A DNA stretch of 35,628 nucleotides, taken from contig NZ_MASU01000033.1 of the NCBI RefSeq assembly GCF_003202235.1, forward strand, positions 1 to 35,628. Direction: 5' to 3'. Source of the stretch: Prauserella flavalba. Lineage in GTDB: Bacteria; Actinomycetota; Actinomycetes; Mycobacteriales; Pseudonocardiaceae. Of the stretch, positions 1-35,628 are shown piece after piece. The first letter of the stretch is position 1, and every line of letters starts with the position of its first letter. Below the pieces are notes generated by a model. That model saw only the letters and a program-made list of their open reading frames with translations, was not told the origin of the DNA and did not search any database. Both the position numbers and the translations under genes were made by a program.

Positions 1-527
1 GACCGGCGGGAATGCTGTTCGCGTCGACGATCGACATCGGGGGCACGGAGTTCCAGGTGTCGATCCTGTGGTGGATCCTGGTTGCGGCGGTCGCGGCGCT
101 CGTGCTCGTGCGCACGCCGTTCGGCAACTGGATCTTCGCGGTCGGCGGGTCGGCCGTGAGCGCCCGCGCGGTCGGCGTTCCGCTGGTTCGCACCAAGATC
201 CTGCTGTTCATGACCACGGCGTTCGCGGGCTGGATCGTCGGCTCGATCAATATCCTGCGGTTCGACAGCGTGCAGGCCAACCAGGGCATCGGGCAGGAAC
301 TGCAGTTCATCATCGCCGCGGTGGTGGGCGGCTGCCTGCTCACCGGTGGTTTCGGCTCGGCGATCGGTGCCGCGATCGGCGCGCTGATCTTCGGCATGGC
401 GCGGCAGGGCATCGTCTTCGCAGGCTGGGACAACGACTGGTTCATGTTGTTCCTCGGCGTGATGCTGCTCGCCGCGGTGCTCGTCAACAACACGTTCCGG
501 CGACGCGCGGAGAGGGTGCGCAGATGA
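1..527 (+). CDS. Sugar (probably inositol) ABC transporter permease, 5' partial
   Basis: C-terminal part of an RbsC-type membrane permease. The frame is open from the first base of the window, so the real start lies upstream; the ATG at 12 is only an internal Met. About 170 residues are visible, with several hydrophobic helices ([49 protein letters not shown]) and the family motif [19 protein letters not shown]. The stop TGA overlaps the ATG of the following ATPase (ATGA), so the two are translationally coupled. The downstream iolCBD genes suggest myo-inositol or a related polyol as substrate; this is inference from context, because the substrate-binding protein is not in view. Confidence 0.85.
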
Positions 528-1303
528 CTCCCCTGATCGAGGTCGCCGGCATCGGCAAGTCCTACGGCAGTGTCCATGCCCTGCGCGAGGTGTCCACTGT
601 GGTCAATGCGGGCGAGGTCACGTGCGTGCTCGGCGACAACGGTGCCGGTAAGTCGACATTGATCAAGATCCTCGCCGGAGTGCACCAGCACGACACCGGG
701 GAGCTGCGGGTCGGCGGCGAGCCGGTGCGGTTCTCCTCCCCGAGGGACGCCCTCGATCACGGCATCGCCACCGTCTACCAGGACCTCGCGGTGGTGCCGC
801 TGATGAGCGTGTGGCGCAACTTCTTCCTGGGCTCGGAGCCGACGATCGGGTTCGGTCCGCTCAGGCTGCTCGACCGGGGCAGAGGCAGGCGGGTGACCAA
901 GCAGGCGCTCGCGGAGCTGGGGATCGACCTGCGAGACGTCGAGCAGCCGGTGGGCACGCTCTCCGGCGGCGAGCGGCAGTGCGTCGCCATCGCGCGGGCC
1001 GTCCACTTCGGAGCGAAGGTGCTGATCCTCGACGAGCCGACCGCGGCGCTCGGTGTGAAGCAGGCGGGGATCGTGCTGCGGCACGTCGCGCAGGCGCGCG
1101 ACCGGGGGCTGGGCGTCGTGCTCATCACCCACAACCCGCACCACGCCTACCCCGTGGGCGACCGCTTCCTGCTGCTCAACCGCGGCGCACCGCTGGGCAC
1201 CTACGAGAAGTCTGAGATCGACCTCGGCGAGCTGACCAGACAGATGGCGGGCGGGGCGGAACTGGCGGCGCTCGAGCACGAGCTGCGGTCGGTGGAGACG
1301 TGA
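524..1303 (+). CDS. Sugar ABC transporter ATP-binding protein
   Basis: Single-domain ABC ATPase of 259 residues that would power the upstream permease. Visible motifs in order: Walker [10 protein letters not shown] near residue 40, Q-loop VYQDLAVVP, signature LSGGERQ, Walker [13 protein letters not shown], and the switch histidine in LITHNPHHA. RbsA-type sugar ATPases are often about 500 residues with two tandem cassettes; this one has a single cassette, as is common in actinobacterial RbsC-type systems. ATG at 524 overlaps the permease stop by 4 nt, and its own stop overlaps the GTG of iolC. Family assignment is firm; the inositol substrate is inferred from the operon. Confidence 0.9.
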
Positions 1304-2235
1304 GCGTGGAGGTTCTGACGGTGAGCCGGGTCGGGGTGGACCTCTACCCCGAGCAGAGCGGCGTGCCCTTGGCCGAGGTCAGGACGTTCGCGAAGTCGCT
1401 GGGCGGAACGGCGACCAACGTCGCGGTGGCCGCCGCGCGGCTCGGCAGGCGCACGGCTGTGCTCACCAAGGTGGGCCGCGACGGCTTCGGCGACTACGTG
1501 CGCACGGCACTGCGCGGCTTCGGGGTGAGCCCCGACCACGTGGGCACCGCGCCCCGGCTGCAGACGCCGGTGGTGTTCTGCGCGCTCGACCCACCGGAGG
1601 ACCCGCCGCTGCTGTTCTACCGGGAGCCCCTCGCACCGGACCTCGCACTGGAGGTCAAGGATGTGCCGTGGGAGGTCGTGGAGTCGGTGCCGCTGCTGTG
1701 GGTCACCGGCACGGGCGTGTGCGCGGAACCGGCCCGCAGCACCCAGCACGAGATCCTGCGGCACCGGGGCCGCCGCGCCCACACGGTGCTGGACCTGGAC
1801 TACCGGCCGATGTTCTGGCCGGACGAGGCCGCGGCGCGCACGGAGATCGGCGCGCTGCTGGAGCACGTGACCGTCGCCGTGGGCAACCGGACCGAGGCCG
1901 AGATCGCCGTGGGCACCGCCGAACCGCCCGAGGCGGCGAACCGGATGCTGGAGCGCGGCGTCGAGCTGGCCATCATCAAGCAGGGCGGCGACGGCGTGTA
2001 CGTCGCGACGCGGGAGGGCTCGTGGACGGTGCCGCCCCGGCCGGTCGACGTCGTGTGCGCGCTGGGCGCGGGGGACGGCTTCGGCGGGGCGCTGGTCCAC
2101 GGCCTGCTGTCGGGCTGGCAGCCGCCGAGGATCGCGGCCTACGCCAACGCGGCGGGCGCGATCGTGGCGTCCCGGCTCGCATGCGCGGACGCCATGCCCA
2201 CCGCCGCCGAGATCGAGAGGACGCTGGCGAGTTGA
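1300..2235 (+). CDS. iolC: 5-dehydro-2-deoxygluconokinase (IolC)
   Basis: PfkB/ribokinase-family sugar kinase of 311 residues. In inositol catabolism IolC phosphorylates 5-dehydro-2-deoxy-D-gluconate with ATP. The N-terminal PfkB substrate motif is [17 protein letters not shown], and the C-terminal signature [15 protein letters not shown] carries the catalytic aspartate of GAGD. The GTG start at 1300 overlaps the ATPase stop (GTGA), and the stop overlaps the TTG start of the next gene. Identity as IolC rather than another PfkB kinase rests on the directly linked iolB and iolD. Confidence 0.9.
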
Positions 2236-3119
2236 TCACCGACGAGCAGTGGGCTGAGCTGTTGCGGGTCCGCGCGACCGATCCCGATGCGGTGCGCCGG
2301 GCCTACGACCGGCGCGAGCGAAGAACGAGTGTGCTCTCCGAACGCGGCACGCTCTTCCTCGTGGCCGCCGACCATCCGGCGCGGGGCATGGTGGGCGTCG
2401 GCCCCGACCCGCTGGCGATGGCCGATCGCAGGCGGTTGCTGGAGCGGCTGCTGGTCGCGCTCGCCGACCCGGCCGTCGACGGCGTGCTCGGCACCCCGGA
2501 CGTCGTGGAGGAGCTGCTGCTGCTCGGCGCGCTCCACGACAAGGTGGTGCTGGGCTCGATGAACCGGGGCGGGCTCGCGGGCGCCGACTGGGAGATCGAC
2601 GACCGGTTCACCGCCTACACCGCCCGCTCGATCGTCGACTGTGGACTCGACGGCGGGAAGATGCTGTTGCGGATCGTGGACTCCGACGCGGGAACCGCGC
2701 CCACGCTGGAGTCGTGCGCGCGGGCGGTGTCGGAGCTGGCGTCGGCCGGACGGCTCGCCCTGGTGGAGCCGCTGCCGTACGCGCGGGAGGGTGGCACGCT
2801 CGCACTGCGGCGGGACGCGGCGTCGCTCGCCCGCGCGATCGGCATCGCCTCGGGGCTTGGCGCCACGTCGGCGTACACCTGGCTCAAGCTGCCGAGCGTG
2901 CGGGAGCCCGCGGTGCTCGACGCGACGACGTTGCCGGTGGTGGTGCTCGGTGGCGTGCCCGCCGGGGACTATGCGGCCGACCTGGAGCAGTGGGGCACCA
3001 CGCTGCGGCACCCGGTGGTGCGCGGGCTCGTCGTCGGCCGCTCGCTGCTGTACCCGCCGGACGGCGATGTCGCCGCCGCGGTGGCCGCCGCGGCCCGGGT
3101 GCTGGAGAAGTCGCGGTGA
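2232..3119 (+). CDS. Cgl0158-type (beta/alpha)8-barrel aldolase-like protein, probable IolJ role
   Basis: 295-residue protein resembling the Cgl0158/deoxyribose-phosphate-aldolase-like TIM-barrel family found in actinobacterial inositol clusters. Typical segments are FLVAADHPARGMVGVGPDP near the N terminus, DGVLGTPDVVEELLLLG, the central DGGKMLLRIVDSD with a candidate Schiff-base lysine, and TTLPVVVLGGVPAGDY near the C terminus. In the Iol pathway 2-deoxy-5-keto-gluconate 6-phosphate is cleaved to DHAP and malonate semialdehyde; this protein is the only aldolase candidate here, so I infer that role. Start is TTG 2232, overlapping the iolC stop (TTGA); no in-frame ATG or GTG gives the same N terminus. 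Confidence 0.78.
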   Translation: MITDEQWAELLRVRATDPDAVRRAYDRRERRTSVLSERGTLFLVAADHPARGMVGVGPDPLAMADRRRLLERLLVALADPAVDGVLGTPDVVEELLLLGALHDKVVLGSMNRGGLAGADWEIDDRFTAYTARSIVDCGLDGGKMLLRIVDSDAGTAPTLESCARAVSELASAGRLALVEPLPYAREGGTLALRRDAASLARAIGIASGLGATSAYTWLKLPSVREPAVLDATTLPVVVLGGVPAGDYAADLEQWGTTLRHPVVRGLVVGRSLLYPPDGDVAAAVAAAARVLEKSR

Positions 3120-4006
3120 GCGCCCTGCACCGCCCGCACGGGACACTCGCCGACGGGGCCGATCCGGTGCGGCTCATGCCGGAGGACGCGGGCTGGGCCT
3201 ACACCGGCCTGCGGGTGCTGACGCTGGAGCCGGGGCAGCCGCGCGCGATCACCACCGGCGAGTTCGAGGCGTTCGTGCTGCCGCTCTCCGGCGGATGCGA
3301 CGTCGTCGTCGAAGGGGAGCGCTTCGCCCTGCGCGGCCGGACGTCGGTGTTCACGCGGGTCACCGACTTCGCCTACGTGCCAAGGGACGCCGAGGTGACA
3401 CTGTCCGCAGTGGAGGGTGCCGAGATCGCGTTGCCGATGGCGCGCTGCGAGCGCAGGCTCGAGCCCCGCTACGGTCCCGCCGAGTTGGTGCCGGTGGAGG
3501 TACGCGGAGCGGGCAACGCCACCCGGCAGGTGACCAACTTCGGCGTCCCCGGCGTGTGGGAGCACGCCGACAAGCTCAACGCGTGCGAGCTGATCACCCC
3601 GGACGGCAACTGGTCCTCCTACCCGCCGCACAAGCACGACGAGGCCACCGAGTGCGAGGTCGTCAACGAGGAGATCTACTACTTCCGCATCGCCGGCCGC
3701 GACGGCACCACGCCCAGCGGCGCGGGTTTCGGCCTGCACCGCACCTACACCGCCGACGGCGAGCTGGACGAGGACGTGGCCGTGCGCGACGGCGACGTGT
3801 TCCTGATCCCGCGCGGCTACCACGGACCGTGTGTCGCGGCGCCCGGCTATCCCCTGTACTACCTCAACGTCCTCGCCGGGCCCGGTCCCGAGCGTTCGAT
3901 GGCCTTCTGCGACGACCCCGCCCACGGCTGGGTCAGGGACACGTGGCGCGACCAGCCCGCCGACCCGCGCTGCCCGGTGACCGGAGCCGAGGGGAGACGC
4001 ACATGA
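3116..4006 (+). CDS. iolB: 5-deoxy-glucuronate isomerase (IolB)
   Basis: 296-residue bicupin enzyme that isomerises 5-deoxy-D-glucuronate to 5-dehydro-2-deoxy-D-gluconate. The metal-site residues are visible in YPPHKHDEATECEVVNEE (His-X-His, then Glu) and in the second-strand histidine of IPRGYHGPC. The GEFEAFVLPLSGG segment belongs to the N-terminal cupin. Length matches the family (about 270-300). GTG at 3116 overlaps the upstream TGA, and the stop overlaps the ATG of iolD, placing it firmly inside one operon. Confidence 0.95.
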   Translation: MSALHRPHGTLADGADPVRLMPEDAGWAYTGLRVLTLEPGQPRAITTGEFEAFVLPLSGGCDVVVEGERFALRGRTSVFTRVTDFAYVPRDAEVTLSAVEGAEIALPMARCERRLEPRYGPAELVPVEVRGAGNATRQVTNFGVPGVWEHADKLNACELITPDGNWSSYPPHKHDEATECEVVNEEIYYFRIAGRDGTTPSGAGFGLHRTYTADGELDEDVAVRDGDVFLIPRGYHGPCVAAPGYPLYYLNVLAGPGPERSMAFCDDPAHGWVRDTWRDQPADPRCPVTGAEGRRT

Positions 4007-5838
4007 GGCTGACGACCGCGCAGGCGCTGGTGCACTGGCTGGCCGCGCAGCGCGCCGAGCTGCTCGACGGCACCGAGGTACCGCTGTTCCCCGGTGTGTT
4101 CGCGATCTTCGGGCACGGCAATGTACTCGGACTCGGAAGCGCGCTGGAGGAGCACCGCGAACGGTTGCCGGTGTGGCGGGGGCATACCGAGCAGGGCATG
4201 GCGCTCGCGGCCGTCGGCTACGCCAAGGCCACGCATCGCCGCCAGGTCGGGGTGGTGACCTCGTCGATCGGTCCCGGTGCGCTCAACATGGTCACCGCCG
4301 CGGGCGTCGCGCACGCCAACCGCCTGCCGTTGCTGCTCCTGCCCGGCGACACGTTCACCGGCCGCGCGCCCGATCCGGTGTTGCAGCAGGTGGAGCACTT
4401 CGGCGATCCGGCGGCCACCGTCAACGACGCCTTCCGCCCGGTGAGCCGCTACTTCGACCGCATCGTGCGGCCCGAGCAGTTGCCGCACACGCTGCCGCAG
4501 GTTGCGAGGGTGCTCACCGACCCGGCCGACACCGGCCCGGTGACGCTCGCGCTGCCGCAGGACGTGCAGGCCGAGACGTTCGACTTCCCCGGCTCGCTGT
4601 TCGAGCCCGTGGTCCGGCGCGTGCCGCGGCCCCGGCCCGACACGCGCGAGGTCGCCGAGGCCGCCGACGTCCTGGCGGGGGCCCGGCGGCCGCTGCTCGT
4701 ACTGGGCGGGGGCGTGCGCTACTCGGACGCCGGGCGCGAGGCGCTCGCGTTCGCCCGCGAGCACGACCTGCCCGTCACCGAGACCACCGCGGGCCGCACC
4801 CTCGTCCCGCACGACGAGCCGCTCTACGCGGGCCCGCTCGGCATCACCGGCTCGGCCTCGGCCAACGCGCTCGCCGCCGAGGCCGACGTGGTGCTCGCCA
4901 TCGGCACCCGGCTGCAGGACTTCACCACCGCTTCGTGGACGGTGTTCGACCCACGGGTGCGCCTGGTGACCCTCAACGTCGCCCGGTTCGACGCGGTCAA
5001 GCACGGGGCCACGGCGGTGGTGGCCGACGCACGCGAAGGGCTGGCCGAGCTGACGGTCGCGCTGCGGGGCCGCGGCGTCGTCGACCCGGCCTGGACGGTG
5101 CGGGCGGCCCTGGAGCGGGCGCGGTGGGACGCCTACGTCGACGGCCTGCGCGCGCCAGCCGAGGGGCTGCCCACCTACGCGCAGGTGGTGGGCGCGGTCA
5201 ACGACGTCGCCGAGCCGGGGGACTACGTGATGACCGCGTCGGGAGGGCTGCCCGGTGAGCTGGTGGGCGGCTGGCGTGCGAACGGCACCGCGAGCATGGA
5301 CGTCGAGTACGGCTTCTCGTGCATGGGCTACGAGCTCGCCGGTGCGTGGGGCGCGGCGATGGCACGCGACGGCGTGGTGACGACGCTGCTCGGCGACGGC
5401 TCGTACCTGATGCTCAACTCGGAGCTGTTCTCCGCCGCGTTCGCCGGGCACCCGTTCGTCGCGGTGGTGTGCGACAACGACGGCTACGCCGTGATCGCGC
5501 GCCTGCAGGAGGGCCAGGGCGCGCCCGCGTTCAACAACCTCTATCCCGACTGCGCCTCGGCACACGAGAACCCGCCGCGGGCCGACTTCGCCGCGCACGC
5601 CGAGGCGCTGGGCTGCCTCGCGTTCGCCGCCGCCGACCTCGCCGGATTCCGCGACGCCTATGTCAAGGCGCGCCAGGCCGCGCGCACACAGCGCAGGCCC
5701 GCGGTCGTGGTGCTGCGCACCGATCCGGCCGCGTGGACCGACGCCGGGGCGTGGTGGGAGGTCGGCGTCCCGCCGCACCTGCCCGGCCACGCCGAGTACG
5801 AGGTGGGCAAGGCACGCCAGCTGCGGTACCGCGCCTGA
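4003..5838 (+). CDS. iolD: 3D-(3,5/4)-trihydroxycyclohexane-1,2-dione acylhydrolase (IolD)
   Basis: 611-residue thiamine-diphosphate enzyme that hydrolytically opens the inositol-derived ring to 5-deoxy-glucuronate. The N-terminal ThDP-PYR domain has the cofactor-activating glutamate in HTEQGM (E63). A central Rossmann-like domain contains the LLVLGGGVRYSD segment. The C-terminal ThDP-binding domain carries the GDGSY...NDGY pattern from about residue 464. ATG 4003 overlaps the iolB stop. It is the last gene of the operon: the stop lies 4 bp from the stop of a convergent gene, with no hairpin visible in between. Confidence 0.95.
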   Translation: MRLTTAQALVHWLAAQRAELLDGTEVPLFPGVFAIFGHGNVLGLGSALEEHRERLPVWRGHTEQGMALAAVGYAKATHRRQVGVVTSSIGPGALNMVTAAGVAHANRLPLLLLPGDTFTGRAPDPVLQQVEHFGDPAATVNDAFRPVSRYFDRIVRPEQLPHTLPQVARVLTDPADTGPVTLALPQDVQAETFDFPGSLFEPVVRRVPRPRPDTREVAEAADVLAGARRPLLVLGGGVRYSDAGREALAFAREHDLPVTETTAGRTLVPHDEPLYAGPLGITGSASANALAAEADVVLAIGTRLQDFTTASWTVFDPRVRLVTLNVARFDAVKHGATAVVADAREGLAELTVALRGRGVVDPAWTVRAALERARWDAYVDGLRAPAEGLPTYAQVVGAVNDVAEPGDYVMTASGGLPGELVGGWRANGTASMDVEYGFSCMGYELAGAWGAAMARDGVVTTLLGDGSYLMLNSELFSAAFAGHPFVAVVCDNDGYAVIARLQEGQGAPAFNNLYPDCASAHENPPRADFAAHAEALGCLAFAAADLAGFRDAYVKARQAARTQRRPAVVVLRTDPAAWTDAGAWWEVGVPPHLPGHAEYEVGKARQLRYRA

Positions 5839-5842
5839 GTTG

Positions 5843-6955
5843 TCAGCGGAAGGCGGCGTCCGTGGTGGGGGTGCGAGCGAGTTCCGCGGCGAGCTTCCGT
5901 GCACGCGTCCGGTAGGCGGGCGTGGTGAGCACCGTGTCGAGCGCCGCCCGCAGGCTCGCCGCGTCCGGCGTGGCCCGCACGCCCGCGCCCGCCTCGGCGA
6001 CGCGCCGCGCGTTCAGGTGCTGGTCCTCGGCGAAGAGCGGCGCCACCACGAGCGGCACCCCGGCCGCGAGCGCGCCGAGCATCGACCCGCCTCCGCCGTG
6101 ACACACCACGGCGGAGGCGCGGCCGAGCACCGTGTTCTGGTCCACCCAGCGTTCCACGCGCACGTTCGGCGGCGGTTCGCCGAGCGCCGCGGGATCGAGC
6201 CCGTGGCCGACGGTCAGCAGCACGTCGGCGTCGAGCCCGGCGACCGCGGTCAGCGTCTCGGAGAAGACCGGCGCCGCCCCGGGCATGGCGCCCGTGACAC
6301 TGCCGAACGTCGCATAAACGAAGGGCCGTCCCGTGCCCTCGCCCGGCGGGGCCCACGCCGGGTCGCGGAACCGCCTGGTTCGTGGCGGGTCCGGTATCGA
6401 GGGGTCCTCCAGCCCGGCGGGGAAGAGCGTCAGGTACGGCGACGCGCGAAGACGTGCTGCGTCCGGGTCGGGAGGAAGCCCGGAGGTGCGGCGCAGCCCG
6501 TCGAGGTTGCCGGCCGCGTAGCGCAGCACCAGCTCCTCCATGACGGCGAGCCCGATGGCGATCCTGGTGTGCGGCACGTCGTGCAGTTCCGCGGCCACCG
6601 CGGCGGCGAACTCGGCGCTCTCGCGCACCACGACGTCCGGCCGCCAGTCCGCGATCGTGTCGGCGAGCCGGGGGAGTGCGGCCCGGGGCCGGAGCCTGCC
6701 GAAGATCTCCGCGCACATGAAGGCATTGGCCTCGTCGTGCGGGAGTGTCGCGAGCAGCTCGTAGGCCGCCCGCACCGCGTCGGCAGGCGGGTCGTCGACG
6801 CGCCGGAACGCCGCACCGGTCGCCTCCGCGGTGCTCGTGAGCGCGTCCGGCCCGGTGACCAGCACGTCGTGGCCGCTTCGCAGGCAGGACCGCACGAACG
6901 GAGCCATCGGGCCGAAGTGCCCGGTTCCCGCGGTCGAGGAGAACAGCACCCGCAT
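5843..6955 (-). CDS. MGT-type (UDP-glucuronosyl/macrolide-like) glycosyltransferase
   Basis: 370-residue GT-B fold enzyme of the GT1 group that modifies small molecules such as macrolides and polyketides. The N terminus MRVLFSSTAGTGHFGPMAPF is the family acceptor-domain start. The C-terminal donor-binding signature runs VERWVDQNTVLGRASAVVCHGGGGS and then PLFAEDQHLNA, with the sugar-contacting D-Q pair. I chose ATG 6955 rather than the TTG at 6976, because the TTG lies inside an operator palindrome and the ATG begins the conserved motif. It is divergent from a Clp-N/HTH regulator and convergent with iolD. Acceptor and sugar cannot be read from sequence; defence against an antibiotic is a possibility only. 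Confidence 0.85.
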   Translation of the reverse strand: MRVLFSSTAGTGHFGPMAPFVRSCLRSGHDVLVTGPDALTSTAEATGAAFRRVDDPPADAVRAAYELLATLPHDEANAFMCAEIFGRLRPRAALPRLADTIADWRPDVVVRESAEFAAAVAAELHDVPHTRIAIGLAVMEELVLRYAAGNLDGLRRTSGLPPDPDAARLRASPYLTLFPAGLEDPSIPDPPRTRRFRDPAWAPPGEGTGRPFVYATFGSVTGAMPGAAPVFSETLTAVAGLDADVLLTVGHGLDPAALGEPPPNVRVERWVDQNTVLGRASAVVCHGGGGSMLGALAAGVPLVVAPLFAEDQHLNARRVAEAGAGVRATPDAASLRAALDTVLTTPAYRTRARKLAAELARTPTTDAAFR

Positions 6956-6971
6956 CGCCTCACGATACGCC

Positions 6972-7016
6972 GTCAACTCAAGGTTGACGAGGCTCGATCG
7001 TCAACTTATGGTTGAC
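6972..7016. promoter_or_regulatory. Two identical-arm palindromes in the divergent glycosyltransferase/Clp-N promoter region
   Basis: GTCAAC-N5-GTTGAC occurs twice, at 6972-6988 and 7000-7016, centres 28 bp apart. Both have perfect 6-bp arms. The left copy covers the predicted -35 and the right copy covers the predicted -10 of the rightward gene. The arrangement suggests a dimeric repressor binding two sites, most simply the adjacent HTH protein (inference). Confidence 0.75.
6984..7012 (+). promoter_or_regulatory. Predicted sigma70-type promoter for the Clp-N/HTH gene (leaderless)
   Basis: TTGACG at 6984-6989, 17-bp spacer, TATGGT at 7007-7012. The ATG at 7019 begins 7 bp after the -10, so transcription would start at or next to the start codon. 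No Shine-Dalgarno sequence is possible between the palindrome and the ATG, which supports a leaderless mRNA, a common arrangement in actinobacteria. Confidence 0.6.
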
Positions 7017-7018
7017 GC

Positions 7019-7732
7019 ATGACCGAGTCCATCCAGATCCGGCTCGACGACCTGATCGAGTCGATCAAGAAGGTGCACACCGACGTTCTCGAACAGCTCA
7101 CCGACGCCGTGCTCGCCGCCGAGCACCTCGGCGAAGTGGCCGACCACCTGATCGGCCACTTCGTCGACCAGGCCCGCCGCTCCGGCGCGTCCTGGACCGA
7201 CATCGGCAAGAGCATGGGAGTCAGCAAGCAGGCGGCACAGAAACGCTTTGTGTCGAAGCCCGACCTCACGCTCGACCCGGACGAACTCGGCCGCTTCACC
7301 CCGCGCGCCAAGAACGTCGTGCGGCTGGCGCAGGACGAGGCACGCGCCGCGGGCAACCCCGAGATCGTTGCCGAGCACCTCGTCCTTGGCCTGCTGGGCG
7401 ACCAGGAATCACTCGCCGCCAAGGCGATCACCGCCCAAGGGGTGACCCTGGACGCCGTCCGGCAGGCCGCCGTCGCAGCCCTGCCGTCGAAGGCAGGAAG
7501 CGTGCCCGATGCCGTCCCGTATGCCGCCACCGCGCGCAAGGCGCTGGAGCTGACCTTCCGGGAAGCGTTGCGACTGGGCCACAACTACATCGGCACCGAG
7601 CACATCCTCCTCGGCCTGCTGGAGAACGAGGGCGGCTCCGGCGTGCTCACGGACCTCGAGGTCGGCAAGGCCGACGTGGAGTCCACCGTGCTCGCCGCGC
7701 TCGCCCAGGTCGTCGCCGACCGTCCACAGTAG
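7019..7732 (+). CDS. HTH plus double Clp-N repeat protein, putative transcriptional regulator
   Basis: 237-residue cytoplasmic protein. Residues about 1-55 form a helical N terminus. Residues about 58-77 read as a helix-turn-helix (SWTDIGKSMGVSKQAAQKRF). Residues about 92-230 hold two Clp-N repeats, FTPRAKNVVRLAQDEA...VAEHLVLGLL and YAATARKALELTFREA...IGTEHILLGLL. There is no AAA+ domain, so it is not a ClpA/ClpC chaperone. The Clp-N repeats may sense a ligand or contact the Clp machinery while the HTH binds DNA; that role is inference. Its promoter carries two GTCAAC-N5-GTTGAC palindromes, consistent with autoregulation and control of the divergent glycosyltransferase. Confidence 0.88.
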   Translation: MTESIQIRLDDLIESIKKVHTDVLEQLTDAVLAAEHLGEVADHLIGHFVDQARRSGASWTDIGKSMGVSKQAAQKRFVSKPDLTLDPDELGRFTPRAKNVVRLAQDEARAAGNPEIVAEHLVLGLLGDQESLAAKAITAQGVTLDAVRQAAVAALPSKAGSVPDAVPYAATARKALELTFREALRLGHNYIGTEHILLGLLENEGGSGVLTDLEVGKADVESTVLAALAQVVADRPQ

Positions 7733-7736
7733 AGGA

Positions 7737-8636
7737 TCACGCCGGTGGGAACGGCACGGACTCCAGCACCGGCAGCAGCTGCTCCTCCTCGTAGTCCAGG
7801 TGCGCGGTCAGCTCGGCCGACATCCGTTCCAGCTCCGCCAGGAACCGCGCCGGGTCGGCGGTGGTGATGTCGGCGAGCAGCTTCTCCAGCTCGTCCTTGA
7901 TGCGTGACACCGTGCCGTGCTCCCCGCGGAGCCGGGCGATCGCGTCCCGCAGGTGCGGGTACTGCCGCTCCAGGTTCGGCAGCAGCACCGCGTCCTCGCC
8001 GCTGTGGTGGAAATGCAGTCCCTCGCAGAAGGCCAGGCAGTGCTGGCGCAGCTGCAGGCTCAGCCCCGGCGGCCCGCCGGTGCGCTGCGCGAAGTACTCG
8101 TCGGCCTGCCCACGCAGGTCGGCGAGCTGAGCCCGTAGCCACGTGTGGATCTCGACGAGCTTGGCGGCGAGTGTCGTCACCTCGGCGGGCTCCGTGGCCC
8201 GTTGCGGCCTGCGCAGCACCACCACGGGAAGCGCGCGCTCGGTGCGGGCCTGGTAATCGCCGAAACCCGGTTGCCTGGCCACGACCTGCTCGAACAACCG
8301 CTCACGCTCGGCGCCCTCGGCGGGCACGGCGATCGCGCCGAAGGTCTCGGTGCCCAGCTCGACGCGGACCGCGGGATGGGCGAGCAGGTTGTGGTACCAG
8401 GCGGGGTGGCGCGGCCCGCCGCCCGCGGAGCCGACGACCACGAGCTCGCCGTCGATGTGGAGGTAGGCGAGCGGTGACGTGGTCTCGTGGCCCGACTTCG
8501 CGCCCACCGTGGTGAGCAGCAACAGGTCACCGCCGTCGAACGGGCCCCCGACCCGGCCGCCATTGGCGCGGAACTCGTCGACGACGGGCTGGTTGAACGG
8601 CGCGACCCTGGCGGGCATACCCAGATGTGCCGGCAA
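7737..8636 (-). CDS. Deazaflavin-dependent nitroreductase domain fused to hemerythrin domain
   Basis: 299-residue two-domain protein. The N-terminal half matches the F420-dependent DDN/nitroreductase family: FRANGGRVGG, LLLLTTVGAKSG, SPLAYLHIDGELVVVGS and HPAWYHNLLAHPAV. The C-terminal half (from about residue 155) is a hemerythrin HHE domain with candidate iron ligands in EIHTWLRAQL, the H...LHFHHSGEDAVLLP segment and HLDYEEEQLLPVL. I chose TTG 8636 because a clean AAGGAG lies 8 nt upstream (8645-8650); the internal ATG at 8618 has no such site, and the longer ORF to 8711 would place the AAGGAG inside the coding region. It is convergent with the Clp-N gene (4 bp between stops). Likely redox or oxygen/NO-related, substrate unknown. 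Confidence 0.85.
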   Translation of the reverse strand: MPAHLGMPARVAPFNQPVVDEFRANGGRVGGPFDGGDLLLLTTVGAKSGHETTSPLAYLHIDGELVVVGSAGGGPRHPAWYHNLLAHPAVRVELGTETFGAIAVPAEGAERERLFEQVVARQPGFGDYQARTERALPVVVLRRPQRATEPAEVTTLAAKLVEIHTWLRAQLADLRGQADEYFAQRTGGPPGLSLQLRQHCLAFCEGLHFHHSGEDAVLLPNLERQYPHLRDAIARLRGEHGTVSRIKDELEKLLADITTADPARFLAELERMSAELTAHLDYEEEQLLPVLESVPFPPA

Positions 8637-8942
8637 GTGGAAATCTCCTTCGGTATGGGAAAAACGGCAGGAGCGCACGACAAAGGCGCCCTCTGGCGAA
8701 TGTGGACACACGCGCCCGTGACCGTGCGGATGTGGTGAGAGAAGAACGTGGGCGAGGTGGAAACCTTGCCGCTACGGCAGAATCAGCCGGCGTCCGTGAA
8801 GTGAGAACTCACGATGGACCCCCTAGTGATGACGGTGCCTCCATGTCGGCCACCTTCAACGCGGTTGGCGACACGCGACACGAGCGCCATTACACCCGAA
8901 GCGTGATCGTGCTGTCAACGTGAGAGAAGGCGGGAAAATCGC
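8637..8942. other. Intergenic stretch, no gene recognised
   Basis: Contains the AAGGAG ribosome site of the leftward gene (8645-8650) and presumably its promoter. The short ORFs here have no ribosome site or recognisable motif. A small GTGAG-AA-CTCAC dyad lies near 8802-8813. I see no terminator or RNA gene. Confidence 0.5.
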
Positions 8943-9575
8943 CATGATCGGGGGGCCGGCTTCTACTGTTACGCGAGCTGCCTCGCGCTGGTGCTCGCGC
9001 CGGGACCCTTCGCGCTCGCGTGGCGCGGAGCCACTCCACCGCGGCGGCGGCCTCACCACCGCGCGGACCACTTCGTGACGGTGCTGGGGGTCGACGACAC
9101 CTCGGTACTGCTCCACGATCCGCACGGCTAGCCGTTCGCGACCTTGCCGGTCGAGGCGCTCGCCGCCGCGTGGCGTGGGGGCTCGATCGGCTATCCCACC
9201 GAGCCGTTCACCGCGTGGTCGGGTTTCGTGAGGGTGCGCGAGGTGAGCCCGGAGGAGGCGCTGCCCGCGGCTGCGGCCTGGCTGCGGGCCGGTGACGCGG
9301 GCTGGGTCGTCGAGCGGCTCCGGGAAGGACTCGACCACACGGCGCGGGAACATCTGGCGCGGGTCGCGGTGCGGGTGGGGTGGGGGGCGGCGGCTCGCCG
9401 ATGCCGCCCACTGGCTGGGCCGGCTGCGTCTTGGTGCGAGCGGCGGCGGCAGGCGCGGCCGGTCGGGTCGCGGCAGTACCCCCTCGTCACTGGCGACGTC
9501 GCCACGGTGGCCCGGATCCTGCGGGAACTCGCGCCCACCTGCCAAGAGCTGCTCGCCGCGCTGGAGGTTCCCTAA
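8943..9575 (+). pseudogene. Decayed BtrH-N-terminal-like (cysteine-peptidase-fold) gene
   Basis: Reading frame from about 8943 gives GAGFYCYASCLALVL, then ADHFVTVLGVDDTSVLLHDP and, after an in-frame TAG at 9129-9131, PFATLPVEALAAAWRGG. After about 9390 similarity continues one frame over (RLADAAHWLGRLRLG), and the end SRQYPLVTGDVATVARILRE is back in the first frame. This order resembles BtrH/C39-like proteins of actinobacteria, which are about 330 residues; the copy is truncated and has one stop and at least two frameshifts. Family assignment is by motif memory and moderate; the broken state is clear from the sequence. Confidence 0.55.
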
Positions 9576-10024
9576 GCGGCGTCGGCGGTGCGGCCCTGCG
9601 CCGCGGCCATGCTCGCGCGGCAGGTACGCACGATCTGGCGGGTCGCGACGCCCGCGGGGGTGTGCCCGCAGCGGGGGCAGGTGACCGAGACGTGCCACGT
9701 CAGCTGGTCGACGGCGACGTTCGCCGCGGTCGAGCAGTCCCGGCACCAGCGGTGCCCGGTGACCACGAAGACGTGCTGCGGGCTCGCGATGCACTCGTGC
9801 ACCCAGCGCCGGTGGGTGCGGCACGTCAGCCGCTCCAGCGGATCCAGCCCGTGCGGCTCCGCGGCGTCCTCGGCGGTGAGCGTCTCGGCGAGGGCACGAT
9901 CACGCAGCCCGGCGTAGGCGGCGTCCACCCGTGCGATGCGGTGCCCACGGTGCCGGTCGCGGCGCAGCAGCGGCGTGACGGCGGCGTCGGTGACGGTGGT
10001 CTGCGCGGTGCGGTGTTCGGACAT
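9572..10024 (-). CDS. Zinc-ribbon-like hypothetical protein
   Basis: 150-residue protein of no recognised function. Cysteine pairs suggest metal binding: CRTHRRWVHEC, WCRDC and CPRCG, then a further C at RTC. The N-terminal half is helical and rich in Ala and Arg. ATG 10024 is chosen because GGAGG lies 8 nt upstream; the longer ORF to 10102 has no such site. Its 3' end overlaps the end of the decayed gene on the other strand by 4 nt. Could be a DNA- or RNA-binding accessory protein; not assignable further. Confidence 0.75.
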   Translation of the reverse strand: MSEHRTAQTTVTDAAVTPLLRRDRHRGHRIARVDAAYAGLRDRALAETLTAEDAAEPHGLDPLERLTCRTHRRWVHECIASPQHVFVVTGHRWCRDCSTAANVAVDQLTWHVSVTCPRCGHTPAGVATRQIVRTCRASMAAAQGRTADAA

Positions 10025-10156
10025 CGTCGGCCTCCTCCCGGTGTGTGCCCCCCTCGGGCACCCTCTACCGATACGTCGAAGCAGGTACCGCCGAATCGAC
10101 ACACCGCTGCGGAAGAATCGGGGTTACCGGAAGGCCGACGTCGCGAAGGAGCAGCC

Positions 10157-10498
10157 GTGCCGCACTACCTGCTCAGCATCTACCAGCCGGACGGCGACCC
10201 GCCGCCGCCTGAGATCCTGGAACCGATCATGCGGGACCTGGAGGCCGTGAACACCGAGATGCGCGAGGCGGGCGTCTGGGTGTTCGCGGCAGGACTGACC
10301 GCGCCGGACACCGCGAGCGTCGTACGTGCCAAGGGCGGCGACGTGCTCGTCACCGACGGTCCCTACGTCGAGGGCAAGGAGCACATCGGCGGTTTCACGG
10401 TGATCCGGTCGCCCGACCGCGAGACCGCGCTCGGCTGGGCCAGGAAGGTCGCCGAGGCGATCACCCTGCCGATCGAGGTGAGGGAGCTGCACGGCTGA
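10157..10498 (+). CDS. YCII-family (DGPF domain) protein
   Basis: 113-residue protein of the YCII/DGPF family, ferredoxin-like fold dimers often encoded beside ECF sigma factors. Visible hallmarks are the start PHYLLSIYQPDGDPPPPE, the conserved DGPYVEGKEHIGGF segment that gives the DGPF name, and the final PIEVRELHG. GTG 10157 has AAGGA spaced about 6 nt upstream. No sigma factor is adjacent here. Function of the family is uncertain; a catalytic role has only been suggested from the conserved His/Asp. Confidence 0.9.
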   Translation: MPHYLLSIYQPDGDPPPPEILEPIMRDLEAVNTEMREAGVWVFAAGLTAPDTASVVRAKGGDVLVTDGPYVEGKEHIGGFTVIRSPDRETALGWARKVAEAITLPIEVRELHG

Positions 10499-10505
10499 GC
10501 GGCCC

Positions 10506-11432
10506 TCAGCGTGGCGTGTGCTCAGCCAGCTCGACGCGCACGCCGTCGGGGTCGGTCAGGAACACCGACCATCCGGTTTCGTGCGTGCTGCCGGGCGCCG
10601 GGTTCCACCTCGGCGGCCCGCTGTTCGCCAGGCCGGCGGTCTCGAGGTAACGGTGGGCCATCCTGGCGTCCTCGACGCCGAACGCGATGTGCGCCAGCCC
10701 CGGCGCGTTGCCCTCTGAGCTCGCCGGCGTGGAGCCCGGCGGGTCGACCCACTGGAGCAGCTCGAGCCGGAACGGGTCGTCCTCGCCGAGCTGGAGCGAG
10801 GCGCTCGCGACCTCGACCTGACCGGCCAGCCCCAGCGGCAGTCCCGGCAGCAGGGTCGACGTCTCCTTCGCTGCCACGTCGAAGCCGAGGTGCTCATACC
10901 ACTCGATGCTGCGGGCCAGGTCGGCGCAGTTCAGCCGCAGGTGCGACAGCACGGGGCCGTCGGTGTCGGTGAGGCGTGACTGGACCAGCTCCACCGTGAC
11001 CCCGTCGAGGTCGAGAGTCCACGCGGTGGGCCCGGTGCCGGTGGGCCAGCCCGAGGGCAGCATCCGGGCGTCGCGGCCCGCCCTGGCCACGGCGGTGCGC
11101 ACGGTCGCCACCGACTCCACCCGGAAGCCCACCGCTCGTAGGCCGATCGTGGTGGCGGGCGTGGGCACCACCGTGTGCGCACGTGGTTCGTGCCACTGGA
11201 CGAGCTCCAGCGCGGGGGTCCGACGGGACCAGCGGCGGTCCCAGAGGCGTGACCTGGTGCGATGCGCGGGCTGCGAGATGCCCAGCGCGGAGACGTCCGC
11301 TTCGGCGTCGGTGAACTCCCCTCGCTGCCGCAGGTCGAGCACCTCGCGGTAAAAACGGGCCGACTTCACCCGGTCGGCGGTGTTGAGCGTGCAGCGGAGG
11401 AAGGCATGCGCGGCCGCGTCGTCACATGGCAT
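10506..11432 (-). CDS. Two-domain VOC (glyoxalase/bleomycin-resistance-like) protein
   Basis: 308 residues with two VOC modules. The first begins AFLRCTLNTADRVKSARFYREVLDL and ends near DLDGVTVELVQS; the second begins LSHLRLNCADLARSIEWYEHLGF and ends FLTDPDGVRVELAEHTPR. VOC proteins use paired beta-alpha-beta-beta-beta units to hold a metal and act as dioxygenases, lyases or resistance binders. The specific substrate cannot be told. ATG 11432 has a strong AGGAGG 8 nt upstream. It is convergent with the YCII gene (7 bp between stops). Confidence 0.87.
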   Translation of the reverse strand: MPCDDAAAHAFLRCTLNTADRVKSARFYREVLDLRQRGEFTDAEADVSALGISQPAHRTRSRLWDRRWSRRTPALELVQWHEPRAHTVVPTPATTIGLRAVGFRVESVATVRTAVARAGRDARMLPSGWPTGTGPTAWTLDLDGVTVELVQSRLTDTDGPVLSHLRLNCADLARSIEWYEHLGFDVAAKETSTLLPGLPLGLAGQVEVASASLQLGEDDPFRLELLQWVDPPGSTPASSEGNAPGLAHIAFGVEDARMAHRYLETAGLANSGPPRWNPAPGSTHETGWSVFLTDPDGVRVELAEHTPR

Positions 11433-11689
11433 CCGGCATCCCTCCTTAGGGCGACCTTACGAGAGTAGTGCCGGACCGTTGGGACTGAACAGTTTCCCCG
11501 GCAGGACCAGGCCGTGAGCTTCGTCCCAGATCAACGACTTCGCCGTGCCCCCGCTGTCTCCGAAGTAGACACTGCGGGCTGCCCGTGCCGATACGTGTCC
11601 TGTCCGTGACAGCCCTGTGTCCTGCGGTAACGCCCGGCTCCAGTGGCCGATTCGTAGGTGTACACCGGCCGTCGCACAGGGAGCGCAAC

Positions 11690-12667
11690 GTGGTCGAGAA
11701 CTCGTCATCGGGGCTGTCGCTGCTGCCTGGCGAGGTGAGCGTGACGGTGACCCGCGAGGAGCACCACCAGCCGGAGCTGGCGCGGTACGCCCCGGTGGGC
11801 GGCGAGCGCCGCGTGGCCGTGGAACTGGGCTGGTGCACGGTCACGTCGGGCAAGCACCGGGGAAAGCGGGCCGTCGAGGTGAGGCTCGACGGGCGCCGCA
11901 TCGGCGAGCTGACGTACCTGATGTCGCAGCGTTACGGGCCGCTCGTCCAGCGAGTGGAAGATTCGGGGGCCAGACCCGGATGCGAGGCGCTGATCCAGCA
12001 GGGCGAGAAGAAGATCGAAGTCGTGCTGCGCCTGCCGAAGGACGTCGACGGCGCCCTTCGGCCGCCGACCGCCGAACCGGCGACGACGCCGATCCCGGTC
12101 GTCTCGATGCCGACGCCGGCACCGCGGCCGACGAGCGTGTTTCAGGCGGCTCCCGCCCCGGCCCCGCCGCCGCCGCGCCGCCCGTGGTACCTGCGCCGTC
12201 CATTGTGGATCGCGGCCGCGGTGTTCGCCCTCTTCCTCCTGATCGGCATCGTCAACGGGGGCGAGGAGGACGGGCAACAGCCGTCCTCCGACGTCGCTCT
12301 GCCGACCACCACGACCACCACGAGGGCGCCGGTCACCACCACCGAGGAGCCGGAGCCGACGACGGAAACCCCCGAGCCGGAGCCCCCGGCGGCGCCGCCG
12401 GAGCCGACCTACCGGGAGCCGGCCCCCGAGCCGGTGCTCTCGGAGGAACCCGCACCGCCGCCCCCACCGCCCCCGGCCCCCGAACCGGAGCCCGCACCCG
12501 GCTGCCACCCGAGTTACGAAGGCGCTTGTGTGCCCATCGCGGAGGACGTCGACTGCGAAGGCGGCAGCGGCAACGGTCCCGCCTACGTGCGCGGCCCGGT
12601 GCGAGTGGTGGGCGACGATGTGTACCGCCTCGACAGCGACGGCGACGGAAACGCTTGCGAGGACTGA
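11690..12667 (+). CDS. Membrane-anchored protein with C-terminal Excalibur calcium-binding domain
   Basis: 325 residues. Residues about 10-125 form a soluble domain (GKHRGKRAVEVRLDGRRIGELTYLMSQRYG) that I do not recognise by name. A proline-rich linker follows, then one transmembrane helix (PLWIAAAVFALFLLIGIV), a long extracellular Pro/Glu/Thr-rich stalk, and an Excalibur-like end: DVDCEGGSGNG, then YRLDSDGDGNACED with the DxDxDGxxC calcium loop. Orientation is therefore N-in, C-out. GTG 11690 is chosen because AGGGAG lies 6 nt upstream; the ORF could be extended to 11585 without a ribosome site. Likely a cell-envelope protein; role unknown. Confidence 0.75.
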   Translation: MVENSSSGLSLLPGEVSVTVTREEHHQPELARYAPVGGERRVAVELGWCTVTSGKHRGKRAVEVRLDGRRIGELTYLMSQRYGPLVQRVEDSGARPGCEALIQQGEKKIEVVLRLPKDVDGALRPPTAEPATTPIPVVSMPTPAPRPTSVFQAAPAPAPPPPRRPWYLRRPLWIAAAVFALFLLIGIVNGGEEDGQQPSSDVALPTTTTTTRAPVTTTEEPEPTTETPEPEPPAAPPEPTYREPAPEPVLSEEPAPPPPPPPAPEPEPAPGCHPSYEGACVPIAEDVDCEGGSGNGPAYVRGPVRVVGDDVYRLDSDGDGNACED

Positions 12668-12886
12668 TCGCGAAGCGTCCCGTGTGGACCATGAACGACG
12701 AGCCCGGCCGCACCGCGTGCCGGGTCCGGCGGTCGCGTGATGCGAGTCACGAAGTACCCACGCGCGGCCACGAACGAGGGAGCCCGGCGCGACGTGTATG
12801 GAGCATGGCGTGGTCCGGCGCTGCCGCTCGGCGGAGGACCAACCTGCCGGAAGGCATGGCTCAGTGCTGGCCGCCGCAGCGTTTCT

Positions 12887-12912
12887 CCCCTGGTCAACGC
12901 TGTGACCAGGGG
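12887..12912. promoter_or_regulatory. 10-bp perfect stem-loop
   Basis: CCCCTGGTCA and TGACCAGGGG separated by ACGCTG. No T-run follows, so it could be an operator or an RNA hairpin as well as a terminator for the Excalibur gene 220 bp upstream. Confidence 0.5.
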
Positions 12913-12944
12913 TGGAGCGCCCCCGGCAGGACTACCAAAGGATG

Positions 12945-12970
12945 GGAACGGGGCTGACCAAGGCCGTTCC
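12945..12970. promoter_or_regulatory. 7-bp stem-loop upstream of the DUF2637 gene
   Basis: GGAACGG and CCGTTCC flank a 12-nt loop, 60 bp before the ATG at 13030. Possible operator or leader hairpin; function not shown by sequence alone. Confidence 0.4.
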
Positions 12971-13029
12971 ATCGGCACGTTGACTCTCGAGGCGAGGTTC
13001 GAACTTCCGGGCTCGGGAGCGAGGCCGTC

Positions 13030-13115
13030 ATGAGTTCCAACGCACAGACAGTTGCTCGATTCGTCACGGTCACGATGAGTCTGGTCATCGGGCTGACCTT
13101 CCTCTTCGGCTTTGG
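13030..13115 (+). CDS. DUF2637 (SpdB-like) membrane protein, exon 1
   Basis: ATG 13030 opens a frame encoding 28 codons that end in MSLVIGLTFLFGF, plus two bases (GG) of codon 29. The frame is then interrupted by a group II intron whose first bases are GTGCG at 13116. Joined to 15315, codon 29 becomes GGG and the protein continues NVLNLALKLQVPVLVAPLVA, exactly the membrane-segment pattern expected of DUF2637. The joined coding length is 735 nt (244 residues). DUF2637/SpdB proteins are linked to conjugative plasmids and integrative elements of actinomycetes. Ribosome site is weak (GCGAGG). Confidence 0.8.
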
Positions 13116-13711
13116 GTGCGCCACGAGGCGCTGTTGTTGCGGATGGAGGTGGAAGACCGTCCATCGCTCCGTCGTCGTAGCGGCGGGGTGAAGCTGGAGG
13201 CAGCCTGACCCAGGGGTCGCTGGGTTGGGCGGGAGCAGCCTCGACAAAGTCGCGTCGGCCTGGCACTGCCGGACGGGTCGGGCGTGGTGAGCGAGACGGG
13301 AAGGTGTACGCGAGGAACCGGTTTCGTTACGCCTCTTCACGAATAGCCAGCTCTAACCCGGTGGATTCGGGCTGGTGGGCGGTGCGCACCTGCCTCGGGA
13401 ACGGGGTGGGGAACTTCAGGTCGGGTCTCCGAAGTCTGGGTCTGGAGGCCACGGTGAAGGTCTACGGCGTAGCCGTGGCGATGCCGCAGGGGTATAGCTG
13501 GACGCCTCACCCGTCAACCGGACAACAGTGAACGTGGGAACCATCCCGGCCGCATTCCCCGCCGCGCTGCGCAGCCAGCGAAGTGGGTGAGGATAGACGC
13601 GACGCCTGTCGAAGCGCCGGGGTTGGGGCGGAGTCGCCGTAGTACTCCGAGCCGGGGAAAGCCCGTGCACATGGGGAAGGGCGACAGTGCGTCAGACAGA
13701 GAGGGAAAGCA

Positions 13712-15196
13712 ATGTCCGAAGACGCGCCGGTGAATACCGGCGCCGTGGTGTGGCCGGATGTGGAGTCGGCGGCGATCACGGTACGGAGGATGCAGACCAA
13801 ACTACATCGCTGGGCGACCGAGCAACCGGGGCGCCGGTTTGGTGATCTGTTCAACCTCGTTGCTGATCCGGCGTTCCTGGTGTGCGCGTGGGAGCGCGTC
13901 ACAACCAACCAGGGCGCGCGGACTCCGGGTATCGACAAGGTCAGTGTTGGCTTGGTCGAGACCTGGGTGGGGACCGAGGCTTTCTTGGCCCAGATCCGGG
14001 ATGCGCTGAAGTCGGGCGTGTTCCGTCCGGTCGCGGTGCGGCGGGTGATGATCCCCAAGGGGAGCACGGGGAAGTTCCGGAAGCTCGGGATTCCCACCAT
14101 CACCGACCGGGTGGTCCAGGCGAGCCTGAAGTTGGTGCTCGAACCCATTTTCGAGGCAGACTTCAAACCCTGCTCGTATGGGTTCCGTCCGAACCGGCGC
14201 GCGCAGGACGCGGTGGCCGAGATTCATTACTATGCCTCGAAGCCCCGGAACTATCACTGGGTGCTGGAGGCGGACATCGAGGCCTGTTTCGATGAGATAT
14301 CGCATCGGGCGTTGATGGACCGTCTGCGGGTGAGAATCACGGACAAACGGGTGTGTGCGCTGGTGAAGGCGTTCCTGAAAGCCGGTGTTCTGACCGAACT
14401 CGGAAACCGGGAAGAGACACTGACAGGAACACCGCAGGGTGGAATCTTGTCCCCGCTGCTGGCCAACATCGCCCTGTCCGCGCTGGACGATTATTTCGAT
14501 CGGCAGTGGCGGGCGATGGGCAGTAGATACCAGCGGGCCAAACGCAAGGCAGCCGGGCACGGTGTGTGCAGACTCATCCGCTATGCGGATGATTTCGTCC
14601 TGATGGTCTGGGGCGAGCGGCATCATGCCGAGGCGTTGCGGGAGGAGGTGGCGGCCGTGCTGGCCCCGTTGGGGTTACGGCTGTCGCCGGACAAGACACG
14701 GGTGGTCCACATCGACGAGGGCTTCGATTTCCTCGGGTTCACTCTTCGCCGTCAGTGGAACCGAGGAACTCGAAAGTATTGCGTCTATACCAGGCCGTCC
14801 AAGAAGGCGATTCAGTCAGTCAAGGACAAGGTCAAGATGAGGACGTACAGATCAACCCGATACCAGGACCTGGATGTGGTGCTGAGAAGCGTCAACCGGG
14901 TCTTGGTGGGGTGGGCGAACTATTTCCGCCACGCGGTCGCCAAGGTGGTATTCAGCGCGATCGACAACCATGCGTGGGGTCGGCTGATGCGCTGGGTGCG
15001 CGCCAAGTACGGCGGCCAGCATCGGATCGGAATGCCCGAACTCCGGCGTCGTTTCTGCGACAAAGGGTGGCGATTCGCCCACAACGGGGTCGTGTTCACC
15101 GGCGCATCCAGCGTCGCGGTGACCCGTTACCGCTACCGCGGCAGCACCATCCCGACCCCGTGGACACCCCGACCGGCAGCCGCCCACAGCGGCTGA
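13712..15196 (+). CDS. ltrA: Group II intron reverse transcriptase/maturase
   Basis: 494-residue intron-encoded protein located in domain IV. RT domain: GFRPNRRAQDAV near residue 158, the ADIEACFDEISH metal-binding block near 188, GTPQGGILSPLLANI at 239-253 and the catalytic YADD at 291-294. The maturase X domain follows with VLVGWANYFRHA and ends in the group-II-maturase segment GWRFAHNGVVF. No C-terminal HNH zinc endonuclease follows, so retrohoming would need an endonuclease-independent route, such as priming at replication forks. ATG 13712 has GAGGG about 6 nt upstream. A second ATG at 15277 downstream lies inside domain VI and is not a gene start. Confidence 0.95.
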   Translation: MSEDAPVNTGAVVWPDVESAAITVRRMQTKLHRWATEQPGRRFGDLFNLVADPAFLVCAWERVTTNQGARTPGIDKVSVGLVETWVGTEAFLAQIRDALKSGVFRPVAVRRVMIPKGSTGKFRKLGIPTITDRVVQASLKLVLEPIFEADFKPCSYGFRPNRRAQDAVAEIHYYASKPRNYHWVLEADIEACFDEISHRALMDRLRVRITDKRVCALVKAFLKAGVLTELGNREETLTGTPQGGILSPLLANIALSALDDYFDRQWRAMGSRYQRAKRKAAGHGVCRLIRYADDFVLMVWGERHHAEALREEVAAVLAPLGLRLSPDKTRVVHIDEGFDFLGFTLRRQWNRGTRKYCVYTRPSKKAIQSVKDKVKMRTYRSTRYQDLDVVLRSVNRVLVGWANYFRHAVAKVVFSAIDNHAWGRLMRWVRAKYGGQHRIGMPELRRRFCDKGWRFAHNGVVFTGASSVAVTRYRYRGSTIPTPWTPRPAAAHSG

Positions 15197-15215
15197 CCAG
15201 CGGGTAAGACGCATG

Positions 15216-15306
15216 GAGCGCCCGGTGCGGTGAAAGCCGCACGCCGGGTGCGGGAGGGGCCTGCGGGAAACGACCGGTGGCAACACCGACACCGCGCCCG
15301 CAGGCC
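15216..15306 (+). ncRNA. Group II intron domains V and VI
   Basis: Domain V starts with the catalytic triad context GAGC at 15216 and has the hairpin GCGGT-GAAA-GCCGC capped by a GNRA loop. A 2-nt CG bulge on the 3' strand is followed by a lower stem ending near 15251. A GGGAGG linker leads to domain VI, whose stem GGCCTGCGGG (15258-15267) pairs perfectly with CCCGCAGGCC (15297-15306). The branch-point A would be in CCTACC at 15308, 6-7 nt before the 3' splice site. Confidence 0.85.
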
Positions 15307-15314
15307 TACCTCAC

Positions 15315-15963
15315 GAACGTCCTGAATCTGGCCTTGAAGCTGCAGGTACCTGTGCTCGTTGCACCGCTGGTGGCACCGGCCGTGGACCTGACGGTGCTGG
15401 GCTTGCTCGTCGGTACGCGGCACCTGGCGGTGTCCGGCGCGAGCGAGGATGTGCTGCGGCCAGCACGACGTTTGCTGCTGGCCGCGAGCGTGGTGACTCT
15501 GTTGCTGAACGTCGCAGACCCGGTGTGCGCTGGTCAGTGGGGAAAGGCGGCTTTCGACGCAGTCGGGCCACTACTGCTAATCGGGTGGGCCGAGACAGGA
15601 CCTGGCCTTCTGCGAGCTCTGAGCGCCGCTAACATCGGTCCAGGGCCAGCGCATTCGTCGATGTCCCCGTCGGCGGACTCGACGGGTGGCCGCGTCGAAC
15701 AAGAGACGTCGTACCCTTCAGCCCAGCGGCGCGCCAAGCTGTTGGGGGCAGCGACCCGCAAGACGACTAATCTCGACGAGAAACTCGTGGAGCGATCGCG
15801 TCGGGCGGACGCTGAACACTGGCGACGCTACCGCCGCCCTATCTCCGCCGAGACGTTGCGGAAGCAGCTTCGGATCAGCGCGACTACCTCACGGAACCTC
15901 GTGGCAATTGTTCGCGCCGCGAATGTCGACGATCTTCGGAAGTCGGCCGGTTGCGCTCTTTGA
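15315..15963 (+). CDS. DUF2637 (SpdB-like) membrane protein, exon 2
   Basis: Continues codon 29 of the gene begun at 13030. The membrane part reads LVAPLVAPAVDLTVLGLLVG, then a C-terminal DUF2637 helix with VADPVCAGQWGKAAFDAVGP and LLLIGWAETGPGLLRAL. A soluble tail of about 110 residues ends with a helical, possibly HTH-like part (RRPISAETLRKQLRISATTS). In Streptomyces-type elements SpdB proteins help spread of conjugative DNA between hyphal compartments. No FtsK-like Tra, Rep or integrase gene is present here, so this is likely a remnant of an integrative element. Confidence 0.82.
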
Positions 15964-16610
15964 AAAGTAGGCCACCGTAGTCGTGGTTGTTGTACCTTGG
16001 CTGTGGTCCTGCGGGAGGGGAGCGTGTCAATGTCGGTGTTGCGCAGCCGGTAGCACCTCCCGTGAGAGCACGTCGGAGCGGCATTCTTGGCGCGTCCAGC
16101 CCGGAGTCGCGGCCCGCCTGGTCTGCCAGGCGGGCCGCGCTCTCCCGGATCCAGGGCGCACTCGTGCGGTCGAGCGCCATGGGGATGGGGGACCGGAGGT
16201 TTGGTGGGACCGGTGACATCACCTGAAAGTGAACGACTGGACGCATGCTGTTGTGGGGCCGAACGGCTCTAGCGGTGACCTTCACAGGGCCCCAGACTTC
16301 AGCGTGGTGCGGCAGCTCGCGGAGGACGGGGTCTTGACCATCGCGGGCGGGTGCCATCCTTCGGGTCGCGTGGGGTGTACCGAAGGCCGAGCTGCGCGGC
16401 TGGGCAATGGAACGACACGCGGCCGCGCGGCCCCGGGCTCCCCTGGGTGGGCTCGGGACGCGCGAGTCGGGGGCGTGTCCCGAACCGATTGCTTAGTCGC
16501 GCCAGACGACAGGCGTGTTCGACCGTGTAGGCCGCGCGATGGGGGCGTCGCACGAGCAGGGGCGCCCGTCCTCCCTGGAACCCAGCGGTCTGTCGCTTCC
16601 GGCTGAATAC
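15964..16610. other. 647-bp stretch without a recognised gene
   Basis: Short ORFs on both strands here lack ribosome sites and family motifs. The one clear structure is a perfect 13-bp stem-loop at 16109-16138. The stretch lies between the DUF2637 gene and the IS21 element, and may be eroded mobile-element sequence. Confidence 0.5.
16109..16138. terminator. Perfect 13-bp stem-loop, possible terminator
   Basis: GCGGCCCGCCTGG and its exact complement around a TCTG loop. It is strong enough to end transcription, lies 145 bp after the DUF2637 stop, but has no T-run, so a recombination or binding site is also possible. Confidence 0.5.
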
Positions 16611-16646
16611 TGACCCTCTGGTTCCGCGCGAACTTTGACCCACCCC
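16611..16646 (+). repeat. IS21 left terminal inverted repeat
   Basis: Starts TGACCC and ends TTGACCCACCCC. It ends 14 bp before the istA start. Pairs with 18715-18750 (29/36 identical). Confidence 0.88.
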
Positions 16647-16660
16647 ATGACGATCATGAG

Positions 16661-17905
16661 GTGCTGAACGTGGAGGACTGGGCGGAGATTCGCCGGTTGC
16701 ATCGGGCGGAGGGGATGGCGGTTCGGGCTATCGCCCGCCGGCTCGGGATCTCGAGGAACACGGTGCGGAAGGCGCTCGCGTCGCACGCACCTCCGAAGTA
16801 CGAGCGGCCGGCGAAGGGCTCGATTGTGGATGCGGTGGAGCCGCAGATCCGGGCGCTGCTGGCGGAGTTCCCGGACATGCCCTCAACGGTGATCCTTGAG
16901 CGGGTGGGCTGGCAGCGCGGGAAGACGGTGTTCTTCGAGCGGGTGCAGCAGCTGCGGCCGCTGTTCAAACCGACCGATCCGGCCTCGCGCACGGAATACC
17001 AGCCGGGCGAACTGGCGCAGTGCGATCTGTGGTTCCCGCCTGTGGACATCCCGCTCAGATTCGGGCAGGTGGGCCGCCCACCGGTGTTGGTCATGGTCTC
17101 CGGCTACTCGCGGATCATGGCCGCCCGGATGCTGCCCTCGCGGCAGAGTCCGGACCTGCTGGCCGGGCATTGGGCGCTGATCAGCGACTGGGGCCGGGTG
17201 CCCAAGGCGCTGGTGTGGGACAACGAGGCCGCTGTCGGGCAGTGGCGCGGCGGCAAGCCGCAGCTGACCGAAGCGATGAACGCCTTCCGCGGAACGCTCG
17301 GCATCAAGGTGATCCAGTGCCGCCCGGCAGACCCGGAAGCCAAGGGACTGGTCGAGCGGGCCAACGGCTATCTGGAGACCTCGTTCCTGCCCGGCCGCGC
17401 CTTCACCAGCCCCGCCGATTTCAACACCCAGCTCGAGGACTGGCTGGTGCGGGCCAACACCCGGCAGCACCGTCGGTTGGGCTGCCGCCCGATCGACCGC
17501 TGGGAGGCCGACAAGGCGGCGATGCTCGAGCTACCGCCGGTCGCCCCGGTGGTGGGGTGGCGCAGCACTACCCGGCTCCCGCGCGACCACTACGTGCGGC
17601 TGGACTCCAACGACTACTCCGTGCACCCCAGCGCCGTCGGTCGCCGGGTGGAGATCAGCGCCGACCTCGACGCGGTCGTGGTCACCCTCGCCGGTGTCGA
17701 GGTCGCCCGGCATGCCCGTTGCTGGGCCGATCACCAAAGCATCACCGACCCGGTGCACGCCGCCGCGGCCGCCGAACTACGGCAGGCCCGTCGACTGGTC
17801 GCTGTCGCTCCGGTGCAGACCGCTGTCGAGCAGCGCAGCCTGGCCGACTACGACCGACTGTTCGGCCTCACCGACACCCCGGTCAGTGCCGAGGGGGTCG
17901 CGTGA
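16661..17905 (+). CDS. istA: IS21 transposase IstA
   Basis: 414-residue DDE transposase. An N-terminal HTH (VRAIARRLGISRNTVRKALAS) binds the ends. The DDE core has aspartates in QCDLWFPPVD and VWDNEAAVG, and the glutamate in DPEAKGLVERANGYLE. A C-terminal Mu-like beta domain follows (DSNDYSVHPSAVGRRVEIS). GTG 16661 is the first start in frame after the left repeat; GTG 16671 is an alternative. The stop TGA shares its last base with the ATG of istB, allowing coupled translation. Appears intact. Confidence 0.93.
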   Translation: MLNVEDWAEIRRLHRAEGMAVRAIARRLGISRNTVRKALASHAPPKYERPAKGSIVDAVEPQIRALLAEFPDMPSTVILERVGWQRGKTVFFERVQQLRPLFKPTDPASRTEYQPGELAQCDLWFPPVDIPLRFGQVGRPPVLVMVSGYSRIMAARMLPSRQSPDLLAGHWALISDWGRVPKALVWDNEAAVGQWRGGKPQLTEAMNAFRGTLGIKVIQCRPADPEAKGLVERANGYLETSFLPGRAFTSPADFNTQLEDWLVRANTRQHRRLGCRPIDRWEADKAAMLELPPVAPVVGWRSTTRLPRDHYVRLDSNDYSVHPSAVGRRVEISADLDAVVVTLAGVEVARHARCWADHQSITDPVHAAAAAELRQARRLVAVAPVQTAVEQRSLADYDRLFGLTDTPVSAEGVA

Positions 17906-18705
17906 TGGCCAGCAAGACAAGCAACGGCAACGGCCGCAATGTGGCATCCGAGATCGCCTACCTGACCCGGGCGTTGAAGGCACCCTCGCTGGCCGGGTCG
18001 GTGGAGCGGCTGGCCGACCGGGCCCGCGCCGAGACCTGGACCTATGAGGAATTCCTGGCCGCCTGCCTGCAACGCGAGGTCGCCGCCCGCGAAGCCCACG
18101 GCGGCGAAGGCCGCATCCGCTCGGCCCGATTCCCGTCGCGCACATCGCTGGAGGAGTTCGACTTCGATCACCAGCGCTCGCTCAAGCGGGACACCATCAC
18201 CCACCTCGGCACCCTGGACTTCATCACCGGCAAGGACAACGTGGTCTTCCTCGGCCCACCCGGCACCGGCAAGACCCACCTGTCCATCGGATTAGGCATC
18301 CGGGCCTGCCAGGCCGGGCACCGTGTCGCCTTCGCCACCGCCGCCGAATGGGTCGCCCGGCTGGCCGACGCCCACCACGCTGGCAAGCTGCAAGAGGAGC
18401 TCGTCAAGCTCGGCCGCATCCCGCTGCTCATCGTCGACGAGGTCGGCTACATCCCCTTCGAAGCCGAAGCCGCGAACCTGTTCTTCCAGCTGGTGTCCAG
18501 CCGCTACGAACGAGCCTCGCTGATCGTCACCAGCAACAAGCCCTTCGGCCGCTGGGGTGAAGTCTTCGGCGACGACGTCGTCGCCGCCGCGATGATCGAC
18601 CGCCTCGTCCACCACGCCGAAGTCATCTCACTGAAGGGAGACAGCTACCGACTCAAGGACCGAGACCTCGGCCGCGTCCCAGCGGCCACCAAGACCAACG
18701 ACTAG
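17905..18705 (+). CDS. istB: IS21 helper ATPase IstB
   Basis: 266-residue AAA+ protein that stimulates IstA and helps choose targets. Walker A GPPGTGKTH and Walker B PLLIVDEVGYIPF are intact; sensor region IVTSNKPFGRWGEVFGDD follows, and the end has the family motif AMIDRLVHHAEVISLKGDSYR. Start ATG 17905 overlaps the istA stop by one base. No frameshift or missing motif, so the element may still be able to move. Confidence 0.94.
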   Translation: MASKTSNGNGRNVASEIAYLTRALKAPSLAGSVERLADRARAETWTYEEFLAACLQREVAAREAHGGEGRIRSARFPSRTSLEEFDFDHQRSLKRDTITHLGTLDFITGKDNVVFLGPPGTGKTHLSIGLGIRACQAGHRVAFATAAEWVARLADAHHAGKLQEELVKLGRIPLLIVDEVGYIPFEAEAANLFFQLVSSRYERASLIVTSNKPFGRWGEVFGDDVVAAAMIDRLVHHAEVISLKGDSYRLKDRDLGRVPAATKTND

Positions 18706-18714
18706 CAACATCCC

Positions 18715-18750
18715 GGGGTGGGTCAACCTTCACCCGGAACAACCGGGTCA
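18715..18750 (-). repeat. IS21 right terminal inverted repeat
   Basis: On the plus strand it starts GGGGTGGGTCAA and ends GGGTCA. Complement of the left repeat with 7 mismatches. Confidence 0.88.
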
Positions 18751-18913
18751 GGATTCAAGCGGCGTTGACACCGTCGCCGGTGCCTGCGGCCAGAGAAGCC
18801 CCCGGCCGCCGGGGGGACATCAGACCGGGGCGAGGCGGCTCGGCGGCTATGACACCGATCACCCAGAACGGTAGTGTCTCGGAGCGGTCCGACCCGGCTC
18901 GCGCGGCTCACTT

Positions 18914-19342
18914 CTACCGATCGAGTGAGAAAGACCGGCGAGTCCAGCACAGGGTCACCGTGGTGCCCGTGTCGGTGGAGCTGATGGTGACCGCGTCGGC
19001 CAGGCCGCGCATCAGCGGCACGCCCCGGCCGCCGTGCCGGTGGCTTGGCCGGTCGCTCCACCGGCCCGCGTCGGAGATCGTGACTTCGATGGTGTGGTCG
19101 ACGGCCCGGGCGGTGACCGCCATGGTTCCCCGGACGGCGTCCCGGTAGGCGTGGGCGACTGTGTTGGCCATCGCCTCGTACGCGGCCAGCTTGACGTCCT
19201 CGACCAATCCCGAAGGCAGCCCGTGTGCGCGTGCCCAGCGGGCCAGTTGGTTGCGCAGCAGAGTGGTTTCACTGCTGACCGCCGGGACCCGGCGGTGCCA
19301 TACCGCTGGTACCTCTCGCGGCCGCTCCGTCTCACTTGCCAT
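18914..19342 (-). CDS. RsbW-like serine kinase / anti-sigma factor (HATPase_c_2)
   Basis: 142-residue GHKL-fold ATPase. N-box YEAMANTVAHA (55-65) carries the Mg-coordinating Asn; the G1 box is DAGRW (91-95) and the G2 box GGRGVPLM (104-111). Such proteins hold an alternative sigma factor inactive and phosphorylate a STAS antagonist. The STAS protein at 19635, encoded divergently, is the natural partner; no sigma-factor gene is in view. ATG 19342 is preceded by AAGGGTGG. Family is clear; the target sigma factor is unknown. Confidence 0.87.
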   Translation of the reverse strand: MASETERPREVPAVWHRRVPAVSSETTLLRNQLARWARAHGLPSGLVEDVKLAAYEAMANTVAHAYRDAVRGTMAVTARAVDHTIEVTISDAGRWSDRPSHRHGGRGVPLMRGLADAVTISSTDTGTTVTLCWTRRSFSLDR

Positions 19343-19634
19343 ACCACCCTTGCCTCACTGCTCGCATCCTCCGAGATGTAGCCCGCGGGAGTGAGCGACA
19401 AACGACTCCGCCGCGGCAGTCACAGTCCACTACGCCGTGCGCGTGCGCGCCATTTCCATCGAGCATCGGGCGGCAACAATTGGGCCTCGTCGAAGTCGCC
19501 GCGGGCGTACAGTGGGGGCACTAGCGTTGCAGGTGGCGCGCTCGCGCGGCGATGGGCGTGCTTCGACCAATGAGGGCTGCGGACGGCGAGCGTGCCCGAC
19601 GGCGCACTGGTTCCGTGGTCGGATGGGGGTCACC

Positions 19635-20036
19635 ATGACCGGCAACCAGGACAGGGACCCAGCCGCCAGGGCGGCAGCGGCCCTGCTGTCCGCGGATGTG
19701 ACACGCCGTGACTCGTGTTGCGTGGTGCCGGGGGCCGGCGAGGTTGACATGGTCGCGGTGGAGGAGGTGCGGCGCGTGGTTGGTGATGAACCGGCCGGCA
19801 GGACACAAGCGCTGATCATCGACATGCGCGCGGTCTGTTTCTGCGGCTCCGCCGGGGTGAGCTACCTCGCCGAGCTCGCCGAACGCGCCCACGCTCGCCA
19901 AGCGCATCTCGCCGTCGTCCCGTCACCGCCGCTGAACCGGGTCCTGAAGATCGTCGGCCTCGACCGGGCACTGCCCACCTACGCCACCGACGCCGTGGCG
20001 GTCGCCGACCTCGGCATCCCTGACCAGTGCCGCTGA
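19635..20036 (+). CDS. STAS-domain anti-sigma factor antagonist
   Basis: 133-residue STAS protein. The phospho-acceptor region is VCFCGSAGVSYLAEL, where S72 sits at the usual phosphoserine position after the beta strand (ALIIDMRAV). The C-terminal half HLAVVPSPPLNRVLKIVGLD is typical of RsbV/SpoIIAA-like antagonists. ATG 19635 has GGGGG about 5 nt upstream; ATG 19623 in the same frame is possible but lacks a site. Partner switching with the divergent RsbW-like kinase is inferred from adjacency. Confidence 0.82.
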   Translation: MTGNQDRDPAARAAAALLSADVTRRDSCCVVPGAGEVDMVAVEEVRRVVGDEPAGRTQALIIDMRAVCFCGSAGVSYLAELAERAHARQAHLAVVPSPPLNRVLKIVGLDRALPTYATDAVAVADLGIPDQCR

Positions 20037-20087
20037 CCTCCCGGGAAAAGCCGGTCAGGTCTGCAGCATGCGCGGCCTGAACGGCGA

Positions 20088-20127
20088 GGAGCCCCCGGCC
20101 CCGCGTTCACGCGCCGCCGGGGGCTCC
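20088..20127. terminator. 12-bp stem-loop after the STAS gene
   Basis: GGAGCCCCCGGC and GCCGGGGGCTCC with a 16-nt loop, 52 bp past the STAS stop and 21 bp past the Imm1 stop on the other strand. It could serve both converging transcripts. No T-run. Confidence 0.65.
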
Positions 20128-20147
20128 GCTCGGGCTCCTGCCAGCGT

Positions 20148-20550
20148 TCACGGCGGCGCGGCGACCCATTGGACGCAGGTGGGGCGCTGCCTGGTGGTGA
20201 CGCACTCGCGCACGGCCGCGTGCATGGTCTCGATCGGCACCTCGGAGCCGGGGGTCCTGGTCGTACTGGTGGCCGTCCCAGGTGAAGTACTCGACCGGTT
20301 CGGCGTTCAAGCCGTTGAGGGGCAACTGGAGTTCGCTGGGGTCGGCCCAGCTGCGGCAGCCTCGGTCGCCGCGGATGCCGGCGACGAGCACGTGCTCGCC
20401 GTCCTCGCCGGAGTACAGCTCCCATACCACGCCAGCCTCGGGCGGGCGGGCCAGTTCGCGGCTGACGTTGTCCATGATGCGCAGGAGCTCATCAGCGTCG
20501 GGGATGGTGGTGACGTCGCAGGCGGGCTGAGCTGTTAACGTGGTGCTCAT
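20148..20550 (-). pseudogene. Imm1-family immunity protein, frameshifted
   Basis: ATG 20550 begins MSTTLTAQPACDV; the frame gives an Imm1-like core (ELLRIMDNVSRELARPPEAG, GIRGDRGCRSWADPSELQLP, EPVEYFTWDGHQY) and then runs out of register. One frame over it continues GSEVPIETMHAAVRECVTTR...PTCVQWVAAP to a TGA at 20148. Total length is 403 nt, one base more than 134 codons, and the register changes at a G5 tract (20250-20254). Imm1 proteins neutralise DNA-targeting and other polymorphic toxins. Its start overlaps the toxin stop (ATGA). Either a real one-base insertion or a sequencing error in the tract. Confidence 0.75.
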
Positions 20551-21319
20551 GCTGTCCCCTCGTAGGTTTCCGTGAACGGTTCGCACCGCTGACTGGTGCC
20601 GTGCACGGTCAACGTGTGCCCTTCGGGAAGGTACCTCGGCAGCACCTCTTGGCCACCGAGCAGCATGCGACTGCGGGCCCGGCAGGGCTCGTTGTTGATC
20701 GTGACCTCGCTGTGCGTGCTCCCTTCGAGCAGCATCTTCGCGGCCACCTTGAGTTCCACGTGGTTGCCCAGACGTCGAGCGGTCTGGTTGGGGAACCCCA
20801 GCTCGGTGAGTCGCTGGCGGATCGCGGGTGTCCACGTGCCGTCCTGGCCGGAGGTCAATGGCACGAGACTGCCGTCGGCGAAGCCCACGGTGCGGTCGAC
20901 GGCTGGCCGGCTCGGACTCTGCAGGGCAGCATGTCGACGCACCATGCGGCCTCGGTCGGGTACCGCGAGCCGTCCGGCGCTGGCACCCCCGGCGCGGTCG
21001 GTGCGGGCGCGGGTGTCGGATCTGGCCGTCGTGGTGGTGTAGTCGGGTCGCGCCCGGTGGCGCCCAGCTCGTGCAGGTAGGCCCGCAGCGACTCGTCGAC
21101 GGTTCGGAGTGGGCCGTGGACTGCGGTGGCGGCCTCAGCAGCCTGCGAGGCCGAGACGGGTAGCTGCTTCGCCTCGGGGTCGTTCGCGCCATACAGGACG
21201 GCGGCGTAGGCGTCGCGCGCTTCGCCGAGGAGTCCTGCGACGTGCTCCGCGTCGGCACGGACCCGGGCCAGCAGATCCAGGGCTCGCCAGATCGCCGCCG
21301 CGAGCGCTTCCACCGACAT
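20547..21319 (-). pseudogene. DddA/SCP1.201-like cytosine deaminase toxin, frameshifted and missing one zinc cysteine
   Basis: ATG 21319 (GGGGG upstream) opens a helical N-terminal region (MSVEALAAAIWRALDLLARV), a Pro-rich linker and GSRYPTEAAWCVDML. Near 20890-20905 the register changes, and the deaminase domain continues in another frame: RTVGFADGS, GNHVELKVAAKMLLEG (HxE catalytic motif) and INNEPCRARSRM. Related deaminases carry a second zinc cysteine just before the LLPxxLP segment; here that position reads GGQEVLPRYLP, a Cys-to-Gly change. The Imm1 gene follows with ATGA overlap. In the family these proteins deaminate cytosine in DNA during competition; this copy looks inactivated twice over. 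Confidence 0.72.
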
Positions 21320-21368
21320 CCGTTTACCCCCGCCGGAGCATGGCACGCCAGTCCGACATCTCCCGTGC

Positions 21369-21741
21369 TCAGCTTCCACGGTGCCCAGTCCTTTCCGGTG
21401 CGTCGGTCGAGGGCCCGCCCGGCGCTGGGAGGCGGGCGTAGGCGCCGGGCGGGCATGCGCGGCGCGCCTTGCGGGTGGCCGGCGTCGCTGGGCGGTCGAC
21501 GCGACCAGGGCAGCCGATGGTCAGGGTGGTGTGCTGTTGTCGTCGGGGCTGCCCGGTTCCTGGTGGCTCGGGACACCAGACGTAGATGCCATCGCGGACG
21601 TAGACCACCCACTGGAATGCCATCGCCACGAGAATCAGGTCGCCGAATGTCGCGAAGGGGGTGGGGCATCGGGGTTGCGCACGTCTCGCCCTCAGCTTTG
21701 ATCCGGCGCGGGGCGAAGACGTTCAGCCACGGCATGTTCAT
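21369..21741 (-). pseudogene. Unrecognised small ORF of the toxin cassette, apparently frameshifted
   Basis: ATG 21741 overlaps the stop of the preceding ORF (ATGA) and reads MNMPWLNVFAPRRIKAEGET. At a G5 tract (21657-21661, C5 on the coding strand) the register must change to continue PFATFGDLILVAMAFQWVVY, with one hydrophobic segment, to a TGA at 21369. Length 373 nt is one base over 124 codons. Function unknown; possibly a cassette accessory protein. Join is inferred from the hydrophobic continuity and overlap, not from a known family. Confidence 0.4.
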
Positions 21742-21997
21742 GTGGGGTGGGGAGGACCGAGCATGACGTCGGCCTCAGGCCAGTGCGGGGGCTTGATCTG
21801 GTCGAGCACATCGAACGCCGCCTGTTGTTCGCCCTCCTCGACGAAGAGGTACAGGTCGCCCCACTGCTCACGGCTCAGGTGTGCAAAGTCGCCTTCACGG
21901 CTCACGCACCAGCTCACGCCGGTCTCCTCCCGCCGGTGGCGAAGGGTACAGAAACATCGGAAACCGTCGGAACATTCAAGATCGTCGTAAACGTCAC
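21738..21997 (-). pseudogene. Unrecognised 87-codon ORF, apparently frameshifted near its N terminus
   Basis: The C-terminal two thirds read GVSWCVSREGDFAHLSREQW and DLYLFVEEGEQQAAFDVLDQ, a protein-like composition, but that frame has no good start codon. In the neighbouring frame GTG 21997 gives MTFTTILNVPTVSDVSVPFA and would join near the GGCGGGAGGAG stretch (about 21915-21925) if one base were missing; 260 nt is one short of 87 codons. First gene of the minus-strand toxin cassette. No family recognised. An alternative is an intact ORF starting far upstream at 22133, which would overlap the divergent gene. Confidence 0.4.
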
Positions 21998-22039
21998 TGA
22001 CCAGCGGATTCCGTCGGGAACGTCCTGTAAAAGTGGTCC

Positions 22040-22221
22040 GTGCCCAGCAAGCTCGTAACCACTGTGAGGCCGCCAAGGAGATCGGCGTCTCGCGGCAGAC
22101 GCTGTCCGAATGGGCCAAGGACGGCGTCGTCACGCCGAAGTACCGGACACCCGGCGGGCATGCACGGTGGGATGTGGAGGACCTGCTGCGGCAGCTCGAC
22201 GAGCGGCACGATCAAGGCTGA
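22040..22221 (+). pseudogene. BldC/MerR-type HTH protein, frameshifted
   Basis: The strong part is EIGVSRQTLSEWAKDGVVTP followed by TPGGHARWDVEDLLRQLDE, the HTH and wing of BldC-like DNA-binding proteins (usually about 60-70 residues). The expected N terminus, MPSKLVTT from GTG 22040, is in a different frame; the length is 182 nt, one base short of 61 codons, and one missing G near 22063-22066 (ACTGTGAGGCC) would restore LVTTVEAAKEIGVSRQT. Alternatively GTG 22033 gives an in-frame but atypical N terminus. Its 3' end overlaps the next minus-strand gene by 10 nt. Confidence 0.6.
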
Positions 22222-22457
22222 CCTGTCGGCCGCGCGTCGATGATGACGCGCTGCGGGGCGATCATCCGGGCGTCCAGTTCGGCGGCGCGCGCGTAGAGAT
22301 CCGCGGTGATACCACCGAGAACCTCGGCGAGTTGACGAAGCCCCTCGGCCGGCAACTCGCCCCCGTCCTGGTGAATCATCAGCTCGACCACGACGTCGCC
22401 GAGGTGCACATTCACCTGTGCCAGCCGGGCGAGCAGTTCTCGATCGCGAGCGATCAT
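22212..22457 (-). CDS. Small helical hypothetical protein (81 aa)
   Basis: MIARDRELLARLAQVNVHLG opens an amphipathic helical protein, ending APQRVIIDARPTGQP. ATG 22457 has GGAGG 7 nt upstream and overlaps the upstream gene's stop (ATGA). No domain recognised. Part of a two-gene minus-strand unit divergent from the DUF6879-XRE operon; proteins of this kind commonly sit near Scr1-type regulators in actinobacteria. Confidence 0.7.
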   Translation of the reverse strand: MIARDRELLARLAQVNVHLGDVVVELMIHQDGGELPAEGLRQLAEVLGGITADLYARAAELDARMIAPQRVIIDARPTGQP

Positions 22458-22666
22458 GCCGCCACCTCCACCTGTCTCGGGGTCGACTGCGTCAACCACA
22501 TGCAGGTCTGACACGTCGAGGGATCGACCAGCCGCGCGTCGACAGCACTCGGCCAGATCAGCCGGTTGCAGCGCGTGCGCACGAAGGAGATGCCTCGACC
22601 GTCCTGCCGTGTCTCGAGGACTACATGCTTCTGCTGGCCAACGGTTTGCCATGTTCGAGCTGCCAC
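22454..22666 (-). CDS. Small CxxC hypothetical protein (70 aa)
   Basis: GTG 22666 with AAGGAG about 9 nt upstream gives VAARTWQTVGQQKHVVLETR and later CNRLIWPSAVDARLV and STCQTCMWL; the CxxC pair and the earlier Cys could bind a metal. The ORF can be extended upstream to 22771 without a ribosome site. Stop overlaps the ATG of the next gene. No family name recognised; coupling suggests joint function. Confidence 0.68.
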   Translation of the reverse strand: MAARTWQTVGQQKHVVLETRQDGRGISFVRTRCNRLIWPSAVDARLVDPSTCQTCMWLTQSTPRQVEVAA

Positions 22667-22842
22667 GGCGCCGCGCTCCTTCCGTCCGTGCGGTCCGAAT
22701 ATCCCTCTACGGTCGGCGCGAAGGCAATAGAATTCATAGAATTCTTGCGCAACTTCACCTGTTTGCGTCAATGATGCAACTTTGTGTGTTCATTCCGGCG
22801 TGCGGATGGCGCGGATGGACACTCGTGGCGCGGGCGACTTTT

Positions 22843-22864
22843 CATGGATTCTGTAGATTCCATG
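22843..22864. promoter_or_regulatory. 22-bp imperfect palindrome before the 69-aa/DUF6879/XRE operon
   Basis: CATGGA and TCCATG arms with inner TCT/AGA pairs around a GT centre (one T-T mismatch each side). It contains TAGATT (22854-22859), a possible -10, and lies 10 bp before the ribosome site of the gene at 22888. Likely an operator; the binder is unknown, though the XRE protein encoded two genes downstream is a candidate. Confidence 0.5.
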
Positions 22865-22887
22865 ACGAGCTACGGAAGGATGCACTC

Positions 22888-23097
22888 GTGAAGCTGACTC
22901 ACCTGGGGAGCACGTCGAAGAACGGTGGCTGCCCGGAGGCATACGAGACTGATCGCGGCACCTTCGTCGTTCAGGGCACGAGGGTCACCGATCCCGAGGC
23001 GCTCGCGATTCTTTGTGAGCGTGGTTTGCCCGACCACGAGACCGCGGTCGAGATCCCCAAGGAGCTGGTGGAGTTCTTCCAGGGGGCCCGTGGGTGA
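22888..23097 (+). CDS. Hypothetical protein (69 aa) upstream of DUF6879
   Basis: GTG 22888 with GGAAGGA 7 nt upstream. Sequence begins VKLTHLGSTSKNGGCPEAYE, then GTFVVQGTRVTDPEALAIL and IPKELVEFFQGARG. The pattern (short protein ending in EIPxxLV-type helix) is common just upstream of DUF6879 genes and resembles DUF397-associated small proteins in position but not in sequence. GTGA overlap with the next gene shows one operon of three. May be an antitoxin-like or regulatory partner; not known. Confidence 0.75.
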   Translation: MKLTHLGSTSKNGGCPEAYETDRGTFVVQGTRVTDPEALAILCERGLPDHETAVEIPKELVEFFQGARG

Positions 23098-23621
23098 CGG
23101 TACGTCGTCTCGGCCCCGGCGAGCTGGGCGCACTGCTCGACACAGTGCGCCGCTCGTCGTGGCGGTGGGAATGCCAGGGTCACTACGCCGTCGACGAGGA
23201 CGAGCTCGACGCGTGGCGCGCCGGCCAGCCGGTCGAGGAGACCGACGAGGACCGCGCTTGGCACGCCTACATCCGTCGCCTGCGCGCTGCGGGCATCCCG
23301 TTCGAGCGCGTGCGGATGCTCACTGACCCGCTCAGCGAGTACCTGCGGTGGATGCTCTCGGTCACCCACGCCAACGTCGAGGCGGGCGAGGGCATCCGCT
23401 GGATCGACCAGCACCAGGCGGCCCAGCTGGGGATGCCGGGCTACGACTTCTACATCCTCGATGACGACCGGGTCGCGGTGCTCTGCTTCGATGAGCAGAC
23501 CGAGCTGATCGGCATCGACCTCGACGACGACCCCGAGGTCGTGCGGCAGCACCAGGGGTGGCGTGATCTGGTGTGGCCGCTGGCGACGACCCACGCCGAC
23601 TACATCGCAGGGAACAGGTGA
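23094..23621 (+). CDS. DUF6879 family protein
   Basis: 175 residues. Start MTVRRLGPGELGALLDTVRR, core AWRAGQPVEETDEDRAWHAY, ERVRMLTDPLSEYLRWML and the acidic DFYILDDDRVAVLCFDE are characteristic of the DUF6879 family found beside Scr1-type XRE regulators in Streptomyces and Pseudonocardiaceae. GTG 23094 overlaps the upstream stop; its stop overlaps the GTG of the XRE gene. Role unknown; likely a partner of the regulator. Confidence 0.88.
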   Translation: MTVRRLGPGELGALLDTVRRSSWRWECQGHYAVDEDELDAWRAGQPVEETDEDRAWHAYIRRLRAAGIPFERVRMLTDPLSEYLRWMLSVTHANVEAGEGIRWIDQHQAAQLGMPGYDFYILDDDRVAVLCFDEQTELIGIDLDDDPEVVRQHQGWRDLVWPLATTHADYIAGNR

Positions 23622-24451
23622 GCATCGAGAAACGGCAGCTCACGTTGGCCGACACGTTGCGCGGCCTGCGCGAGCGGGCGGGGTTCCGCACCGGCAAGGA
23701 CTTCGCGGCGCACATCGGCTGGCTGCCCTCGAAGGTCAGCCGGATCGAGAACGGCCGCACCCTGCCGAGCGACGCCGACGTGGCCGCGTGGGCCGTAGCG
23801 GTCGGTGGCGGCGACCTGGCGCAGATTGAGCTGCGTGACGAGGTGCGCGAGATCCGGCTCGAACGCGGCCGCTGGAAACGACAGCTGCGGCACGGTCACG
23901 CCGATCTCCAGCGCAGCACCGCTAAGGCTGTGCACGACGCCCGCTCGATTGTGATGGTCGAGTTCTTCCTCGTGCCCGGCCTGGTTCAGACCGCCGAGTA
24001 CGCCCGCGCCGTGTTCGAGCTCGCGGCCGAGATGCACCAGACACCCCGCGACTCCGACGACGCGGTACGCGAGCGGATTCGGCGGCAGGACGTGCTCTAT
24101 GACCCGGACAAGCGCGTCGAGATCCTCGTCGCCGAGGCCGCCCTGCGCTACCCGATCTGCCCGCCGGTGGCGATGCGGGCACAGCTGGACCGGCTCGGCA
24201 ACCTCGCGGGCCTAGCGCACGTCCGGCTCGGCGTGCTGCCGCTCGACACCGTGCTGCCCACCGTCACGATGCACGGCTACACGATCCTCGACGACACGGT
24301 CACGATCGAGGTCAACCACACCGATGTCGTCGCTACCGACCCCGAGGACGTGGCGCTCTACCGCGGGATCACCGACCGGCTCTGGGAGGCAGCCGCCGAG
24401 GGTGACGACGCACGTGAACTTCTTTCGCGCGTCACCACCCCCACCCGCTAG
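23618..24451 (+). CDS. Scr1-family XRE transcriptional regulator (HTH plus DUF5753)
   Basis: 277 residues. N-terminal HTH_31/XRE domain: LADTLRGLRERAGFRTGKDF, then the recognition helix region LPSKVSRIENGRTLP. The C-terminal DUF5753 domain includes FFLVPGLVQTAEYARAVFE, ERIRRQDVLYDPDKRVEILV and LRYPICPPVAMRAQLDRL. Such proteins (for example AbaA-/Scr1-type) regulate development or antibiotic production and act with small partner proteins encoded nearby. GTG 23618 overlaps the DUF6879 stop. Intact, in contrast to many neighbours. Confidence 0.92.
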   Translation: MSIEKRQLTLADTLRGLRERAGFRTGKDFAAHIGWLPSKVSRIENGRTLPSDADVAAWAVAVGGGDLAQIELRDEVREIRLERGRWKRQLRHGHADLQRSTAKAVHDARSIVMVEFFLVPGLVQTAEYARAVFELAAEMHQTPRDSDDAVRERIRRQDVLYDPDKRVEILVAEAALRYPICPPVAMRAQLDRLGNLAGLAHVRLGVLPLDTVLPTVTMHGYTILDDTVTIEVNHTDVVATDPEDVALYRGITDRLWEAAAEGDDARELLSRVTTPTR

Positions 24452-24453
24452 GC

Positions 24454-24823
24454 CTACACCAGGGCGAGCACGAGGATGCCGAACGCGCGGCCGAGGATGC
24501 CAAGCACGATGCCGGTGACGGCGCTGCCCTCGTTGGTCGCCAGGCCTTGTCGCACCTTGCTTACTCCCAGGATGCCGAGGATCAGCGAGATGAGCCGAGC
24601 GGCCACAGCAGCAGTGACATGAGCCCGAGCGTGAGCGCTGCAGTGCCCGTGCCGTTGTCGGGCGCCCGGTACGGGTAGGGATACGGCGCCGCGTGGGGCA
24701 CGGGCGGCGGATAAGCCTGGTACTGCGAGTAGGACTGCTGGTAGGGGACGAGCGGCTGAGGCCCGCTCGGTGGTTGCTGATGGCCGTACTTCTGGCTGGA
24801 TCGGGGAGGTAGGGCTGCGTCAT
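24454..24823 (-). pseudogene. DUF4190-like membrane protein, two frameshifts
   Basis: ATG 24823 gives MTQPYLP; then the register must change near the CTCCCCG tract (24803-24808) to read SSQKYGHQQPPSGPQP, a Pro/Tyr-rich cytosolic tail, and the first membrane helix NGTGTAALTLGLMSLLLWPLG. A second change near 24592-24598 restores LISLILGILGVSKVRQGLAT and the second helix AVTGIVLGILGRAFGILVLA to a TAG at 24454. The composite is a normal DUF4190-type two-helix protein. Start overlaps the stop of the upstream ORF (ATGA). Real decay or sequence errors. Confidence 0.6.
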
Positions 24824-25023
24824 GGCGCTCCTTGGTCGTCTACCAGGCTCTTCGGAGGAATCTCCTGCCGTGTCACCGTTCTTTGCGAGCTGTGGCCGAG
24901 CTGTGACACGGCTCGATCGACCCTGCGCCCAACGGTGACCATCGTCACCGCGACGATCATCGCGGCCTCAGCTCCGACGCGGAAGGCGGTGTCTGCGACC
25001 GCGACGAGCGCGCGCCGCTTCAC
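24820..25023 (-). CDS. Small hypothetical protein (67 aa)
   Basis: GTG 25023 with GGAGG 6 nt upstream: VKRRALVAVADTAFRVGAEA, a weakly hydrophobic stretch AAMIVAVTMVTVG, and a polar C terminus. Stop overlaps the ATG of the DUF4190-like ORF (ATGA), so it is probably cotranscribed with it. A possible upstream 45-codon ORF (25157-25020) ends at its start codon but overlaps an antisense gene remnant. No family recognised. Confidence 0.55.
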   Translation of the reverse strand: MKRRALVAVADTAFRVGAEAAMIVAVTMVTVGRRVDRAVSQLGHSSQRTVTRQEIPPKSLVDDQGAP

Positions 25024-25104
25024 AGACCGCCTCCGTCCAGACCAAAGAACGACTTGACGGGGCTAGAACCACCCGGCGCTGCTGGCGCATCGGAGTCGAT
25101 CCAC

Positions 25105-25280
25105 AGGGAGGCGACGACCGACTTGGTGACCAATGGCTTGTTCGCGACGATGCGCATCCCATCTTCAGCGCCATGGCGCTCGCGTATCTCGGGCTCGCGC
25201 TCATGGCCCCGAGCGTCCTCGCGATCGTTGGCCTTGCCGCTCTCCTGGCGGCAATCGAACTGCAGGTGCGGATCGAAGTA
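25105..25280 (+). pseudogene. Remnant of an isoprenylcysteine-carboxylmethyltransferase-family gene
   Basis: DLVTNGLFATMR (25120-25155), then after a one-base register change in CGCATCCCATC, IFSAMALAYLGLALMAPSVL and AALLAAIELQVRIE. Intact relatives read ..VRNPIF.. and then ..ELQVRVVEEPYL; the copy here stops resembling the family after QVRI and lacks an N terminus. These are integral membrane methyltransferases. Clearly a fragment, with too little left to say what it modified. Confidence 0.6.
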
Positions 25281-25514
25281 TCCGCCCAATCGGAGACGAG
25301 CTGTCTGAGCTTGACCACCGCCAGAGAACGCGACGCGCGGCCAGGTCAAAGAGCGTGGCTGTATCGTGGGCTTGCTCGCTCGGCGAGCACCAACGGAGGC
25401 CACGCCACAGATGGGAAGCCCGCTGGGCGCACCGACAGGTCAGCGGGCGGATGTGCGAGGTGTTACTGGTTGATCAAAGATCGTTGAAACCGACGCAACC
25501 AGGCGGGCGAGCTT

Positions 25515-26375
25515 TCAGCCTAGCTCTTGGCGCAGGGTGAACGTACGTCCGCCGTCGCGGGATGCGTAGATTCCCGTTTCGGTGGCGACGTAGACCTCGG
25601 AGCTGCCGTTCGTGGCGAGGGCTTGCGGTGCGCCGGGTACCTGGCCCGCCGTGGACCACGAGGTGCCGCCGTCCTTGCTGGTGTGCACCCTGCCATCCGG
25701 ATCGATGCCGATAAGGGTGTTCTCGGATGGCCAGTCGAGGAGTAGCAGGAGAGGAGCTTTCGGCATGGTGGCGAAGGTGCGGCCGCCGTCGGTGCTACGC
25801 GCCGGGCCCTCCTCGGTGGTTGCTAGCACGGTGTTCGCGTTGGTGGGGTGGACGGTGAAGTCGGCGAGTGCGATGCTTGCGCGCCGGTCCCAGTTCTGTC
25901 GGTCGCTGGTGACCATGAGCTGCTGGCTCTGGCTGTCGTAGCCGTACACCTGGTTGTGTTTGGCTTCGAGGGCGTGGAAGTCGGCTTGGCCGGATAGCGA
26001 GAGGGGCGCCCACGTCTGCCCCGCGTCGGTGCTTTCGATGAGGCCAAGGTGCGGCGGGAGGTCCTCGTCCGGGGCGGGGTGGCCGCTTCCGAGGAAATGC
26101 CGTGGGCCTACGACGGTGAATCCCATCGTGTCCTGCTGTCGGTCCGCGATCAATTCGGGTTCGCCCTGATCGGGAAGCCGGAACACCCCGTAGTGGCTCG
26201 CGGCGTAGAGAGTGCCGTCGGCGGGGTCGATGCCGAGTCCGTGCACGTGCCCGAGGCTGGGCGGCGCGCCGGGCACGTTGTTCGCCGTCTGCTCGGCGGT
26301 TTGACCGCACGCGGTCAGTGTGGCGGCGGCGATCACAGTCATCACGCCAAGGCGCATCCTGTTGCGCTGTGTCAC
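25515..26375 (-). CDS. F510_1955-family beta-propeller (BNR-type) lipoprotein
   Basis: 286 residues with a lipoprotein signal peptide MRLGVMTVIAAATLTAC (lipobox LTAC; mature Cys about residue 23). The mature part begins GHVHGLGIDPADGTLYAASH and contains Asp-box/BNR-like repeats (STDAGQTWAPL, STDGGRTFATM, SKDGGTSWSTA, SRDGGRTFTLR) of a secreted beta-propeller. GTG 26375 has AAGGAG 10 nt upstream. The same-strand CopZ, CDGSH and NDH-like genes suggest membership of a metal-related locus; F510_1955 proteins are named as glycosylhydrolase-like but no catalytic residues are evident to me. Confidence 0.82.
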   Translation of the reverse strand: MTQRNRMRLGVMTVIAAATLTACGQTAEQTANNVPGAPPSLGHVHGLGIDPADGTLYAASHYGVFRLPDQGEPELIADRQQDTMGFTVVGPRHFLGSGHPAPDEDLPPHLGLIESTDAGQTWAPLSLSGQADFHALEAKHNQVYGYDSQSQQLMVTSDRQNWDRRASIALADFTVHPTNANTVLATTEEGPARSTDGGRTFATMPKAPLLLLLDWPSENTLIGIDPDGRVHTSKDGGTSWSTAGQVPGAPQALATNGSSEVYVATETGIYASRDGGRTFTLRQELG

Positions 26376-26396
26376 CGAGCTGCAACTCCTTCGTCA

Positions 26397-26440
26397 TCTG
26401 CCTCCCCGGACAAAGTGAACTATATAGGTTAGTAGTTTTC
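26397..26440 (-). promoter_or_regulatory. AT-rich promoter-like segment before the lipoprotein gene
   Basis: Minus strand reads TTGCCG near 26440, then ACTACTAACC and TATATAGTTCAC, with TATAGT as a possible -10. It lacks the C-rich spacer element seen before copZ and nuoA, so the lipoprotein gene may have its own control. Spacing is 15-17 bp depending on which hexamer is used. Confidence 0.4.
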
Positions 26441-26476
26441 GGCAATGTTGGGGCGATGCAGAGCTAAGTGTGGCGA

Positions 26477-26511
26477 AGCGGTGGCGCTGGGAGGTTGCCA
26501 GCGCCACCGCT
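26477..26511 (-). terminator. 14-bp perfect stem-loop after the CDGSH gene
   Basis: AGCGGTGGCGCTGG and its exact complement around a 7-nt loop, starting 6 bp after the CDGSH stop. It should end the copZ-CDGSH transcript and separate it from the lipoprotein gene. Confidence 0.75.
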
Positions 26512-26516
26512 GCTGC

Positions 26517-26741
26517 TTAGGTAGACCTTTCGGTGGCGTTGAACCCGTTGCGGGCGTGTGACCCGTCGCAGAACGGCTTCTTCGCCGACATCCCGCAACG
26601 GCACAGCAGGGTCGTGCGCCCTGGACCCAGCTCATAGCTGTTGTTCTCGTGATCGACGAGACGGATAGGGCCCTTGATCTGATAGGGGCCGTTGTCCACC
26701 GCCTTGACCACGATGCGGTCGGAACTTGGTTCGGTGCTCAT
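26517..26741 (-). CDS. CDGSH iron-sulfur domain protein
   Basis: 74-residue single-CDGSH protein. The 2Fe-2S site CRCGMSAKKPFCDGSH shows three Cys and one His ligands in the standard C-x-C-x9-C-x3-H layout. Such small CDGSH proteins are cytosolic electron or cluster carriers. ATG 26741 lies 3 nt after the copZ stop with no independent ribosome site, pointing to translational coupling. With CopZ it suggests handling of copper-damaged iron-sulfur clusters (inference). Confidence 0.92.
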   Translation of the reverse strand: MSTEPSSDRIVVKAVDNGPYQIKGPIRLVDHENNSYELGPGRTTLLCRCGMSAKKPFCDGSHARNGFNATERST

Positions 26742-26744
26742 GGC

Positions 26745-26951
26745 TTACTGGGCGACTTCGTAGCCGGCGTCTGCGATCGCCGCCCGGACGAGCTTGCCGT
26801 CAATTGGGTTGTCGCTGATCACGGTGACTTCACCGGTGGCGATGTCGACATCGACGTCGTTGACGCCGGCTACGCCGGTGACTGCGGTGGTCACCTTGTT
26901 CATGCATCCAGAGCAGGTCATGCCTTTGACGGTGTAGGTGCTCGTGCTCAT
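26745..26951 (-). CDS. CopZ-type heavy-metal-associated (HMA) metallochaperone
   Basis: 68 residues, one HMA domain with the copper-binding motif GMTCSGC near the N terminus and the betaalphabetabetaalphabeta order visible through VNDVDVDIATGEVTVIS and LVRAAIADAGYEVAQ. ATG 26951 has AAGGGA about 6 nt upstream; the longer ORF to 27008 runs into the promoter. It carries Cu(I) to P-type ATPases or regulators in known systems; no CopA ATPase or CsoR gene is in this window. Promoter described separately. Confidence 0.92.
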   Translation of the reverse strand: MSTSTYTVKGMTCSGCMNKVTTAVTGVAGVNDVDVDIATGEVTVISDNPIDGKLVRAAIADAGYEVAQ

Positions 26952-26979
26952 TGATTTCCCTTCGACGGTGGTCAATGGC

Positions 26980-27008
26980 AACTTAACACTACGGGGGTAG
27001 GGTATCAA
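26980..27008 (-). promoter_or_regulatory. copZ promoter with C-rich operator in the spacer
   Basis: On the minus strand: -35 TTGATA (27008-27003), 17-bp spacer, -10 TAAGTT (26985-26980). The element TACCCTACCCCCGTAGTG fills the spacer and touches both hexamers. 15 of its 18 bases match the element in the nuoA-like promoter at 35246-35274. GC-tract operators in this position are typical of CsoR-type metal sensors (established for the family; binding here is inference). Confidence 0.7.
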
Positions 27009-27041
27009 GGGGATTGGCGCGGCCCTGTTTCGGCGGAATGC

Positions 27042-28460
27042 TTAGCTGATGAGGATGTTGCCTTGGAAGACTGCGAGGATCGGGCCGGCGAGGATGCCGA
27101 CGGCGACGGAGGCCGGTGCGGCGAGGTAGGCCGTGGTCGCCGCCCGGGGTTCGGCGTGTTCGATGGTTGTGGGGTTGGAGCGCATGGCGGGCGCGATCCA
27201 TCGGAGGTAATAGAACACGCTGGCGGCGGTGTTGACGGCGGCGAGGACGACCAGCCAGACGAAACCGGCGTCGAAGGCGGCGGTGAAGACGGTGAGCTTG
27301 CCGGCGAACACGCCGGTTGGTGGCGTCCCGACGAGACCGAGCAAACAGATAGTGAGGCCTAGCGCCAGCCAGGGTTGGTGGCGCCGCAGGCCGCTGTAGT
27401 CGGTGAGCGTGCGCGCGCCGGGCAGCGCGCAGACTACCGCGAACGCGCCGAGGTTGGTCACGGCGTAGGCGGCGAGGTAGAGCAGCAGGCTGGGGAGCGC
27501 GAGTGTGCTGCGTCCGGCGGCGGCGACGGCCATCAGGAGATAGCCGATCTGGCTGATAGTGGAGTAGGCGAGCAGGCGGCGTACGTCGCTCTGGAAGAAC
27601 GCCGCGAGGTTGCCCAGAGTCATTGTGGCCGCAGCGAGGACAGCGAACAGAAGTGGCCAGTCGAGTGAGGCCAAGCCTAGTGGAGCGGCGACGAGCCGGT
27701 AGAGCGCCACGGCAGCGCCGATCTTGGGGATGGTGGTGACGATAGCACCGACCGGTGGCCGCGCGCCCTGCGTGACGTCCGGGACCCAGAACTGGGCAGG
27801 CACGGCGCCCGCCTTGAACAGCAGGCTGGCGATGACGGCGATGACGCCGACGGCTGCGGCGGCCGTCGGCGCGTCCGGTATTCCATCGGCGAGCGTGGGG
27901 TAGTCGGTTCCGCCGCTGAGGCCGGTCAGCAGCATGATGCCGAACAGCATGGTGACGCCGAGCAGTGCGCCGAGCAGGTAGAACTTCAGGCCGGCCTCGG
28001 TGCCGGGGGAGTCCTTGGCGAACGCGGCCAGCGCGTAGAGCGGAACACTGGCCAGGAGATAGGCGGCACCGAGCAAGAGAAGGTCGTTGGTACCGGCGAG
28101 GATGACGGTGCCGAGCGCGCTGAGCAGGAGCAGGACGACGAACTCGGTTTCGCGCTTGTGGCTGCGGACGTCCGCAGTCAGGCCGAGCACGAACAGCACG
28201 GACACGAGCACGACGGCCCGGGTGGCGTTGGTGGCGATGTCGACGGAATAGCTGCCTTCGAACACAGCCGTGCTCGGCTCCAGCCAGTCGAGCACAGTGG
28301 ACGCGAGCCCGGCGAGGCAGGCGAGTGCGGCGAGAACATGGATCAGCCACTGGCGTCGGCGGGGCAGGTAGGAGCCGATGAGCAGCCCGAGCACGGCGCT
28401 GGCAGCGAGGAAGATCTCGGGCAGGAGCAGGCCGAGCTCCTGGGTCATCATTCCTTCCAT
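27042..28460 (-). CDS. NuoN-like proton-channel subunit
   Basis: 472-residue polytopic protein of the complex I antiporter-like family. Conserved channel lysines are kept: SLLFKAGAVPAQFWVPDV, TIPKIGAAVALYRL and VFAGKLTVFTAAF. The usual TM5 glutamate (LELLSLPLY in ordinary NuoN) is not seen; the segment reads AYLLASVPLYALAAF. ATG 28460 follows the NuoM stop by 1 nt; ATGs at 28451 and 28448 are alternatives. Last of eight co-oriented NDH-like genes. Loss of the TM5 glutamate may alter proton coupling in this subunit. Confidence 0.88.
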   Translation of the reverse strand: MEGMMTQELGLLLPEIFLAASAVLGLLIGSYLPRRRQWLIHVLAALACLAGLASTVLDWLEPSTAVFEGSYSVDIATNATRAVVLVSVLFVLGLTADVRSHKRETEFVVLLLLSALGTVILAGTNDLLLLGAAYLLASVPLYALAAFAKDSPGTEAGLKFYLLGALLGVTMLFGIMLLTGLSGGTDYPTLADGIPDAPTAAAAVGVIAVIASLLFKAGAVPAQFWVPDVTQGARPPVGAIVTTIPKIGAAVALYRLVAAPLGLASLDWPLLFAVLAAATMTLGNLAAFFQSDVRRLLAYSTISQIGYLLMAVAAAGRSTLALPSLLLYLAAYAVTNLGAFAVVCALPGARTLTDYSGLRRHQPWLALGLTICLLGLVGTPPTGVFAGKLTVFTAAFDAGFVWLVVLAAVNTAASVFYYLRWIAPAMRSNPTTIEHAEPRAATTAYLAAPASVAVGILAGPILAVFQGNILIS

Positions 28461-28461
28461 G

Positions 28462-29949
28462 TCAGCGGCTCACCAGGTCGCCGAGGGTGCGGGCCGCGGG
28501 TTCGATGACGTCGAGTAGGAATCGCGGGAACAGGCCGAGTACGACGGCCAGCACCATCAGCGGCGCGATCGAAATGGTTTCGGGGGCGGTGAGATCGGTG
28601 GTGCCGCCTGCGGCTCGTGGCGGGCCGAGGAAGATGCGCTGGTAGGCGCGGAGGAAGAGGGCCGCGCTGATGAGAATGCCGAGGAAGGCCAAGGCAGTGG
28701 CGACGGGCGTCGCCCCGAGCGAGCCGGTGAAGATCTGGAACTCGGCGATGAAGCCGGAGAACCCAGGCAGCCCCAGGGAGGCGAAGGCTGCGATCGCGGT
28801 GAGCCCGGCGAACCGGGGTGCGCTGGCGGCGAGCCCGCCATAGGAGCCCATGTCGTAGGTGTGTCCCCGTTCGTAGAGGACACCGGCGAGCAGGAACAGC
28901 GCACCGGTGATCAGGCCGTGGCTGACCATCTGCGTGACGGCTCCGGCGACGGCGAGGTCATGGGCCTGTTCGTTCGACGTGGCGATGAGCCCGGCCGCGC
29001 CGATGGCGAGGATGATGTAGCCCATGTGGTTCACGGAGGTGTAGGCGATCATCCGCTTGAAATCGCGTTGCGCCAGCGCTACCAGCGCACCGTAGAGCAC
29101 ACTGAGCACACCCACGATCACGATCACCCAGGCGTAGCGTCGCCACGTGTCGGGCAACAGCGGCATCGCGATGCGCACGAAGCCGTAGGTGCCCAGCTTC
29201 AGCAGGACACCGGCGAGGATCGCGGACCCCGCTGCCGGGGCTTCGGTATGGGCTGGTGGCAGCCACGTGTGGAACGGCACGGTTGGCGTCTTGATCGCCA
29301 GGCCGACGACGAGCGCGAGCAGCACCAGCGTTCCGGCGACGCCCTGTCCTGCCAAGGGGTTCTGTTCAGCAAGCTGGGCGATGTCGAAGGTGTGGGGCTC
29401 GGCGGAGAGGTAGAGCCCGATGAACCCGAGCAGCAGCGCGAGCGAGCCGACGAACGTGTAGAGGAAGAACTTCAGTGCCGCCCGGGCCGCCCCCTTGTGT
29501 CCCCACCCGGCGATGACGAAGTACATACCCACGATGGACAGATCGAAGAAAACGAAGAACAGGATCAGGTCCAGGGAGACGAACAGGCCGAGGCACACCG
29601 TTTCCAGGAAGAGGAACAGCGCGGCGAACGAGCGGATGCGCTGAGTCTGGCGTAGTGAGTAGATCGCACAGGCCAAGAACAGCACGGCGGTGAGCGCCAC
29701 CAGCGGCAGGCTCAGTCCGTCCACGCCGAGGTGATATCCCGAGCTGACGCTGGGGATCCACCGGCGGTTGACCTCGTAGGCGTAGCCCGGTGCCGCGGGG
29801 TCGTAGCCGACCCACACCCCGAGCACGAGGACGAGTTCCACGGCACTGGCGGCGATCCAGGTCCAACGGACCGCGTTGTCGCCGAGCCGTGGGAGGGCCA
29901 GCAACCCGGCGGCGACGGCCACGGGCAAGAACACGATGATGCTGAGCAC
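28462..29949 (-). CDS. NuoM-like proton-channel subunit
   Basis: 495 residues. Start GTG 29949 with GAGGT 5 nt upstream gives VLSIIVFLPVAVAAGLLALP; the larger ORF is antisense noise over the NuoL gene. Channel residues: IKTPTVPFHTWLPPAHTEAP (TM7 Lys), LAGVLLKLGTYGFVRI (TM8 Lys) and LGLPGFSGFIAEF (TM12 Glu). The TM5 position that is Glu in standard NuoM is Asp here (VFFDLSIVGMYFVI). Otherwise normal in length and layout. Second of the three antiporter-like subunits of this locus. Confidence 0.93.
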   Translation of the reverse strand: MLSIIVFLPVAVAAGLLALPRLGDNAVRWTWIAASAVELVLVLGVWVGYDPAAPGYAYEVNRRWIPSVSSGYHLGVDGLSLPLVALTAVLFLACAIYSLRQTQRIRSFAALFLFLETVCLGLFVSLDLILFFVFFDLSIVGMYFVIAGWGHKGAARAALKFFLYTFVGSLALLLGFIGLYLSAEPHTFDIAQLAEQNPLAGQGVAGTLVLLALVVGLAIKTPTVPFHTWLPPAHTEAPAAGSAILAGVLLKLGTYGFVRIAMPLLPDTWRRYAWVIVIVGVLSVLYGALVALAQRDFKRMIAYTSVNHMGYIILAIGAAGLIATSNEQAHDLAVAGAVTQMVSHGLITGALFLLAGVLYERGHTYDMGSYGGLAASAPRFAGLTAIAAFASLGLPGFSGFIAEFQIFTGSLGATPVATALAFLGILISAALFLRAYQRIFLGPPRAAGGTTDLTAPETISIAPLMVLAVVLGLFPRFLLDVIEPAARTLGDLVSR

Positions 29950-29974
29950 GCCTACCTCACGTTCGATCCGGTGT

Positions 29975-31828
29975 TCATCCGAGCACCACCAGCAGGACAA
30001 CGAGCGCGGCGAGGGCCACGATGGCCTGCGCGTAATAGTGATGGAGCTGGCCGGTCTGGGGGCGCCGGGCCGACCGTCCCAAGCGGCGGAAACCGTGGGC
30101 GACCGCGCGGACGGCGCCGTCGACGGACCACTCGACGCGGGCGTCGACCGCGCGCGCCACTGAGGAGCCCACCGCGACCGCGGCGCGCACGCCGCCGTCG
30201 ATGACCCGGTCGTCGAACCGGGCCAGCGCGACGGCGGCGGCCTTGGTCGGCGCCGCGACCAGGCTGCGTGCCGCCGCCTCGAGCCCGAGCCATCCAGCCC
30301 ATGGTTCGCGTGCCGGGACGTCTCCGCGACGGCGGACGACCGCGGCAACAGCGCCCGCGGTGGCCAGGGCGACGACCGCGGAAACCAGCAGCTCCCACCA
30401 CGCCGCGGCTGCCTCGTCGGTCGTGGAGACGAAGCGGGCGAAGGATTCCCAGACGGCGGGGACGGCGAGCACACCCAGGGCGGCCGCCCCGGCGGCGAGC
30501 GGTGGCAGCGCGCTGCGCTGCCACGCATTGACCCGGCCGGTGGCGCGCTGCTCGACGTGCCCCGCCGCGCCAGGATCGGGAGCTGACCACACGATCGCCA
30601 CGGCACGACCGGCATAGGCGGCGCTGAGCGCCGCGGCGCCGAGCCCGACCAGATACAGCGGCGTGGCGTCCCGGAGTGCTACGGCGAGCACGTGGTCCTT
30701 GGTCGCCCAGATCGACAAGGGCGGGATCCCGGCCAGCGTCACGGCTCCGGCGGTGAAGGTCACGCCGACGACCGGGTACCGACGGGCGACGCCGCGAAGT
30801 GCTAGCAGGTTTTTGGTGCCCAATGCGGTCAGCCACGCCCCAGCGGCGAGGAACAGCAGGCTTTTGGTCAGCGCGTGCGCCACGAGCTGTCCGCTCCCGG
30901 CGGCGACCCCGCCCGCTCCTGCGGCGAACACCATGAATCCGACCTGGGCGCAAGTGGAGGCGGCCAGCAGTTGCTTGAGATCGCTCTGCACCACGGCCAC
31001 GGCCCCAAGCGCCAACGCGGTCAGGGCGCCGGTCCACGCCACCAGCACACTCGCCCACGGGGTGGCACCGAGTAGCGGCTCCAGGCGCAGCAACAGGTAG
31101 GCGCCGGCGGCGACCATCGTTGCCGAGTGCAAGAGGGCGGACACGGGGCTGGGGCCGTCCATGGCGCGAGACAGCCAGAAGCTGAACGGCAGCTGGGCCG
31201 ACTTGCCGAGCGCCGCCAGCACCACACCCGCGGCCACGACGTCCCGCCACCCGTCCGGCAACCCGGCCAGCTCGTCGAGGGCGAGCGCGCCCGCGCCGCC
31301 GGCGAGTGCCGCTCCCGCCGCCAGGTAGAGCCCGAGGTCGGCGGAGCGGGTGGTCAAGAACGCCACCGTGCCCGAACTGGCCCGCCGGGACTCCCGCCAC
31401 CAGAAACCGATGAGCGCGTACGAGGCCGCGCCCATCACCTCCCATGCCATCAGCAGCGTGACCAGCGTCGTGGCGGTGACCGTCACCAACATGGCTCCGG
31501 CGAAGAGCAACATGAACCCGAAGAACCGCGCCCGCGCCTCCTCCGGGCCGAATTCCCCGACGGCGAAGATCAGCACCGCAAGTAGCACGACGGAGACGAT
31601 GATGACCATGACCGCGGAAAGGCCGTCGACCCCCAGGCCGAACGACACACCTTCCACATAGGACGCCGTGACCGCCGGGCGTTGGGCGGTCACGATGGCC
31701 GACAGCGCCAGCGTCAGCGCCGCCGCGGCGATCGCGCCGGGCACGGCGAGCGAATCCGCGCGCCTGCCACACACCAGCAGCAGGCTGCCGACCGCCAGTG
31801 GAACTCCGATCAGGAACCACAGCGTCAT
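29975..31828 (-). CDS. NuoL-like proton-channel subunit
   Basis: 617 residues, with the long C-terminal extension of NuoL. TM5 glutamate retained (LLMAWEVMGAASYALIGFWW), TM7 lysine retained (ALGKSAQLPFSFWLSRAMDG) but the usual PFHxWL histidine is Ser, TM8 block SALLHSATMVAAGAYLLLRL normal, and HALTKSLLFLAAGAW retained. ATG 31828 lies 3 nt after the NuoK stop. Could also be compared with MrpA/DabB-like proteins, but the position in an A-H-J-K-L-M-N run makes NuoL the best name. Confidence 0.93.
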   Translation of the reverse strand: MTLWFLIGVPLAVGSLLLVCGRRADSLAVPGAIAAAALTLALSAIVTAQRPAVTASYVEGVSFGLGVDGLSAVMVIIVSVVLLAVLIFAVGEFGPEEARARFFGFMLLFAGAMLVTVTATTLVTLLMAWEVMGAASYALIGFWWRESRRASSGTVAFLTTRSADLGLYLAAGAALAGGAGALALDELAGLPDGWRDVVAAGVVLAALGKSAQLPFSFWLSRAMDGPSPVSALLHSATMVAAGAYLLLRLEPLLGATPWASVLVAWTGALTALALGAVAVVQSDLKQLLAASTCAQVGFMVFAAGAGGVAAGSGQLVAHALTKSLLFLAAGAWLTALGTKNLLALRGVARRYPVVGVTFTAGAVTLAGIPPLSIWATKDHVLAVALRDATPLYLVGLGAAALSAAYAGRAVAIVWSAPDPGAAGHVEQRATGRVNAWQRSALPPLAAGAAALGVLAVPAVWESFARFVSTTDEAAAAWWELLVSAVVALATAGAVAAVVRRRGDVPAREPWAGWLGLEAAARSLVAAPTKAAAVALARFDDRVIDGGVRAAVAVGSSVARAVDARVEWSVDGAVRAVAHGFRRLGRSARRPQTGQLHHYYAQAIVALAALVVLLVVLG

Positions 31829-31831
31829 GTC

Positions 31832-32137
31832 TTAGCCCTTCAGATCCGCGGCCATGTCGGTCATGTCCACGTCTCTGGCCCGGAACACCGCTGTTGTCAC
31901 GGCAAACCCGGCCGCCATCTCGATCGCCATCGCTGTGATGGCCAGGACAATGACCACCTGCCCGTCCGGGCGATCGAGCGCGGTGAAGTACCAGAACGCC
32001 GCGCCACCCACGATCACGGCGTTGATCATCAACTCAAGGCCCATCATGATCATGACGATGGACTGCTGGGAGAGCGCACCGTAGAGGCCGACGCTGAACA
32101 GTGCGGCCGCGAGTAGCAAATACTCTTGCAGACTCAC
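31832..32137 (-). CDS. NuoK-like subunit
   Basis: 101 residues, three helices. Both buried glutamates of the family are present: MGLELMINAVIVGG in TM2 and ITAMAIEMAAGFAV in TM3, so the E-channel relay through this subunit looks intact. GTG 32137 has GGAGG 9 nt upstream and overlaps the NuoJ stop (GTGA). No anomaly beyond a polar C-terminal end. Confidence 0.93.
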   Translation of the reverse strand: MSLQEYLLLAAALFSVGLYGALSQQSIVMIMMGLELMINAVIVGGAAFWYFTALDRPDGQVVIVLAITAMAIEMAAGFAVTTAVFRARDVDMTDMAADLKG

Positions 32138-32697
32138 CTGCCGACACCTCCTCGAACGGGGTCGTCGGGGCGATCGCGATCCAGCCGGTCGCCGTAGCGG
32201 TCGTAGCGGCCCCGGTGTGTGGCCAGGACGACCGTGGCGACGATCGTGGCGAACAGGGCGAGCCCAAGAACTATCATCATCAGCATCTTCGGCCCCATCA
32301 GCGCCTCACCCAGCGCCATAGTCGGATCCTCGGGCTGCGGCGCGGACGATGTGGGCCAGTCGATGAGGTAGATCCCGGTCGCCAGAACCGCGAAAGTGCC
32401 GATGGCGATCGCCAGCGAACCCTTCTGGTTGTGCACCATGGTCATCGGCATCAGCCCGGCGGGATTCATCATGTACATCAACATGAAGACAACCATGATG
32501 ACCATCTCCATGATCATCATGAGGATGACCAGGATGCCGAGATATGTCAGGTCCACGAGCAGCACGGTCCCGGCTGCGAAGAGGAACGACGCCAGGAGCG
32601 CGAACGTCGCGCGGGCCATTGAGTCGACGCGAAACACCGCGACGCCGGTGACCACCGATCCGGCCGCGCACAACCAGAACACGAACTCACGCCACAT
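32134..32697 (-). CDS. NuoJ-like subunit
   Basis: 187 residues. MWREFVFWLCAAGSVVTGVA starts the protein; the Met-rich TM3 LVILMMIMEMVIMVVFMLMY corresponds to the pi-bulge helix region of NuoJ, and a later helix is KMLMMIVLGLALFATIVATV. The unusual number of methionines (many in TM3 and TM4) may be structural or might hint at Cu(I) exposure; that is speculation. ATG 32697 has GGAGG about 6 nt upstream; the ORF could be extended but without a site. Confidence 0.88.
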   Translation of the reverse strand: MWREFVFWLCAAGSVVTGVAVFRVDSMARATFALLASFLFAAGTVLLVDLTYLGILVILMMIMEMVIMVVFMLMYMMNPAGLMPMTMVHNQKGSLAIAIGTFAVLATGIYLIDWPTSSAPQPEDPTMALGEALMGPKMLMMIVLGLALFATIVATVVLATHRGRYDRYGDRLDRDRPDDPVRGGVGR

Positions 32698-32708
32698 CGA
32701 GCACCTCC

Positions 32709-33629
32709 TCAGATGACCACAAGGGATACGAACAGCGCCTGCAACAGCGTCGCCGGAATCAGCACCATCCAGGAGATCTCTTCGAACCGTTCCATCCGGA
32801 TCGTCGGGACCCTGCGGCCCGCCCACACCAATGCGGCCAGCACAAGTGCTGTCTTGACCAGCGTCCACAGCCAGTCCGGAAGAAGGGGCCCGGCGCCGCC
32901 ACCGAGGAACAGCGGCACGGCCATCGCTGCCCCGGAGACCAGGAGGACCCATCGGCCGGCGAGGAACACGAGCCTGTCCACGCCGGACAACTCGGCCAAA
33001 ACACCCCCGGCGACGTCACCGCTCACGGCGTGGTTGAACGGTCCGGAGAACGCCATCGCCAGCACCGAGAGCAGGTAGACGGCGAAGGCGACCGGCATCC
33101 ACACGACGAACCACAGGTCTTGCTGGGCAGCGACGATATCGGCGACCCGCAGCGAACCGGCACCGAGCGCCGCGGTGGTCAGTACGAACATGTGCGGTAG
33201 TTCGTACGCCAGGCCTTGTGCGACGAACCGGTACCCGCCCACCAGACTGAACGTTGAGTTGGCGCCCCACCCCGCCAGCCACACCGCCGCCCACGCGACG
33301 ATCTCCATCGCGTTGAACCACACCACACCTGCCGAGAGATCTCCGACTGCCCAATGCCCCAGGGGAGTGACCAGCGAGGCGAGCACCGCGGCCACCAGCA
33401 GCACCATGCCCGCTGCGCGCCACAGCAGCGTGTCGGCGGCCAGCGTGCGCCGACGCTGTTGCACGAGCAGCCCGGCCGCGGAGCGCAGCGGAGCGAGAGC
33501 AGCCGACCGAGGTGCGGTCACCCCGGCGGCCCGGGCGGCGAGGGTGGCGTCGAACGCCGCTGCGCCCACGGCGAACAACCCCAAAATCACTGGCAAGAGC
33601 AGCACTCCCCAGGCTGTCGTCTCAACCAT
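32709..33629 (-). CDS. NuoH-like subunit with degenerate quinone-site loop
   Basis: 306 residues, eight or nine helices. Family features retained: YRFVAQGLAYELPHMFVLTT, FLGGGAGPLLPDWLWTLVKT and the final VPTIRMERFEEISWMVLIPA. The loop that in ordinary NuoH reads like ETNRAPFDLPEAESEL and lines the quinone cavity with acidic residues is here AFSGPFNHAVSGDVAGG (about residues 193-209), with only the PF kept. The electron-to-proton coupling site is therefore probably lost. ATG 33629 overlaps the end of the fusion gene by 8 nt. Confidence 0.87.
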   Translation of the reverse strand: MVETTAWGVLLLPVILGLFAVGAAAFDATLAARAAGVTAPRSAALAPLRSAAGLLVQQRRRTLAADTLLWRAAGMVLLVAAVLASLVTPLGHWAVGDLSAGVVWFNAMEIVAWAAVWLAGWGANSTFSLVGGYRFVAQGLAYELPHMFVLTTAALGAGSLRVADIVAAQQDLWFVVWMPVAFAVYLLSVLAMAFSGPFNHAVSGDVAGGVLAELSGVDRLVFLAGRWVLLVSGAAMAVPLFLGGGAGPLLPDWLWTLVKTALVLAALVWAGRRVPTIRMERFEEISWMVLIPATLLQALFVSLVVI

Positions 33630-34803
33630 GATGAGCCTCGCGCACGGTGAGCATGTCGGTGTCGAGGTCCAGGCTCGCGACGATCAGCCGCGCCGTGGCC
33701 AGCTCGCGGCCCTCCAGCACGCTGGGGAGGACATCGACGGCCCACGGCGTGCCGTCAGCCACATCCGGGGATGCGACTGACGTCTTGGGGTCGGCCAGCG
33801 AGTCGACCCAACGGTAGAGACGGGTCAGTGCATCTCCCGCGAGTGCCCTCGGCGTGGAGGGCTTGTCTGGCACCTGTCCCACCCCGGTCAGTAGCCACGG
33901 CAGCGTGCGGGAGCGGCGCACCTGCCTGCCCCACCTCCGGATGGGGCCCGCGATCTCGGCTTGCGGCGTCCCAGTCAGCACCTGATCCCGCAGACGTCGC
34001 GCGACAGCGGCGGCATCCGCCCAGCCAGCGATCGCGAGCAGGGCAGCGCTCGCGTCCAACCACCTGGCCTTCAGGGGGCGCCCCGGGCGCAGCCAGAATG
34101 CGTCTCCCCGGGCATCGCCTATGCCGAGCACTTCGACCGCTGCCTGCTGAATGACATCGCCTTGTAGTTTCGTGCGCACGACGAGCCCGGGCGGCCAGAG
34201 CGGCAGTAGCGGACCGAGCGGTACGTGCAGCTGGTCGAGAGTGAGCCCATCCCGATCGTCCGCCCGGCCGGCCATCGGCACGCCGCCCGCCAGCTGCATG
34301 CCATCCATGTCGTGTCCGTGATGACCGTGGTGCTCGTGGTGACCATGTTGCTGTTGGTCTTGCTCCGCGTGTCCGCTGCCGGACGGCGCACTGTGATGTG
34401 AACGATGTTCGGCATGGCTTCCGTGTTCTTGCCTGCCGGCCTCCGATTCAGGGCGATCACCGGCGGACAGGGCCTCGGTCGCCTGTTTGTGCTGGTAATC
34501 GACGTTGTGCAGGGCGCTGACCGCCACGTCGAGTTCACGCGGTGCGTCGTTCGCGGCCTGCACGTCCACCCGTGTGCGGGGTGCGGGTATGAGCCCCCAT
34601 AGCTGTTCGACAAGGGGCTCGAGCGCATGCCCGGCGACACCTGCAACGACGAGTATGTTCGCCTCTGCGGGACTGAACGCCGTACCCCACGCCCGTTCCC
34701 TCACACAGCGCTCGACGGCCAGCCGTGCCTCCGTGCCACCAGGTACGGTGACCACCAGGGGCCGGGGTGGCATCGTCCTCAGCAGCCACCTGCTCAGCTC
34801 CAC
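33622..34803 (-). CDS. NuoB/NuoD-like fusion protein with histidine-rich linker
   Basis: 393 residues. Residues about 35-80 resemble the core of NuoB (FSPAEANILVVAGVAGHALE, EQLWGLIPAPR) but the four cluster-N2 cysteines are absent; only C33 is seen. A linker at 127-164 has 14 His in 38 residues and ends HDMDGM. From about 174 it reads GVPMAGRADDRDGLTLDQLH and VPLGPLLPLWPPGLVVRTKL, NuoD-like, with NuoD-like helices to the end (LIVASLDLDTDML). GTG 34803 is chosen since it begins the matching frame and overlaps nuoA by 10 nt; no ribosome site is clear. It replaces NuoB, C and D in this locus. The His linker likely binds Cu, Ni, Co or Zn. Confidence 0.72.
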   Translation of the reverse strand: MELSRWLLRTMPPRPLVVTVPGGTEARLAVERCVRERAWGTAFSPAEANILVVAGVAGHALEPLVEQLWGLIPAPRTRVDVQAANDAPRELDVAVSALHNVDYQHKQATEALSAGDRPESEAGRQEHGSHAEHRSHHSAPSGSGHAEQDQQQHGHHEHHGHHGHDMDGMQLAGGVPMAGRADDRDGLTLDQLHVPLGPLLPLWPPGLVVRTKLQGDVIQQAAVEVLGIGDARGDAFWLRPGRPLKARWLDASAALLAIAGWADAAAVARRLRDQVLTGTPQAEIAGPIRRWGRQVRRSRTLPWLLTGVGQVPDKPSTPRALAGDALTRLYRWVDSLADPKTSVASPDVADGTPWAVDVLPSVLEGRELATARLIVASLDLDTDMLTVREAHHG

Positions 34804-35141
34804 CGCAACGCCCCTTCTCGCCAGGCATAGGTCACACCGGCGAAGAGAATTCCCAGGAAAACGAACATCTCCACCACGGCGGTCATGCCTTCCTCGGCGA
34901 CCACGAGCGTCCACGGGTACATGAACACCATTTCCATGTCGAACGCCAGGAAGATCATCGTCAGCGTGTACCAGCGAACGTGATATCGCGACACGGCATG
35001 TTCGGCGGGCGCGTGCCCGGACAGGAACGGACGTACGTCCCTGAGGGTGCTGCCCAATCGGAGGAGGAAGGCGACACCGTAAAGGCCAGCGATGATGCCG
35101 ATGATGACCACGGCCAGGAGAAACGCATTGCCGACGTTCAC
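34794..35141 (-). CDS. NuoA-like subunit with altered quinone-facing loop
   Basis: 115 residues, three helices. TM2 motif FLAFDMEMVFMYPW (64-77) keeps the conserved D and E. The TM1-TM2 loop that normally has PYECG and a cysteine facing the quinone site is RPFLSGHAPAEHAVSRYHVRW, without cysteine. GTG 35141 has GGGAGG about 11 nt upstream. First gene of the eight-gene operon; promoter described separately at 35246-35274. Confidence 0.87.
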   Translation of the reverse strand: MNVGNAFLLAVVIIGIIAGLYGVAFLLRLGSTLRDVRPFLSGHAPAEHAVSRYHVRWYTLTMIFLAFDMEMVFMYPWTLVVAEEGMTAVVEMFVFLGILFAGVTYAWREGALRWS

Positions 35142-35245
35142 GGCGACTCACACCTCCCGCGCTCGGCTGGTTCTAGGACGGCCGACCGCCCTCCTACTAC
35201 CCGTGATCGCAGAGCGTATGCGCGGCGTAGCCGCCGTGCCACTCC

Positions 35246-35274
35246 AAAATATGCCACTACGGGGTACGGGTAAA
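35246..35274 (-). promoter_or_regulatory. Promoter of the NDH-like operon with C-rich operator in the spacer
   Basis: Minus strand: -35 TTTACC (35274-35269), 17-bp spacer, -10 TATTTT (35251-35246). The element TACCCGTACCCCGTAGTG spans the -35 edge and spacer and matches the copZ promoter element at 15 of 18 bases in the same place relative to -35 and -10. The nuoA GTG is about 105 bp further on, leaving a long leader. Confidence 0.65.
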
Positions 35275-35282
35275 GCTAACAT

Positions 35283-35323
35283 GGCTGCCACCGGCACGCG
35301 TGTAGGCAGTACCAGTGGCAGCC
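35283..35323. repeat. 9-bp inverted repeat, possible terminator of the CMD-family gene
   Basis: GGCTGCCAC and GTGGCAGCC with a 23-nt gap, between the stop of the right-edge gene and the NDH operon promoter. May insulate the two units. Weak evidence. Confidence 0.35.
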
Positions 35324-35340
35324 GCTCGTGGCGGCACGCG

Positions 35341-35628
35341 TCAACGAGCTCGAGGCGCGCCGGCCGGTTCCTCGGCAGCGGGTTCGATGCCCGCGACCAG
35401 GTTGAAGGCGCCGGTGAGCAGGTTGAGTGCAACCAGGCCGACAACATCGGCGATCACGCGGTCGCTCCAGCCGTGGGCACGCAGGTCGGCCACATCCTCA
35501 TCGGCAATCGCGGAAGGCTCGGCCAGCACCCGGACCGCGAAAGCGGCCAGGGCTGCTTCGCGGCGATCCGTCGCTGTGCCCGCACGGGCGAGCGCGATGT
35601 CGGCCTCGCTCAAACCGGCCGCCCTAGC
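35341..35628 (-). CDS. Carboxymuconolactone-decarboxylase (AhpD-like) family protein, 5' partial
   Basis: The frame is open to the right edge of the window, so the start is outside; the visible 95 residues are the C-terminal part. AGLSEADIALARAGTATDRR and DEDVADLRAHGWSDRVIADV followed by GLVALNLLTGAFNLVAGIEP are typical of peroxidase-related CMD proteins. The CxxxH redox motif would lie upstream and cannot be checked. The gene is co-oriented with, and 200 bp upstream of, the NDH-like operon. Confidence 0.85.
   Translation of the reverse strand, partial: ARAAGLSEADIALARAGTATDRREAALAAFAVRVLAEPSAIADEDVADLRAHGWSDRVIADVVGLVALNLLTGAFNLVAGIEPAAEEPAGAPRAR

Follow-up and report, generated by a model that had tools for sequence, protein, structure and literature searches.

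An eight-gene operon of Prauserella flavalba appears to encode a non-redox relative of respiratory complex I that functions in copper handling, and on balance we favor the reading that it is a proton/Cu(I) antiporter, which would export Cu(I) at the expense of the proton-motive force. The complex probably moves copper rather than electrons, because its electron-handling parts have been lost, methionines have been gained in its membrane part, and copper-resistance genes often stand next to such operons. The window, that is, the whole stretch of DNA analyzed (35,628 nucleotides), is one entire contig, and nothing beyond the contig was visible to the first-pass annotation, which had described a complex I-like membrane machine without an electron-input arm.

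As listed in Table 1, the genes nuoA, BD (our name for the fused NuoB/NuoD-like protein, the second gene of the operon), nuoH, nuoJ, nuoK, nuoL, nuoM, and nuoN all lie on the minus strand at 27042..35141, where the first-pass annotation had placed them, and adjacent genes overlap or sit at most about 25 bases apart. The window's A, H, J, K, L, M, and N products were each recognized by Pfam at or above the cut-off; together, coordinates and Pfam matches confirmed the contiguous, one-strand, tightly packed run. A CopZ-like gene follows directly 3′ of nuoN on the same strand, and the F510_1955-like BNR-repeat gene further on recurs near the operon, at 12 of 80 related loci versus none of 40 control regions.

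Table 1. Features of the operon and its downstream neighbors in the window
Feature	Position	Strand	Evidence or remark
nuoA-like, 115 aa	34794..35141	-	PF00507, E 1.1e-25
BD: NuoB-like + His/Met linker + NuoD-like, 393 aa, one Cys	33622..34803	-	origin via divergent members
His/Met-rich linker within BD (HGSH...HGHDMDGM)	34297..34428	-	variable among members
nuoH-like	32709..33629	-	PF00146, E 7.2e-42
nuoJ-like, 187 aa	about 32134..32697	-	PF00499, E 1.1e-10; profile match to solved NuoJ chains, e.g., 3rko_J
NuoJ Met ladder, TM3 and the loop after it	32431..32520	-	M60 M61 E64 M65 M68 M72 M74 M76 M77 M85 M87 H89
nuoK-like	31832..32137	-	PF00420
nuoL-like antiporter subunit	29975..31828	-	PF00361, PF00662
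nuoM-like antiporter subunit	about 28462..29949	-	TIGR01972, 504 bits, above cut-off; start codon chosen by us
nuoN-like antiporter subunit	27042..28460	-	PF00361; TIGR01770, 309 bits, cut-off 332.6
CopZ-like heavy-metal-associated (HMA) protein	26745..27008	-	PF00403, E 2.9e-14; CopZ query, E 2.2e-17
F510_1955-like BNR-repeat protein	25515..26375	-	query match, E 2.3e-49

At least 254 related loci were found, a lower bound that is biased to one type because loci were chosen by two BD motifs, and 80 of them were kept. The full order A-BD-H-J-K-L-M-N on one strand was present at 75 of the 80, and at the remaining five a contig end or a gap in the assembly cuts the run; because 75 kept loci hold all eight genes in the same order, the run is, on this comparison, not a broken operon. 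Eighteen further loci, obtained from 28 phylum matches, share the eight-gene order, with L132 and L138 cut by contig ends. The order was also annotated on proteobacterial plasmids, where the second gene is called a "hypothetical" or "heavy metal-binding domain-containing" protein; among 18 plasmid regions picked from the search matches, with near-duplicates skipped, two had an operon that is incomplete as annotated: in L176 no gene follows BD, and L178 shows fragments. Matches came from 10 of 60 genomes, counting the one that carries the window; the match L040 in G030 is only a fragment with a stop. A candidate member in genome G055 (L039) was dropped, as its sequence is that of an acyl-CoA synthetase-like protein. 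Alignment A2 comprised 63 of the 80 kept loci plus the window, the rest being omitted by choice of references, and L097 was excluded from it for a stop codon within the range; in the NuoM tree, long branches were flagged, and the L132 entry is a wrong extract from the cut contig.

A separate NuoD-family gene was present in 29 of 30 genomes. The separate nuo cluster that the first-pass annotation had proposed looking for in the window's own genome was located on contig C2, its labels B, C, E, F, G, and I following ORF order and not gene-by-gene tests. The constant order and the separate NuoD-family genes support the proposal that the ion-translocating arm serves, in a dedicated assembly, a task other than NADH:quinone oxidation, and within what was searched, BD was not found to be a broken form of separate nuoB and nuoD genes of close relatives. 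It is extremely improbable that the operon is a decaying, functionless duplicate of complex I: missing subunits and a window BD barely recognizable as NuoB/NuoD would fit decay, but a gene order and residues that hardly vary between two phyla contradict it.

The window BD matched no Pfam family; NCBIfam (E 0.024) and the PDB (E 0.23) each gave only a weak match, to NuoB. Among eight divergent BD relatives scanned, PF00346 (49 kDa/NuoD) was above the cut-off in seven, and PF01058 (NuoB) was weak, below the cut-off, in four. On the evidence of these relatives, BD is a fusion of NuoB and NuoD, which bears out the earlier claim that the two are compressed into one protein without the cluster cysteines. 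The first-pass annotation had further offered the His-rich fusion as a marker of the system. The gene company was indeed constant, but the His-richness was not: 48 of the 80 BDs have at least 6 His per 30 residues, whereas 21 have at most 3 in any 30 residues. The His-rich linker was thus rejected as a defining feature, and a search keyed on it would have missed the linker-poor members. At 25 of the 32 loci whose BD falls below 6 His per 30, no other subunit has a His-rich run. The C-terminal tail of NuoK is His-rich at six loci with a His-poor BD (L054, L063, L068, L073, L075, and L117; by title five Nocardiopsis and one Glycomyces), and the window's NuoK tail is not His-rich. In L171, the BD is His-poor and the His-rich run sits on the NuoJ tail; His-rich NuoJ tails also occur in L170, L172, L124, L115, and L118, of which the last two have a His-rich BD too. 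The L071 BD has a Met/Asp-rich linker in place of the His-rich one.

In one divergent clade, the linker stretch of BD holds one or more HMBD (heavy-metal-binding) domains. Pfam detected HMBD in the BD of four of the eight divergent members scanned, and two to four HMBD motifs were found in 6 of 14 plasmid BDs; HMBD marks this one clade only, because none of the 79 main-set BDs carries the motif. The HMBD segment of BD matches copper-ATPase chains in the PDB.

The electron-input arm was sought in the ORFs of the 80 loci and of their flanks (10 kb at most), taking only the best query per ORF at E 1e-5. Canonical NuoB, C, D, E, F, or I was the best match of none of these ORFs, and NuoG was that of two, in L078 and L109; a weak NuoI-type match (19 bits) was found among the 18 further loci, in L137, about 5 kb upstream of nuoA. 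Apart from these matches, the absence of NuoC, I, E, F, and G held at the 80 loci, and within what was searched, these genes were not found just outside the cluster, where their presence had been named as evidence against a dedicated assembly. The tandem N2 cysteines (CC pair) are missing from all 98 BD sequences, the window BD having a single Cys. The NuoD-like part of the window BD spans about 220 aa and is not a full-length NuoD with a quinone-site motif; a GPxxP motif (one pattern) was found in 54 of 98 BDs, with a His inside the matched stretch in 8 of those 54. In the window's NuoH, the canonical quinone-loop motif "ETNRAPFDLPEAE" is replaced by "MAFSGPFNHAVS". Judged by sequence, the complex has lost the electron path (tandem N2 cysteines and NuoI/C/E/F/G) together with the usual motif of the quinone loop. 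These losses stand against a redox enzyme with another donor, in which copper bound to BD would replace N2, or a separate reductase would feed in electrons, to drive the pump. The copper-binding segments do fall in the subunit that holds N2 and the quinone site in complex I, some plasmid copies have cytochrome c genes nearby, and a ferredoxin-reductase-like flavoprotein cluster lies near 11 of 80 loci (best NCBIfam model HcaD, 243 bits, cut-off 450), but the covered stretch of the other 69 has no such gene. We consider such an enzyme quite unlikely; the suggestion of "another electron donor" in the first-pass annotation finds weak backing in the reductase-like gene and is opposed by the lost cysteines and the rewritten NuoH loop.

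The proton path was largely retained. NuoL E130, K209, H234, and K377 are kept in 104 of 104 sequences, NuoK E35 in 103 of 103, and NuoA E70 in 105 of 105; NuoK E73 and NuoA D68 are kept too. NuoH E143 is retained in just 85 of 102, the TM5 Glu is Leu in 93 of 101 NuoN sequences, and in NuoM the TM5 Glu is mostly Asp. For the names of E-channel and antiporter residues, the NuoJ and NuoK topology, and E. coli NuoJ Tyr59, the established descriptions were used. As far as sequence tells, this is a membrane arm with most proton-path residues in place.

Conserved methionines distinguish this arm. In NuoJ (n = 98), Met accounts for 12 of the 25 columns conserved at 95%, versus 5 of 102 in canonical NuoJ (n = 30), two ratios that are not strictly comparable because the canonical sequences vary less than those tested (102 versus 25 conserved columns). 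Of all residues, Met makes up 9.9% versus 3.1%. In NuoK, 5 of 20 conserved columns are Met (n = 97) versus 5 of 75 in canonical NuoK (n = 29). The corresponding counts in the other subunits are 3/19 for NuoA, 1/73 for NuoL, 3/113 for NuoM, 1/52 for NuoN, and 0/30 for NuoH. When plasmid copies were included (n = 114), M60, M61, E64, M65, M68, M72, M76, M85, M87, and H89 of the NuoJ ladder were present at 100%, and every ladder residue listed in Table 1 was found in 97-100% of the sequences. Conserved positions are Met71, Met74, Met92, and His54 in NuoA and M29, M31, M32, M70, and M74 in NuoK; in NuoH, Met147 and Met178 are constant among 78 actinobacterial sequences, a conservation that the wider set does not share. 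The conserved methionines of J, K, and A, the subunits of the E-channel region, stand beside the kept carboxylates. A ligand array and a metal-binding domain of the kind sought for copper homeostasis are therefore both at hand, the former as the Met ladder and the latter as HMBD in one clade.

The neighboring genes point the same way. A core copper gene was found at 44 of 80 loci versus 2 of 40 control regions (Fisher p 2e-8). The controls were random 20-kb stretches taken from 15 genomes in the family and order to which the window belongs, while the 80 loci span many more genera; the count favors the test loci because four queries (CopA, CsoR, CopZ, and CopM) came from them, and the shorter test flanks (about 11.5 kb) work against them. 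A CsoR-family gene lies within 10 kb of the operon in 13 of 30 genomes (a hand count, with seven from one family, f32, two of them one genus) versus about 0.33 expected for an assumed mean genome of 4.7 Mb. Going by annotated names, copper or heavy-metal genes occur in 13 of the 18 plasmid regions: copper itself is named in 11 (L170, L171, L172, L175, L177, L179, L181, L182, L184, L186, and L187), L173 and L180 have only heavy-metal ATPase, HMA, or metal-regulator genes, and L174, L176, L178, L183, and L185 have neither kind. The covered stretch showed no core copper gene at 36 of the 80 loci and at 7 of the 18 further ones, and none of the copper or heavy-metal kind in the 5 plasmid regions just named; for the neighboring ATPase in L072 a cadmium-type model scored above the copper-type model. 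The recurrent partners, csoR/copZ/copA, cueR, or multicopper-oxidase genes, are far above expectation, and the link of the operon to copper is strong. Copper-gene clustering, the NuoJ Met ladder, and HMBD in one divergent BD clade all fit the first-pass annotation's "perhaps metal-dependent transport".

Two other roles in copper handling were weighed. An importer or supplier, which would provide multicopper oxidases and cytochrome oxidase with copper by means of the proton-motive force or of copper entry, would agree with multicopper oxidase query matches at 11 of 80 loci and with the multicopper oxidase, DsbA, and cytochrome c genes adjoining the Roseivivax copy. We hold it to be unlikely, as csoR, copZ, the copA ATPase, cueR, and DUF305/CopM are established members of detoxification sets and the plasmid copies travel together with detoxification-type genes. 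Alternatively, Met-lined helices could bind copper for sensing or gating without carrying it, and the complex would then be a copper-gated proton/cation antiporter, in which copper as a signal opens a path for protons and so safeguards pH or membrane potential under copper stress. Such gating shares the methionine, HMBD, and neighbor evidence, agrees with the retention of most key residues of the antiporter subunits, and might explain the potassium channel or uptake genes near three plasmid copies; we nevertheless rate it as rather unlikely, since the methionines occupy an entire membrane span and the following loop and not one site.

In the favored proton/Cu(I) antiporter, BD and the His-rich J and K tails would collect cytosolic Cu(I), with or without CopZ, and the methionine ladder in NuoJ TM3 would then guide Cu(I) through what was once the E-channel region. 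This movement would be coupled to that of protons in NuoL, M, and N, so that proton influx drives Cu(I) out of the cell and a metal ion replaces the quinone reaction as the coupling partner. Cu(I) transport is a prediction, and we infer its outward direction solely from the neighboring genes; the metal may also be silver or another soft metal instead of copper. The wider proposal, plausible but somewhat short of probable, is a branch of the complex I superfamily in which Cu(I) became the coupling partner, copper passes through an E-channel now lined with Met, and the former N2/quinone module serves to load it, yielding an exporter driven by multiple protons. We know of no earlier metal transporter built on complex I, and if the proposal is true, this would be the first on that scaffold to our knowledge. 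It would also be a new kind of copper-resistance machine driven by protons, one that plasmids of both Actinomycetota and Proteobacteria carry. How the quinone/E-channel end of complex I is coupled to distant proton movement is a long-standing question, and a relative without redox chemistry would let coupling be studied without electrons, through Cu(I)/Ag(I) and protons. Many genomes would then need a correction, both of the label "NADH-quinone oxidoreductase" and of the interpretation as marine adaptation.

The operon itself is very probably in print as the "partial NDH-1 operon", or marine adaptation genes nuoA-hypothetical-nuoHJKLMN (Penn and Jensen 2012, PMC3314556; PMC6002675; PMC6676996), a group to which PMC8622039 and PMC4018334 probably belong; the identification is made because the gene order stated in PMC6676996 matches. 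In the excerpts of PMC3314556, PMC6002675, and PMC6676996, it is read as a proton or sodium pump for salt adaptation, in Salinispora, Kocuria, and sponge Streptomyces. The published association with marine isolates agrees with the marine origin of several plasmid copies here, but a salt pump leaves the Met ladder, HMBD domains, and copper neighbors unexplained and is very unlikely. Those excerpts contain no copper link and no Met ladder and leave the second gene hypothetical; in the literature searched, with subscription journals mostly outside it, we found no mention of copper, a Met ladder, or the BD origin for this operon, so that the copper signature is new here.

Compared with respiratory complex I (NDH-1), the operon has the same seven subunits of the membrane arm (A, H, J, K, L, M, and N) in an unchanged order, and it keeps the residues of the proton path in L, A, and K and most of those in M. 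Unlike complex I, it has no NuoC/E/F/G/I and a fused, shortened NuoB+NuoD without the tandem N2 cysteines, and it has a rewritten NuoH quinone loop, the NuoJ Met ladder, and a copper-gene neighborhood. Complex I-like enzymes of 11 subunits keep redox NuoB, C, D, and I, which in the operon are absent or stripped. What these enzymes, described as lacking NuoEFG in the excerpt of PMC11238625 (the F420H2 dehydrogenase is discussed in that of PMC12361115), share with it is a membrane arm without the NADH module.

The operon holds the full A-H-J-K-L-M-N set, and this separates it from Mrp, which is MrpA-G without NuoA/H/J/K. Mrp antiporters and DAB/Mps inorganic-carbon transporters use non-redox NuoL/M/N-type subunits with the proton gradient, but without the A-H-J-K set and the NuoB/D relic, and neither is known to us to have a Met ladder. 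The CusCBA RND exporter and the CopA P1B ATPase export Cu(I) and have Met ligands and HMBD or HMA domains. The operon resembles them in these ligands and domains and in shared neighborhoods, whereas the protein families are unrelated. Cus is itself a proton-driven antiporter, according to the excerpt of PMC7558416, and Cu(I) export would be the common ground of all three systems, as a prediction in the case of the operon.

The eight-gene complex-I-like operon, comprising nuoA, a NuoB/NuoD-like fusion gene (BD) and nuoH, J, K, L, M and N, was confirmed at the position and on the strand where the first-pass annotation had placed it, and seven of its eight products were identified by Pfam as complex I membrane-arm subunits. 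The window is the complete contig C33 of an 8.09-Mb genome, and the contig end lies less than 500 bases upstream of the operon. The IS21-like transposase of the window fits a mobile neighbourhood.

Features of the window and two clusters recurring at related loci
Feature	Location	Strand	Remarks
Eight-gene operon	window 27042-35141	minus	
CopZ-like HMA protein	window 26745-27008	minus	directly after nuoN
F510_1955-like protein	window 25515-26375		beyond the CopZ-like gene, likewise on the minus strand
Carboxymuconolactone decarboxylase/peroxidase-related protein, end only	window 35341-35628	minus	TIGR01926 below cut-off; upstream of nuoA, cut by contig end
IS21-like transposase	window 16661-17905	plus	domains Mu-transpos_C_2 and rve just under cut-off
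DUF6879 protein, then HTH_31/DUF5753 regulator	window 23094-24451	plus	
Ferredoxin-reductase-like FAD/NAD(P) flavoprotein	e.g. locus L120 4676-5902	minus	flanking cluster, 11/80 loci (best 80 of 254)
BlaI/MecI/CopY-type regulator and M56/M48-type peptidase cluster	L080 5859-6866, L055 19467-19907 and similar		near operon

That the operon is a broken complex I was ruled out by a separate nuo cluster together with the conserved BD family and gene order. The separate cluster, a possibility raised by the first-pass annotation, is present on contig C2 of the same genome; it gives a full-length NuoD match (384 bits to PF00346), and its A, H, K, L, M and N subunits share only 29-36% identity with those of the window. 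Furthermore, a PF00346 match above 160 bits was found away from BD in 29 of 30 BD genomes, the sole exception being G373 (87% complete), which had no match elsewhere. The BD family occurred in 10 of 60 genomes (one match was a fragment, and one further match was removed as false) and in 28 of 396 genomes sampled from the phylum, the window's genome being counted in both. A contig search found 254 BD loci, of which the best 80 were retained as the main set, all of them Actinomycetota judging by record titles. All eight genes were present at 75 of these best 80 loci, always co-oriented and ordered A-BD-H-J-K-L-M-N; the other five are cut by contig ends (L098, L099, L116, L121) or a scaffold gap (L065). 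The order was repeated in 18 loci retrieved from among the 28 phylum matches, L132 and L138 being cut by contig ends. Canonical NuoB, C, D, E, F or I was nowhere the best ORF match at the best 80 of 254 loci; NuoG-type best matches lay near the operon at two of them (L078, L109), and a weak 19-bit NuoI-type match was found near the operon in L137 (1873-3534). These data uphold the first-pass finding and make it stronger than could be seen from the window alone. On the minus strand of L035 (G026:C3, 8187-10224), a second BD-like gene adjoins a NuoH-like gene; its NuoD-like half has no DRDG motif, no A, J, K, L, M or N match occurred within the 20 kb examined, and it is possibly a partial or diverged copy.

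The BD protein of the window (393 residues, one cysteine) had no family match in Pfam, and NCBIfam gave NuoB at E 0.024. The C-terminal half of divergent BD proteins is placed in the 49 kDa/NuoD family by Pfam, over the cut-off in seven of eight scanned, and two stretches of it align with solved NuoD chains; the N-terminal part weakly matched NuoB-type chains in the PDB; a NuoD-family match over the cut-off was present at the BD locus in 11 of 30 genomes. The tandem N2 cysteines were absent from all 98 BD proteins, in agreement with the earlier description of a fusion lacking cluster cysteines. Its further description as His-rich applies to many members: the linker is often His/Met-rich, with at least six His per 30 residues in 48 of the best 80 of 254, but 21 of the 80 have three or fewer. 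At six loci with a His-poor BD a His-rich run is found at the NuoK end instead, and in Roseivivax at the NuoJ end; NuoJ ends are also His-rich in Halomonas, Arthrobacter FB24, L124, L115 and L118, and 25 of 32 main-set loci (within the best 80 of 254) with a less His-rich BD had no such run elsewhere. The Pfam heavy-metal-binding domain (HMBD) was detected in the BD linker of four of eight divergent members scanned, in a clade with Rubrobacter plasmids, and this linker resembles copper ATPases (PDB match). HMBD motifs also occurred in BD at 6 of 18 phylum loci, at two to four per protein in 6 of 14 plasmid BD proteins (Sulfitobacter, Paracoccus, Nitratireductor, Thioclava and two Rubrobacter), and in none of 79 in the main actinobacterial set. 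A soluble metal-binding run is thus widespread without being universal, and it can be carried by different subunits. By topology, we take the BD linker and the NuoJ and NuoK ends to face the cytosol.

In the antiporter-like subunits, NuoL E130, K209, H234 and K377 were invariant (104/104), as were NuoM K220 and K251 (101/101), with NuoM E403 (99/101) and NuoN K216 (97/101), K246 (99/101) and K388 (99/100) nearly so. NuoH E143 was retained in 85/102, and the NuoH loop reads ETNRAPFDLPEAESEL in this genome's canonical complex I versus MAFSGPFNHAVS-GDV in the window. Judged from these kept residues and the altered loop, the proton machinery is largely present and the redox machinery absent. The TM5 acid of NuoM is Asp in 90/100 and the TM5 Glu of NuoN is Leu in 93/101; with the TM7, TM8 and TM12 residues retained, this amounts to a naturally altered proton chain.

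Methionine accounts for 12 of the 25 NuoJ columns conserved at 95% or more in the family (n=98) versus 5 of 102 in canonical NuoJ (n=30, from the window's family and order), ratios not strictly like for like because diversity is lower in the canonical set. As a simpler measure, 9.9% of NuoJ residues are Met versus 3.1% in canonical NuoJ. Similarly, 5/20 conserved NuoK columns are Met versus 5/75 canonical, and 3/19 in NuoA, with no excess in NuoH (0/30), NuoL (1/73), NuoM (3/113) or NuoN (1/52); the canonical controls cover NuoJ and NuoK. With 16 plasmid copies included (n=114), M27, M60, M61, E64, M65, M68, M72, M76, M85, M87 and H89 of NuoJ were conserved at 100%, and M74, M77 and M138 at 97-99%, a near-invariant ladder despite only 31-56% identity of ten spread-out members to the window. 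Positions 60, 64, 68, 72 and 76 are spaced by four residues, and on a helix turning 100 degrees per residue seven of nine ladder positions (M60, M61, E64, M65, M68, M72, M76) fall on one 160-degree face, with M74 and M77 off it. In an alignment to solved NuoJ, M61 stands opposite a tyrosine of E. coli NuoJ, presumably Tyr59 in TM3 at the E-channel. Carboxylates of the E-channel region are kept in NuoK (E35 and E73 or D, each 103/103) and NuoA (E70 and D68 or E, each 105/105).

Among the commonest flanking clusters at the best 80 of 254 loci were heavy-metal P-type ATPases, HMA proteins, CsoR-type repressors and DUF305 proteins, along with the flavoprotein and the regulator and peptidase cluster listed in the table. 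ATPases bearing the DKTG motif were found at 27 of these 80; at L086, L112, L119, L088, L099 and L071 the ATPase is directly upstream on the same strand, likewise copZ and csoR where seen. Three of four tested ATPases passed the copper-type NCBIfam cut-off, the fourth (L072) scoring as cadmium-type; a DUF305 protein passed the CopM model, and the L095 regulator resembles RicR just below cut-off (159 bits versus 175). Screening with a fixed set of queries and thresholds detected a core copper gene at 44 of the best 80 of 254 loci versus 2 of 40 random regions of 20 kb (Fisher p 2e-8); among further loci the count was 11 of 18. A CsoR-family gene lay within 10 kb of the operon in 13 genomes of 30, against an expectation of about 0.33, and seven of these 13 genomes belong to a single family. 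Both comparisons carry biases. The recurrent flavoprotein could be a partner or a copper-stress gene; the BlaI/MecI/CopY-type regulator occurred at 14 of the 80 main-set loci (best of 254).

Searching plasmid records by tblastn gave 16 with BD, and 17 and 30 with NuoJ, Alpha- and Gammaproteobacteria among them. Annotated copper or heavy-metal genes accompany 13 of 18 plasmid regions, copper being named in 11, and none is annotated in L174, L176, L178, L183 and L185. The partner sets differ: cueR, a P-type ATPase and copper oxidases in Roseivivax and Acuticoccus; a copper-resistance multicopper oxidase and copper resistance protein B in Halomonas; CusA/CzcA, a copper oxidase and a cupredoxin in Sulfitobacter; CopD and a multicopper oxidase in Nitratireductor; and a metal-sensitive regulator, an HMA protein and a P-type ATPase in Rubrobacter, Curtobacterium and Pseudonocardia. 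A 45-row NuoM tree, in which the L132 row is an artefact, splits the proteobacterial copies between two separate clades, each shared with actinobacterial copies (supports 99/99 and 100/99), a pattern suggesting no fewer than two inter-phylum transfers. Individual plasmids show local peculiarities. On Pseudarthrobacter defluvii pA (L185, 6554-8374), a short-annotated BD is followed by an IS3 transposase within the operon; on that of Vreelandella sulfidaeris (L178, 8157-14949), the annotation breaks the operon region into numerous short hypothetical proteins and the NuoJ match is in three pieces, with frameshifts in sequence or gene possible. Rhodococcus oxybenzonivorans pRB29 (L176, 13717-15381) has nuoA and BD annotated and then no H-J-K-L-M-N, and in Halomonas sp. 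KO116 (L170, 17861-20133) egtB and egtD, for ergothioneine biosynthesis, directly follow nuoN.

We are confident of a function in copper (or silver) handling, and consider it reasonably probable that copper crosses the membrane through the operon-encoded complex. Cu(I) would be gathered by BD and the subunit tails and would then travel along the Met ladder, its passage coupled to proton flow through NuoL, M and N. The net direction would most likely be export powered by proton entry, because the partner genes are, as we take them to be, detoxification genes; this full reading, proton-driven Cu(I) export, we favour slightly.

Another reading is in print. In the parts covered, papers on Salinispora (PMC3314556), Kocuria flava S43 (PMC6002675) and sponge Streptomyces (PMC6676996) describe a "partial NDH-1 operon", given in the last as nuoA, a hypothetical protein, nuoH, J, K, L, M, N, and interpret it as a proton/sodium pump for seawater, with osmotic stress as the authors' view. 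By this gene order it is very probably the operon studied here. The word copper occurs 0 times in the text of PMC3314556, the sections covered of a recent census of complex I subunits (PMC12361115) hold no description of the operon, and no copper link was found in the literature searched. By descent the operon belongs to the complex I superfamily, within which it very probably performs a new kind of job.
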